Part shown: positions 1 through 50,838 of the stretch, piece after piece
Layout of the letters: each line of letters starts with the position of its first letter
Numbering within the stretch: position 1 is the first letter of the stretch
Assembly: GCA_023248955.1 (NCBI GenBank)
Contig: JAHFDP010000023.1
Coordinates: 1-50,838, forward strand
DNA from: Deltaproteobacteria bacterium
GTDB lineage: Bacteria; Myxococcota; Myxococcia; Myxococcales; JAHFDP01
Direction of reading: 5' to 3'
Length of the DNA stretch: 50,838 bases
Notes under the pieces: generated by a model
The model's input: only the letters and a program-made list of their open reading frames with translations
What the model was told of the DNA's origin: nothing
Databases searched by the model: none
Program-made: the position numbers and the translations under genes

Positions 1-224
1 CGCGGTGACCGGATGCGTGGAGGAGGGTCGGATCCGGGTGGAAGAAAGTCACCGCGGCCGCAAAGGCCCATCCGTCTGCCGTCGGGCTCCGGCCGCCGCC
101 CAGGCAAAAAGTTTCTAAAAAAAGTTTCCAAAAAAGTTGAGCCAGCAAGCCCCAGCTTGCCATCCAGCTATCCAGTAAATCCTCCTCAGCTTACCGTCCT
201 TCACGCACGCCTTACCTTAACCCC
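1..224. other. Non-coding or gene-end region upstream of otsB; phased A-tracts
   Basis: No recognisable gene is seen. A reading frame on the plus strand ends in TAA near 118 and could be the tail of a gene outside the window, but it has no family signature. Three A-tracts at 106-110, 117-123 and 130-135 recur about every 11-12 bp, each followed by GTT. Such phasing usually gives bent DNA and could belong to the promoter region of the trehalose operon. No clear ribosome binding site precedes the otsB ATG. Confidence 0.4.
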
Positions 225-1049
225 ATGGGTGACGACGGGGTTGGGGCCAGGGAGCAGCGTGCGCGTCCATTGTGGGCAGCCGCCGAGGCATTGCGGTACC
301 GCGTGGCGGCCGCGCCGAAACTGTTTGCCTTCTTCGACTATGACGGGACGTTGTGCGATCTCGCAGCCTCGCCGGGACGCGTGCGCACGCAGGCATCGGC
401 GCGTTCCGCGCTGCGCCGGTTGATCGAAAGCGCCGGTACGCGCGTGGCCATCGTGAGCGGGCGACCACTCGTGGCGCTGCGGCGCCGGTTGCCGCTGGCG
501 GGTTTGGGCTACATCGGTTTGCACGGACTGGAAGTGCACGTTCACGGGCTTCACCAGGCTGCGCTGATCGACCGTCCAGCGACGGCGGCGCGGGTGGCGC
601 GGTTGCAGTCGCTGGCCGCGCGTTTTTTTTCTCATCGAGGTCTTCAGTGTATTATATTCGAAAACAAACGTCTTGCCTTGGCGTTGCACACCCCTTCCTT
701 GCCGGCGCCAGTTCTCCGGTTCGTGGGTGGGACTTTCGCGGAGCTGGCGCGGCAGCACGGGCTCGAGGTGATCACCGGTAAGAACGTGGTCGAGGCACGG
801 CCGCCGGGTCTCGAGGGCGGAATCGCGGTGCGGCGCGTCCTGGCTGGTTATCGGCAAGCCTTGCCTGTTTACGTCGGCGACGACGCCACCGACGAAGATG
901 CTTTTCGCGCGTTAGGCGCCGACGGAATCACCGTGCGTGTCGCACCTGCCGGTACCGCCACACGCGCACGCTACCTCGTCCATTCCGTAGCGGACGTGAT
1001 TCGCTTCATCCACTTTCTCGCCGATGCGCGGAAGGAGCGTACACCATGA
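225..1049 (+). CDS. otsB: Trehalose-6-phosphate phosphatase (HAD superfamily)
   Basis: Predicted to hydrolyse trehalose 6-phosphate to trehalose in the cytoplasm. HAD motif I is seen as DYDGT at residues 38-42 (nucleophile Asp38). The SGR segment of motif II follows, and a late GDDATDEDAF block matches the Mg-binding motif IV of the OtsB family. At 274 residues it has normal length. The ATG at 225 is the only upstream ATG in frame, but it has no good ribosome binding site, so a start somewhat downstream is possible. The stop overlaps the next gene by four bases (ATGA), which implies translational coupling. No otsA synthase lies in the window, so the source of trehalose 6-phosphate is not shown here. 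Confidence 0.9.
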   Translation: MGDDGVGAREQRARPLWAAAEALRYRVAAAPKLFAFFDYDGTLCDLAASPGRVRTQASARSALRRLIESAGTRVAIVSGRPLVALRRRLPLAGLGYIGLHGLEVHVHGLHQAALIDRPATAARVARLQSLAARFFSHRGLQCIIFENKRLALALHTPSLPAPVLRFVGGTFAELARQHGLEVITGKNVVEARPPGLEGGIAVRRVLAGYRQALPVYVGDDATDEDAFRALGADGITVRVAPAGTATRARYLVHSVADVIRFIHFLADARKERTP

Positions 1050-1684
1050 CGCCGTTTCGTTTTCACAGCGAGCAGAGCCTTGTTCGCACCACCGGAATGA
1101 TGGCCCAGAGCCTGCGCGCCCTGCAGCAGGGGCTTGCGCGCGCCAGTCTGCCGTGCATTTTTTTTCACGTTCATCACGCGCTGTTCCGCCGCAGCTTTAC
1201 CCGTGCGGACTTCATGAACGACTTCGCGCGATGGGCCTGGGTTACGCTGCACGAAGAGGCGCTGGCCGAGCGGCTCTCGGTGGTCGATCCTTTGCAGTAC
1301 AAGCACATCCGCGAAGCGAGTGACCACCTCCGCGCGATCGTTTCCGAAGCGTTGGGCCGCGCGGAGTTCATTCAGCACGTCGAGCGTAATCAGGCCTTCT
1401 ATTTTCAAGAGGCGCAGACGTTCATTTGTGACACGGGGCTCGTCGCGCAGGACCTCCACGATTTTGCGCAGATGGTTCGTACCGTGCGGCCGGACGTGAT
1501 CTTCCACCATTTCATCGAGGCGCGGCTGCGGCTTGCGCGCGACGAAAACGATTTTTCGCTGTGGATCGACGAGGCGCTGCACCGGCCGGATTTGGCCGCG
1601 CGCCTGCGCCAGCTCTCTCCGTACCGGCATGACTTGCGCTCGCTACGCAAGACGATCGCCGATCTCTGCGCGCAGGAAGCCTAA
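1046..1684 (+). CDS. DUF5752 family protein of the trehalose cluster
   Basis: A 212-residue cytoplasmic protein without signal peptide or membrane segment, rich in aromatic and charged residues. Its pattern (an early FHVHHALFRR-like segment, then mostly helical sequence with many His, Phe and Arg) matches the DUF5752 family as I remember it. That family is often encoded next to trehalose synthase genes and has no known biochemical role. It starts within the otsB stop (ATGA overlap) and is followed 21 bp later by treT, so it should be made with both enzymes. A role as partner or regulator of trehalose synthesis is inference from context only. Confidence 0.7.
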   Translation: MTPFRFHSEQSLVRTTGMMAQSLRALQQGLARASLPCIFFHVHHALFRRSFTRADFMNDFARWAWVTLHEEALAERLSVVDPLQYKHIREASDHLRAIVSEALGRAEFIQHVERNQAFYFQEAQTFICDTGLVAQDLHDFAQMVRTVRPDVIFHHFIEARLRLARDENDFSLWIDEALHRPDLAARLRQLSPYRHDLRSLRKTIADLCAQEA

Positions 1685-1705
1685 CGAAACTTCGAAGGAG
1701 CCGAC

Positions 1706-2953
1706 ATGGAATCCGATGGAACGGTCACCTTGCAGGACTACTCGTCCGTGATGAGCGAGGAGGAGATGGCCGAGTTACGAGCGCTGGCGCGGCCGCTCGC
1801 CGGCGCCCGTGTGCAGCACATCAACTCCACGCGCGTGGGCGGTGGCGTGGCGGAAATTTTGGCGCGGCTGGTGCCACTGCTCAAGGAGCTCGGGCTCAAT
1901 GCGCGTTGGGATGTCATTGACGGAGACGCCGATTTTTTTCGCGTGACCAAAATGTTTCACAACGCGCTGCACGGCGATCCAGCTGACTTTGTCGAGCGGG
2001 ATTTCGAGATCGTTCGCGAGAACGCGCGACGCAATCTCCACATCATCACCAACGACGACGACTTCGTGGCCATCCACGATCCGCAGCCAATTGGGTTGAT
2101 GGACGCGCGCGACGATCGTGCCCGCGGCAAATGGGTATGGCGGTGCCACATCGACATCAGCGAGGGCGATCCGCGGGTGTTGCGTTTTCTGCGGCCGCAC
2201 ATCGAGCGTTTCGACGCGGCGATTTTTCATCTGGCCGACTACGCCAAGGACTTGGCGATTCCGCAATTCATCATGCCGCCGGCCATCGATCCGCTCTCGG
2301 AGAAAAACCGCGAGCTGGCGCCGGAAGAGGTGCGGCTGGTGCTGGAGCGTTTCGGAATCGATCCCAGTCGGCCCATCGTGCTGCAGGTGTCGCGCTTTGA
2401 TCGGTTGAAGGATCCCGTCGGCGTGGTGCAGGCGTTCAAGATCGCGCGCGCTTGGAATGATTGCCAACTGGTGCTGGCCGGCGGCAGCGCGTCGGATGAT
2501 CCAGAGGGCGAGCAGGTTTTCGCGGAGACACGCGAGGCCGCGAACGGTGTTCCCGACGTGCATCTGCTCGCGCTGCCACCCGACGCGCACCGCGAGATCA
2601 ACGCGCTCCAGCGTGGTGCGACGGTGGTGGTGCAGAAATCATTGAAAGAGGGATTCGGGTTGGTGGTGGCCGAAGCGATGTGGAAGGGCAAGCCCGTGAT
2701 CGGCGGCAACGTCGGTGGAATTCGGCGGCAGATTTTTCAGGGCGACAGCGGATTTCTGGTTCACAGCCCGGAAGGGTGCGCCTTTCGGATTCGGCAGTTG
2801 CTCTGCAATCCCGGCCTGGCGAGGCGATTGGGTGAAAATGCGAGGCAATACGTGAAAGATAATTTTCTTTTGCCGACTTATTTGCGGATGTGGGTCTTGG
2901 TGCTGAATGCGCTGCGCCGCGGGCGGGATCCGATTATTGATTTAGGGACTTAA
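1706..2953 (+). CDS. treT: Trehalose synthase (TreT-like GT4 glycosyltransferase)
   Basis: Predicted to join a nucleotide-activated glucose and glucose to form trehalose. The 415-residue length and the sequence fit the TreT/trehalose phosphorylase branch of GT4: an HINSTRVGGGVAE start to the N-terminal Rossmann domain, a VLQVSRFDRLKDP segment opening the second Rossmann domain, and a C-terminal KEGFGLVVAEAMWKGKPVIGG block that holds the GT4 EX7E motif. A strong ribosome binding site (GAAGGAG) lies before the ATG. Together with otsB it suggests two converging routes to trehalose, used for osmotic or desiccation stress. TreT enzymes can also run in reverse, so the direction in vivo is not settled by sequence. 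Confidence 0.85.
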   Translation: MESDGTVTLQDYSSVMSEEEMAELRALARPLAGARVQHINSTRVGGGVAEILARLVPLLKELGLNARWDVIDGDADFFRVTKMFHNALHGDPADFVERDFEIVRENARRNLHIITNDDDFVAIHDPQPIGLMDARDDRARGKWVWRCHIDISEGDPRVLRFLRPHIERFDAAIFHLADYAKDLAIPQFIMPPAIDPLSEKNRELAPEEVRLVLERFGIDPSRPIVLQVSRFDRLKDPVGVVQAFKIARAWNDCQLVLAGGSASDDPEGEQVFAETREAANGVPDVHLLALPPDAHREINALQRGATVVVQKSLKEGFGLVVAEAMWKGKPVIGGNVGGIRRQIFQGDSGFLVHSPEGCAFRIRQLLCNPGLARRLGENARQYVKDNFLLPTYLRMWVLVLNALRRGRDPIIDLGT

Positions 2954-2989
2954 CTGGGGTGCTCACTCTGGGTTTAGGGTGATCACTTT

Positions 2990-3180
2990 GGCGTGAGGCA
3001 TAAGAAACTTTTCGCCTGCGCGGCGGGCGGTGCCGGGTCGCGACGGGGGGCAGATTCCGGACGGTGCGGTTATTGATCGTGCGAGGGGGCCCTTGGAGGA
3101 GTTGGCAACCCGCGAGGCTCCGGTCGCGCACCGTCCAGAATCCGCCCCCCGTCGCGACCCGAGGTGAGTGAAGAGGAGTT
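2990..3180 (+). repeat. Palindromic repeat family 1, copy A
   Basis: A unit of about 190 bp downstream of treT. Arms at 3034-3068 and 3127-3161 can pair at 33 of 35 positions around a 58-nt loop. The flanks, including GCCTGCGCGGCGGGCG before the hairpin and CCCGAGG-TGAGTG after it, are shared with copies B and C. Copy B lies just downstream in inverted orientation. Between A and B (about 3181-3261) is AT-richer sequence without a gene. Confidence 0.85.
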
Positions 3181-3261
3181 TCGATTCGATAAATGTTTAG
3201 CGAGATCGTATGCGCGCAACGTAGCTTGGAATCGATACTTGATAAAAAATCAAGCAACTGA

Positions 3262-3455
3262 ATTCCACTCACTATCCTCGGGTCGCGACAGGTGGGCGAA
3301 TTTCGTGCGGTGCGCGGCCGGAGCCTCAGAGGTTGCCAACTCCTCCAAGGGCCCCCTCGCACGATCAATAACCGCACCGCACGAAATTCGCCCGCCTGTC
3401 GCGACACGCCTCGCCCGCCGCGCAGGCGATCAAGTTTCAACCCTCACGCCAAGTG
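3262..3455 (-). repeat. Palindromic repeat family 1, copy B (inverted)
   Basis: Inverted copy of the family 1 unit. Its arms at 3279-3314 and 3373-3408 pair at 34 Watson-Crick positions plus one G-U out of 36, around a 58-nt loop. The loop is nearly identical to that of copy A. Where the arms differ from copy A, both strands of the stem differ in a matching way (for example G-C to T-A and A-T to G-C near the loop). The unit reaches to the stop codon of the Ig-like lipoprotein and could act as a terminator or mRNA stabiliser between convergent genes. Confidence 0.85.
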
Positions 3456-3456
3456 A

Positions 3457-4857
3457 TCAATTACATTTAGTAGCTGCACTAAAAGTAACCACAATCGGAT
3501 TCATCCCCTGCTGAACCTGTTCGCCGGCAGGCGAAACGGTGTGCGACAGCGATGTCGCGAGCGTACACACCCGGGCCTCCGTGGCGCAGTCAGGCGCGTA
3601 AAACTTCAGCGTCCCAAAAGCCTTCGTCGGATAAACCGTGTCTAGCCCATAGGACGCTCCGGCCCCTGGTTTGGTGATCGCGCCGTCGGCGGCGAAGGTC
3701 ATTCCGGTGGCGCTCTTCACGAAAGGAATCGACGCAACGTCGGGGCTGAAGCTGCCGCAATCGGCGGAGATGGAAATAGCGTCGCCGTTGGCGTCGGCGG
3801 CGAGCGGATTCAAGTTGGCGTCCACCACCCGTAGCTTTAGCGTGACGCCGCTCGCCACGCCGAAGGTGGTCGTCAACTTGGACGCGGACAGTCCCGCAAA
3901 AGTTTGGCTGGTGAGTGGGTCTCCGCTCCAAATCACGCGTAGCGCCTGCCAGAGCACCACAGTTTTCGAGGGGGCGTTGGTTGCCGCGACGCAGCCGTTG
4001 GTGTTCCTCTTACCTTCGTGCAAACACAACTCGCCAGGATCCCACATGCCGTTGTCGTTGGCGTCGAGAAACGGTTCACCGAGTGTGTCGTTGCCGTCGG
4101 CGGTGGTGCCGGGAACGTAGGCCAAGAGCGTCACCACGCCGTCGCGCGGGTTGTGTATTTTCCCGCCGGCCGTGTAGCAGGGCTCGCTGGAACAGGTGAA
4201 GGGATCGCTGCCGCAAGCGCATTTTGTTGCCGGCTTGCCGTCGGTGCCGAGCGGATCCACGTCGAGCGGGCCGTCGGGTGTACCGATGACGTTTCCATTC
4301 GCGGTGTAGACGAGCTTGCGTTCGCCGCTCACGGCATCGGTCGAATCGGCGGTGAAGGCCAACGTGCCCGCCTCGGTGAGAAAGCCGATGCGCGCGGCGG
4401 GAATGCTGGTGCCCGCGGCGTCCTTCGCCGAGACGTAGCAGTTCATCGTCGTGGTCACGCCAGCGGTGACACCGATGTTTTGCGCGTCGCAACGAAAAGC
4501 CAGCGAGGTCGCCAGCAGCGCGCGAAAGTGGATGACGATCGAGGCGCTGCCACCATCGAAGGATGCCGTGACGGTGGCATCTGCTCTTGCGGTGGGAGCA
4601 ACCAGCGTGACGGAGGCTTCGCCGCCGCCGACGTCCTGCGCGAGGGAGGTGACGTTCGCATCCTGCGGATCGAAGCTTCCCGCCGTGGTGTGAAAAGCGA
4701 TGGAGGTCGTGGCCGCCGCGTCGCCGAGCTTGGCCGTGATCGTGGTGGTGGAAACACCGTCGGCGGCGAGATCGGCGGTGGAAGCGCTGAGCGCCAGGGG
4801 GGGCGCCGAACCAGAACAGGCAGTAAGGGCGAGCAGGGCCGCGGCGCGAAAGGTCAT
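3457..4857 (-). CDS. Putative Ig-like (Big_1-type) lipoprotein
   Basis: Predicted surface or periplasmic lipoprotein of 466 residues. The N-terminus is a short hydrophobic signal with lipobox LTAC (acylated Cys14). An invasin/Big_1-like Ig domain follows at about residues 20-110, with the typical pattern 'ADGVSTTTITA...GSF'. A second such domain lies at about 110-200. A cysteine-rich insert and an EF-hand-like acidic loop (DANDNGMWDPGE) come next, then a C-terminal all-beta region with paired cysteines. No catalytic motif is seen. It is transcribed toward repeat copy B and preceded by the glutamate-cysteine ligase gene with only a short gap. No strong ribosome binding site is visible before the ATG. 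Function unknown; adhesion or envelope structure is a guess. Confidence 0.75.
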   Translation of the reverse strand: MTFRAAALLALTACSGSAPPLALSASTADLAADGVSTTTITAKLGDAAATTSIAFHTTAGSFDPQDANVTSLAQDVGGGEASVTLVAPTARADATVTASFDGGSASIVIHFRALLATSLAFRCDAQNIGVTAGVTTTMNCYVSAKDAAGTSIPAARIGFLTEAGTLAFTADSTDAVSGERKLVYTANGNVIGTPDGPLDVDPLGTDGKPATKCACGSDPFTCSSEPCYTAGGKIHNPRDGVVTLLAYVPGTTADGNDTLGEPFLDANDNGMWDPGELCLHEGKRNTNGCVAATNAPSKTVVLWQALRVIWSGDPLTSQTFAGLSASKLTTTFGVASGVTLKLRVVDANLNPLAADANGDAISISADCGSFSPDVASIPFVKSATGMTFAADGAITKPGAGASYGLDTVYPTKAFGTLKFYAPDCATEARVCTLATSLSHTVSPAGEQVQQGMNPIVVTFSAATKCN

Positions 4858-4885
4858 GCGTTTATTCTACACGCGGATCGTGACG

Positions 4886-6217
4886 TTATACTTTGTAATA
4901 CTGCGTGATGGCGTCCGGATTTCCGCCACTGGCTTCCCATGCCGCGAGCGCGCGCTGAGCCGGCGACTGGCCTTCGCGCGCCAATTCTTCGAGCGGATCG
5001 AGCAGCGCTGCCTCTTCCGCGTCGAGCCCCGCGCGGGCGACGCGCACCAATTCACGCGCCAGGCCGACCAGCGAGCGCCCACGCAGACTTGATAAAAGCG
5101 CAAGTCGGGCCACGTCGGCTTGCAGGAGGACCAACTCGGCGTACGAGGCGCCCAGCGCCACTTTGCTTGCTTCCGCGCGCGCCGTTTCATCGTAGAGGAT
5201 GCCTTTCCAGAGCGCGGTGTGGGCCATCATCAGCTCGGGCGAAACGACGTCGGCGCCGCGCACTTCGATGACTCGCTTCACCCGCACTTCCGGAAAGAGC
5301 GTGGTGAGGTGATCGTTCCAATCGGCAAGGGTGGCGTGGTGGCCCGAAAAGCCGCGATTCATGAATTGAGTAAATGTCAAGTCGCTAGGAACGGCCAGGT
5401 AGGCGCCCGCGCGCCGCAAAAAAAGCATCGGCACGTTCGCCGCCCACCGCTCGTAGGCCGCGTAGCCAAAATCGGGCTCTAGCGCACAGGCGAGCAGTCC
5501 GCACCGCGCCGCGTCGGTGTGGCGCCAAACTTCGTAGCGGTAGCAGAGGTGCGAGCCGGGCCGGCCGTCGCGAAAGACGGAGTTGGCGAAGAGCGCGCTC
5601 ACGATCGGCGAGATCCGCGTGGTACAGGCCACCTTGGCCGCCATGTCCGTTTCGTCGGACCAGTCGAAGTTCGCCTGCACCGTGGCCGTCATCTGCATCA
5701 TGTCCAGCGCCAACGCGCCGCGCGCCCCGAGGGACGATCGCATCAACGCGTAGCGTCCTTTGGGCATCCACGGAACCTCGCTGCGCGCACCAAACGGACG
5801 GTAGCCCGCGAGAAGCCAAGTGAGGCCGAGCCGGTCGCTCTCGGCGCGCACGTCGCCCAGGTGGCGCGTAAGCTCGCGTTGTGCATCGAGCAGACGAAAG
5901 ACCGGCGCGCCCGAAAGCTCCAGCTGGCCGCCCGGCTCCAAGGTGATTGAGGCGTCCCGCTGATCGAGCGCGATGATGCGCCCGGCCTCTTCGAGCGGCG
6001 CGGCGCCGGTGCGATTGGCCAGCGCTTGCAGGAGCCGCTCGATTCCCTGGTCGCCATCAAACGGGACGGCGGCACCCGCGTAGGTCTGTCCGATCTTTTC
6101 GTGCTCCATGCCCACGCGCCACCGTGCGCGCGGTTGCTCGGCCGCGCGAAAGCTAGCGATGAGATCCGCCTCCGACGTGACGGGCGGCGAGGGTGCGGCT
6201 GCGCGATCGAGGGACAC
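4886..6217 (-). CDS. Glutamate-cysteine ligase (GCS2 / plant-type)
   Basis: Predicted to make gamma-glutamylcysteine from glutamate, cysteine and ATP, the first step of glutathione or related thiol synthesis. The frame stays open to 6403, but the first 62 codons fall in repeat copy C and its flank and look non-protein-like. I therefore chose the GTG at 6215-6217, giving 443 residues, normal for the plant/alphaproteobacterial branch. Family features seen: GMEHEKIG near the N-terminus, LEPGGQLELSGAP (substrate and metal-binding strand), the MMQMTATVQANFDWSDE block, and RGFSGHHATLADW. No glutathione synthetase lies nearby. The start codon remains uncertain because the ribosome binding site is weak. 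Confidence 0.85.
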   Translation of the reverse strand: MSLDRAAAPSPPVTSEADLIASFRAAEQPRARWRVGMEHEKIGQTYAGAAVPFDGDQGIERLLQALANRTGAAPLEEAGRIIALDQRDASITLEPGGQLELSGAPVFRLLDAQRELTRHLGDVRAESDRLGLTWLLAGYRPFGARSEVPWMPKGRYALMRSSLGARGALALDMMQMTATVQANFDWSDETDMAAKVACTTRISPIVSALFANSVFRDGRPGSHLCYRYEVWRHTDAARCGLLACALEPDFGYAAYERWAANVPMLFLRRAGAYLAVPSDLTFTQFMNRGFSGHHATLADWNDHLTTLFPEVRVKRVIEVRGADVVSPELMMAHTALWKGILYDETARAEASKVALGASYAELVLLQADVARLALLSSLRGRSLVGLARELVRVARAGLDAEEAALLDPLEELAREGQSPAQRALAAWEASGGNPDAITQYYKV

Positions 6218-6254
6218 GCTTAGGAGGTTAACACCATGGGTTGATCTGAGCGTC

Positions 6255-6465
6255 AGTGAGGCGCTGGAAAAACTTTTCGCTTGCGCAGCGGGCGAGGCGG
6301 GTCGCGCCAGGCGAGCAAATTCCGTGCGGTGCGGTTTAGAGTCTCTCGCGCGGGGGCCTTTTGTGGCGACGAGTACCTCCGAGACGCCGGGCGCGCACCG
6401 CACGGAACCCGCCCGCCTGTCGCAACCCGAGGATGGTGAGTGGAATTTTGATCCGATGAAGTTCT
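6255..6465 (+). repeat. Palindromic repeat family 1, copy C
   Basis: Third copy of the repeat seen at 2990 and 3262, in the orientation of copy A. Its arms lie at 6298-6333 and 6394-6429, with 31 of 36 positions pairing and a 60-nt loop. The loop has diverged more than the arms, whereas the outer flank 'GAAAAACTTTTCGC' and the AGTGGAATT at the far end are kept. It sits between the glutamate-cysteine ligase gene and the frr terminator region, and overlaps an open but unlikely N-terminal extension of the ligase. Confidence 0.8.
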
Positions 6466-6502
6466 GAAAATTTCGCCCGCGATCAAGTTCTAAATGCCTG
6501 CG

Positions 6503-6520
6503 CCTAAGCGAAAGCTTAGG
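6503..6520 (-). terminator. Perfect hairpin immediately after frr
   Basis: A 7-bp perfect stem (CCTAAGC/GCTTAGG) with a 4-nt loop directly follows the frr stop codon. There is no U-run, so it is either a weak terminator or a 3'-end stabilising stem. Confidence 0.4.
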
Positions 6521-7084
6521 TCAGACCTCCATCAACTCTTTTTCTTTCCGCGCGCAGACTTCGTCGATTTTTTTAACGCCTTCGTCAACCAAAGCCTGGA
6601 CCGCGGCGAGCGACTTATCGCCACCATCCTCATCGAGGTCGCCCTCTTTGACGAGGTCTTCGATCATCTCTTTGGCGTCGCGCCGTTCGTTGCGCACCGC
6701 GACCTTGTGCTCTTCACCGCGCTGTTTCACCGTCTTGGCCAAATCGCGGCGGCGCTCTTCGGTCAGCGGCGGAAAGGGCAGCCGCACCATTTCGCCGTCG
6801 GCGACAGGATTGATGCCGAGCTGCGCGTTTTCGATCGCTTTCTGAATCATCGGAATCTGCGACTTGTCCCACGGCTTGATGGTGATGAGCCGTGCGTCTG
6901 CCACGTGCAGCTGCGCCACACCTTGCAGCGGCGTCGCGGTGCCGTAGTAGTCGACGTGAATGCCGTCGAGCAGGGTGATCGATGCGCGGCCCGTGCGCAG
7001 CTTGGAGAGGGCCACGCGCAGGTCGTCGATTGTTTTGTTGATGCGGCCGGAGAGGTCGCTCACGACATCGTCGGACATTGACAT
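6521..7084 (-). CDS. frr: Ribosome recycling factor
   Basis: Dissociates the post-termination ribosome together with EF-G. The 187-residue length is standard. The signature LRTGRAS at about residues 29-35, the VDYYGTATPL turn into the beta domain, and the late ERRDAKEMIEDLVKEG helix are typical of RRF domains I and II. It follows pyrH by 4 bp and is surely co-transcribed with it. An in-frame second ATG two codons in is an alternative start. In most bacteria it closes the rpsB-tsf-pyrH-frr cluster; here rpsB and tsf are absent from the adjoining DNA. Confidence 0.97.
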   Translation of the reverse strand: MSMSDDVVSDLSGRINKTIDDLRVALSKLRTGRASITLLDGIHVDYYGTATPLQGVAQLHVADARLITIKPWDKSQIPMIQKAIENAQLGINPVADGEMVRLPFPPLTEERRRDLAKTVKQRGEEHKVAVRNERRDAKEMIEDLVKEGDLDEDGGDKSLAAVQALVDEGVKKIDEVCARKEKELMEV

Positions 7085-7088
7085 TTTA

Positions 7089-7904
<816 letters not shown>

Positions 7905-8045
7905 TTAGAAGGAGACGTTTACGGGCGCCAAGCGGCCGGTGCACGTTCCATCGCCGAGTTGACCCCGCTGGTTGGCGCCCCAGCATTTGACGCCGCCGGA
8001 AGCGGTCATGGCGCAGGTGTGTTGGTCGGACAACGGCACCCTTGA
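7905..8045 (-). pseudogene. C-terminal stump of an RCC1-repeat protein
   Basis: On the minus strand, an open segment ending in TAA at 7905 encodes one RCC1 blade: [15 protein letters not shown] followed by GQLGDGT and a short terminal strand. The pattern closely matches blades of the two intact RCC1 lipoproteins at 10879 and 31587. No start codon, signal peptide or further blades are present upstream; the frame runs into a promoter-like region (TTGACA on the plus strand near 8043). I read it as the surviving 3' end of a deleted gene of this family. Confidence 0.65.
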
Positions 8046-8135
8046 CAGTTTAATAACGGCACGTTGACCCTACCCGCGTCAGCCCGCTAACCTAAGCTGT
8101 CGTTTTTTCGACATCTTGACATTTTGGGAGGGGAC

Positions 8136-10229
8136 ATGCAGCGCCTGCGCCTGGCCGCTTTTTGCTTGCTCATAGGACGCTTTGCGATCGCCGCGGTTCC
8201 CGCACAAATCGACCAGCAGGGCCGCATCCTCAAGAGCGACGGAACGCCCGAAACTGGATCCCTCAGCGCAACCTTCGCGATCTACGATTCTGCCTCCGGG
8301 GGATCGACGCTCTGGACGGAGGCGCACTCCCTTCCGCTCGACAGCGGCGGCTACTATTCGGTTTCCCTTGGCGCGGTCACGCCCTTTCCGACGACCCTGT
8401 TCGATGGCCGTACGCTCTATCTTGGCATCAAGCTGTCGAACGAGCAGGAGATGACGCCCCGCGAGCCAATCCTGAGCGCGCCTTACGCCATGGTGGCCGG
8501 ACAGGCGCACGAGGTGATTGGCGACATCCATCCGGCGAGCATCACCGTCAATGGGAAGACCATCGTCGACACGCAGGGTCGAGTCGTGCTGGACGCTGGC
8601 TGCACCACGGGACAAATCCTCGAGTGGGATGGGAGCAATTGGGCCTGTACCTCGCCTTCGGCCAGCTCGGGAGGAACGGTCACCAGCGTCACTGCTGGCG
8701 CAGGGCTCGCGGGCGGCACGTTCACGTCTGCCGGTACACTGAGTATCGCCGCCGGCGGCGTCACCAACACCATGCTGCAAAACAGCGGCGTCACGGTCAC
8801 GCCCGGCGCGGGCCTCACGGGCGGCGGCGCGGTTTCGTTAGGCGGATCCACGAAGATTTCGCTGCGCACCGACTGTTCGGGCGGGCAGCTCCTCGCTTGG
8901 AGCGGCACCGACTGGGCCTGTACGTCGCCTGTCGCGAGTTCGGGAGGCACGGTCACCGGCGTCACCGCTGGCGCGGGGTTGGCGGGCGGCACCATCAACT
9001 CAAGCGGTACACTCAGTATCGCTGCGGGCGGTGTTACCAATACCATGCTGCAAAACAGCGGAATCACCATCACCGCGGGGAGCGGACTTACTGGAGGCGG
9101 AACGGTTGCGTTGGGCGGAAACGTCACGCTTTCCGCAGCAACGACGTCGGTTAGTCCTCTTCGGAAATACTACGTCGTCCTGGCGCTCCAAGATGCCTCG
9201 GCTTGCCCCACCGACGCCGGCTGGCACTCCGAGACGCTCGCCAATTTGGCCGGCGCGAATGGCTACACCAACATCATGGTTTCGGGCTCCGGTATCTACA
9301 TCGGCGCTTCGAATAACGTCGGCTACTCCGCGAAAAATTTCTGGGTCCAAATCCAGAATGGGTTGGGATCCAAGGTGCTCTGCTGGAAAGACTTCAACAC
9401 GCGTGGCCATCCCTACACGAGCGTTCTCTCCTACGGCAACGCGGCGAGTTGTCCGACCGGGTACTCCACGTTTCCCAACACGCAGCTTCAGCGCACCGAC
9501 GGCTACGGCCACATGGTCTCCAATGGCGACGGCATCTTCTTCGGCGGCGTTACTTCCTGGGACGGTACGTACCCGGCCTACAGCCAGACCTACCGTGATG
9601 GCTATCAGTGGTACTACTGGGGACCTGCGGGCGGAGGGCCCAACTACCTCGCCCCGGGATCGAACACTTGCCTCAGAGTCATGGGCGTGGAAGACGATGC
9701 GGCGACGAATCTGGGCGTCTATCCGGTGGTCCTCGGTGTTCGAGGACCGGCCAACTGCCCCGCCGGCTACACCTATCAGGACGCGCACCAGCTCAGCGTG
9801 AACAGCCAGGCCAATGCCTACAGTTATGTCAACATGAACGACAACCACTCGCTCTTCGGTGGAGTCTATTCGTGGGGCTTCGGCGGCGAGAACTACCTGC
9901 TCAACTATTTCACCACGGCGCAGAGCATCAACTACTGCTTCAAATATTTTCCGATCACTGCCAAGCCCATCGCCTCCATCCTCGCGCTCAATGGCCAAAA
10001 CTGTCCGAGTGATTACGCCACGCTCAAGCTCAGCGACGCCAACGGAACGAGTGGTAACCTCTATGTGCAGCGCACGGCGTATGGGCTCTATCTCGGCGGT
10101 GTCGATGGCGCCAACGGAAGTTGGCAGGGGCAGGACTATCTTGACGGTTACATCACGAACTACCTGAGCAGCAGCACCGCCGATCGCGTCTGCTTCAAGC
10201 TCGACAACGTGACCGGTTTTTCGCCGTGA
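8136..10229 (+). CDS. Large secreted repeat protein, tail-fibre-like and Cys-paired repeats
   Basis: A 697-residue exported protein starting at the ATG after GGGAGGGG, with a signal peptide ending near AIAA. An N-terminal beta domain (about residues 20-130) of a type seen in phage-fibre and surface proteins precedes two tandem repeats of 91 residues (273 bp period, from about 8640 and 8913). These hold WACTSP, GTVTSVTAGAGLAGG and TNTMLQNSG segments like phage tail-fibre shafts. The C-terminal half has four repeats of about 90 residues, each with two cysteines and YxxxLGG/FGGV motifs, with patterns such as 'CP-(D/T/A)-G' and a closing C(F/W/L)K. No enzyme motif is seen. An extracellular fibre or adhesin is inferred. 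A broken cysteine-rich lipoprotein gene follows directly (TGATG overlap). Confidence 0.75.
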   Translation: MQRLRLAAFCLLIGRFAIAAVPAQIDQQGRILKSDGTPETGSLSATFAIYDSASGGSTLWTEAHSLPLDSGGYYSVSLGAVTPFPTTLFDGRTLYLGIKLSNEQEMTPREPILSAPYAMVAGQAHEVIGDIHPASITVNGKTIVDTQGRVVLDAGCTTGQILEWDGSNWACTSPSASSGGTVTSVTAGAGLAGGTFTSAGTLSIAAGGVTNTMLQNSGVTVTPGAGLTGGGAVSLGGSTKISLRTDCSGGQLLAWSGTDWACTSPVASSGGTVTGVTAGAGLAGGTINSSGTLSIAAGGVTNTMLQNSGITITAGSGLTGGGTVALGGNVTLSAATTSVSPLRKYYVVLALQDASACPTDAGWHSETLANLAGANGYTNIMVSGSGIYIGASNNVGYSAKNFWVQIQNGLGSKVLCWKDFNTRGHPYTSVLSYGNAASCPTGYSTFPNTQLQRTDGYGHMVSNGDGIFFGGVTSWDGTYPAYSQTYRDGYQWYYWGPAGGGPNYLAPGSNTCLRVMGVEDDAATNLGVYPVVLGVRGPANCPAGYTYQDAHQLSVNSQANAYSYVNMNDNHSLFGGVYSWGFGGENYLLNYFTTAQSINYCFKYFPITAKPIASILALNGQNCPSDYATLKLSDANGTSGNLYVQRTAYGLYLGGVDGANGSWQGQDYLDGYITNYLSSSTADRVCFKLDNVTGFSP

Positions 10230-10408
10230 TGAGATCGATCACGACCTTCTGCGCAATATTGCTTCTAGCGGACTGCCGCTCGCCGGAGATCCGCCCCCGC
10301 CCTGCGCTTACTGCGAGCAGGGCGAGACGTGCGTGAATGCGAGTCACTGTGTCGCCACCAGTTGCAGCACGGAGTTGAATTGCCCGCCCTGTTTCAGCCT
10401 GAAAACCT

Positions 10409-10440
10409 CAGAGGTTGTGAAAAAATCCTCACAACCTCTG
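10409..10440 (+). terminator. Perfect 12-bp hairpin followed by TGTTTT
   Basis: CAGAGGTTGTGA at 10409-10420 pairs perfectly with 10429-10440 across an 8-nt A-rich loop, followed by TGTTTTG. It resembles a rho-independent terminator of the surface-protein transcript, or the edge of an inserted repeat block. The U-run is short. Confidence 0.5.
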
Positions 10441-10489
10441 TGTTTTGAAGGGTCGGGCCGCTGCCCGCCCCTCTGCGCCGAGTGAATCG

Positions 10490-10567
10490 GCGCATTCACC
10501 CCACCTGCCGCCGCAGCTTTCGCCGCGTCGCTGTGAGCGAAAAATGAATTTTTCACAGGCTCTCAGT
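10490..10567 (-). repeat. Dispersed repeat family 2, copy X
   Basis: Read on the minus strand, this block shares GAAAAATTCATTTTTCGC, GCTCACAGCGACGCG, GGTGGGGTGA and ATGCGCCGATTCA, in order, with the plus-strand copy at 18901. Copy X lacks the roughly 37-45 nt that separate the last two blocks in the other copy. It lies inside the broken cysteine-rich gene, so it probably arrived by insertion. Confidence 0.7.
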
Positions 10568-10878
10568 TCGAGGGGATTCCCGGAAAAGCGATCGCGGATT
10601 TCCAAGTGACATTTGATGGTTACGTTGCGTCAAGCGAACTGCGCCACAGTTGGATTTTGTCGCGAGCCCGCGAGGTGATCAGCTCTCAATTGAGGTTTTC
10701 AGGTTCAGTTGTACCAACGGCGCCTGCAGTCGATGGACTTGCTCCACGGATGCGTCGTGCGGTGCTGTCGGCTATTGCGTGGAAGGCAAGTGCTACGACA
10801 AACTTGGGGTTTGCCGAAACACCTGCGGCCCTCCGCTGCCGTGACGGTTCGAGAGCGCGTTTTCGCCAAAAACCGGAC

Positions 10879-13800
10879 CTAGAAAAACCAGACCGGCTGA
10901 AGTGGGTAATACCCGCTGCCCGGATAGGAGCCGCCGAAGGCGTTGGCGGCCACCCCCCAACACTGCACGCCGCCGTCCGCGCCGAGGAAGCAGGTGGCCG
11001 CTCCGCTGGTCACCATCGAGACGACGCCGCTCGGAACAGCCAGCACGCTGGTTGGGGTGGTGCAGGTATAGGACGATCCACACTCCGCGCCATTGCCGAC
11101 GCCCAGTTGGCCGTAGCTTTCATCGCCCCAACACTTGGCGCCGCCGCCGCTCATGAGCGCACAGGTGTAACTAATGCCGGCGGAGATGGCGGCAACGCCG
11201 GAAGCCAAACCAACCACGTCGACGGGAGTCACCCGAACGCTGAGCGAGTTGTCCCCGAGCTGTCCGCTGGCGTTGTTACCCCAGCACTTCACGCCACCCG
11301 CGCTGGTCAACGCGCAAGTGTGGGAGCTACCGCAGGTGATCGCGCTAACGCCGCTGGTGAGCCCGATCACGTCGGTCGGTGAGGAAACGCCGGTCGTGGT
11401 TCCATTGCCGAGCTGTCCGTGATCGTCGCTACCCCAGCACTGAACGCCACCAGCGGAAGTTATCGCGCACAAGTGGCCCCCGACCCCGGCACAGAAACTG
11501 CGCACACCGCTGGTCAGCCCCGCAACATCGACCGGCTTGCTGTAACGCGGACCGCCGAGCTCGCCCCAGCACTTGAGCCCTCCGGTGGCGCTCATGATCG
11601 CGCAGGAAGCCTCTCCCCCAATCGCTATCGAACTGACGCCGCTTGCGAGCCCGACGACGTCGACCGGCGTGAGGCGCGTGATCACGCTGTTGTCACCGAG
11701 ATTGCCCACGTCATTATTTCCCCAACATTTGACGCCGCCCGCGTTGGTCAAAGCGCAGCCGTAGTAGGCGTTGATGGCCACCGCGCTAATCCCCACGGTA
11801 AGTCCTGTCACATCCACTGGCGTCGTGCTGTCAGTGATGGAGCCGTTGCCAAGCGACCCGTATTGATTGCTCCCCCAACACTTCACGCCGCCGGATTCGG
11901 TGAGGCCGCAGAGCGTGGAAATGGGATAAGCGCGAGTTGTGGCGCCGCCGCCGAAGAGCGCCGCTACCTTGTGGGAGACCACGAATCGCGGCGGCGCGTC
12001 ATAAGCCTTGACCGTGACAAGCGGCGATTGAATCGGCAGCGGACCTGTCGACGGCCCGTAGCCGTTTGAAGCTTGAACGGTGAACGTGCCCGCTTGGCTC
12101 ACGTCCGCTGCTGACATGGACACGGTAAGTTGCGAGCTTGAGACGAACGTCGCCGTGCGCGGGCTTCCGTTCCAGCTCAACGCCGAGCCATTCACGAAGT
12201 TGGCGCCGTTGAGCGTCATGGTGAAGTTTCCGCCGCCAGCCACGGCGGACATCGGCGAGAAGCCCGTCAGCTGTGGAAACAGCACCGTGAGCATCTGCTT
12301 ATTGGAAACGCCGCCGCCCGGCGTTGGGTTCACCACGGTAACGTTGGGGTGCGAAGCACTACTATATTGAGTATTTAAGAGTGCCGCAGTGCTCGGCGGA
12401 ACAGTGGCGGCGAGGTGCGTGGCGTCGATGAGCGAGGTGGTCAGGTTCGTTCCCTCGAGCTGCACGATCGAGGTCTCGAAAAAGTTCGTACCGGTCACTG
12501 TCAACGCGAAAGCATTGGCGCTGATGGTTACCGGATTGGGAACAAGCGCGCTCGCGGTCGGTACCGGGTAGTTCACCGAATAGGTCTGCGCTCCAGAGGT
12601 CCCGCCGCCGGGCACGGGATTCGTCACGGTCACGCTCACCGCCCCAGGCGTCGCCACATCGCTCGGCGTAATCGTCACCGTCAGCTGCACGGGCGATCCG
12701 ACCGTGGTCGGCCGCGGCGATCCATTCCAATTCACCACCGAACCGCTGACGAAGCTCGACCCATACAGCGTGAGAACGAACGGCGCAGCAATCAGCCCCG
12801 CGGTCGGCGAAAGGCTATTCAATACTGGCGCGGGATTGCTGAGCGAGAAGACCTGCGCATTGGAAGCGACGGTGTTGGGATTTTGCACCGTGATGTTGAT
12901 CGCGCCGGAGGCCGTTAGGTCGGACGCGGGCACCACGGCGGTCAGCAGCGTCGGGTTCACGAGCGTCGTCGTCAGCGCGGCACCGCCCCAGAGAGCGGTC
13001 GAGCCGCTCACGAAATTGGAGCCGTTCACGGTGAGCGTAAAGAGCTGCGCGCCCACCAACGCGGTGCTGGGGCTGATGCTGGTCGTCACCGGAATCGGGT
13101 TTTGCACCGTGAAGGTCTGCACGTTCGAGCTTCCGCCCGCGGGCGCGGGATTGTTGACTGCGACGAGGATCGGTCCCGGCGTGGCCACCGCGCTCGCCAA
13201 AATCTTGGCGGTGAGGGTTTGCGGATCCACGAACTTCGTGTCGAGCGTTTGTCCGTTGAAATCGACCACGGCGCCGGTCACGAACTTCGAACCAGTTACG
13301 ATGAGCGTGAAGTCCGTGCTTCCGGCGATCGCGGCTGTTGGCGCGATGGACGTCGTGGCGGGAACTGGATTGCCAATCAGAAAAAAGATTCCGCTGGAGA
13401 GCCCGCCGCCCGGCACCGGATTTCGAACTTGAATCACCACCACGCCCGCCGCCGCAACGTCGGCGCTGGTGATGGAGGCCACGAGTTGGGTCGGGTTTGA
13501 GACTACGGTCAGTCGATCCGATCCGTTCCATTCAACGGTTGCTCCCGGCGCAAACCCAGTGCCGCTCACCGTCATGAAAAAGGCGCCCGAACCAGCTACG
13601 CCCGAGATTGGAACGAGACTCTGCGGCTGCGGAAGCGGGTTCACCACGGTCAACGTCAACGGGCTGGAAACGCCGCCGCCCGGAGCGGGATTCGTAACGG
13701 TGATGGAAACTGGCCCAGCCGTGGCGATCTGCGCGGCGTCCACGGTCGCGGTGAGCTGCGTTTCATTCACCAGCGTGGTTGAGAGCGGCAGCGCGCCCCA

Positions 13801-14799
13801 CTTCACCACCGACGTTGCCAGAAACTTGTCCCCGGAAAGCGTCAACGTGAAGCCCGGACCACCGGCGATCACCGTAAGTGGATTCACGCTACTCGCTACG
13901 GGCACGCCGTTCTCAATGGTGAACGTCTGCGGCGTGCTACTGCCACCACCTGGCGCAGCATTGGACACGGTGATCTGCGCGCTGCCCGGGTGCGCCAGCT
14001 TTTCCGCGGGCACCGCTGCAGAGAGCTGGCCGCTTCCGGCGGGGCTGGTCGAGAGATTCTCGCCGTTCCATTGCGCGACGGAGCCCGCGACAAACGAGGA
14101 TCCGACCAAAATCACGGTAAGCGCTCCATCGCCAGCCGTGGCGCGCGCGGGGTTCACGCCCACCAGCACCGGAACGGGATCGTCCACCGCAAACACCAAT
14201 GCAGCGCTGGTCCCACCGCCGGGCGCCGGTGTGTAGACCGTCACCGATCCGCCGACCGTCCCCGCGATATCGGCGGCCGTGACATCCGCGGTGAGCTGCG
14301 TCGCGCTCTTGAAGGTGGTGGCGCGCGGAAGCCCGTTCCACTGCACGACGCTTGACTTGACAAAATGTTCACCGGTCACCGCGAGCGTGAAACCGCCGCT
14401 GCCCGCGATGGCGGTGCTCGGCGAAAGCGCGCTGGCCGTGGGCGCCAGGTTCTGCACCGTGAACGAGAGGGCGTTCGAAGTTCCGCCGCCGGGAGGTGAA
14501 TTCAAGACGCTCACCGAAACAGTGCCGCCCGTCGCCAGGTTGGCTGCGGAAATGGTTGCGGTGATGTCGATGCCACTCAGCATCTTCGTCGGGAGCACCG
14601 CGCCGTTCCACAAGACGCTGGATCCGTCAACGAACCCGTGCCCATGCACCGAGAGCGTCAGTTTCCCGTCGCCCACGTTGGCGGACGTGGGCGTCATGCT
14701 GGCGAGGGTCGGGACGTCGTTGGATTTTTTGATGGCTGATTCGCGGCCGGGGCATGCTCCGAGAAAGAGTGCGCAGAGAGCTACGGTCGATTTTTTCAT
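10879..14799 (-). CDS. Giant lipoprotein: ten IPT/TIG repeats plus seven-bladed RCC1 propeller
   Basis: A 1306-residue predicted lipoprotein. The signal MKKSTVALCALFLGAC ends in the lipobox LGAC. Ten IPT/TIG-like Ig repeats of about 85 residues follow (about residues 28-900), each beginning with a 'P..SL.P..A.AG...F' strand and containing a 'VVxWNG' turn and a PGGG loop near its end. The last about 330 residues form seven RCC1-type blades, each with a CA(L/I)-GGVKCWG cysteine pair and a G(Q/S)LG(N/D) turn. Seven blades suggest a closed beta-propeller on a long Ig stalk, displayed at the cell surface. No enzymatic motif is present. A GGAG ribosome binding site precedes the ATG. It is related to the stump at 7905 and the lipoprotein at 31587. 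Binding or adhesion is inferred. Confidence 0.8.
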   Translation of the reverse strand: MKKSTVALCALFLGACPGRESAIKKSNDVPTLASMTPTSANVGDGKLTLSVHGHGFVDGSSVLWNGAVLPTKMLSGIDITATISAANLATGGTVSVSVLNSPPGGGTSNALSFTVQNLAPTASALSPSTAIAGSGGFTLAVTGEHFVKSSVVQWNGLPRATTFKSATQLTADVTAADIAGTVGGSVTVYTPAPGGGTSAALVFAVDDPVPVLVGVNPARATAGDGALTVILVGSSFVAGSVAQWNGENLSTSPAGSGQLSAAVPAEKLAHPGSAQITVSNAAPGGGSSTPQTFTIENGVPVASSVNPLTVIAGGPGFTLTLSGDKFLATSVVKWGALPLSTTLVNETQLTATVDAAQIATAGPVSITVTNPAPGGGVSSPLTLTVVNPLPQPQSLVPISGVAGSGAFFMTVSGTGFAPGATVEWNGSDRLTVVSNPTQLVASITSADVAAAGVVVIQVRNPVPGGGLSSGIFFLIGNPVPATTSIAPTAAIAGSTDFTLIVTGSKFVTGAVVDFNGQTLDTKFVDPQTLTAKILASAVATPGPILVAVNNPAPAGGSSNVQTFTVQNPIPVTTSISPSTALVGAQLFTLTVNGSNFVSGSTALWGGAALTTTLVNPTLLTAVVPASDLTASGAINITVQNPNTVASNAQVFSLSNPAPVLNSLSPTAGLIAAPFVLTLYGSSFVSGSVVNWNGSPRPTTVGSPVQLTVTITPSDVATPGAVSVTVTNPVPGGGTSGAQTYSVNYPVPTASALVPNPVTISANAFALTVTGTNFFETSIVQLEGTNLTTSLIDATHLAATVPPSTAALLNTQYSSASHPNVTVVNPTPGGGVSNKQMLTVLFPQLTGFSPMSAVAGGGNFTMTLNGANFVNGSALSWNGSPRTATFVSSSQLTVSMSAADVSQAGTFTVQASNGYGPSTGPLPIQSPLVTVKAYDAPPRFVVSHKVAALFGGGATTRAYPISTLCGLTESGGVKCWGSNQYGSLGNGSITDSTTPVDVTGLTVGISAVAINAYYGCALTNAGGVKCWGNNDVGNLGDNSVITRLTPVDVVGLASGVSSIAIGGEASCAIMSATGGLKCWGELGGPRYSKPVDVAGLTSGVRSFCAGVGGHLCAITSAGGVQCWGSDDHGQLGNGTTTGVSSPTDVIGLTSGVSAITCGSSHTCALTSAGGVKCWGNNASGQLGDNSLSVRVTPVDVVGLASGVAAISAGISYTCALMSGGGAKCWGDESYGQLGVGNGAECGSSYTCTTPTSVLAVPSGVVSMVTSGAATCFLGADGGVQCWGVAANAFGGSYPGSGYYPLQPVWFF

Positions 14800-15131
14800 G
14801 TCGTCTCCGGAATCATCGGCTGCACTGGCAGCGTGGATTCAACTGTCGACGAGCGTCGTTCTTCATCGATTCCACTCGGCAACGTTTCACTCTTAAGAGC
14901 GTTACGGGAATAACGAGCCAAAGAAACAATGTCGAAAACATAACATGAGTTCGGATGGTTGCCCTCGAGCGGGCCGCCATGCACGACGCCCGTCATCAGC
15001 CTGATCGCGGCCGTGAGACAGTGCCGTGCCGTAGGTATTCGTGATCGCTGCTCCCGACAGTTGGTCAGCAGAATCGTGTCCGCGAATCGCGCGGCTGATA
15101 GACTCGCTCCTTCACTTGGAGGGAATCGACC
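14800..15131. other. Intergenic region between divergent genes
   Basis: About 330 bp between the giant lipoprotein gene (minus) and the small secreted protein gene (plus). I see no gene or convincing structured element. It must hold the promoters of both genes; no sigma-70 box pair was clear enough to mark. A ribosome binding site (GGAGGGA) lies at its right end. Confidence 0.5.
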
Positions 15132-15773
15132 ATGTTCACGAAGACCATCTTCGTCCTGGCCGTTGCCTTGCTACCCGCCGCTGCGCTCGCTGAAAGCGAC
15201 TACTGGGGCTGGCCATACGAGATCACAAACTGTCACGTGTACGCTCTCGTGAAGGGCCAGATGCTCGAGTTCTGCGCCGTGGACGCTCCTCCGGACGGCG
15301 AGGGCATCAAGCCGGTGAAGGACGCCAAGCGGCGGCTCTTCTCCATGACGGTGCGCGACCCGTCCACTCTCGATACGACCAGCAAGAAGTACGCGGACAT
15401 CTCGAAAGCGAAGCACAAGCTCGTCGCCGAGCAGAAGGTCGCGACCAAGAATGGCGAGTTCATGCTCTTCAAGCGCGTTGGCCCGATCGAGCTCGACGTG
15501 AACAACTCCCTGATTCTGGTACCGATCGTCATGGGCACGCCGGACGATTTCCAGACGGCGCGGGGGCAGATATACGTCTACGATGGAGCGAGGAAGAAAT
15601 TCGACCTGATCTGGGAGACGACCTGTCCGGAAGGGTGCACGGACCAGACCGTGCAAATTGCGTCGCGGCCGGGCAGCCCCGAGAGCCAGGTCGTCTATCA
15701 GCAGACCATCGGCGATGAACGCAAGTCCTTCGAGCTGAAGTGGAACGGAAGAAAGCTCGATCCGCCGAAGTAG
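15132..15773 (+). CDS. Secreted protein of unknown function
   Basis: A 213-residue protein with a clear Sec signal peptide ending AALA and a good ribosome binding site (GGAGGGA). After processing it begins ESDYWGWP. It holds two cysteine pairs (one near the mature N-terminus, one at CPEGC), a Lys-rich middle, and predicted beta strands toward the C-terminus. I do not recognise the family, and no catalytic or metal-binding signature stands out. It stands alone on the plus strand, upstream of a remnant and of convergent LPP20-like genes. A periplasmic location is the only inference made. Confidence 0.7.
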   Translation: MFTKTIFVLAVALLPAAALAESDYWGWPYEITNCHVYALVKGQMLEFCAVDAPPDGEGIKPVKDAKRRLFSMTVRDPSTLDTTSKKYADISKAKHKLVAEQKVATKNGEFMLFKRVGPIELDVNNSLILVPIVMGTPDDFQTARGQIYVYDGARKKFDLIWETTCPEGCTDQTVQIASRPGSPESQVVYQQTIGDERKSFELKWNGRKLDPPK

Positions 15774-15842
15774 CTTGCTTGCCGCCGCCCTACGGCACGA
15801 CGGCCTGGGAGGCGGACTAATCCGAGAGCCGGAACGACCTGC

Positions 15843-16048
15843 TTATCCGCTTCCAGGAAGAACCTCCCCTGCGTGCAGCGCTGACTCCACCGAGCGCCAG
15901 CCGTGCGCGCGAATCCACGTCGCGGCGATGGTGGGAAAGTGGCGGTCGACGAACCAGTCCTTGGAGAAATAGACCCAGGCCGCGTGCTTGCCCGCGGCCT
16001 TTTCGTACGCGAGGAGGTCCTCGAGCTTGGGGGCGTTCTCGATCTTCA
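15843..16048 (-). pseudogene. Remnant resembling a GH26-like domain
   Basis: Beyond the stop of the exported protein at 16046, the next frame on the minus strand stays open and reads protein-like sequence: LEDLLAYEKAAGKHAAW, then VYFSKDWFVDRHFPTIAATW and IRAHGW, ending in TAA at 15843. This resembles the early part of GH26 (mannanase-like) proteins, where a 'YFS-NWF..-FP' strand is followed by 'IR.HG'. There is no start, signal peptide or catalytic glutamate region. It is probably a fragment left by a deletion that fused it out of frame to the upstream gene. Confidence 0.35.
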
Positions 16049-17218
16049 AAGGCCCTTCTCGGTCGTGGGAAAACCGATCGTCACGCTGGTGGCCTCCTTC
16101 ACGCGGAGCGACGCTTTCTGAAAGCACGCCTGGTCGATCAAATCCGGGCAGGCTTCCGTCAAGGCCCGGTAGAGCTCTTGCATGCAGTGCTGATTTTCCC
16201 GGGCCTGCAACCAGCAAGCGGTTTGCGCTAGCTCCGCGCGCACCGAGAGCGGCGTCAGCGAAAAACAGACCTCCCGGTCCTGCGTGTCCGCGCGCGACAC
16301 CCGGCGCATCGCGCACACGCGTATCTCTTGGGCGAGCGAGGCTGGCCATTTTTGGACGAGCAATCCGTAGAGTTTCGATGCCGAGCGGATGCCCTCCTCG
16401 TCGGCGAAGGGCGTCTTCAAAATGTCGAAATGGTCGAGCATGAACCGACGGAGCTCTTCCGTTTTGGTCCGCGCGCGCAACATTTCCTCCTCCGCTCGGC
16501 GCAGGGCGGCGACGCTGCCCTCGACCGAGGACTCCTTTCCCAGCCGTACCGCCAAAAAGAGCGACGCGTTGACCTCCCGCGCTCCCGTGCCCGACCAGAT
16601 GGTCTTGATGAACTCGGTCTGCAGCGGGACGTCGCGGTAATCGAGCTGCGCACAACTCTTCCCGGCCTTCTGGAGAATTTCTACTCGGCGCGTGGACGCC
16701 GCGTCGCTCTCGCCGTGCAGGGCTGCATAGTCGACCAAGTCCTCCCGGCACTCCTTCGGGTCTTTGAAGGTCTTGCTTCCCTCGATAACGATGATGGTCT
16801 TCTCGAGAACCTTGGAGATCGCGGGCGCGTTCAGGCGCGCGTACTCCGCGTCGTACTCGGACTTGGGGTAGGTCTGCCAGAGGAAGGCGTGACAATCGCT
16901 CTCCTCGCAGGAGACGCTTTTTTTCTTGTCCTTGCGGCCGCGGACGCGCACGGCCGGGCAGCGCTCGATCACCGTGGAGGTGACCGCAATCTCTTTTAGC
17001 GTCTCCTTCGATTGGGTCTGCGCGTCGACCTCCACACCGAAGAGCATGCAGATCTTGTGCGCGCATTCGAGCTCCGCGGCCTGGAGCGCTTCGGCTTCGG
17101 TCTTGCCGGATCCCTCGCAGTAGAAGCCCCACTCCTCGGGCGATCGGTAATCCACGGCGACCCATGCGGGTTTGTCGGCGCCGGCCGCAGTTGCAAGAGC
17201 GATGGCGAGGAACATCAT
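16046..17218 (-). CDS. Exported protein of unknown function, LPP20-operon partner
   Basis: A 390-residue protein. The start is set at the ATG overlapping the stop of the upstream lipoprotein gene (ATGATG with TGA inside), giving a signal peptide MMFLAIALATAAGA. The mature part begins DKPAWVAVDY, a pattern like LPP20-type proteins, where a 'KPAWV' segment opens a small alpha-beta domain that includes YCEGSGKTEAEALQAAELEC. A long helical C-terminal region with several cysteines follows. No enzyme motif is recognised. The last residues (GFPTTEKGL) may be altered, because a GH26-like remnant continues in another frame directly downstream. It is co-translated with the gene at 17215 and probably works with it in the envelope. 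Confidence 0.65.
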   Translation of the reverse strand: MMFLAIALATAAGADKPAWVAVDYRSPEEWGFYCEGSGKTEAEALQAAELECAHKICMLFGVEVDAQTQSKETLKEIAVTSTVIERCPAVRVRGRKDKKKSVSCEESDCHAFLWQTYPKSEYDAEYARLNAPAISKVLEKTIIVIEGSKTFKDPKECREDLVDYAALHGESDAASTRRVEILQKAGKSCAQLDYRDVPLQTEFIKTIWSGTGAREVNASLFLAVRLGKESSVEGSVAALRRAEEEMLRARTKTEELRRFMLDHFDILKTPFADEEGIRSASKLYGLLVQKWPASLAQEIRVCAMRRVSRADTQDREVCFSLTPLSVRAELAQTACWLQARENQHCMQELYRALTEACPDLIDQACFQKASLRVKEATSVTIGFPTTEKGL

Positions 17219-17853
17219 CGCGGCCCCTCCGTTTCTTCCCACAAGCGCTCCACGAGCGATTTCAGATGGAGTCGAGAATCCTCGGCTTGTTGGGATCGCC
17301 CGATGGCGCCGAGGAGCAAGCTTTTGAGATCACGTTTCGGTATGTCGAGGATACTGAATGTCTTGAGCACCACCTTTTCGCTGCCATCGCTTTCGGTGCG
17401 AACGACCTTCTCCCAATAGCGCTCTCGGATGTCGATTTGATGAAGCGTGACGTGGCTGGCCTCCTGAATGAGCGACGTCACCTGCTGGTCCTCCGTCGAC
17501 GACCGTTTCCCCTCGGACTGCACGGCATGCGCGGACTGGGCCGCTTGAAATATATTTGTTATATCTGACGCGACCATCGTGGCCACCTGTCCGCGGGAAG
17601 CGGCGTCCGAAGCTTTGAGGGCCATCTGGACGCGGCTGTCCCCCGGCGTTTCGACCATGCCGATGAAGCTGAAGGTGTCGCCGTGCGCAACGACGCTGGT
17701 ATTTTCCGAGACCCAACTCGGGCGCGCGGTTAGGCCCTCGGATCTGGCGACGACCTTGTCGGCAACGACCTCGGTCTGTTTTGGCACTGACGCGCAAGCA
17801 GCGAAGAGACAGAGACCGAGCAGCAGCGCCAAGCTCCAAAGCGATCGTGTCAT
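17215..17853 (-). CDS. LPP20-like lipoprotein
   Basis: A 212-residue predicted lipoprotein starting at the ATG at 17851-17853. The signal contains LFAAC, a good lipobox. The mature protein has an ARPSWV segment and a FSFIGMVETPGDSRVQMAL stretch followed by a long helix, the arrangement of the LPP20 family. That family's members are envelope lipoproteins of mostly unknown role. The frame is open for 82 further codons upstream, but those lack a start with a signal peptide. It overlaps the following gene by four bases. A decayed partial copy lies at 19303-19399. Confidence 0.7.
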   Translation of the reverse strand: MTRSLWSLALLLGLCLFAACASVPKQTEVVADKVVARSEGLTARPSWVSENTSVVAHGDTFSFIGMVETPGDSRVQMALKASDAASRGQVATMVASDITNIFQAAQSAHAVQSEGKRSSTEDQQVTSLIQEASHVTLHQIDIRERYWEKVVRTESDGSEKVVLKTFSILDIPKRDLKSLLLGAIGRSQQAEDSRLHLKSLVERLWEETEGPR

Positions 17854-17923
17854 GAACGAAATAATACGCCAGGATCGGGATCGCGAAGAGGGTGCGCGGT
17901 GGCGATCGAGGATCAGGCATTGA

Positions 17924-17963
17924 CTCCGAAGCTCGATGCGCTCCAGGTCGAGGAGCTGGTGCG
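17924..17963 (+). repeat. 40-bp direct repeat, left copy
   Basis: Identical over all 40 bases to 19404-19443, in the same orientation, 1480 bp apart. The pair brackets the CPBP remnant, the toxin-antitoxin genes and repeat family 2 copy Y. It lies 70 bp upstream of the LPP20-like gene, and the right copy adjoins the decayed LPP20 copy. This points to a duplication of this locus with later decay. Confidence 0.85.
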
Positions 17964-18092
17964 CGAGCTGAAGGAAAAACCTCGGCCGCGATCTTTGGGG
18001 CGAACCGTGAAAATCACCCAGCAGGCCGTTGAAAAACAAAACCGAAGCGAGAACATGTGGTTGAGTTATTTTAGATTTTTGATATATTATAC

Positions 18093-18125
18093 TTGACATA
18101 CGATATTAAGTAGTGTACATACGAT
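18093..18125 (+). promoter_or_regulatory. Putative promoter with CATACGAT direct repeats
   Basis: In an AT-rich island within otherwise GC-rich DNA, TTGACA (18093-18098) is followed after 17 nt by TACATA (18116-18121). CATACGAT occurs at 18097-18104 and 18118-18125, a spacing of 21 bp or two helical turns, covering both promoter boxes. It lies about 125 bp upstream of the toxin-antitoxin genes. Repression by the ribbon-helix-helix antitoxin is a reasonable guess. The -10 box is poor. Confidence 0.4.
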
Positions 18126-18127
18126 CC

Positions 18128-18244
18128 GTGCGCGGACTGGTGGCCTTCGCCACCTTCGTGATCGCCGCGCCGATCGCCGAGGAGATCGGCGCGGGCCTCT
18201 GCGCGCACATGGCGAACAACGCGGTGGTGTTTTTGAGCGGCTAG
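18128..18244 (+). pseudogene. Remnant of a CPBP-family intramembrane protease
   Basis: A 38-codon frame reads hydrophobic sequence with APIAEEI followed almost at once by CAHMANNAVVFL. In CPBP (CAAX-type) proteases the glutamate pair EE and a later HxxxN motif are separated by roughly 80 residues. Here that middle is missing, so this is probably an internally deleted 3' end of such a gene. No ATG or ribosome binding site is present. Confidence 0.4.
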
Positions 18245-18250
18245 CGAAGT

Positions 18251-18574
18251 ATGATGTATGTTATGAGCATAGCGCGTAAGATTCGTGTGACCTTTTCTCT
18301 CTCCCCCGACGTCATCCGCCAACTCGAACAAAAGGCCCGCGCCACGGGCGCATCGCGAAGCAGCACGTTGGAAGCGCTCCTGCGCAGCGGCGACAAAAAC
18401 GATCGCGCGCGGGAACTCGAACGACAGACCGCCGCCTACTACGAAAGTCTCACCGCAGACGAACGGCGCGACGAAAGCGCTTACGCCAGCTGGTCGAGCG
18501 GCAGCGCACGACGCGTGGTTGCTGCAACCGAACGCCAGCTCGCAGCGCGGCCGTCGAGAAAGCACCGCGCATGA
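18251..18574 (+). CDS. Ribbon-helix-helix antitoxin, partner of the MazF-like toxin
   Basis: A 107-residue protein (about 103 if the later ATG at 18263 is used). The N-terminus KIRVTFSLSPDVIRQLEQKA, then a helix rich in Ala and Ser, is the beta strand and two helices of a ribbon-helix-helix DNA-binding fold. The C-terminal half is charged and probably unfolded until bound to toxin (TADERRDESAYASW). It overlaps the toxin start by four bases (ATGA). It should neutralise the toxin and repress its own promoter, perhaps at the CATACGAT repeats upstream. The module lies amid gene remnants, as mobile toxin-antitoxin pairs often do. Confidence 0.75.
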   Translation: MMYVMSIARKIRVTFSLSPDVIRQLEQKARATGASRSSTLEALLRSGDKNDRARELERQTAAYYESLTADERRDESAYASWSSGSARRVVAATERQLAARPSRKHRA

Positions 18575-18900
18575 AGGACGCGCCGCGCCGCGGATTTCTT
18601 TACTGGGCGTACCTCGACAAGCGCCGCCCGGTCTTGGTGATCTCACAGGACATTCGCAACCGCTATGCCAGCGGCGTTTTGATCGTCCCCTGCTACAGCC
18701 ACCTGCGGTTCGCGCCCACGCACGTCGAGCTAAAATCCGGTGAAGGCGGCGCGGCGCACGCCTCGATGCTGCATGCCGAGGAGATCACCACGCTGTTCAA
18801 ACCCGATCTCGTCTCGGGTCCGCTAGGGCCGCCGCTCACACCATCGCGACTGTCCGAAGTGGAACACGCCGTGATGCTGGCGATCGGCGTGGTGGTCTAA
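18571..18900 (+). CDS. PemK/MazF-family toxin, probable mRNA endoribonuclease
   Basis: A 109-residue protein matching MazF/PemK toxins: the opening RRGFLYWAYLD, the KRRPVLVISQDIRNRYASG segment with its conserved RP(V/A)LVIS strand, then IVPCYSH and a late LHAEEITTLFK like the family's 'd.i.ti.k.rl'. It is predicted to cleave RNA and arrest growth when free of antitoxin. It is slightly shorter than usual in its first strand but otherwise complete. Translation is coupled to the antitoxin gene. The stop at 18900 adjoins repeat family 2. Confidence 0.8.
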   Translation: MKDAPRRGFLYWAYLDKRRPVLVISQDIRNRYASGVLIVPCYSHLRFAPTHVELKSGEGGAAHASMLHAEEITTLFKPDLVSGPLGPPLTPSRLSEVEHAVMLAIGVVV

Positions 18901-19023
18901 CCTGTGAGCCTTTTGAAAAATTCATTTTTCGCTCACAGCGACGCGTCGAAAGACGCGGCGGCGGGTGGGGTGAGCCCGGGTCCGACCGAGCGCTTACAGC
19001 GCCTCCGCACATGCGCCGATTCA
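18901..19023 (+). repeat. Dispersed repeat family 2, copy Y
   Basis: Starts directly after the toxin stop codon. CTGTGAGC and GCTCACAG form an 8-bp stem around an A/T-rich loop. The blocks GAAAAATTCATTTTTCGC, GGTGGGGTGA and ATGCGCCGATTCA follow in the same order as in copy X (10490-10567, opposite strand). Copy Y has an extra segment before the last block. Confidence 0.7.
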
Positions 19024-19071
19024 TTTGTAGGCCCTGCTCCGAGGCTCCGTCATCAGAAGTGACGCCATCTT

Positions 19072-19095
19072 GGAGGGGGAGCCCGCTCCCCCTCC
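19072..19095. other. Perfect 10-bp hairpin in gene-free DNA
   Basis: GGAGGGGGAG and CTCCCCCTCC pair perfectly across a CCCG loop. No U-run follows on either strand. From here to 19300 there is no supportable gene, only short protein-like scraps on the minus strand. Confidence 0.5.
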
Positions 19096-19302
19096 AGCCT
19101 CTCCCAAGAACGATGCTACAGTCTGTAGGGGTGTTTTCGGCCAGAGACAATCCAAAATAGAGCCGTGGCCAATCTTCCAAATCATCCACGAGGAGGACGC
19201 GAAGGCGCACTTTTCGGTGCGTCGCGCGGCCCCCGCAGGAGCACGATCGCGAGCGGCCCGCGATCGCTCGTCGCAGGTCTGGCGAATTTGAGAACACACC
19301 CC

Positions 19303-19399
19303 AATGTCTTGAGCACCACCTTCCTGGCTGCCATCGCTTTCGGTGCGAGTGGCCTTCTCCCAATTAGCGTTCTCGGATGTCGATTTGATGAAGCTTGAC
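19303..19399 (-). pseudogene. Decayed partial copy of the LPP20-like lipoprotein gene
   Basis: This 97-bp stretch aligns with 17357-17449 of the intact gene, sharing AATGTCTTGAGCACCACCTT, GCCATCGCTTTCGGTGCGA and GATGTCGATTTGATGAAGC. It carries small insertions that shift the frame. Directly beyond it comes the right 40-bp repeat, which in the intact locus lies about 475 bp further on. The copy has therefore lost most of the gene by an internal deletion. Confidence 0.65.
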
Positions 19400-19403
19400 C
19401 CGG

Positions 19404-19443
19404 CTCCGAAGCTCGATGCGCTCCAGGTCGAGGAGCTGGTGCG
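19404..19443 (+). repeat. 40-bp direct repeat, right copy
   Basis: Identical to 17924-17963. It directly adjoins the decayed LPP20-like fragment. The sequence after it is only loosely similar to that after the left copy. Confidence 0.85.
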
Positions 19444-19559
19444 AGCGCCAAGGCCGCAAAATTTGCGACGGCATTTCCGAAGCGCGCAAATGCTGCGTTG
19501 GCGGGACACGTTTCCCCTTGCAAAGGCCGTCGGCACGCGCGCTGCAATGACGCCAGTCA

Positions 19560-20171
19560 GTGACTCATTCAACGACCAACGGCGTCCGCCCCCCACTCGC
19601 GCTGCTTCTCGTGACGGCCCTCGCCGCCCCCGCCGCTGCAGCGCAGCTCGTACTCGATCCCGCGAGTCGTCTCTGGATCGATGGCGATTCCAACGTGCAT
19701 GCCTGGACCTGCTCGGCGCCACTGCACGATTTCGCCGCCGAAGCACAGAGCGTGGATGCCCCCCGCGTTCCGGGATCGCTAGCCCGCCTGGTGACGGCGG
19801 TGGTCATCAAAGAGATCTCGTGCGGTGACAGCACCATGGACGGCAAGTTGCGAGAGGCGCTGAAGGCCGGCGAGCACCCCCGAATTACCTTTGTACTTTC
19901 GTCGTACGAGGCAACCGTGGAGGGCACCTCCGCGGTGATTCACGCGGCCGGCGTTCTGACCATCGCTGGCGTTGCAAAGACCGTGGTCCTTACAGGCACC
20001 GCGAACCGCACCGGGGATCACGTTCAAGGCCGCGGCTCTGTTGCGCTGCGCATGACGGATTTTGGTGTGAGCCCGCCGACCGCGTTGGTCGGAGTCCTGC
20101 GCACGCACGACGAAATCACGATCCGCTTTGATGTCCAGGCTGCACTCGTTGAGAGCACCACCAACCCATAA
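19560..20171 (+). CDS. YceI-family periplasmic protein
   Basis: A 203-residue exported protein with signal peptide cleaved near AAAAA. The family pattern is clear: LVLDPASRLWIDGDSNVHAWTC at the mature start, a middle MDGKLREALKAGEHPRITF segment, and the GVLTIAGVAKTV strand late in the lipocalin-like barrel. YceI proteins bind amphiphiles such as isoprenoid quinones, and some are stress induced. The start is GTG at 19560; a better ATG is lacking. It is followed by a porin gene 14 bp later and probably forms an operon with it and with the CBS-domain gene. A role in handling a hydrophobic compound in the periplasm is inferred. Confidence 0.85.
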   Translation: MTHSTTNGVRPPLALLLVTALAAPAAAAQLVLDPASRLWIDGDSNVHAWTCSAPLHDFAAEAQSVDAPRVPGSLARLVTAVVIKEISCGDSTMDGKLREALKAGEHPRITFVLSSYEATVEGTSAVIHAAGVLTIAGVAKTVVLTGTANRTGDHVQGRGSVALRMTDFGVSPPTALVGVLRTHDEITIRFDVQAALVESTTNP

Positions 20172-20185
20172 CCCCGAGGGTTCTC

Positions 20186-21451
20186 GTGAAATACATTCTT
20201 GCGCTTTTGTTCAGTTCACTCGCTGCCGCACCTGCCCGTGCCGACCTTTCCGTGGTGCACACGGCCGACGCCGATCTCAATGTCGGTGCCAGGATGCAGC
20301 TTCTGGGCTTCGGACAGAGTGTCAACGACCCGGTAGACGATCACGCGCGGGTCTATCTCTTCATGAAGGAAGCGCGCCTGCGCACGAACGGTCGCTACCA
20401 CGGCGCCTCGTTCAACGTGGAGCTGGCGCTGGGCGGCGAAGAATCCATCGTCGCCACGACCGGCGTTTCGCTCGGGCTCCTCGATCTCTCCGCCAATATT
20501 CCGCTGCCGTTCGACGGGTCCTACCTGAAGGTCGGTCAATTCAAGGTTCCGTACGGACGTGAGCGGCTCACCTATTCGGGCAACGCGCAGTTCATCGATC
20601 GCTCGGTGCAGGATTTGGGTTTTCGCGTCGGGCGCGATGTAGGCGCCGCGTTGACACTGCACCCGGGGCTTCTCACGCTCATCGGCGGCGTGTTTACCGG
20701 CGGCGGTCGGGACGTTCCACCGAATCACTATCTGCCTGAGAAATTGGGCATTCCGGAACTTGTCGTGCGCGCTGGATTCGGCAATGTCGACGATGATGCC
20801 TACGCGCTCAAAAACGATTTGGCTCCTGCGGAGACGAAGGCGGCGTTTTTCGTGAACGCGCTCTACACGAAGGATTCCATCGTCGGTCACTCCACGGTGC
20901 TCAACGTGAAGCTCGCCGACAAGCCGCTGCTTTTGAATGGCAACTGGAACCAGTACATCGGGCAACACCCGCTGGATGCCGGCACCTTTTGGCAGCTCGG
21001 TGCTGACGCTGCGCTGCGGACGCCGCTTGGCGCTGCGACACTCTCCGCTGAGGCTGAAGTCAACTGGGCTGGCTACAGCAACAAGTATGGCGTCGCGCAC
21101 AATGCCGGCGGTCGCATCCAGGCGGGCGTCGGTTTTTCGCCGGTGGAAATTGCGCTGCGCTACGCGGTGCTCTTTCCGGAAAAGAATTTCGCTGCGGGCG
21201 CCATGCCGATTACCGGCGGCGATCCCATTCACGAAATCACGCCCAGCATCGCGTACTTTTTTGATGACCAGCGGCTGAAGCTGGTGGCCGATGTGCCGAT
21301 GCTCCTCGGCACGCCCGTGGTGACCGAGCCGAAGGTGGGTCAATACGTCGCCACCGAATTGCCGGATCAAACGGCGGTGCTCACCAAGGGTGGAAGCATC
21401 GCGCGGCAGAACGTGATCGAAGCGCGTTTGATGCTGCAAGCGGCGTTTTAG
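20186..21451 (+). CDS. Outer-membrane porin (phosphate-selective porin O/P-like)
   Basis: A 421-residue beta-barrel protein with signal peptide ending PARA and a C-terminal aromatic residue (QAAF), as required for outer-membrane assembly. The segments RLRTNGRYHGASFNVEL, LKVGQFKVPYGRERL and FIDRS, followed by VGRDVGA, match the OprP/OprO-like family, in which a 'vG.fk.Pfg.e.l.s' strand is typical. The substrate cannot be told from sequence. It lies between YceI and CBS-domain genes with short gaps, suggesting a common transcript. Confidence 0.8.
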   Translation: MKYILALLFSSLAAAPARADLSVVHTADADLNVGARMQLLGFGQSVNDPVDDHARVYLFMKEARLRTNGRYHGASFNVELALGGEESIVATTGVSLGLLDLSANIPLPFDGSYLKVGQFKVPYGRERLTYSGNAQFIDRSVQDLGFRVGRDVGAALTLHPGLLTLIGGVFTGGGRDVPPNHYLPEKLGIPELVVRAGFGNVDDDAYALKNDLAPAETKAAFFVNALYTKDSIVGHSTVLNVKLADKPLLLNGNWNQYIGQHPLDAGTFWQLGADAALRTPLGAATLSAEAEVNWAGYSNKYGVAHNAGGRIQAGVGFSPVEIALRYAVLFPEKNFAAGAMPITGGDPIHEITPSIAYFFDDQRLKLVADVPMLLGTPVVTEPKVGQYVATELPDQTAVLTKGGSIARQNVIEARLMLQAAF

Positions 21452-21460
21452 GGGTTTCCC

Positions 21461-21865
21461 ATGACAGCCAACGTCAGCGCCCCTTCCACGGTTGCCGAGC
21501 ACATGACGACCGGGCCGCTCACCATCGGGCCGCGCGAACCGCTCGCGACGGCCCACCGCCTGATGCGGCGCCACGCGATTCGCCATCTTCCCGTGATGGA
21601 GGCGGGGCGTCTCGTTGGCGTGGTCTCGCAGCGCGATCTCTACCTTCTGGAAACGCTTCCCGGTGTGGATCCGAAAGTGGAACCGGTCGAGGAGGCCATG
21701 ACCGAGCAGCCCTTTAGCGTTGCTCCAGACGCGCCGCTCGCTGACGTGGTGCGCGAGATGGCCGCGCTTCGGTACGGTTGCGCGGTGGTGATGGAGGAGG
21801 GCGCGCTCGTCGGAATCTTTACCACCACCGATGCGCTCGAAATGCTCGGCGAAGCTTGTCTTTAG
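21461..21865 (+). CDS. CBS-domain pair protein
   Basis: A 134-residue soluble protein made of two CBS motifs (about residues 8-65 and 72-130). Typical features are MTTGPLTIGPREPL, HLPVMEAGRLVGVVSQRD, then MTEQPFSVAPDAPL and a second GCAVVMEEGALVGIFTTTD. Such Bateman modules bind adenosine nucleotides and act as energy or second-messenger sensors. It has no output domain, so it must act on a partner. It begins 9 bp after the porin stop. Confidence 0.85.
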   Translation: MTANVSAPSTVAEHMTTGPLTIGPREPLATAHRLMRRHAIRHLPVMEAGRLVGVVSQRDLYLLETLPGVDPKVEPVEEAMTEQPFSVAPDAPLADVVREMAALRYGCAVVMEEGALVGIFTTTDALEMLGEACL

Positions 21866-21943
21866 TTGGAGATCGACATTGGTCCATTGCCAGCCAATAG
21901 GCGCGGTTCGCTCACCGTTTTTGCGATCGAGTAAAGTTCGCTA

Positions 21944-23314
21944 ATGCGTGAACGCGTCCTCATCGTTGATGACGAGCAGAATGCGCGCGATGCGTTGCGC
22001 ACGCTGCTCGTGGAGGAAGGCTACGAGGTCGCCGAAGCGGCCGACGGAGAGGAAGCGCTCGAAGCCCTGGACCATTTTGCGCCTGCCGCAGTGCTCTCGG
22101 ACATGCGCATGCCCAAGCTCGATGGGCGCTCCCTGCTTAAGCGTGCGCGAGAGATGGGCAGCGACGCGGTTTTCGTGATGATGACGGCCTATGCGTCGAT
22201 TGACGTGGCCGTGGAAGCGATGCGAGCGGGTGCGGAAAATTTTCTGGTGAAGCCGCTCGACGTGGGTGCCGCGCTGATGGTGTTGCAAAAGGCGCTCGAG
22301 AAACGCGCGCTCCTGCGCGAAGCGGCTGGCCTGCGCGAACGCGTGCGAGAGCGGGTGCGCTTCAAAAATATTGTCGGCGATGCACCGGAGCTGGTCGCGG
22401 TGTTCGACGTGATCAAACAAGCCGCGCCGACCAAGGCCACGGTGCTCCTGCTCGGCGAATCGGGCACCGGTAAGGAGCTCATCGCGCAGGCGTTGCACGA
22501 GGCGTCGGATCGCAAGGACAAGCCATTTGTGAAAGTGGCTTGCGCGGCGCTCTCGGAGTCGTTGTTGGAGAGCGAGCTCTTCGGGCACGAAAAAGGATCG
22601 TTCACGGGTTCCATCGGCCGCAAGGAGGGCCGCTTCGAACTGGCCGACGGAGGCACGCTTTTTCTCGACGAAATCGGCGAGATTTCACCGTCCGTGCAGG
22701 TGAAGCTTTTGCGCGCGTTGCAGCAGCGGGAGTTCGAGCGCGTGGGCGGCACGCAGACGCTCAAGGTCGATGTGCGGGTCGTGGCGGCGACCAACCGTGA
22801 CCTGGCCGCCGAAGCCAAAGCGGGCCGCTTCCGCGAGGATCTCTACTACCGCCTCAACGTTGTCGCGATCACCTTGCCGCCGCTGCGCGCGCGCAAGAGC
22901 GACATTCCGGCGCTGGTGAGCCACTTCCTCGAAAAGTACGCCACCGCCTATGGCAAGGACGTGAAGGGCCTGGCGCCGGGGACGCTCAACGCGTTCTTGG
23001 CGCACGACTGGCCTGGCAACATTCGCGAGTTGGAAAACGCCGTCGAGCGCGCGGTGGTGCTCGGAAAGAGCAGCGAGCTCACCGCCGACGATCTGCCGGC
23101 AACGCTTCGGGGGCCGCGTCCGCTCGGTCAGGGCGCGGGGTCGCTGATCCCCGGCGCGACGTTGCATGCGATCGAACGCGAGGCCATTTTGCGTACGTTG
23201 GAGATGGTGCAGGGTTCGACGATTCGCGCCGCACAGGTGCTGGGCATCAGCCCGCGCAAGATTCAGTACCGCTTGAAGGAGTACGCGGAGGCTGCGCCGG
23301 CGGAAGCGGAATAG
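21944..23314 (+). CDS. NtrC-family sigma-54 response regulator
   Basis: A 456-residue activator. A receiver domain (residues 1-120, phospho-acceptor Asp53, Lys103) is followed by a AAA+ domain with Walker A GESGTGKE at 171-178 and the sigma-54 contact loop as GSFTGS at 218-223, a variant of GAFTGA. Walker B is GGTLFLDEIGE. The Fis-type C-terminal helix-turn-helix holds TIRAAQVLGISPRKIQYRLK. It activates sigma-54 promoters when phosphorylated. No kinase is adjacent on the same strand, but three genes of a phosphorelay without any DNA-binding output lie at 23775-26692, so it may be their target. Confidence 0.93.
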   Translation: MRERVLIVDDEQNARDALRTLLVEEGYEVAEAADGEEALEALDHFAPAAVLSDMRMPKLDGRSLLKRAREMGSDAVFVMMTAYASIDVAVEAMRAGAENFLVKPLDVGAALMVLQKALEKRALLREAAGLRERVRERVRFKNIVGDAPELVAVFDVIKQAAPTKATVLLLGESGTGKELIAQALHEASDRKDKPFVKVACAALSESLLESELFGHEKGSFTGSIGRKEGRFELADGGTLFLDEIGEISPSVQVKLLRALQQREFERVGGTQTLKVDVRVVAATNRDLAAEAKAGRFREDLYYRLNVVAITLPPLRARKSDIPALVSHFLEKYATAYGKDVKGLAPGTLNAFLAHDWPGNIRELENAVERAVVLGKSSELTADDLPATLRGPRPLGQGAGSLIPGATLHAIEREAILRTLEMVQGSTIRAAQVLGISPRKIQYRLKEYAEAAPAEAE

Positions 23315-23341
23315 TTAGTCTAGCTCGCCACTCCTCGTCGT

Positions 23342-23578
23342 TTAATAATCCTCGAGATGTTCGGCTACGATGATCTTCAGCATCGTCTGGTAACCGATGT
23401 GCCGCTTGGCCGCCTTCTTGCGGAGTTTCGCGATTAGGTCCAGAGGCAAGACGATAGAAGTCGCCTGGCTCTTGTGTTTCAAGAGCCGAGGCTTGAGCCC
23501 TGAGGCTTCGATATCCTCCCCGAGGTCTTTCGTTTCGAACTCGTCGAGCTGCCTATCCTTCTTCGCACGCTTGTTCAT
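23342..23578 (-). CDS. Putative CopG/BrnA-type antitoxin without visible toxin
   Basis: A 78-residue basic/acidic protein from the ATG at 23576-23578, which has a good ribosome binding site (AAAGGAA). The C-terminal part reads TSIVLPLDLIAKLRKKAAKRH, then GYQTMLKIIVAEHL. This is the strand-helix-helix of BrnA-like or CopG-like ribbon-helix-helix proteins ('i.lp..l...l...a...g..yq.li'). The frame stays open upstream for 31 codons, but those look less likely. BrnA genes normally follow a brnT toxin gene; upstream of this start I see no toxin-like frame, so it appears orphaned. Confidence 0.6.
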   Translation of the reverse strand: MNKRAKKDRQLDEFETKDLGEDIEASGLKPRLLKHKSQATSIVLPLDLIAKLRKKAAKRHIGYQTMLKIIVAEHLEDY

Positions 23579-23774
23579 AAAGGTTCCTTTCGTTTTCCAG
23601 TCCCGTGCGGGTGGATCATCGGACAGTTTCATTGATAGATATACAATAGCTATATCCGAAGGCTCGGGCAAGGCGCCAACCGTAAGCGTCGGTCGCGGCG
23701 GATCGTCGGCAAAGGCCAGCAGGCGTTGGCGGCACCACTAGTTCACGGCAACAACGAAAATGGCGCGTCCCTTT

Positions 23775-24863
23775 TTATCGCATGATCGGTAACCGCACCG
23801 TCATTCGCGCGCCGCCGCTCGGTGCTGTCCCACTCGAAATCTGCCCGCCGTGCTGGGTGACGATCGCGTGAACGATTGGCAAGCCCAACCCGGTTCCGCT
23901 GGCCTTCGTCGTAAAAAAGGGCTCGAAGATTCGCTCACGCGCTTCTCGCGAAATCCCAGCCCCGGTGTCGTCGACGGTCAGCACGACCTCCTCGCCGACG
24001 TGCGAAGCGGTGAGCGTCACCGTGCCTCCGTTGGGCGTGGCATCGAGCGCATTGAGCGTCAGGTTCATCACCACCTGCTTGAGCCGATCGCCGTCGCCGG
24101 CCACGGATGGCAGCGTCGGGGTTGCGCGGGAGAGGTGGACGCCACGCCGGACCGCTTCGCCGGTGAGCAGCTCTAGGACAGCGCCGATCACCGCGCCGAA
24201 GTCCACGGGTTTGGGCGTGAGCACCTGGGGACGGGCGAACTGCAAGAAGTCGACGAGCAGGTGATCGAGGCGGCGGATTTCGTTTTGCACCGTTGCCAGC
24301 GGCAGGAGGAGCGGAGGTTGCAATTTTTCATCGAGGGTACGGACGCGCCGTTCGAGGATGGTGAGCCAAAGCCCCGCCGAGTTGAGCGGGTTTTTGATCT
24401 CGTGCGAAAGTCCCGCCGTGAGCGTCCCCACCGCGGCCAGCTTCTCGGCCACCATGGCCCGGCGCGCGAGATCGCGCTTCTCCTGCGCCAGTCGGACATG
24501 GCGCATGGCCTGCTGAATGGTGAGTAACAACTCGGGCATGGCGCAGGGCTTGATGAGATAGGCGAACGCACCCGCGCGGACCGCCGCCGTCGCTGTCGCC
24601 ACGGTGGCATAGCCGGTGAGCACCACGATTTCCCCGAGTGGAACTTTTTGTTTGAGCTGTCCTGCCAGCTCGGTTCCGTCGCCGTCGGGCAGCCGCAGAT
24701 CGACCAGCGCTACATCGTAACCGTCCGCTGAGGCGGCGAGCGCGGCCTTCGCGGATCCGACGGCGCGGCATTCGCAGCCTTCCTCCGTGAGAATTTCGGA
24801 GATGTTTTCCGCCAGCGCGGTGTTGTCGTCAACGATCAGCACGCGGGCGGCGGGCGTGGTCAT
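23775..24863 (-). CDS. Receiver-histidine kinase hybrid (REC-HisKA-HATPase)
   Basis: A 362-residue soluble kinase with an N-terminal receiver (Asp55 in VALVDLRLPDGDG, Lys105), a dimerisation helix with GLSHEIKNPL (His154), and an ATPase domain with N-box QVVMNLTLNALDA, G1 DDTGAGIS and G2 GTGLGLPIV. The receiver in front of the kinase means that a phosphoryl signal may switch the kinase, the reverse of usual hybrids. It has no sensor or membrane segment. The ATG overlaps the stop of the tandem-receiver gene by four bases. It is the last gene of the relay operon. Confidence 0.92.
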   Translation of the reverse strand: MTTPAARVLIVDDNTALAENISEILTEEGCECRAVGSAKAALAASADGYDVALVDLRLPDGDGTELAGQLKQKVPLGEIVVLTGYATVATATAAVRAGAFAYLIKPCAMPELLLTIQQAMRHVRLAQEKRDLARRAMVAEKLAAVGTLTAGLSHEIKNPLNSAGLWLTILERRVRTLDEKLQPPLLLPLATVQNEIRRLDHLLVDFLQFARPQVLTPKPVDFGAVIGAVLELLTGEAVRRGVHLSRATPTLPSVAGDGDRLKQVVMNLTLNALDATPNGGTVTLTASHVGEEVVLTVDDTGAGISREARERIFEPFFTTKASGTGLGLPIVHAIVTQHGGQISSGTAPSGGARMTVRLPIMR

Positions 24864-25558
24864 TTGGGCGCCACCCAAAGCTGCTCGACTTGCTGGAGCA
24901 AGGCAGGGGTGTCGAAGGGTTTGCGGAAGAGGTGCGCGCAGGCGAGCGGAGCATCGATGTCGTGCGCGGTGGTGACGATCATCGAGAGCGCTGGAAACCG
25001 CGCCGCCAAGCGCCGCATCGCTTCTCCGTCGGGCCCGCCGGGGACGCGCAGATCGACTATCGCCGCGAAGGGTCGCACGCCGCCGAGTCGATCGGTTTCG
25101 CTCACCGAATCGGCGGTGACCGCGGTGAATCCTCGTTCAGACAGCGCTTCGGTCAGGTTGTCGGCCAGCGCTTCGTCGTCTTCGATCAGCACGACCAGCG
25201 CATTGCGGCGCGCTTGCTTGAGCAGGCGCAAGAGCCGTTCTACCGGCACCGGCTTCTGCAAGATCGCGAGGAGGCCCTCCCGGCGCGCATCTTCCAGATC
25301 CGCGTCGCCGGTGTAGGCCGTGATGACGACGGCAGGTAGGCCGGGATCGATGCGGCGGATTTCGTGTACCAGCTTGGCGCCGTTCATCACCGGCATGCGC
25401 ATGTCGGTGACCAGCGCGTCAAACTGGCTCGCGCGGGCCAAGTCCAACGCTTCGGCGCCGCTCGCAGCCACCGTGGCCGTGTCTCCTTGGTCGGAGACGA
25501 TCTCGGCTAGGTTTTCACCGAGCGCGCGGTTGTCGTCGACGAAGAGAAATTTTCGCAT
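24860..25558 (-). CDS. Tandem-receiver protein (REC-REC, no output domain)
   Basis: A 232-residue protein of two receiver domains. The first spans residues 1-118 (acidic pair at 8-9, Asp52 in TDMRMPVMNG, Lys102). The second spans about 120-230 (EDDE at 126-129, Asp169 in IVDLRVPGGPDG, Lys213). Both keep the acidic pocket, the acceptor Asp and the Lys, so both should be phosphorylated. There is no DNA-binding or enzyme domain. It lies between two kinase genes, the globin-sensor kinase upstream (adjacent) and the receiver-kinase hybrid downstream (overlap), and probably passes phosphate between them or acts as a sink. Confidence 0.9.
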   Translation of the reverse strand: MRKFLFVDDNRALGENLAEIVSDQGDTATVAASGAEALDLARASQFDALVTDMRMPVMNGAKLVHEIRRIDPGLPAVVITAYTGDADLEDARREGLLAILQKPVPVERLLRLLKQARRNALVVLIEDDEALADNLTEALSERGFTAVTADSVSETDRLGGVRPFAAIVDLRVPGGPDGEAMRRLAARFPALSMIVTTAHDIDAPLACAHLFRKPFDTPALLQQVEQLWVAPK

Positions 25559-26692
25559 TTACAGCGCCGCCGGAAGTCGGACCACAAAGCGCGCGCCCGA
25601 CCCTTGAGGCTCGTAAACGATCGTTCCGCCGTGCCGCTCGACGAAACGTTTGACCAGCGCGAGTCCCAAGCCAACGCCTTTTTGTTTGGTGGTGATGAGC
25701 GGTTCGAAGAGGCGGCGCTTGGTGACTTCATCGACGCCGGGACCGGAGTCTTCGATGGCAATTTCGAGGGCCTCGTCCAAGCGTCGCCCGCGGATTGTGA
25801 CCTCGCCCGATTCGCCGACCGCGTGAATGGCGTTCTCCATCAGGTTGGTGAACACCTGCCGAAGTTGGGACGCGTCGCCGTCGACGAAGAGATCGTCGAG
25901 TCCGCTCGTGGTGAGCCGCACGCCGGGCGGCTGTGGCAGGGCGAGGGCGGAAATCACCTGGGCAAGAGGGACGCGCTCGCGCACCAGCGGATTGTCGCGA
26001 ATCAGATCGAGCAGGTTCGAGATGATGACGCTGGCGATGCCGAGCTGCTCCCCGATGCGGGCCACGTGTTTCTTGGCGCGCTCGTCCTCGCCGATGCGCG
26101 AGCTGAGCAAATAGAGCGAGGACTCCATCACGCCGAGCGGATTGCGCAGCTCATGGCTGATCGATCCCACCAGCTGCCCGAAGGTCGCCAACCGCTCGGT
26201 GCGCGCTTGCTGCGCCACCAGGTCTTCGCGGTAGGTGTGCAGCATGATGGCCAGCTCCAAATCGAGAATGCGCTCGAGCGCGCGGCGGGCGGCATGTTTT
26301 TGCGGGAGCTGTTTTGGGTAGACGTCGTCGACGATGTTGTTGAACTCGTTTCGCACGACGTTCATGGCGGCGAACATGTAATGCTGCGGCAGCGCAATGC
26401 GCACGTGAAGGCGGCCGATGCGGCAGCGCAGATCGAAGTAGGATTCGTCCCACGGGCCGGTCAAAAGCTTATCCATCCAAGCGACCAGGGTCACCTTGAG
26501 GTGGCCGACCTGACGCTCCCCTCCGCGCAGCGCGTTGCGCGCGCCTTCATGCTCGAGGATACGCGCGTAGAAAACTTCGGCGACGGAGGCAAAACGGGGT
26601 GCCGCGGCAGGGTAGAGCTCGCGCAGGGCTGTCTTATCCGCCGCGCAAAATCCCACATACCGTTTGAGCTCCTCGAACAATGATTCGGCCAT
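25559..26692 (-). CDS. Globin-coupled sensor histidine kinase
   Basis: A 377-residue cytoplasmic kinase. Residues 1-150 fit a protoglobin/globin-coupled sensor, with a [21 protein letters not shown] segment whose His96 sits where the proximal heme ligand is found in HemAT- and DosC-type sensors. The kinase core has [17 protein letters not shown] (His180), the N-box [14 protein letters not shown]1 EDSGPGVD and G2 GVGLGLALV. It should bind heme and respond to O2, NO or CO. It is preceded 9 bp upstream by a 27-codon membrane-peptide gene and followed directly by the tandem receiver. Heme binding is inferred from motif only. Confidence 0.88.
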
Positions 26693-26701
26693 TCCGCTTA
26701 G

Positions 26702-26785
26702 TTAGCGTGAACCCGCCCATCCGATAAAGCCCAAAACCAGGGCGGCCGTGGCGACGAAGGCCACCATCATGACTGGAAATTCCAT
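26702..26785 (-). CDS. 27-residue single-span membrane peptide
   Basis: A small open frame MEFPVMMVAFVATAALVLGF followed by IGWAGSR. It is one hydrophobic helix with a short acidic start and a positively charged end, so the C-terminus probably faces the cytoplasm. The ribosome binding site AAGGAG lies 6 nt before the ATG and is among the best in the window. The stop is 9 bp before the globin kinase start. The codons use G/C at third positions as expected for a real gene. Similar tiny proteins attach to larger membrane complexes; a partner here is unknown. It is too short for routine gene callers. Confidence 0.65.
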   Translation of the reverse strand: MEFPVMMVAFVATAALVLGFIGWAGSR

Positions 26786-26839
26786 TTATTCTCCTTGCGC
26801 AGCCTTTGCGCGGTGTTTTGGCGGATCGCAGGATTTGCG

Positions 26840-27274
26840 TCAGCGAACGATGAGCAGCGGCTTGATGCAGATGTGCGCCAGCCGCGACGAGACGCTGCCG
26901 AGAAGCGCGCGCTTCAACGCACCCTGGCCGCGTGAACCAATCACCGCCATTTTGACGCTCGGGTCCTCCGCCTCGCCAGCGAGCGTGTCGGCGGCTTCCC
27001 CATAGACGACAGCGGCGACCGCCGGTACGCCCGCAGCCCGCGCTTTGGCCACGGCATTTTCAGTGAGGTGCATCCCGAAGGCGCGGTGTTGTTGTTCGGC
27101 CTCGCCCACCCAGGAGCCTTCCACCTCGGGCGGAAGGTGCAAAGGTGGAATGACGTAGGCGACGAGCAGTTCGTGCCCGCCTTGCCGGGCGAGCTCGATG
27201 GCTTCCTGCAGCGCGTGCTCGGATGGCGGGGAACCGTCAAAGGCGATCAAGATTTTTTGTCGCGGTGTGTCCAT
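26840..27274 (-). CDS. Universal stress protein (UspA family)
   Basis: A 144-residue single Usp domain from the ATG at 27272-27274 (the frame extends further upstream without support). It opens KILIAFDGSPPSEHALQEAI, and the C-terminal MAVIGSRGQGALKRALLGSVSSRL fits the ATP-binding G2xG9G(S/T) loop of ATP-binding UspA proteins. Such proteins bind ATP and are induced under stress and hypoxia in many bacteria. It starts 68 bp from the divergent PLD-GGDEF gene, and its stop lies 55 bp from the start of the small membrane peptide gene. It therefore probably heads the relay operon. Confidence 0.92.
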   Translation of the reverse strand: MDTPRQKILIAFDGSPPSEHALQEAIELARQGGHELLVAYVIPPLHLPPEVEGSWVGEAEQQHRAFGMHLTENAVAKARAAGVPAVAAVVYGEAADTLAGEAEDPSVKMAVIGSRGQGALKRALLGSVSSRLAHICIKPLLIVR

Positions 27275-27342
27275 GTCGCGATGAAATGCAACTGCGATGC
27301 CGCGGCTTGGCCGCGCTCCTGCATGCTGATCAGGAAGGGACC

Positions 27343-29232
27343 ATGGCCGCTGCAAATCTTGCGAAGTCTTGCGATGGCGCGGCAGACGGCGCGGGTGGTG
27401 GCCCTATGGATGGGGTGAAGCTGCTTGCCGGTGGAGCGCAGGCCTTTGCGCGCATGCTCGCCGCCATCGCCGCGGCACGCGAGAGCGTCTACCTCGAGGT
27501 CTATCTTTTTCGGACCGACGCCACCGGTCGCCATTTCCTCGATGCGCTCGTTGCAGCACGGCGGCGCGGCGTGCGGGTGGAGGTCATTCTCGACGGTTGG
27601 GGCTCCGCGGCAGATGGTCGGACGATCTTCGCGGAGCTGGCGGCGGCAGGGTGTGTAGTGTGTATACACAACAGGCTGCGCGCCTTTCTGGTCGGCCGTT
27701 TCAACCGCGACCACCGCAAAATTCTGCTGGTTGATCGCCGCGTGGCTTTCATCGGTGGCATCAACATCGGAAACGAATACGCCTGGTCGGAAGAGGAGGG
27801 TGGCTGGGCCGATCTTGCTGTCGAGCTCGAAGGTCCGGTGTGCGAGCGCCTCGCCTGCGAGATTGCCGGCGCGCCATTGCCAGTGAGCGACGGACCGGTG
27901 CGCGTGCTGCTTTCACGTCCGTGGGGTGGGCGGCGTTTGCGGCGCCGTTATTTGCGCGCCATCCGCAACGCCCGCCAGCGCATCGCCCTGGCGCAGGGCT
28001 ATTTCTTGCCGGACCGCCAACTCTTGCGCGCCATCTGCGCCGCGGCTGAGCGGGGGGTGGAGGTGACGCTGCTTCTGGCGGGTCGCACCGACGTCGCCTT
28101 CACCCATTTGGCCACGCGCCGCCTCTACCGTCGCCTGCTGACCTCGGGTGTGCGTCTGTTCGAATGGCACCGATCGGTGCTGCATGCGAAGGCGGCCGCC
28201 ATCGATGGAACGAAGCTCCTCGTCGGGAGCTTCAACGTGGATCCGGCGTCGCTGGTGATGATGGAAGCGCTGGTGGAAGCCGACGGCGCAGAGGCCGCGC
28301 AGCAGGTCGAGGCCTGGATTGCGGGGCACGTTGCGTCTGCACGGCCGCTCGCCACAACGGATCTTCGCCGTGGCGGTCCGCTCTCGTGGGCCAGCGAAAG
28401 TGCGGGGCTCCTTTTCGAGCGCGCCGGTGGTTTTCTCAACCAGCGCAGCCGGTTGATGGAAGCGGGCGCGACGAGGGAAGACCATCGAGTGGATCGCAGA
28501 CACGCTGAGCTTTTGAAGGATGGTGTCGCGTCACCCCGCTGGCACCACTTCGCGCTGACGGGTGCGGTGCTGGCCACTGGAGCGCCCGCGGGTTGGCTCT
28601 TCTTGCGCATGCTTTCGGGCGCCGCCGCGCAGGATGGTGCGCGCGCGGAAATCGTCGCGCACGCGGAGCTGTACAGCTATCTGCTGGTGTCGACGCTGGC
28701 GGTTTTCACGGTTTTCGGCGCGCTGGTTGGGCTGTTGCTGGACGAGCTTTCGAATTCCAACACCGAGCTGCGCGCGCTGGCGGTCACCGACGCGCTGACG
28801 GGATTGGGAAATGCACGTTCGTTTCACGCGCGGTTGACCGAAGAGAGTGCGCGCGCGCATCGCGACACCAGGCCGCTGGTGCTGGTGGTGGCCGACCTGG
28901 ATCATTTCAAGGCCATCAACGATCGTCTCGGTCACCAAGCTGGAGACGGATTGCTGGCGCGCGTGGCGGATGCGCTTCGCCAGCACATGCGGCTGGTCGA
29001 CTTGCCTTTCCGCATCGGCGGCGACGAGTTGGCGCTTTTGTGTCCAGGCACCGATGCGGCGGAAGCCCAGACGCTGGTCGATCGGATTCGCCTGGCGTTC
29101 GCCTCGCTCGGCGCGACAGGTTCGTTCGGTATCGCCGCGCTCGAGACGACACCGCGCGATCTGTTTCGGCGCGCGGATGCGGCGCTCTATGCGGCCAAAC
29201 GCGCGGGCGGCGATCGGATCGTTGCGGGGTAG
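27343..29232 (+). CDS. Phospholipase-D-type enzyme fused to membrane-anchored diguanylate cyclase
   Basis: A 629-residue protein from the ATG preceded by AGGAAGGGA. Residues 25-335 form a two-motif PLD domain of the cardiolipin synthase kind. HKD motif 1 has His124, Lys126 and Asp131 with GGIN at 138-141. Motif 2 has His281, Lys283 and Asp288 with GSFN at 295-298. After a linker come two hydrophobic helices (about 403-424 and 445-467), then a GGDEF domain (478-629). That domain has VTDALTGLGN, active site GGDEL at 559-563, and an intact inhibitory site RLVD at 550-553. It should thus synthesise c-di-GMP with product feedback. The reading frame is continuous and both active sites look complete. 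It is divergent from the uspA-kinase operon. Confidence 0.88.
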   Translation: MAAANLAKSCDGAADGAGGGPMDGVKLLAGGAQAFARMLAAIAAARESVYLEVYLFRTDATGRHFLDALVAARRRGVRVEVILDGWGSAADGRTIFAELAAAGCVVCIHNRLRAFLVGRFNRDHRKILLVDRRVAFIGGINIGNEYAWSEEEGGWADLAVELEGPVCERLACEIAGAPLPVSDGPVRVLLSRPWGGRRLRRRYLRAIRNARQRIALAQGYFLPDRQLLRAICAAAERGVEVTLLLAGRTDVAFTHLATRRLYRRLLTSGVRLFEWHRSVLHAKAAAIDGTKLLVGSFNVDPASLVMMEALVEADGAEAAQQVEAWIAGHVASARPLATTDLRRGGPLSWASESAGLLFERAGGFLNQRSRLMEAGATREDHRVDRRHAELLKDGVASPRWHHFALTGAVLATGAPAGWLFLRMLSGAAAQDGARAEIVAHAELYSYLLVSTLAVFTVFGALVGLLLDELSNSNTELRALAVTDALTGLGNARSFHARLTEESARAHRDTRPLVLVVADLDHFKAINDRLGHQAGDGLLARVADALRQHMRLVDLPFRIGGDELALLCPGTDAAEAQTLVDRIRLAFASLGATGSFGIAALETTPRDLFRRADAALYAAKRAGGDRIVAG

Positions 29233-29286
29233 CACGGACGTCGCAGATTCCCGTTTCGCGCAAACGTTGCGTGCGCCATCAGTCAT

Positions 29287-29301
29287 GCGCAGTTTCTGCG
29301 C
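29287..29301. other. Short perfect hairpin after the PLD-GGDEF gene
   Basis: GCGCAG and CTGCGC pair around TTT, 54 bp after the stop. The following sequence has no U-run, so it is at most a weak terminator. The remaining space up to 29409 shows no gene. Confidence 0.3.
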
Positions 29302-29409
29302 TTCTGGAGTCGTTCGCGCGCGATCGCTGCGCCTCCACGAAGCTCGCTACTTCTCGGAAAGGCTTCTGCGGCCCCGGTGTTGCAGTGGTTACGCTCAGGA
29401 GGACCAACC

Positions 29410-30729
29410 ATGTTTCTTGCGGCTCCGTTTCGTGGCGTCATTTCAGCCGTAGCCCTTGTCCTCGCTCCAGCGCTTGCCCACGCGCTGCCGGCGTTCGCGC
29501 GCAAGACGGGATTGGCCTGCTCCTCCTGCCACGAGGTGTGGCCGCGCCTCAACGATTTCGGGCAATCGTTTCGCGACCGCGGCTTTCGTCTTGAGGGCGG
29601 ACGCGATGCGCCCATCGAGCAGCCGGGCTCGTATTGGCCGCTCGCCATGCGCACCACCGTGGGCTACCAGTGGTTGCGCCAAGCGCTGGTCGCAACCGAC
29701 GGCGGCACCACCACCACGCAGACCGGTGCCTTCGGTTTCACGGGGCTGGACGTGCTCTCGGGAGGGACCCTCGCGAACAAGGTCAGTTACCTCGTCACCT
29801 ACACGCCGGGCCTGACCGGTGCAGGATTCAGCCAAGGTCCGCAAGACGGAGATCTCGAATCGGCTTTTGTTGGCATTCACGACATCGGGGGATCTTCGTG
29901 GGCGAACTTGCGCGTCGGCAAACACGCGATCGACCTGCCCATCGACGAGCACCGCTCGCTCACGCTAACGCAGGGCTACAACGTTTACCATTTCCATCCG
30001 CAAGGCTCGGCGGTCACCTACGAACCGGGCGAAAATCAAACGGGCGTCGAGTGGTATGGACATTCCGACTACAGCCGCTTGCGCTATTCAATCTCGGTCT
30101 CCAACGAAAACGGTGCGCCGCTCTCGGGGCATTGGGTAAGCACGCCAGCGGTGTGGGCGCATCTTCAGGGTACGCAGTACGTCGACAATGATTTGCTGGC
30201 GGCCGTTACGGCCGGCGTTTTCGGAATGAGCGGTTGGCATCCGACCGCTTTCCAGGTGCTGACCCCGACTGAGGGAACGGCGGCCCCGGTTCTGGGAACG
30301 GGATCGAGCTTCAAGGCTTACCGCCGAATGGGCGCTGAGCTGCACCTCACGTTCTTGAGCATCGTGTTCCCGTTAACCGCCTCGGCGGTTGCCTTCACGG
30401 GAAGCGACGACGCCGGCCTCATTCAAAGCGGCGTGCGCGACGGGCAGTTCGTCGGCGGCTTTGGCGAGCTGACTTACACCCCGAGTCTGCGCTGGACGGG
30501 CATCGTGCGCTACGAGCAAATCCGAAACACGCAGGCCGGTAGCGATGCCGCGCCTCTCGCAACTGGCAACCTCAACGCGCTGACCGCAGCCATTCGCCAC
30601 ACCGTGGAGATGACCAGCCGCACGGAGCTCGCGGTTCATCTCGAGGTGAGCCGCAGTGCCGCGCTTGCCGCCGATGGTACGGCGCCGTCAACGGTGACCG
30701 GGCTGGCCGGTTTCGATTTCGCGTTTTAG
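29410..30729 (+). CDS. Heme-c / outer-membrane beta-barrel fusion protein
   Basis: A 439-residue exported protein starting at the ATG after CAGGAGG (signal peptide ending AHA). The mature N-terminus carries one heme-c site, ACSSCHEVWPRLNDFG. The rest looks like a beta barrel: alternating aromatic strands, an RVGKHAIDLPIDEHRS segment, and a C-terminal FDFAF ending in Phe. A single heme placed at the mouth or plug of a barrel could pass electrons across the outer membrane. The next gene encodes a diheme cytochrome 12 bp downstream. Similar one-heme barrel proteins are known in deltaproteobacteria and related lineages; their roles are little studied. Confidence 0.75.
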   Translation: MFLAAPFRGVISAVALVLAPALAHALPAFARKTGLACSSCHEVWPRLNDFGQSFRDRGFRLEGGRDAPIEQPGSYWPLAMRTTVGYQWLRQALVATDGGTTTTQTGAFGFTGLDVLSGGTLANKVSYLVTYTPGLTGAGFSQGPQDGDLESAFVGIHDIGGSSWANLRVGKHAIDLPIDEHRSLTLTQGYNVYHFHPQGSAVTYEPGENQTGVEWYGHSDYSRLRYSISVSNENGAPLSGHWVSTPAVWAHLQGTQYVDNDLLAAVTAGVFGMSGWHPTAFQVLTPTEGTAAPVLGTGSSFKAYRRMGAELHLTFLSIVFPLTASAVAFTGSDDAGLIQSGVRDGQFVGGFGELTYTPSLRWTGIVRYEQIRNTQAGSDAAPLATGNLNALTAAIRHTVEMTSRTELAVHLEVSRSAALAADGTAPSTVTGLAGFDFAF

Positions 30730-30741
30730 AGGAGATTCCAC

Positions 30742-31530
30742 ATGCGACGTTCTCTCTTGTTTGTTCTCCTGGCCTTGCTCCCGCTCGGCCTGATCGCCGC
30801 CGCCGAGGTGCCGCCCGCGCTCGACATCCCGACCACCGAGGCTCCCACGGCGGCGCCGCAATCCCTCGACGCGGAGCGGGTGAAGCGCGGCAACGCGGTC
30901 TACGATCGCTACTGCATCTCCTGTCACGGTGTCGAAGGGGACGGGCGTGGCTACTCGGCGCCGTGGCTGGATCCCGCGCCGCGCGATTTTACCCGCGGCG
31001 TTTTCAAGTGGCGCTCCACGCCGTCGGGCAGCCTGCCTACCAACGAGGATTTGATGCGCACGTTGACCGTGGGGCTGTTCCACACCAACATGCCGTCTTG
31101 GGGTGTGCTGGGAGAACGCAACCTTCGTGACGTGGTCGAATACCTGAAAACTTTTTCGCCCGCCTGGAAGGAACAGGCCCCGGCCGCGCCGATTCAAATC
31201 CCGGCCGAGCCCACGAACGACGCGGTCTCGCGCGAAAAGGGCGGCGAGGTTTGGACCCGTCTCGCTTGCGCGTCCTGCCATGGCGCCACAGGAAAAGGGG
31301 ACGGACCTTCGGGCTCCACGCTGGTCGACGACTGGGGCCACAAAATTTTGCCCCACGACTTCACGCGCGGGCACTACTTAAAATGCGGCGACCGCTCCGA
31401 GGATCTCTACCGCGTCTTCATGACGGGCATGAGCGGCACACCGATGCCATCCTACGCCGAATCGCTCAGTCCCGCGGAGGCCTGGAGTCTCGTTCACTAC
31501 GTGCAGTCGCTGGTCCACGAGGAGCCGTAA
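30742..31530 (+). CDS. Periplasmic diheme cytochrome c
   Basis: A 262-residue exported protein with two cytochrome-c domains. CISCH near residue 58 and CASCH near residue 177 are the heme sites. Candidate distal methionines follow in NMPSW and TPMPSY. The N-terminal signal is strongly hydrophobic; cleavage after AAA is likely. A proline-rich linker (AAPIQIPAEP) joins the domains. It sits 12 bp after the heme/barrel gene with a good ribosome binding site (GAGGAG), so both are probably made together as a short electron path between periplasm and outer membrane. No terminal oxidase or reductase lies in the window. Confidence 0.9.
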   Translation: MRRSLLFVLLALLPLGLIAAAEVPPALDIPTTEAPTAAPQSLDAERVKRGNAVYDRYCISCHGVEGDGRGYSAPWLDPAPRDFTRGVFKWRSTPSGSLPTNEDLMRTLTVGLFHTNMPSWGVLGERNLRDVVEYLKTFSPAWKEQAPAAPIQIPAEPTNDAVSREKGGEVWTRLACASCHGATGKGDGPSGSTLVDDWGHKILPHDFTRGHYLKCGDRSEDLYRVFMTGMSGTPMPSYAESLSPAEAWSLVHYVQSLVHEEP

Positions 31531-31586
31531 CGCTGGATCGTTTGGCGCGGCGGCGATGAACAAAATGACAATGGCCCCCGCGGGTT

Positions 31587-33104
31587 TCAAAACTGTACTT
31601 CCACAGGGGTCATCCGCGTTTGCTGTGTGCCATCGCCGAGCTCGCCGAAGCCGTTCGCGCCCCAGCAGTGAACCACACCAGCTCCAACAATGGCACAGGC
31701 GTGCGGACCGCCGGTGACCACGGCCGTTGCTCCGGAAAGGGCGCTGACGGAGGTCGGCACGTGGCGGTCGTTTTTGGTCCCATCTCCGAGTTGGCCGGTG
31801 CTGTTGCTGCCCCAGCAAAAGACGTTGCCGGAAGCGACGGCGCATTTGTCGTCAACGCTTCCCGAAAACGAGGTTACTCCAGCAAGGCCGGCGACGGTGA
31901 TTGGCGTGAGGCTAGCATCCGTATTGTTGTTTCCGAGTTCGCCGAGACTGTTTGAGCCCCAGCACTGGACCGTGCCATCTTGCAGGAGCGCGCAGGTGCT
32001 CTCTTCGTTTCCGGTCAGGAAAAAGGCTCCGGCGGAGACCGCGCGTGCGGGGCCGGCCAGGCCCGCGACGTTAACCGGCACGGCGCTGTCGTTGTTGCCG
32101 CCGTTGCCGAGTTGGCCATTGCTGCCCGCTCCCCAACACTTGACGGCGCCGGAATGGGTCACCGCGCAAGTGTAGTAGATGCCCGCTGAGATCTGCGCCA
32201 CGTTGGAAAGGCCGACGACGTCGACGGGCGTTGGGCGGTTCGATTGCGAGTTGTCGCCCAATCCGCCGGCCGCATTGAGCCCCCAGCACTGGGCGCTACC
32301 TGTCGCGGTAATGGCGCAGCTGTGCCCCAACCCCGCACTGACGGATTGCGCGCCCGCCGAGAGCCCCGCCACGGCGACCGGTGCGTCGCTCTCGGCCCAG
32401 CTGTTGTTGCCGAGTTGCCCGTTGTCGCCGGGGCCCCAGCAGTAAACGGCACCAGCCGTGGTGATCGCGCAGCCGTGATCGCCCGCCGAGACGTTCGCTA
32501 CGTCGGCGGTGAGGCCGGAGACGTTTTGTGGAATGCCGCGGCTCTTTTTCGTCCCGTCGCCGAGTTGACCCTCGCCGTTGTACCCCCAGCATTTGAGCCC
32601 GCCCGCCTTGGTGACGGCGCAGCTGTAGTTGAGGCCCGCAGCAACTGCGGTGGCCAGCGTTCCGGGGGCGCGCTGTAATGCCGCTTTGCCCGTGAGCGAA
32701 ACGGCGAGGGACGAATCGTTATCGGCGTCGGAGAGAACCAGGAGGCGCACGCTGTCGGATCCCTCGGATGTTGGCGCATAGGTGATCGTGACGGTGAGTG
32801 AAGCGCCGCGGCCCAAGGAGAGATTGCCGGGTTTTGCGATCTGGAAGGCCGCGGTCGATTGGGTTGATGGAACGCCGAAAGATGAAATTGCCGTCGTCCC
32901 ATCGAGGACGAAATCGTGAAGGGTGATCGTGTCCGCGCCTTTGTTGGACAGGACCAGGGTGCGCGCTGCGGAGGCGCCCGGCGCGACGGTTCCAAAGTCG
33001 AGCGCCGTCGGCACGGCGGCAAGGATGGCGCTGTGATCATGTTTGTCGGGTGTTCGGCACCCCGAGCTTAGAACGCCGACGAGTGCCCACCAGGTGATTC
33101 GCAT
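31587..33104 (-). CDS. RCC1-propeller lipoprotein with Hydin-like N-domain
   Basis: A 505-residue predicted lipoprotein starting at the ATG at 33102-33104 (ribosome binding site GGAGG). The signal ends in LSSGC, an acceptable lipobox. Residues about 30-150 form an Ig-like ASPM/Hydin-type domain (LDFGTVAPGASAARTLVLSN). The rest is seven RCC1 blades, each with a cysteine pair CA(V/I)...CWG and G(Q/E)LG(D/N). Seven blades imply a complete propeller. It is a smaller relative of the giant lipoprotein at 10879, with a different stalk. The frame is open for 180 more codons upstream, but these lack a signal peptide. Convergent with the cytochrome gene. Confidence 0.8.
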   Translation of the reverse strand: MRITWWALVGVLSSGCRTPDKHDHSAILAAVPTALDFGTVAPGASAARTLVLSNKGADTITLHDFVLDGTTAISSFGVPSTQSTAAFQIAKPGNLSLGRGASLTVTITYAPTSEGSDSVRLLVLSDADNDSSLAVSLTGKAALQRAPGTLATAVAAGLNYSCAVTKAGGLKCWGYNGEGQLGDGTKKSRGIPQNVSGLTADVANVSAGDHGCAITTAGAVYCWGPGDNGQLGNNSWAESDAPVAVAGLSAGAQSVSAGLGHSCAITATGSAQCWGLNAAGGLGDNSQSNRPTPVDVVGLSNVAQISAGIYYTCAVTHSGAVKCWGAGSNGQLGNGGNNDSAVPVNVAGLAGPARAVSAGAFFLTGNEESTCALLQDGTVQCWGSNSLGELGNNNTDASLTPITVAGLAGVTSFSGSVDDKCAVASGNVFCWGSNSTGQLGDGTKNDRHVPTSVSALSGATAVVTGGPHACAIVGAGVVHCWGANGFGELGDGTQQTRMTPVEVQF

Positions 33105-33191
33105 GGAACCTCCGCGATTCAATTGGAATCGGCCGATTGTAACATCGGTGCCGCAATTGCCGCCCGCGCCGGGAGGCCGTAAAGTGCCGTC

Positions 33192-33959
33192 GTGTCCTCG
33201 CGCGCGCCGCTGACCTTTTCCGCTGTGTCCGACGTCGGGATGAAGCGCGATCACAACGAAGACAGCTACCTGGTGAACGAGGGGCTCGGGCTCTTCGTCG
33301 TTGCCGACGGCATGGGTGGACATGCGGGTGGCGAGACCGCCTCGAAGTTGGCCGTGGCCGCGATCGAGCGTGAGTTGAAAGGCGCGGCCGAGCAGCCGGA
33401 GAATCCGTTCACGAGCGCTGCGCCGCTCCGTGAGACGCCGCTGGCCGATGCGCTGCGCGAAGCGGTGGAGGGCGCCTGCGCCGATGTTTTTCATGCCGCC
33501 AAAGCCACGCCCGCGCTGGACGGCATGGGTACCACCGTGGTGGCGCTCTTGATTTTTGATCAAGGGGCGATCGTTGGTCACGTGGGCGACAGCCGCGTCT
33601 ATCTGGTGCGCGCCGAGCGGGTTTTGCAGCTGACCGAGGACCATTCGCTGGTGAACGAGCAGGTGCAGGCAGGACTGCTCACGCCGGAACAGGCGCGGGT
33701 GAGCCGCTACAAAAACATCATCACGCGCTCGGTTGGTTTCGAGGAGGACGTGCTGGTCGACGTGATGGGCGTGGCAACGGAGACGGGCGATACGCTGGTT
33801 CTCTGCTCCGACGGGCTAGCCAATCTGGTGGAGCCCGACGAGATCGGCGAGACGGTTCGAACGGCGGCGATCGGGGAAGTGGCGCAGCGGCTGGTGGATC
33901 TCGCCAATGCGCGGGGCGGCGATGACAACGTCACGGTGATCGCGGTCCGCTGCGGATAA
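33192..33959 (+). CDS. PP2C-type serine/threonine protein phosphatase
   Basis: A 255-residue soluble phosphatase of the bacterial Stp/PrpC type. All metal-binding motifs are visible: GMKRDHNEDSYL near the start, VVADGMGGHAGGE, GDSRVYLVR, SDGLANLV and GGDDNVTVIAV at the end. It removes phosphate from Ser/Thr residues, usually opposing a Hanks-type kinase, none of which lies in the window. The start is GTG at 33192. Divergent from the RCC1 lipoprotein gene; the 87 bp between them should hold both promoters. Confidence 0.93.
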   Translation: MSSRAPLTFSAVSDVGMKRDHNEDSYLVNEGLGLFVVADGMGGHAGGETASKLAVAAIERELKGAAEQPENPFTSAAPLRETPLADALREAVEGACADVFHAAKATPALDGMGTTVVALLIFDQGAIVGHVGDSRVYLVRAERVLQLTEDHSLVNEQVQAGLLTPEQARVSRYKNIITRSVGFEEDVLVDVMGVATETGDTLVLCSDGLANLVEPDEIGETVRTAAIGEVAQRLVDLANARGGDDNVTVIAVRCG

Positions 33960-34084
33960 ACTGCTTCTAAGCTAAGTTGACGCTTCACGCGTCGCCCAGT
34001 AATTTTTCCCGTCTCAAACGTCCCGAGCTTGCGGCTCTGTGGCCGCCCGGCTTCCGAGCACTAGCTTGATGTTGAGGAGAATCG

Positions 34085-34996
34085 TTGGAGCGCGAACCGT
34101 CTCAGCAGCACACGATTTTCTTCGTGCCCGATGGCGCGGGGCGGCGCGTGCGGCGGTTTGCCATCAAGCATCGGACGTTGATTCGGGCCGCGGTCGGCGC
34201 GAGCGCGGCGGTCCTGCTCCTCTTTGTTTTCGGCACGCACTACTTCGTGCTGCTCTCTCGTTCGGCGGAAAACGCAGCGTTGCGCGAGGAGAATTTGCGG
34301 CTCGTAAGCGAACTCAAAGTCGTGCACGAAAAGGTGCAGCACATCAACGACGTGCTCGACCGTGTGAAACATTTGAACGCCAACCTCGAGAACATCACGC
34401 AGCTGCGCGATCCCGATCGTCAGTTGGCGCTGGGGCCCCTTGCTGCTGCGCCGAGTGTGGAAAGCGCGACACCTGCGGTTGCACCGCTCGCCGAGGTGAA
34501 ACTGCCGGCGAGTCTCGAAGCGCTGGAGCGTGAGGCGCGCGAGCAGGAGCAGAAATCGCGGGAGATGACCGCTTACTTCGAGGATCAGAAACAGCTCCTG
34601 GCCAGCGCGCCGAGCGTGTGGCCCGCGCGTGGCTATGTCACCAGCGACTTCGCGGTGCGGCTCGATCCCTACACGGCGGACCGCGTGATGCACGATGGCA
34701 TCGACATCGCAGCGGCGCCGGGGACGCCTATCAAAGCGCCGGCGGATGGCGCGGTGGTTTTTGCGGGGCTCGAGGGCGGCTACGGGAAAGTGTTGGTGTT
34801 GGATCACGGCTACGGTTTGAAGACACGCTACGGGCATCTTTCGCGCATCGACGTGAAGCTCGGACAAAAGGTGCGGCGCGGCGATCACATCGCGTCGATC
34901 GGCACCACCGGCCGCAGCACCGGGCCGCATCTGCATTACGAGGTGCGTGTGAACGGTGTACCGGAGAATCCGCGGAAGTTCATTCTCGAGGAGTGA
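34085..34996 (+). CDS. M23-family murein endopeptidase with coiled coil
   Basis: A 303-residue inner-membrane-anchored protein. One transmembrane helix at about residues 35-58 is followed by a coiled coil (AALREENLRLVSELKVVHEKV onward) and a C-terminal LytM/M23 domain. Zinc ligands are visible in HDGIDIAAAPGTPI and GPHLHYEV, and YGHLSR is the usual intermediate motif, so the enzyme should be active, unlike EnvC/NlpD-type regulators. It is predicted to cut peptidoglycan cross-links in the periplasm. The start TTG at 34085 follows GAGGAG closely. It stands alone on its strand, convergent with the TSUP gene. Confidence 0.88.
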   Translation: MEREPSQQHTIFFVPDGAGRRVRRFAIKHRTLIRAAVGASAAVLLLFVFGTHYFVLLSRSAENAALREENLRLVSELKVVHEKVQHINDVLDRVKHLNANLENITQLRDPDRQLALGPLAAAPSVESATPAVAPLAEVKLPASLEALEREAREQEQKSREMTAYFEDQKQLLASAPSVWPARGYVTSDFAVRLDPYTADRVMHDGIDIAAAPGTPIKAPADGAVVFAGLEGGYGKVLVLDHGYGLKTRYGHLSRIDVKLGQKVRRGDHIASIGTTGRSTGPHLHYEVRVNGVPENPRKFILEE

Positions 34997-35010
34997 CGGC
35001 GTTCATCCAG

Positions 35011-35775
35011 CTACCCGGCGAGCATGTCCTGACCAAGCTTGAGCGCCAACGCGATCGCCACCAGCATCACCATGCCGCGGACCACGCGCGAGCCTCGTCG
35101 AATAGCGAAGCGGGCGCCGAGCCATCCGCCGCAGAATTGCGCGAAGGCCATGGGCAAGGCGATCGACCAGAGGACCAGCCCGCGCGATCCGAAGAGAATC
35201 ACCGCCGCGAGGTTGGAGGCGAAGTTCACGACCTTGGCTTCCGCTGAAGCGCGCGCCAGATCGAGTCCGACCAGCGCCACCAGCGCGATGATGAGAAACG
35301 TGCCGACGCCTGGACCGAAAAAGCCGTCGTAGAGGCCCATCACCAGAGCGATGAGCACGATGCGCCGCGTGCCGCGCGGGACACGCACGCCGTCTTCGCC
35401 GAGATTCGGGCGCAGCGAGAGAAAAGCGACCACGCAGAGCAAGAGGACCACCACGATCGGCCGAAGCGTTTCGGGCCGCACGAGGAGGACTAGGCGCGCG
35501 CCGAGCAGCGCACCGAGAAATCCAGCGGGGAAACCCAAGAGCGCCCGGCGGCGATCGACCAGGCCCGCGCGCGCATAACCGGTCAGCGAAGCGGTCGCGC
35601 CGAAGACGCTCTGCCCTTTGTTGGTGGCCAGTGCCGCGTGCGGTGGCAGGCCGACCGCCATGAGCGCGGGAAGGCTGATGAGCCCGCCGCCGCCGGCGAT
35701 GGCGTCAACGAATCCGGCCGCGAAGGCCGCAACGAGGAGAAAGAGAAGTTGCGTCGGCGAAAAAGTCAGGCCCAT
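35011..35775 (-). CDS. TSUP/TauE-SafE family membrane transporter
   Basis: A 254-residue integral membrane protein with about eight hydrophobic segments in two half-repeats. Family features: GFVDAIAGGGGLISLPALM in the first half and GLYDGFFGPGVGTFLI in the second. TSUP proteins move sulfur compounds such as sulfite or sulfoacetate, or act in thiol-linked transport; the substrate here is unknown. It stops 14 bp from the M23 peptidase stop on the other strand. The ATG is the first codon after a stop-free stretch and fits the family N-terminus. Confidence 0.9.
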   Translation of the reverse strand: MGLTFSPTQLLFLLVAAFAAGFVDAIAGGGGLISLPALMAVGLPPHAALATNKGQSVFGATASLTGYARAGLVDRRRALLGFPAGFLGALLGARLVLLVRPETLRPIVVVLLLCVVAFLSLRPNLGEDGVRVPRGTRRIVLIALVMGLYDGFFGPGVGTFLIIALVALVGLDLARASAEAKVVNFASNLAAVILFGSRGLVLWSIALPMAFAQFCGGWLGARFAIRRGSRVVRGMVMLVAIALALKLGQDMLAG

Positions 35776-35855
35776 GCGCGGCGCCAGTTTAGCCGGAAAA
35801 CCGTGCGGCCAGGGTCGGTCGGTTGTAAACTTAAGATCCTCAAAAGGGAGAGCCC

Positions 35856-36047
35856 ATGACAGTCGAGAAAGAACCGTCCGAGAAGAAGGACGCCGAAGCG
35901 ACCGCGGACACCAAACCTGGGGCCAAGAAGCCCTTCGTCTCCAAGTTTCAGCGCAACGGCGCCTTCCCCACGCAGCAGAACCAGCCGGGCGGCGGCGTTC
36001 AGGGCTCGCGGCGGGTGATGCGTCGCGGCGGCAACCGCGGGCGGTAG
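35856..36047 (+). CDS. Small basic low-complexity protein
   Basis: A 63-residue protein with a good ribosome binding site (AAAGGGAGAG). The first half is rich in Lys, Glu and Ala (EKEPSEKKDAEATADT), the second half in Gly, Arg and Gln, ending RRVMRRGGNRGR. It is expected to be disordered and positively charged at the C-terminus, so RNA or DNA binding is possible. I do not recognise a family. It sits 59 bp before recN on the same strand. Confidence 0.55.
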   Translation: MTVEKEPSEKKDAEATADTKPGAKKPFVSKFQRNGAFPTQQNQPGGGVQGSRRVMRRGGNRGR

Positions 36048-36106
36048 TTCAACCGTCGCCCAACTGACGCGCGCTTAGTGTCAGACCCACGTGCTAGAAA
36101 ACGCGC

Positions 36107-37840
<1,734 letters not shown>

Positions 37841-37957
37841 TTCAAAAACAAAAAACGGTCGATCGCGTATTCCAACGTATCCCAATATCCGTGCCGCGGC
37901 TGATTTCGCTTCCGTGCTGATTCTCTAGGATGCGCCGCGTCATCACTTGGGAGTTGT

Positions 37958-38545
37958 GTGAGCCTCGCCGTCCAGACCGCTTTTTTTGGCCCCGATTTCG
38001 TTTGGGACAACGTTCCCAACGCGCGTTTGCGCAAACCGCCTCTTCGAGCGCCGCGTGTGCTTTCGCGCGAGGAGCTCATCGTGGGAGGTCTTTGCCATTG
38101 CGTTCTTCCAGACCTCGCCAAGCGGCATCTGCTTCGGCCGATCAGGGCGCTGGTGATCGGCGCTATCCAGCGAGCGAGAATGATTGCTCAGATGCTTTCC
38201 GGGCTGACCCGTTCTTTCGAAGTTCTGGCCATCGACTCCTGCCCGCAGGTGGTAGCGAACGCGCGCGGTCTACGTTGCAGCGGGCTCCAATTTGCGTGTC
38301 TGGAATTTCCCTTCGAGATCGACCTTCCGAACGGAGCGGGCGCGGCCTACGATCTGGTGCTGTGCGGCGACTTTCTGTCGACGCTGGACGGGCTACCGCA
38401 GGCGCTGGCCATTGAACGGGTGGCCTGCGTGCTCCGCAAGGGCGGCGTGCTCGCGCTAGCAACGACAGGAAACGTCGCTCCGCCCCGTGGCCTTCATATT
38501 TACCCCAAGACATTTCCGACTCGTCTGTTTTTCCAGCGGACTTGA
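37958..38545 (+). CDS. Class I SAM-methyltransferase-like protein
   Basis: A 195-residue soluble protein with a Rossmann methyltransferase outline. RALVIGAIQRARM stands where the glycine-rich motif I would be, but only one Gly is kept. VLAIDSCPQVVANAR fits the acidic post-I strand, then YDLVLCGDFLSTLDG (motif II-like) and VLRKGGVLALAT (motif III-like). SAM binding may therefore be weak or lost. The start is GTG at 37958. The stop overlaps the next gene (TTGA), so it is coupled to a NarL-type response regulator, which hints at a signalling role. Confidence 0.55.
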   Translation: MSLAVQTAFFGPDFVWDNVPNARLRKPPLRAPRVLSREELIVGGLCHCVLPDLAKRHLLRPIRALVIGAIQRARMIAQMLSGLTRSFEVLAIDSCPQVVANARGLRCSGLQFACLEFPFEIDLPNGAGAAYDLVLCGDFLSTLDGLPQALAIERVACVLRKGGVLALATTGNVAPPRGLHIYPKTFPTRLFFQRT

Positions 38546-39273
38546 CTCTTTGTCTACCACCGAGTCGACTTGAATACGCGCACGAAACTCGCGGTCCAGA
38601 AGGGGGCCTCCGTACGTCCGGCCGCTGGAAAATAGCGCTCGTGGATGACCACCAGGTTTTCCGAGAGGGGCTGCGAGCGATGCTTGCCCCGACGGAGTTC
38701 TCTGTGGTTGGAGAAGCCGGTGATGCCGCCAGCGCCTACGCCATCGTCACCTCCGTCAAGCCGGATGTGGTGACCATGGACGTCTCGCTTCCGGGCGCCA
38801 CGGGAATCACCGCCACCCGCGAGATTCTCCGTCTTTCGCCGACCTGTAAGATACTCATTATATCCATGCACACCAACGAGGACTACGTCGCGCAGGCGCT
38901 CGCAGCGGGCGCCAAGGGATTTGCCGGCAAGGATCAACCCAGCACCGAGATCATTGCCGCCATCCGCGCCGTCGCCTCGGGCCATACCTACTTGTCGCCG
39001 CGCGTTTCGGGACAGGTGGTGAACGACTACCTGAAGCTGCGCGATGGTCGGGTCGCCGCCTCGCTGGGCCCCTTGGACGCGCTCTCCACCCGCGAAAAAG
39101 AGGTTTTCGAGATGCTGGTGGGTGGCTTTTCCAACGACGGCATCGCCGCGCATTTGTGCATTAGCGTGAGGACCGTGGAAACGCATCGCACGCGGATTCT
39201 GAAAAAGCTCCACGTCCACTCGGTGGTTGAGCTTTTACGATTCGCCGCACGCCACGGGTTGATTCGGGATTAG
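38542..39273 (+). CDS. NarL/LuxR-family response regulator
   Basis: A 243-residue regulator. A receiver at about residues 30-150 has the acidic pair DD at 35-36, acceptor Asp80 in VVTMDVSLPGATG, and Lys at AGAKGFAGKD. A GerE-type helix-turn-helix lies at about 175-240 (LSTREKEVFEMLVGG, then SVRTVETHRTRILKKL). The start used is TTG overlapping the previous stop; about 28 residues before the receiver are unusual, so a later start is possible. It converges on the histidine kinase at 39235, with which it overlaps by 39 bp and probably pairs. Confidence 0.88.
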   Translation: MTLCLPPSRLEYAHETRGPEGGLRTSGRWKIALVDDHQVFREGLRAMLAPTEFSVVGEAGDAASAYAIVTSVKPDVVTMDVSLPGATGITATREILRLSPTCKILIISMHTNEDYVAQALAAGAKGFAGKDQPSTEIIAAIRAVASGHTYLSPRVSGQVVNDYLKLRDGRVAASLGPLDALSTREKEVFEMLVGGFSNDGIAAHLCISVRTVETHRTRILKKLHVHSVVELLRFAARHGLIRD

Positions 39274-40509
39274 CGCCGGAAACTTGAGCGTGAAGATCGC
39301 TCCCTGCTTGCCCCAGTTGCTCGCCCGGATTCCGCCGCCGAGGACGCGCATCGTGTCGCGCGCCTGCGTTAGCCCCAGCCCCATTCCCTGAGCGCCCTTG
39401 GTCGAAAAAAACGGCTCGAAAATTCGCTCCAGATTCGCGCGCGGAATTCCTGCACCCTCGTCTCGGACCGTAACAATCACCCAGCGTTTCTCCACGCGTC
39501 CGCCGATGTGGATGGTGCCTCCAGGTGGGCTGGCGTCGCGTGCGTTGAGAAGGAGGTTCAAAAAAACGTGGCGGATCCCAGTGGACGTACCGCGAACCGA
39601 TGGAAGCACCGGCAGGTTCACCTCGAGCCGCATGCCGTGCTTGGGCTCGAGCGCTGCTTCGGCAACGCTGACGGCGTCGTTGATCGCCCGCGCTAGATCA
39701 ATCGATTCGAGACGGCGCGCCATTTCGGGGCGCGACAGATCCTGCAACTTACCGATGAGCTCCATGCTGTCCTGAACGAGTCCGCTGAGTCGCGTGACCA
39801 CCCCACCTGTGATCGGACATTCCGTTTGCCGTTCCAGAAGCGCGAGTTGCAGTGCCATCCCGTGAAGCGCGTTTTTGAGGTCGTGGGTCACGCCGGATGC
39901 AATCTCGCCCACCACTTGAAACCGCTGCTTGTGCTTCAACGCGTAACGCGCGAGGGAGAGCTCCTCGTCGTTTTGCACGCGCTCGGTTATGTCGCGCGCG
40001 AGCACCATCACCACGGACTTGCCGCCCGGCGACGTCACATTCTCTAGCCAGAGCTCAACGGTGCGCCGGGCGGCCAAACTGCGGTAGCGAACCTTGGTGG
40101 TGCTGGCTCTCCCTTTTCGCACGAGTTGGCGCGCCTCGGCGGTGGCGACCTCGCGCAGCGTTTCGAAGATGTTCTCGCGGGAATTTGTTTCGCTGGAGTC
40201 GCTCGGATGCCACCCTCCAACGCAATCGCTACCCAATACGTCCCAGTGCTGGTTGGTGACCGTCACTCGTTCCTCTCGGACCACCGCGAGAGAGCCAGAG
40301 GTGGTGCGCATCGCCCAATTGAAGATTGCGGAGCGCTCGACGCTCTGCATCTCACGCTTCCGCACCAACTTCTCGTACTTCGCGGTTAGCTCGCGGTACT
40401 TGAGGAGCAGCTCGCCGCCGCGGTCATTGGCCGAGTCATGGGGCAGTGCCGCAGCTCGTAAAAACGGCGCGCTCAATTCGTCCGCAGCTTTTCGTTCGAC
40501 TTGCTTCAT
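39235..40509 (-). CDS. Sensor histidine kinase with PAS-like domain
   Basis: A 424-residue cytoplasmic kinase. An N-terminal coiled region is followed by a PAS-like segment (about residues 60-178) that ends in KSVVMVLARDITERV, the usual PAS-to-helix junction. The kinase core has FQVVGEIASGVTHDLKNALHG (His209), the N-box HVFLNLLLNARDA, G1 DEGAGIP and G2 GMGLGLTQA. It has no membrane segment. It overlaps the upstream 71-residue gene by four bases (ATGA) and overlaps tail-to-tail with the NarL-type regulator, its likely partner. Confidence 0.9.
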   Translation of the reverse strand: MKQVERKAADELSAPFLRAAALPHDSANDRGGELLLKYRELTAKYEKLVRKREMQSVERSAIFNWAMRTTSGSLAVVREERVTVTNQHWDVLGSDCVGGWHPSDSSETNSRENIFETLREVATAEARQLVRKGRASTTKVRYRSLAARRTVELWLENVTSPGGKSVVMVLARDITERVQNDEELSLARYALKHKQRFQVVGEIASGVTHDLKNALHGMALQLALLERQTECPITGGVVTRLSGLVQDSMELIGKLQDLSRPEMARRLESIDLARAINDAVSVAEAALEPKHGMRLEVNLPVLPSVRGTSTGIRHVFLNLLLNARDASPPGGTIHIGGRVEKRWVIVTVRDEGAGIPRANLERIFEPFFSTKGAQGMGLGLTQARDTMRVLGGGIRASNWGKQGAIFTLKFPALIPNQPVACGES

Positions 40510-40721
40510 GCGGGTTTCCTGCGACGCTGCTTGAGCTTTAGCGCTTGGTTCTCCTCGGTCAAAAGGACGGTTCGCGTGGTGTCCTCGAAAATGAGCACCG
40601 CGTCCAAACTTTGGTCCTCGTCCAGGAGCGGAAGCGCCGCGAGACTAGCGTGGCCGCGGTGGGCCTGGTGAATCTTTTCGAGAACAGCCTCGACGCCTTC
40701 TGACCTCAGCATAAGGGCCAT
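40506..40721 (-). CDS. Short PAS-like protein coupled to the sensor kinase
   Basis: A 71-residue protein. AVLIFEDTTRTVLLTEENQALK resembles the last strand and exit helix of a PAS domain (compare 'vvlv.rDvTe...'), preceded by a strand LAALPLLDEDQSLD and by a short helix. It is too small for a full PAS fold, so it may be a truncated or minimal sensor. The ribosome binding site AAGGAGGTGAT is nearly perfect against the 16S tail. It ends in a four-base overlap with the kinase gene. Probably a stand-alone sensory or regulatory subunit of that kinase. Confidence 0.6.
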   Translation of the reverse strand: MALMLRSEGVEAVLEKIHQAHRGHASLAALPLLDEDQSLDAVLIFEDTTRTVLLTEENQALKLKQRRRKPA

Positions 40722-40730
40722 CTGGTATCA

Positions 40731-40762
40731 CCTCCTTCGCGCGCTGCACGCGCACGCGAAGG
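40731..40762 (-). promoter_or_regulatory. Hairpin covering the ribosome binding site of the PAS-like gene
   Basis: On the minus strand CCTTCGCG and CGCGAAGG form an 8-bp stem whose right arm contains the first bases of AAGGAGGTGAT. The very strong site may thus be partly masked in the mRNA. Confidence 0.4.
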
Positions 40763-40816
40763 CTCGTGTTGAGTAGCCGTCGATCTATCGGCAGCTACTC
40801 GCGGGTGCCGCGGTTT

Positions 40817-41479
40817 TTACGCTTGACCGACGACGGCAGCGACTTCCGCCGCGAAATCGGTCTGCTTTTTTTCGAGCCCTTCGCCGAGCGCAAAACGCGC
40901 GAAGCGGCGAATGGTGAGGTTCTCGCCGATCGTCGCCACGTGATCCTTCACGAGATCTCCGATCGACTTTTTGCCTTCGGGGTCCTTCACGAAGATCTGC
41001 TCTTCGAGGCAAATCTCGCGGAAGAACTTGTCCAACTTGCCCGGAATGATCTTCTCCCACATGGCTTCGGGCTTGCCCTGCTCTTTAAGCTGCGATCGCA
41101 TCACTTCGCGCTCGCGATCAACGATGTCGGACGCCACTTCGCCCCGGCGCACATACTGCGGATTGGCCGCCGCGATGTGCATAGCCACGTCTTTCACCAG
41201 CGCCTGAAATTTTTCGTTGCGCGCAGTGAAATCGGTCTCGCAGTTGATCTCCACGATCACGCCGATCTTGCCACCCATGTGGATGTAGGACCCGACCGCG
41301 CCTTCGGTGGCCGCGCGCGAAGCCTTCTTGGCGGCAGTGGAGATGCCCTTTTGCCGCAGCCAATCGATGGCCTTCTCCACGTTGCCTTCCGACTCCACGA
41401 GCGCCTTCTTGCAGTCGCCCATCCCCGCGCCGGTTTTGTCGCGGAGATCTTTCACCAACACTGCAGTCACTTCGGCCAT
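40817..41479 (-). CDS. tsf: Translation elongation factor Ts
   Basis: A 220-residue EF-Ts, the short form with one core subdomain, as in Thermus and several other lineages. The N-terminal UBA-like part reads VKDLRDKTGAGMGDCKKAL, followed by the EF-Tu-contacting VIVEINCETDFTARN motif. The C-terminal IGDLVKDHVATIGENLTIRRFARF is typical. It recycles EF-Tu-GDP. It follows rpsB by 47 bp. The expected pyrH-frr genes do not follow; instead comes a small PAS-like gene. Confidence 0.97.
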   Translation of the reverse strand: MAEVTAVLVKDLRDKTGAGMGDCKKALVESEGNVEKAIDWLRQKGISTAAKKASRAATEGAVGSYIHMGGKIGVIVEINCETDFTARNEKFQALVKDVAMHIAAANPQYVRRGEVASDIVDREREVMRSQLKEQGKPEAMWEKIIPGKLDKFFREICLEEQIFVKDPEGKKSIGDLVKDHVATIGENLTIRRFARFALGEGLEKKQTDFAAEVAAVVGQA

Positions 41480-41526
41480 GCGCTGCCTCGCGTATTACAA
41501 AAATGTTACAAAAACGATCGGTTGTA

Positions 41527-42492
41527 TTACTCGGTCTTTTCGGTCGCCGCGGCGGGAGCCGTTTCGCCTTCGCCGGAAAGTCGCGACACCACCTCGACTT
41601 CGGGGCCGCCGGTGCTATCGCGCGCCGCCTGGTTCTCGCGGCTGCGGCCATCGCGCGGACCCGCGGTACGGCCACGGGGACCCCGGCGATCGCGCTTCTC
41701 GCGCCGTTCGGACGCTTCGTCGCGCTCGTCCTGCTCGCTCGCAGCTTCGCCGCCGCCGTGCGTGGCGCGGTAAGCCTCATAGCGCTGCTTGCCCTCGATG
41801 CAGGCGTCGGCGATCTTGCCCGTGAAGAGCCGGATCGACCGAATGGCGTCGTCGTTGCCCGGAATCACAAACTCGATGCCCTCGGGATCGCAGTTGGTGT
41901 CCACGATGCCCACGATGGGAATGCCGAGCCGCGTGGCCTCGCTGATAGCGATGGTCTCTTTCTTGGGATCGATCACGAAGAGTGCGCCCGGCAATCGGCT
42001 CATCTCTTTGATGCCGCCCAAGTTCTTTTGCATCTTCTCCATCTCGCGGGTTAGCCCCGAGACTTCCTTCTTGGGCAACCGCTCGAACGTTCCATCGGTT
42101 GACATTTTCTCAAGCATCTTCAAACGGTCGATGCCGGTCTTGATGGTCTTGAAGTTGGTCAGCGTTCCGCCAAGCCAACGCTGTGTCACGGAGAACTGGC
42201 CGGCTCGCAGGGCCTCTTCGGCAACGACGTCCTGCGCCTGCTTCTTGGTGCCCACAAAAAGCACCGACTGACCGCGCGCCACGGTGTCGGCGATGAAGCG
42301 GAACGCGCTGCGCGCCAGCGTCACCGTCTGTTGCAGATCGATGATGTAGATGCCATTGCGCGCCCCGAAGATGAAGGGCTTCATCTTCGGATTCCAGCGC
42401 TTGGTCTGGTGACCGAAGTGAACGCCCGCTTCGAGAAGCTGGCGCATGGTGATTTGGGATTGCGGCTGCATTGCAGCGTTCATTTCCGACAT
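41527..42492 (-). CDS. rpsB: 30S ribosomal protein S2 with C-terminal extension
   Basis: A 321-residue S2. The core (to about residue 245) carries the family signatures [32 protein letters not shown] and [15 protein letters not shown]. About 75 extra residues at the C-terminus are highly charged and low in complexity ([17 protein letters not shown], then an acidic end), probably disordered. Such tails occur in some lineages and are of unknown use. It is the first gene of an rpsB-tsf pair. Confidence 0.97.
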
Positions 42493-42527
42493 GGTTTTTT
42501 ACCTCTCCGCCACCCCGTCATTTCGCA

Positions 42528-42556
42528 GCCGGCCTTCCCTTCGGAAGGACCCCGGC
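42528..42556 (-). promoter_or_regulatory. Structured leader of rpsB
   Basis: About 35 nt upstream of the rpsB ATG, GCCGG and CCGGC enclose an inner stem CCTTCC/GGAAGG with a small loop. It is a candidate site for S2 autoregulation, known for rpsB leaders in other bacteria; the exact fold here was not computed. Confidence 0.4.
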
Positions 42557-42590
42557 TTAGTGCGATCGGGGGTGTGTGAATTTTTGTACA

Positions 42591-42616
42591 GCCCGTTCAA
42601 CCAACAACAAACGGGC
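42591..42616 (-). terminator. Hairpin after the DUF5939-like gene
   Basis: GCCCGTT and AACGGGC pair around a 12-nt loop, followed by TGTACAAAAATTC. It lies about 30 bp past the stop of the upstream gene and before the rpsB leader. The U-run is absent, so termination is only possible. Confidence 0.35.
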
Positions 42617-42646
42617 CGCGGTGGTTAACACGCTGGCTCAAACAAA

Positions 42647-43486
42647 TCAATCGTGGGCGGCTGTCGCGGCGGCTTGGGCACGCACGGTCGCGAGCAGTGT
42701 TTCCCTCCAAACAACGACTTCGCCGCCAGGAGCGATACCGAGCGAGGGACCGGTGGCAAGGCCGACGGAAAGTCCCTGCTGATTCGTGAAGGTTTCGGCG
42801 ACCTGCGCCGCTTTTTCAGAATTGACAAAATGGAGAATGACCGCTGGCAAGTTGAAGTCGAGCGGCTTGGCGCCGGCCTGGAGTGCGAGTTGCCGAGCCA
42901 TGCATTGTTCATTCGGTGAAAGTGCGGTGCCGTCCGAGCCACCAATGACAGCAAAGGTCAGACTGCTACGGTCGATCGGCAGCGCGTACGGAAGATCGGC
43001 TAGCGCCCAAACCTCGGGAGAAGTTGCGAACGCGGCCACCGAGAGAAAAGTTTCTGCCGGAGCAGGTTGCATCTCGTGCGCGCGCAGCTTCGGATCGACT
43101 GCGAATCGGACGCCCGCCGTTTGCTCGGGATCAAAATCAAAGGACGCTCCGCATTCCTCGCAGCGATCGGTTGCTGACAAGGTCTCCAAGTGATTCTGCC
43201 ACCGCCGTTCTCGCTGGTCGTGGCGGCCCCCGTAGTCCACGGTCCGTTTGCAGGTGGGGCAGCGCGATTCGAAAACGATCGCGACCAATCCTGCGCGAGA
43301 GGCGGCGAGCAGCGCGCCCAGCGAATGAATGTGCGGTGAAAGATTCCCCGCCCATGTTTCGTCGTCCGAGGCCAGCGCCGTTGCCAATCGCAGCACCGCG
43401 TCCCAATCGGCACTCGGCCAAGCCGCGCGGATCGCGGACAACCGCGCGCGAATCCGAGCGGCCACGACTGGGCGGGGAGCGTTCAA
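42647..43486 (-). CDS. DUF5939-like protein with degenerate cyclase-like C-terminus
   Basis: A 279-residue soluble protein. Residues about 50-130 resemble DUF5939, the domain found before class III adenylate cyclases in myxobacteria: SRAGLVAIVFESRCPTCKR, a second knuckle CEECGASFDFD, and a VRFAVDPKLR strand. The four cysteines probably bind zinc. The C-terminal part looks like a shortened cyclase fold (FAVIGGSDGTAL, then QGLSVGLATGPSLGIAPGGE), but the metal-binding aspartates of active cyclases are not there. It is therefore probably not a cyclase, perhaps a regulator. The match was made from memory. Confidence 0.5.
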   Translation of the reverse strand: MNAPRPVVAARIRARLSAIRAAWPSADWDAVLRLATALASDDETWAGNLSPHIHSLGALLAASRAGLVAIVFESRCPTCKRTVDYGGRHDQRERRWQNHLETLSATDRCEECGASFDFDPEQTAGVRFAVDPKLRAHEMQPAPAETFLSVAAFATSPEVWALADLPYALPIDRSSLTFAVIGGSDGTALSPNEQCMARQLALQAGAKPLDFNLPAVILHFVNSEKAAQVAETFTNQQGLSVGLATGPSLGIAPGGEVVVWRETLLATVRAQAAATAAHD

Positions 43487-43534
43487 GGCCGCTGCTTACC
43501 AGCTTTTGCGCGCCTCCTGGTACGCTCCTTAAAG

Positions 43535-44797
43535 ATGTCCGCGCCCATCGAGTTGATTCGCTTTGCTCCAGCGTGGGGCGAGCGGCCCTGCCTGCGTCCC
43601 GTAGAGGCTGTGCCCGTGGAGACGCCGCAGGGCAGGCTCATTGGTCTGCGCGATCCGCTTGGTTATGTTTTGGAGACGGTGGCGCTGACATCCGATGCTT
43701 TCGCCATCGTGCAGGAATTCGATGGTCGGCAAACACCGCTCGAAATCCAGCGCGCGATTGCCGCCGATTCGCGGGAACTCGTCCATCTCAGCCACATTCA
43801 TAATCTGGCGCGGACGCTCGACGCACACGGTCTTCTCGAGGGTCCGAGCTTCGAGAAGAAACGTGCAGCGGCGCGGGATTTCTATCGTGCGCAGCCAGCG
43901 CGGCCCGCCACGCACGCTGGTGGCGCCTACCCCTCAAACCCCGACGAATTGATGGCGTGGATGGACGCGCAATTTTTGGCACCCGGTGGGCCCGGTGCGC
44001 GTGGTGCGCCAATCGGCCGCGATCGTCTGCGCGGTATCCTTGCGCCGCACATCGATCCGCACCGCGGTGGTCCCCTCTACGCGCACGCCTACAAAGCGCT
44101 GGCCGAGCAGAGTGACGCCGATCTGTTCGTCATCCTCGGAACCGCTCACGCCTCGCCGCGCGCGCTTTTTACGTTGACGAGCCACGACTACGCCACGCCA
44201 ATTGGCGCCGCGCCAACGGCGAAAGCGGTCGTTGCGAAGCTCGGCGAAGTGTTGGGCTCGGCGGCCTTCGACGACGAGGCGGTGCATCGCGCGGAACACT
44301 CGTGTGAGTTTCAGGCGCTCTGGTTGGCGTATCTCTACGGTGCGCGCTCGGCGAAGCCTCGACCGTTCGAGATCGTGCCGATTCTCTGCGCATCGATGTA
44401 TCACATGAGTACTACAACCGCATACACCGAAACCAAGCGCCTCGCCGATGCGCTTGCCGTCGCCACGCGCGGCCGGCGCGTTGCTTTCATCGCCGCGGCG
44501 GATCTCTCCCACGTCGGTACGATGTACGGCGATGATCGCGGCCCCAGCGCGCGCGAGTTGGCGAGCCTCGAAACACTGGACCGAGAAACGTTGGCGTTTG
44601 CCGCGAAGGGCGATGCCGCGGGATTTTCCAATCACGTCTTGCCTGACGTGGAGACGCGCCGCATTTGTGGATTGACGCCGATCTATGCGTCGCTGATCTG
44701 CGCGGGTGCTACCGCTGGTGAAGTGCTGGCCTACGCGCAGTGGTCGTCGGAGAAAGATGCGAGTGCGGTGACCTACGCGGCGGCGACGATTCGGTAA
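43535..44797 (+). CDS. amrB: AmmeMemoRadiSam system protein B (MEMO1 family)
   Basis: A 420-residue protein. The C-terminal 290 residues form a MEMO domain: THAGGAYPSNPDEL, then GILAPHIDPHRGG with metal-ligand histidines, GTAHASPRALF, HRAEHSCEFQALWL, and AAADLSHVG near the end. The first about 110 residues resemble a PqqD-like winged helix (LGYVLETVALTSDAFAIVQEFDG, then TPLEIQRAIA). The family is related to non-heme iron dioxygenases and is usually found with a radical SAM protein and an AMMECR1 protein; neither lies nearby. Role unknown. The gene is divergent from the DUF5939-like gene. Confidence 0.85.
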   Translation: MSAPIELIRFAPAWGERPCLRPVEAVPVETPQGRLIGLRDPLGYVLETVALTSDAFAIVQEFDGRQTPLEIQRAIAADSRELVHLSHIHNLARTLDAHGLLEGPSFEKKRAAARDFYRAQPARPATHAGGAYPSNPDELMAWMDAQFLAPGGPGARGAPIGRDRLRGILAPHIDPHRGGPLYAHAYKALAEQSDADLFVILGTAHASPRALFTLTSHDYATPIGAAPTAKAVVAKLGEVLGSAAFDDEAVHRAEHSCEFQALWLAYLYGARSAKPRPFEIVPILCASMYHMSTTTAYTETKRLADALAVATRGRRVAFIAAADLSHVGTMYGDDRGPSARELASLETLDRETLAFAAKGDAAGFSNHVLPDVETRRICGLTPIYASLICAGATAGEVLAYAQWSSEKDASAVTYAAATIR

Positions 44798-44830
44798 CCC
44801 GCCTCGCCCGCTGCGCAAGCGACAAAAATC
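44797..44830 (-). repeat. Fragment of palindromic repeat family 1
   Basis: Directly after the amrB stop, the minus strand reads CGCTTGCGCAGCGGGCGAGG and continues CGGGT. It matches the outer flank of copy C (6278-6302) over about 25 bases, including the preceding TTTT-like run. The hairpin arms themselves are missing. Confidence 0.65.
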
Positions 44831-44847
44831 TGCTATGCGCCGCATCC

Positions 44848-45966
44848 GTGGCCCGCGTCCGTCTTCAGCAGCTCGAAAAACGTTACGGCGACGTCCTCGC
44901 GGTTCGCGGCGTCGATCTCGAAGTGGCCGACGGCGAATTCGTCGTTTTGGTCGGCCCCTCCGGCTGCGGCAAATCCACCACGCTCCGCATGGTCGCCGGA
45001 CTCGAGGAGATCACCTCCGGCACGCTGACCATCGGCGATCGCGTGGTCAACACGGTGGCGCCCAAAGACCGCGACATCGCCATGGTGTTTCAGTCCTACG
45101 CGCTGTATCCGCACATGTCGGTGCGCGAGAACATGGCCTTCGGCTTGCGCATGCGAGGGACACCGCCCGACGAAATCGCCGCGCGCGTCGCCGAGACGAG
45201 CCGCATCCTCGAGCTGGATGCTTACCTCGATCGCAAACCCAAAGCGCTCTCGGGTGGGCAGCGGCAGCGCGTGGCCATGGGACGCGCGATCGTGCGGCGG
45301 CCGGCGGTTTTTCTCTTCGACGAGCCGCTCTCCAACCTCGATGCCAAGCTGCGCGTCCAGATGCGTGCCGAGATTGCGCGCCTGCACCGGCGGCTTTCGG
45401 CGACCATTCTTTACGTCACGCACGATCAGGTGGAGGCCATGACGTTGGCGAGCCGAATCGTGGTGATGAAGGACGGCGAGGTTCAGCAGATCGGCGCGCC
45501 ACTGGAGGTGTACGAGCGTCCGGCCAATCGTTTCGTGGCGGGATTCATTGGATCGCCGTCCATGAATTTCGTGCCCGCGCAGGCCGACGCGGGGCGGCTG
45601 CTCGTCGGCGATCTGGCGTTTGCGTTGCCCGCGCCGTTCGCGCATGCACGCGGTGCGGTGACCTTGGGCATTCGTCCCGAAGATGTGCGAACACGCGCAA
45701 ACGCAGGCGGGATGCGGATTCCCGCGCGGGTGGAGCTGGTTGAGCCGCTCGGCGCGGAGGCGTTCGTCACCACGGCGATTCCCGGCGGCGCGTCGCTGGT
45801 GGCGCGCGTCCCGTCGCGCGAGTTGCCGCGAGAGGGCGAGACGGTTCAGCTCTCGCTCGACGTGGAGCGTTTGCATCTCTTCGAACTGGGTGACAACGGA
45901 CGGTCGCTTGCGCTGGTGGAGCAGTCCGCTCCTAAGCCTGCAAAAAATCGGTGCGTCAATGACTAG
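44848..45966 (+). CDS. Sugar ABC transporter ATP-binding protein (MalK/UgpC type)
   Basis: A 372-residue ATPase that powers a CUT1-class sugar importer. Walker A is GPSGCGKST at residues 36-44. The signature LSGGQRQRVAMGRAIVR and Walker B VFLFDEPLSNLDAKLR follow, and the C-terminal about 120 residues form the OB-fold regulatory domain of MalK proteins (LGIRPEDVR). The start is GTG at 44848; the longer frame overlaps amrB and lacks family match. The stop overlaps the binding-protein start by eight bases. All four importer genes run in one operon. Confidence 0.93.
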   Translation: MARVRLQQLEKRYGDVLAVRGVDLEVADGEFVVLVGPSGCGKSTTLRMVAGLEEITSGTLTIGDRVVNTVAPKDRDIAMVFQSYALYPHMSVRENMAFGLRMRGTPPDEIAARVAETSRILELDAYLDRKPKALSGGQRQRVAMGRAIVRRPAVFLFDEPLSNLDAKLRVQMRAEIARLHRRLSATILYVTHDQVEAMTLASRIVVMKDGEVQQIGAPLEVYERPANRFVAGFIGSPSMNFVPAQADAGRLLVGDLAFALPAPFAHARGAVTLGIRPEDVRTRANAGGMRIPARVELVEPLGAEAFVTTAIPGGASLVARVPSRELPREGETVQLSLDVERLHLFELGDNGRSLALVEQSAPKPAKNRCVND

Positions 45967-47149
45967 AATACTTTCGAGTGCGTTTGTACTCGTTTGTATC
46001 GCAGGCAGTTTTGCGCACGCCGCCACCGAAGTGGTCCTCTGGCACAGCTACCGCGCCGACGAAAAAAAGGCGCTCGAGCAGGTGGTGGCCAAGTTCAACG
46101 CGGAGTCGGCCGACGTCAAAGTGAAGCTTTTGCCGATTCCGTACGATGCGTTTGCGGACAAGATCACGGCCGCGGTTCCGCTCGGAAAAGGCCCCGATCT
46201 TTTCATCTTCGCGAACAACCAAGTTGGCGACTGGGCTGAAGCCGGAATTTTGGAGCCGGTGGAATTCTTCGCCGATGAGGCCTTGCTCGAACAGTATTTT
46301 TCTCCGACCGTCGACGCGCTCGTCTACAAGCAGCGCCTCTACGGACTTCCGCTGGCGTTCAAGTCGACTGCGCTCGTCTACAACAAGGCGCTGATCAAAT
46401 CGGCGCCGAAGACGACCGACGAGTTGATTGCGGTGGCGGAAAAACTCACGGACCGCGCCGCCGGACGTTATGGCCTCGTCTACGAAAACAGCGATTTCTA
46501 TTTTCACGCGCCCTGGTTCTTCGGATTCGGCGGAACCGTACTGGGCGCGGACGGCAAGCCGCATTTGGTCACCGACGGCGCCGCGGCATCGATGGTGTTC
46601 GCGCGCGATTTGGCCCGCCGCGCGCTGCCCGAAGAGGTCACCAGCGCCGTGGTGTCGACGCTCTTCAACGAAGGCAAAGCGGCCATGGTCATCAACGGGC
46701 CCTGGTTTTTTGGCGAGATCAAACAGGGTCTCAAATATGGCGTCGCGCTGCTGCCAACGGTGAGCGCCACGGGCAAGCAGGCCGCGCCGTTTCTCGGGAG
46801 CGAAGCGTTGATGCTCTCCGCGAAGAGTGCGCACAAGAAGGAAGCCTTCGCCGCGATGCGGTTCTTGGCGGGATCAGAAAGCGCGGCGACGCGGCTTTCG
46901 GTCGGCCACCAGACCGTCGCCAACGTCGCTGCCTACGACAGCGCCGCGGGAAGAGAATTCGCCATGGCCACGTTGCGCGCACAAATGGAGCGGGCGACGC
47001 CGATGCCCAACTTGCCGGCCATGCGACATGTATGGGGTCCCATGAATTCCGCGCTGACCAGCGTGCTCACACAGGGTGTCGATCCCAAGGCCGCGTTGGT
47101 CACGGCGCAGCAGCGCGTGGAATCGTCGATTCAGAAATCGGGGCGGTAG
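45959..47149 (+). CDS. Sugar-binding protein of the ABC importer (MalE type)
   Basis: A 396-residue periplasmic binding protein with signal peptide MTRILSSAFVLVCIAGSFAHA. The mature start ATEVVLWHSYRADEKKALEQ and the GPDLFIFANNQVGDWAEAG segment are typical of the maltose/maltodextrin cluster. Family-like YGLPLAFKSTALVYNKAL and AAMVINGPWFFGEIK also appear. It has no lipobox, so it should be soluble. The ligand could be maltose, trehalose or an oligosaccharide. Trehalose is tempting because of the trehalose operon, but that operon is 43 kb away. Confidence 0.9.
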   Translation: MTRILSSAFVLVCIAGSFAHAATEVVLWHSYRADEKKALEQVVAKFNAESADVKVKLLPIPYDAFADKITAAVPLGKGPDLFIFANNQVGDWAEAGILEPVEFFADEALLEQYFSPTVDALVYKQRLYGLPLAFKSTALVYNKALIKSAPKTTDELIAVAEKLTDRAAGRYGLVYENSDFYFHAPWFFGFGGTVLGADGKPHLVTDGAAASMVFARDLARRALPEEVTSAVVSTLFNEGKAAMVINGPWFFGEIKQGLKYGVALLPTVSATGKQAAPFLGSEALMLSAKSAHKKEAFAAMRFLAGSESAATRLSVGHQTVANVAAYDSAAGREFAMATLRAQMERATPMPNLPAMRHVWGPMNSALTSVLTQGVDPKAALVTAQQRVESSIQKSGR

Positions 47150-47153
47150 CGTT

Positions 47154-48728
47154 TTGAAACGCGCGGCGGGTTTTCTTCTAGTCGTTGTGTTGGCCGCCAC
47201 CGTTTCGCTCGGCGTTTTGCGGGCCCAAAGCGAGCGGGTGGGTCGTGACGCTGCCGTGGCTGCCGCGCTGTCGGCGGTTCGTGAACTTGCCCAGGGCAGG
47301 GCGGCGCCGACTGACTTGACAAAATTCGCAGTGGTCGCCGAACAGGCTGGCGGTGCTTTTGCTTTCTTGAAAAAGCGCATCTACCAGCGCCACACCGATC
47401 CCGCGCGCGCTGGCCAGCCGCTCGATCCCGCGCGCGTGGATGACAAGGCCCTGTTCGATTTGCTCTCTGCGTACCAGGCCAACGGCGGCGAACCGGACGC
47501 GCAGGTGGCGGCGACGTTCGTTGAAGCCACCGCGCCCATTCGCGATGCACAAGGAAACGTGACCGGCGCAGCATTTCTGCAACAACCGTTGGCGGCGCCG
47601 GGCAGCGCACTTCCCTTTTTGGTGCTGGCCCTCGTCTTCGGGACGGTTTTCGCGGGTGGTGCGCTCGCCGAGCGGTTGCGCGTGCCCTCCGCGCCTTGGG
47701 CCCGCGCGATCTTGCTCGTCGTGAGCGGTCCCGCGCTGGCGCGCTTCACCGGTGGATCGCTGACGCCACTCTTCGCCATCAGTGCCACCGCCGCGGCGCT
47801 GGACTTGATTCTCTCGACGGGCCGCGCCGCGCGTACCGCCGCGCTGATTCGCCCGCATACGCAGGCCTACCGCTACATCGCCCCGGCCGCGCTGGGCATG
47901 ATCGTTCTCGTCTTCCTGCCGTTTCTCTACGGCTTCTCGCTCTCGTTTTTCCGCTGGACGCCCACCGAGCACGCCTTCATCGGCCTCTCCAACTTCATTG
48001 ATATTTTATCAAGTCGAGAATTTCCCTGGCCGGGCACGCGCAACTTCTACCGCACGCTCCTGGTCACCATCGGCTGGACGGGTCTCAACGTCGCGCTCCA
48101 CCTCGGCATCGGCTTGGGGCTGGCGCTGCTCCTGCAAAATCCGCAACTGCGCTGGCGCGGGATGTACCGCACGTTGCTCGTGATCCCGTGGGCCATCCCC
48201 AACTACATCACCGCGCTCATCTGGAAAGGCATGTTCAACGCGGAATTCGGCGCCGTGAATTTGCTCCTCGGCACGCGCGGCTTCTCCTGGTTTCGCCACG
48301 GCGAAACCGCGTTCGTGGCCAATCTGGTCACCAACGTGTGGCTCGGATTTCCCTTCATGATGGTCGTTTCACTCGGCGCGCTGCAGTCGATTCCCAAGGA
48401 GCTTTACGAAGCGGCCGACGTCGATGGCGCGGGACGGTGGCGAAAATTCCGCGACGTGACGTTGCCGTTGCTCAAGCCTGCGCTGGTGCCGGCGGTGATC
48501 CTCGGCGTGGTCTGGACCTTCAACATGTTCAACATCATCTATCTCGTCAGCGGCGGCGGTCCCGACGGCGCAACCGACATTTTGATCACCAGCGCGTTTC
48601 GTTGGGCCTTCGAGGAGTACCAGTATGGGTATGCCGCGGCTTATTCGACGATCATCTTTGTCATACTTTTGTCCTACACATTGATGACCAGCCGAATCAC
48701 GCGCGCATCCGAGAGTGTTCATGACTAA
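47154..48728 (+). CDS. ABC sugar permease (MalF type) with Cache-like periplasmic domain
   Basis: A 524-residue permease, long for the family, read from TTG at 47154, 5 bp after the binding-protein stop. One helix (residues 5-23) is followed by about 120 periplasmic residues (25-147) that end ATAPIRDAQGNVTGAAFL, the typical closing strands of Cache-type sensor domains. Further helices and a BPD_transp_1 domain follow, with the EAA loop EAADVDGAGRWRKFRDVTLP. Family members usually lack such a domain at this place. A further start upstream would overlap the binding-protein gene. The stop overlaps the second permease. Confidence 0.85.
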   Translation: MKRAAGFLLVVVLAATVSLGVLRAQSERVGRDAAVAAALSAVRELAQGRAAPTDLTKFAVVAEQAGGAFAFLKKRIYQRHTDPARAGQPLDPARVDDKALFDLLSAYQANGGEPDAQVAATFVEATAPIRDAQGNVTGAAFLQQPLAAPGSALPFLVLALVFGTVFAGGALAERLRVPSAPWARAILLVVSGPALARFTGGSLTPLFAISATAAALDLILSTGRAARTAALIRPHTQAYRYIAPAALGMIVLVFLPFLYGFSLSFFRWTPTEHAFIGLSNFIDILSSREFPWPGTRNFYRTLLVTIGWTGLNVALHLGIGLGLALLLQNPQLRWRGMYRTLLVIPWAIPNYITALIWKGMFNAEFGAVNLLLGTRGFSWFRHGETAFVANLVTNVWLGFPFMMVVSLGALQSIPKELYEAADVDGAGRWRKFRDVTLPLLKPALVPAVILGVVWTFNMFNIIYLVSGGGPDGATDILITSAFRWAFEEYQYGYAAAYSTIIFVILLSYTLMTSRITRASESVHD

Positions 48729-49560
48729 AACGCGCGCGGCCGCGAGCCATACGGTCTTGCTCTTCGTGACATTCGTGACGCTGCTCCCCGTGCTGTGGGT
48801 TTTCAAGATGGCGCTCACGGCGGAGCAGGGCTTCAACATGTCGCTCAACCCATTTCCGGACCATCCGTCGCTTGACAATTTTCGTGTGTTTGTTTCGCAC
48901 ACCGATTCCACGGGCCACTGGATCTTCGGGCGCCAGCTCGCCAATTCGCTGATCGTCAGCATCACCGCCACGCTCGGCGGACTTTTTCTCGCAGCGACCG
49001 CGGCCTACGCCTTCTCGCGCTTTCGCTTTCCCGGGCGCCGCGCGGGGCTCACCGCGTTTCTGCTGACGCAGATGTTTCCAGGCACCATGATGATGATTCC
49101 GCTCTATCTCTTGCTGCATGCGCTGCACCTGCTCGACAACCTGCTCGGGCTGGTGCTCGTCTACACAACGACGTCGCTGCCGTTTTGCGTCTGGATGCTC
49201 AAAGGATATTTCGACACGCTGCCGCGCGAGCTGGAAGAAGCCGCGCGCATCGATGGCGCCAGCCCCGCGCGGATTTTCTGGTCCATCGTGTTGCCGCTGT
49301 CGCGACCGGCGCTGGCGGTGACCGCACTCTTTTCGTTCATGACGGCGTGGAACGAATTCATCATCGCGGCGAAGTTCATGGATCGCGAGGAGCACTACAC
49401 GTTGCCGGTGGTGCTTGCGAGTTACGTCGGCTCGAAAGACGTGCAGTGGGGCTACTTCGCCGCCGGATCGCTGCTGGTGAGTTTTCCGGTGGTAGCGCTT
49501 TTTTTTGCGCTGCAGAAACATCTGGTCAGCGGGCTCACCGCAGGCGGCGTCAAAGGGTAG
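48721..49560 (+). CDS. ABC sugar permease (MalG type)
   Basis: A 279-residue inner-membrane permease with six predicted helices. The EAA loop that docks the ATPase is EEAARIDGASPARIFWSIVL, and ANSLIVSITATLGGLFLAATAAY and TAWNEFIIAAKFM match the MalG family. The start at the ATG overlaps the malF-like stop by eight bases; a GTG six bases earlier is an alternative. It ends the importer operon (ATPase, binding protein, two permeases). The 139 bp that follow show no gene. Confidence 0.93.
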   Translation: MTKTRAAASHTVLLFVTFVTLLPVLWVFKMALTAEQGFNMSLNPFPDHPSLDNFRVFVSHTDSTGHWIFGRQLANSLIVSITATLGGLFLAATAAYAFSRFRFPGRRAGLTAFLLTQMFPGTMMMIPLYLLLHALHLLDNLLGLVLVYTTTSLPFCVWMLKGYFDTLPRELEEAARIDGASPARIFWSIVLPLSRPALAVTALFSFMTAWNEFIIAAKFMDREEHYTLPVVLASYVGSKDVQWGYFAAGSLLVSFPVVALFFALQKHLVSGLTAGGVKG

Positions 49561-49699
49561 GGCACGGCCGCTCCACTCGGCGTGCGCACGCGCGCACCAG
49601 TGGCGGTTTCTTCTGAATACCGGCGCTCCAAAGTCCGCGAGATTGTTTGCTTTCGTGAACCAGCTCGATTGGCAGCTGTTTTGCTAATGAACCAGAAGT

Positions 49700-50599
49700 A
49701 TGGTGCCCACCCGCAGCGTTATCGTTCTCGCCCTTCTCGCGACCTTGGCGTGTGCGAGTCCTCCCCTAACCCAAACGCCCGGTTCGTCCGATGCTGGCGG
49801 CAAAAATCCGAGCGGCGGGACCGTCATTTGCCTTCGCGATGCGGAATGCGGAAGCGCGCGTATCTGCGAAAGCGGGACATGCCTCGACGGTTGCACCCTC
49901 GATCTCGGGCTCTGCTCCGCTAACCAGGTTTGCTCGCACGCCACGGGACGCTGCGCCAACCCGTCGGGCAGCACCGATGGAGGAAGCGGCTACTACAACG
50001 GCGGACCGACGGACGGCGGCGGGACGACAGGCTGCACGGAGGACTACGAATGCGACGCCGCCTCCGTTTGCAGGAGCGGCCAATGCGTCGCCGCTTGCCG
50101 GAATTCGTGCGCGGCAGGAACGAGCTGCAACGTTTCGACGGGGCAGTGTGAAACCAATCAAGTCGCCGACGGAGGCGGCTATGAAAGCGACTGCGTCAGC
50201 GACAGCGATTGCCGGAGTGCGGATCTCATCTGCGACACCTCCAGCTGCGATTACGGATGCAAATACTATGGTTGTAACTATGGCGAAGTCTGCAACAGCA
50301 CCACCAACCGTTGCGCCTCGTCGCCAACCGACGGCGGAACAGTGGACCCGGTGACGCGCCAAGCCCACACTTCCGGCAATGGCGGGATTTGCGCAGCCTG
50401 TGAGTGGGACACCGACTGCGCCGGTGCGCTGAGCGTGTGCTGGCCGAGCTCCGATGGAGCGGCTTGGGGCTGCTCCACGGATTGCGGTCAAAATCAGCCC
50501 TGCCCGAGTGGATATGCGTGCCAGGACGTTTCCGACGACAACGGCGCCGGCGCCAAGGGCTGCGTTTACGTCACCGGATCTTGTCCCAGCGGGACTTAG
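49700..50599 (+). CDS. Cysteine-rich lipoprotein
   Basis: A 299-residue predicted lipoprotein with lipobox LATLAC. The mature part starts with a Gly/Asp-rich linker and then repeats modules of the form 'C..D.EC....IC.SG.C...C' separated by DGG linkers (STDGGSGYYNGG, PTDGGGTTG). I count roughly 30 cysteines, so a surface protein held by disulfides is likely. Such proteins are frequent in Myxococcota. It resembles the broken gene at 10229. The ATG at 49700 has no strong ribosome binding site. Confidence 0.75.
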   Translation: MVPTRSVIVLALLATLACASPPLTQTPGSSDAGGKNPSGGTVICLRDAECGSARICESGTCLDGCTLDLGLCSANQVCSHATGRCANPSGSTDGGSGYYNGGPTDGGGTTGCTEDYECDAASVCRSGQCVAACRNSCAAGTSCNVSTGQCETNQVADGGGYESDCVSDSDCRSADLICDTSSCDYGCKYYGCNYGEVCNSTTNRCASSPTDGGTVDPVTRQAHTSGNGGICAACEWDTDCAGALSVCWPSSDGAAWGCSTDCGQNQPCPSGYACQDVSDDNGAGAKGCVYVTGSCPSGT

Positions 50600-50704
50600 T
50601 ACGCCATTCCATAGGTGACGTATCGAAGCAGCGTCATGGCCGGGCTTGACGCGGCCATCCACGCGTCACCGAACTTACGTCGGAGTACGTAGCCGGAAAT
50701 CCAC

Positions 50705-50838
50705 TTAGAGTGACTGCAGCTGTTCGATTTCAGCGCGCAGCTCGTTTTCGTCCAGGGTGCCGACGTGGGCGAACCGCACCACCGCGTCGCGATCGACCAG
50801 CAGCGTGGTGGGCATGTCCGTGACTTTGAGTCGGTCCG
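50705..50838 (-). CDS. C-terminal part of a thioredoxin-like (TlpA/ResA) protein
   Basis: Only the last 44 codons lie in the window; the gene runs off the right edge. The sequence DMPTTLLVDRDAVVRFAHVG, followed by DENELRAEIEQLQ, fits the cis-Pro loop, last strands and final helix of TlpA/ResA-type redoxins. The CxxC site would lie outside the window. It probably reduces or carries thiols in the periplasm, for example in cytochrome c maturation. Confidence 0.75.
   Translation of the reverse strand, partial: DRLKVTDMPTTLLVDRDAVVRFAHVGTLDENELRAEIEQLQSL

Follow-up and report, generated by a model that had tools for sequence, protein, structure and literature searches.

The window, by which we mean the whole stretch of 50,838 nucleotides that was analysed, carries on its plus strand a long open reading frame that joins a phospholipase D (PLD) type region to a GGDEF domain (Table 1). 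No stop codon lies inside the frame 27343–29232. The frame is open further upstream, from 27223, and the ATG at 27343 is preceded by a Shine-Dalgarno-like AGGAAGG. The ATG at 27406 is also a possible start, as homology with related proteins begins nearer to it than to 27343; GC3 of codons 1–24 is low (0.54).

Table 1 Features of the fused gene and its surroundings. Positions refer to the window.
Feature	Position	Strand	Remarks
NtrC-like regulator, NmpR candidate	21944..23314	+	convergent on nmpS
Receiver–histidine kinase hybrid, NmpS homologue	23775..24878	-	
Two-receiver protein, NmpT homologue	24860..25558	-	
Globin-coupled histidine kinase, NmpU/AfGcHK homologue	25559..26692	-	
Paired NmpR-type sites upstream of nmpU	26797..26840		one perfect, one with 2 mismatches and an intact core, 14 nt apart
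Universal stress protein	26840..27355	-	divergent from the fused gene; probable start 27274
Fused ORF, 629 aa	27343..29232	+	open frame, Pfam domains, motifs
Alternative start ATG (M22)	27406	+	would give 608 aa
PLDc_2 repeat 1	27457..27777	+	HKD motif 1, HRKILLVD, H124–D131, nt 27712–27735
PLDc_2 repeat 2	27952..28323	+	HKD motif 2, HAKAAAID, H281–D288, nt 28183–28206
Junction TTG-ATG	28453..28458	+	TTG where stand-alone PLD genes end; ATG 28456 = M372
Linker, residues 372–397	28456..28533	+	26 codons; GC3
Two predicted membrane helices, about residues 401–421 and 445–467	28543..28743	+	hydrophobicity; kept in the stand-alone 2TM-GGDEF family
GGDEF domain	28780..29214	+	RLVD I-site 28990–29001; GGDEL 29017–29031
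Paired NmpR-type sites between the fused gene and the 29377/cytochrome c genes	29258..29301		one with 1 mismatch, one perfect, 14 nt apart

Two stretches of the predicted protein match Pfam PLDc_2 (PF13091; 137.1 bits against a gathering cut-off of 27), the Pfam PLDc score is 34.7, and the C-terminal part matches GGDEF (PF00990; 122 bits against a cut-off of 23.8). Chance matching is no concern, because both domains have E values below 1e-34. There are two HxKxxxxD motifs (H124/K126/D131 and H281/K283/D288), and an RxxD inhibitory site (RLVD, residues 550–553) lies five residues ahead of the active-site motif GGDEL (559–563). Both membrane helices precede the GGDEF domain, the one around residue 412 being weak and the one around residue 456 strong. 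The preliminary description of this DNA had a single frame running from a two-HKD PLD domain through two helices to a GGDEF domain with GGDEL and RxxD; open frame, Pfam matches and motif positions all agree with it.

The fused gene adjoins four genes homologous to NmpRSTU of Myxococcus xanthus and to the AfGcHK system of Anaeromyxobacter sp. Fw109-5. In M. xanthus, NmpU, NmpT, NmpS and NmpR constitute an oxygen-responsive phosphorelay (PMC6211767; PMC11841059). All four types of component occur together at 21944–26692 of the window, namely a globin-coupled histidine kinase, a protein with two receiver domains, a receiver–histidine kinase hybrid and an NtrC-like response regulator. The sensor domain of the NmpU homologue matches the solved sensor domain of a globin-coupled histidine kinase (PDB 5ohe) with an E value of 9.5e-59, and the convergence of the regulator on nmpS agrees with the arrangement described for Anaeromyxobacter. 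For Anaeromyxobacter, the genes controlled by the NmpRSTU/AfGcHK-type system are stated to be unknown (PMC11841059), and cardiolipin synthase, phospholipase, c-di-GMP and GGDEF all go unmentioned in the main text of the paper on the M. xanthus regulon (PMC11841059). Elsewhere in the window, two large RCC1-repeat proteins are encoded on the minus strand (10879–14799 and 31587–33644), one of them with ASPM/SPD-2/Hydin-like Ig domains.

The NmpR site of M. xanthus is GCGCA-N5-TGCGC, mostly found in pairs 14–15 nt apart (PMC11841059). The window holds just two perfect sites of this type; they flank the fused gene, and each has a partner at 14 nt, the spacing that NmpR of M. xanthus favours (PMC11841059). 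Loose matches are at chance level (124 observed, 122 expected), and therefore weight is placed on perfect, paired sites only. The second pair stands directly upstream of a region (29377–31530) that encodes a di-domain cytochrome c as well as a 450-residue protein which contains heme motifs (CxxCH) and matches no Pfam family; the region is a probable NmpR-controlled respiratory operon. No NmpR pair was found within 450 nt upstream of the start of the fused gene. A sigma-54 promoter for this gene at 27308–27323 was considered and rejected: the first pattern had been picked post hoc, after the site was seen, and in a weighted scan 20% of shuffled sequences were as good. With no NmpR pair and a sigma-54-like site that is not significant, control of the fused gene by NmpR is therefore deduced from its relatives.

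A fused homologue was absent from the genomes searched for the same architecture at the level of the order (60), the class (147) and the phylum (195), none of these being another member of the source genus or family. Coverage beyond the phylum is thin, consisting of 49 further genomes, with no fused homologue, and 72,556 plasmid records, in which tblastn found no fused architecture at a cover of at least 80%. Across all genome and plasmid searches, the only match spanning both halves was the window's own genome, and in a scan of genome contigs almost all matches were to GGDEF. Matches on Caballeronia plasmids reaching about 70% cover were rejected as fusions since they fall into two pieces, which are separate genes in the one record inspected. 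No fusion of a PLD protein or cardiolipin synthase with GGDEF was found in the literature; one candidate paper (PMC6355987) turned out to be unrelated. The earlier statement that no characterised protein is known to have the order PLD–GGDEF thus holds within the scope searched, where no second example was found. The fusion looks private to this genome.

The two halves are each complete proteins elsewhere. Over its whole length the PLD half can be aligned with stand-alone proteins of relatives, which are 45–56% identical to it. Its best NCBIfam family is the cardiolipin synthase ClsB (PRK11263/NF008427), at 208.8 bits; the curated cut-off of NF008427 is 281 bits, and therefore the name goes no further than ClsB-like. 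The protein shares with ClsB the two PLDc_2 repeats and both HKD motifs, but scores below the cut-off, belongs with a separate myxobacterial family of stand-alone proteins, and has a two-helix GGDEF region (2TM-GGDEF) added at its C-terminus. Degeneration of this half was considered and ruled out: both HKD motifs are whole, and the changes at 9 of 99 near-invariant columns are inside the range of the orthologues in a leave-one-out comparison. We infer that it is a ClsB-like phospholipid synthase of the PLD superfamily. The GGDEF half is likewise found as a complete stand-alone two-helix protein, in five genomes and at 45–48% identity. The open frames of these genes are 280–313 codons long, the alignment runs through both helices, and the probable starts lie shortly ahead of the first helix.

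The join between the halves is narrow. The window DNA across it is CGGTTGATGG, and the protein there reads ...FLNQRSR-L-M, in which the methionine (M372, ATG 28456) is the would-be first codon of a separate GGDEF gene. In relatives, the stop codon of the stand-alone PLD gene is no more than a few residues away from this point. As the PLD reading frame stops here in relatives, and TTG abuts ATG in the window, a single base change or insertion separates the fusion from two abutting genes. GC3 of the linker is 0.58, compared with 0.75–0.82 in the domains, a weaker coding signal, though from a small sample of only 26 codons; this is as expected of former leader DNA. The linker also contains a candidate internal start, GTG 28489, behind GAGGGA (28473–28478). 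The fusion is probably recent.

This narrowness gives rise to the main rival to a stop-loss fusion, namely that there is no fusion in the cell, and that a base-calling or assembly error, or a strain variant, masks the stop codon of the PLD gene. The locus would then be a normal operon of two genes, the stop of the first abutting or overlapping the start of the second, and would encode a ClsB-like enzyme and, separately, a 2TM-GGDEF protein. It would take no more than a substitution of TAG to TTG, or a T inserted into a TGA/ATG overlap, in a draft assembly of 116 contigs; the position of the stop codons in relatives and the lack of any fused relative agree with this. However, the whole join is open in frame, and a sequence error at one given codon is rare a priori. 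We regard this explanation as unlikely, although it deserves to be taken seriously.

The surroundings of the stand-alone genes are informative. Among the 14 order-level genomes with a close orthologue, 8 have the stand-alone PLD gene near nmpU (within 4 kb in G029, G055, G049, G057, G051, G037, G059 and G017), a synteny that rests on two families plus the window. One of these genomes (G055) has the order of the window, NmpS-NmpT-NmpU-Usp-PLD, without a GGDEF gene. In G029, which has the closest PLD orthologue, the genes for PLD, OsmC and NmpR stand in a row on the same strand. Ahead of the PLD gene in this locus (L134, 3885–9705) lie a triplet of NmpR-type sites and a sigma-54-like site of good quality, and the row is divergent from an operon for a copper protein and a multiheme cytochrome.

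The stand-alone 2TM-GGDEF gene is near nmpU in two of the five genomes (G001 and G008), where it is surrounded by genes for acetate kinase, NmpR, HemN and fumarate reductase. Across genomes its neighbours include acetate kinase, HemN, fumarate reductase, a universal stress protein and a P-type ATPase, several of which are typical low-oxygen genes. In a genome from another class (G189; locus L132, 2327–11497) it has paired NmpR-type sites, and its neighbours are universal stress proteins, an ADP-forming acyl-CoA synthetase-like gene and a P-type ATPase.

Paired NmpR-like sites were found upstream of the closest stand-alone PLD orthologue and, with variable spacing, upstream of 3 of the 5 stand-alone 2TM-GGDEF genes; pairs were counted at 5–50 nt, a spacing at which 0.1–1% of shuffles of the same DNA but 3.5–7% of random real segments also contain a pair. 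The promoters of most stand-alone PLD orthologues have no recognisable sites.

Adjacency of a cardiolipin synthase gene and a gene for a c-di-GMP domain is also seen in Caballeronia (for example NZ_CP084262.1). There the two are separate genes, unlike in the window, and the partner is annotated as an EAL-domain protein. On the plasmid of Caballeronia sp. SL2Y3 (L139, 4749–8204), the EAL-domain gene follows the cardiolipin synthase gene after 117 nt; three other Caballeronia records have similar two-piece matches.

On the basis of these observations, we consider it rather likely that the frame arose when the stop codon between two abutting, co-directional genes was lost, probably recently and in this lineage alone, and that both genes, PLD and 2TM-GGDEF, are of the Nmp neighbourhood and probably of the NmpRSTU regulon. 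Several points count against this reading: the promoter of the fused gene, with no NmpR pair and a sigma-54-like site at chance level; the bare promoters of most stand-alone PLD genes; the small number of families behind the PLD–nmpU synteny; the atypical GGDEF motif described below; and the fact that a one-base sequencing error at the junction gives the same picture. The analysis shows the open frame, its domains and motifs, the two stand-alone families, the place of the junction, the synteny and the sites; we infer the enzyme activities, the topology and the regulation, as well as the absence of a base-calling error behind the fusion.

A mechanism by which the two outputs would be controlled can be proposed from the published M. 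xanthus model, in which NmpU is turned off, NmpS passes phosphate to NmpR, and the sigma-54 promoters of low-oxygen genes fire. A fall in oxygen would switch off the heme-globin kinase NmpU, and NmpS would then phosphorylate NmpR. A diguanylate cyclase and an enzyme of lipid remodelling are predicted to be among the NmpR targets. In the source genome a single polypeptide, tethered to the membrane, would carry both outputs, and its two catalytic domains would lie in the cytoplasm. These domains would most likely work independently, and some free cyclase may nevertheless arise from an internal start, either GTG 28489 or ATG 28456.

A closer relationship between the domains can be imagined, in which the cyclase would be controlled by the PLD domain to which it is attached, the latter acting either enzymatically or as a sensor of lipid. 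Both domains would face the cytoplasmic side of the membrane, and the protein retains the two HKD motifs, the I-site and the majority of the GGDEF residues. Nevertheless, such an integrated signalling enzyme is very improbable: the fusion is private, the linker is short with a weak coding signal, and the stand-alone 2TM-GGDEF protein carries its own membrane region and therefore requires no PLD input. The stronger proposal, that cardiolipin-type phospholipid synthesis and c-di-GMP synthesis would be allosterically coupled in one bifunctional membrane protein as an oxygen-sensing output, is to our minds just as hard to credit. The preliminary description was right about the domain order, and its view that no characterised protein is known to have this order also stands within the scope searched, but its suggestion that a lipid-sensing PLD domain couples phospholipid composition to c-di-GMP is without direct support, the halves being complete alone, the join one codon wide and the linker weaker in coding signal than the domains. 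A shared Nmp oxygen-sensing neighbourhood is the better-supported link between them.

The GGDEF half resembles membrane-anchored GGDEF cyclases (PF00990) in its above-cut-off domain, its RxxD I-site and its N-terminal membrane helices, and differs from them in several residues and in its position behind a PLD enzyme. Residue 563 is L, where 78 of 78 aligned GGDEF domains have F, giving GGDEL; two arginines are lost, residue 491 being A (R in 99% of the 78) and residue 623 G (R in 92%); and a loop is short, with about 9 residues absent ahead of the ATGSFGIA segment relative to the stand-alone 2TM-GGDEF proteins. With RLVD intact, these changes could mean a cyclase that is lost or weakened, the domain serving the lipid enzyme as a membrane anchor or a c-di-GMP-binding (I-site) domain, but this is very improbable, since the signature for binding metal and GTP (DLDHFKAINDRLGHQAGD, GGDE) is preserved, and stand-alone relatives with canonical GG[DE]EF also vary at the NRR position. 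Given the atypical residues, cyclase activity is no more than plausible.

The main new point is the gene context, with the fused gene beside the genes for NmpU, NmpT, NmpS and NmpR. Read as a stop-loss event, the fusion serves as a "Rosetta stone" clue: it connects a c-di-GMP protein with a lipid synthase, neither of them characterised in these bacteria so far as we could find, and links the two with the NmpRSTU/AfGcHK system. It leads to the prediction, which is testable in myxobacteria, that oxygen limitation would change both membrane phospholipids and c-di-GMP by way of Nmp-controlled genes.
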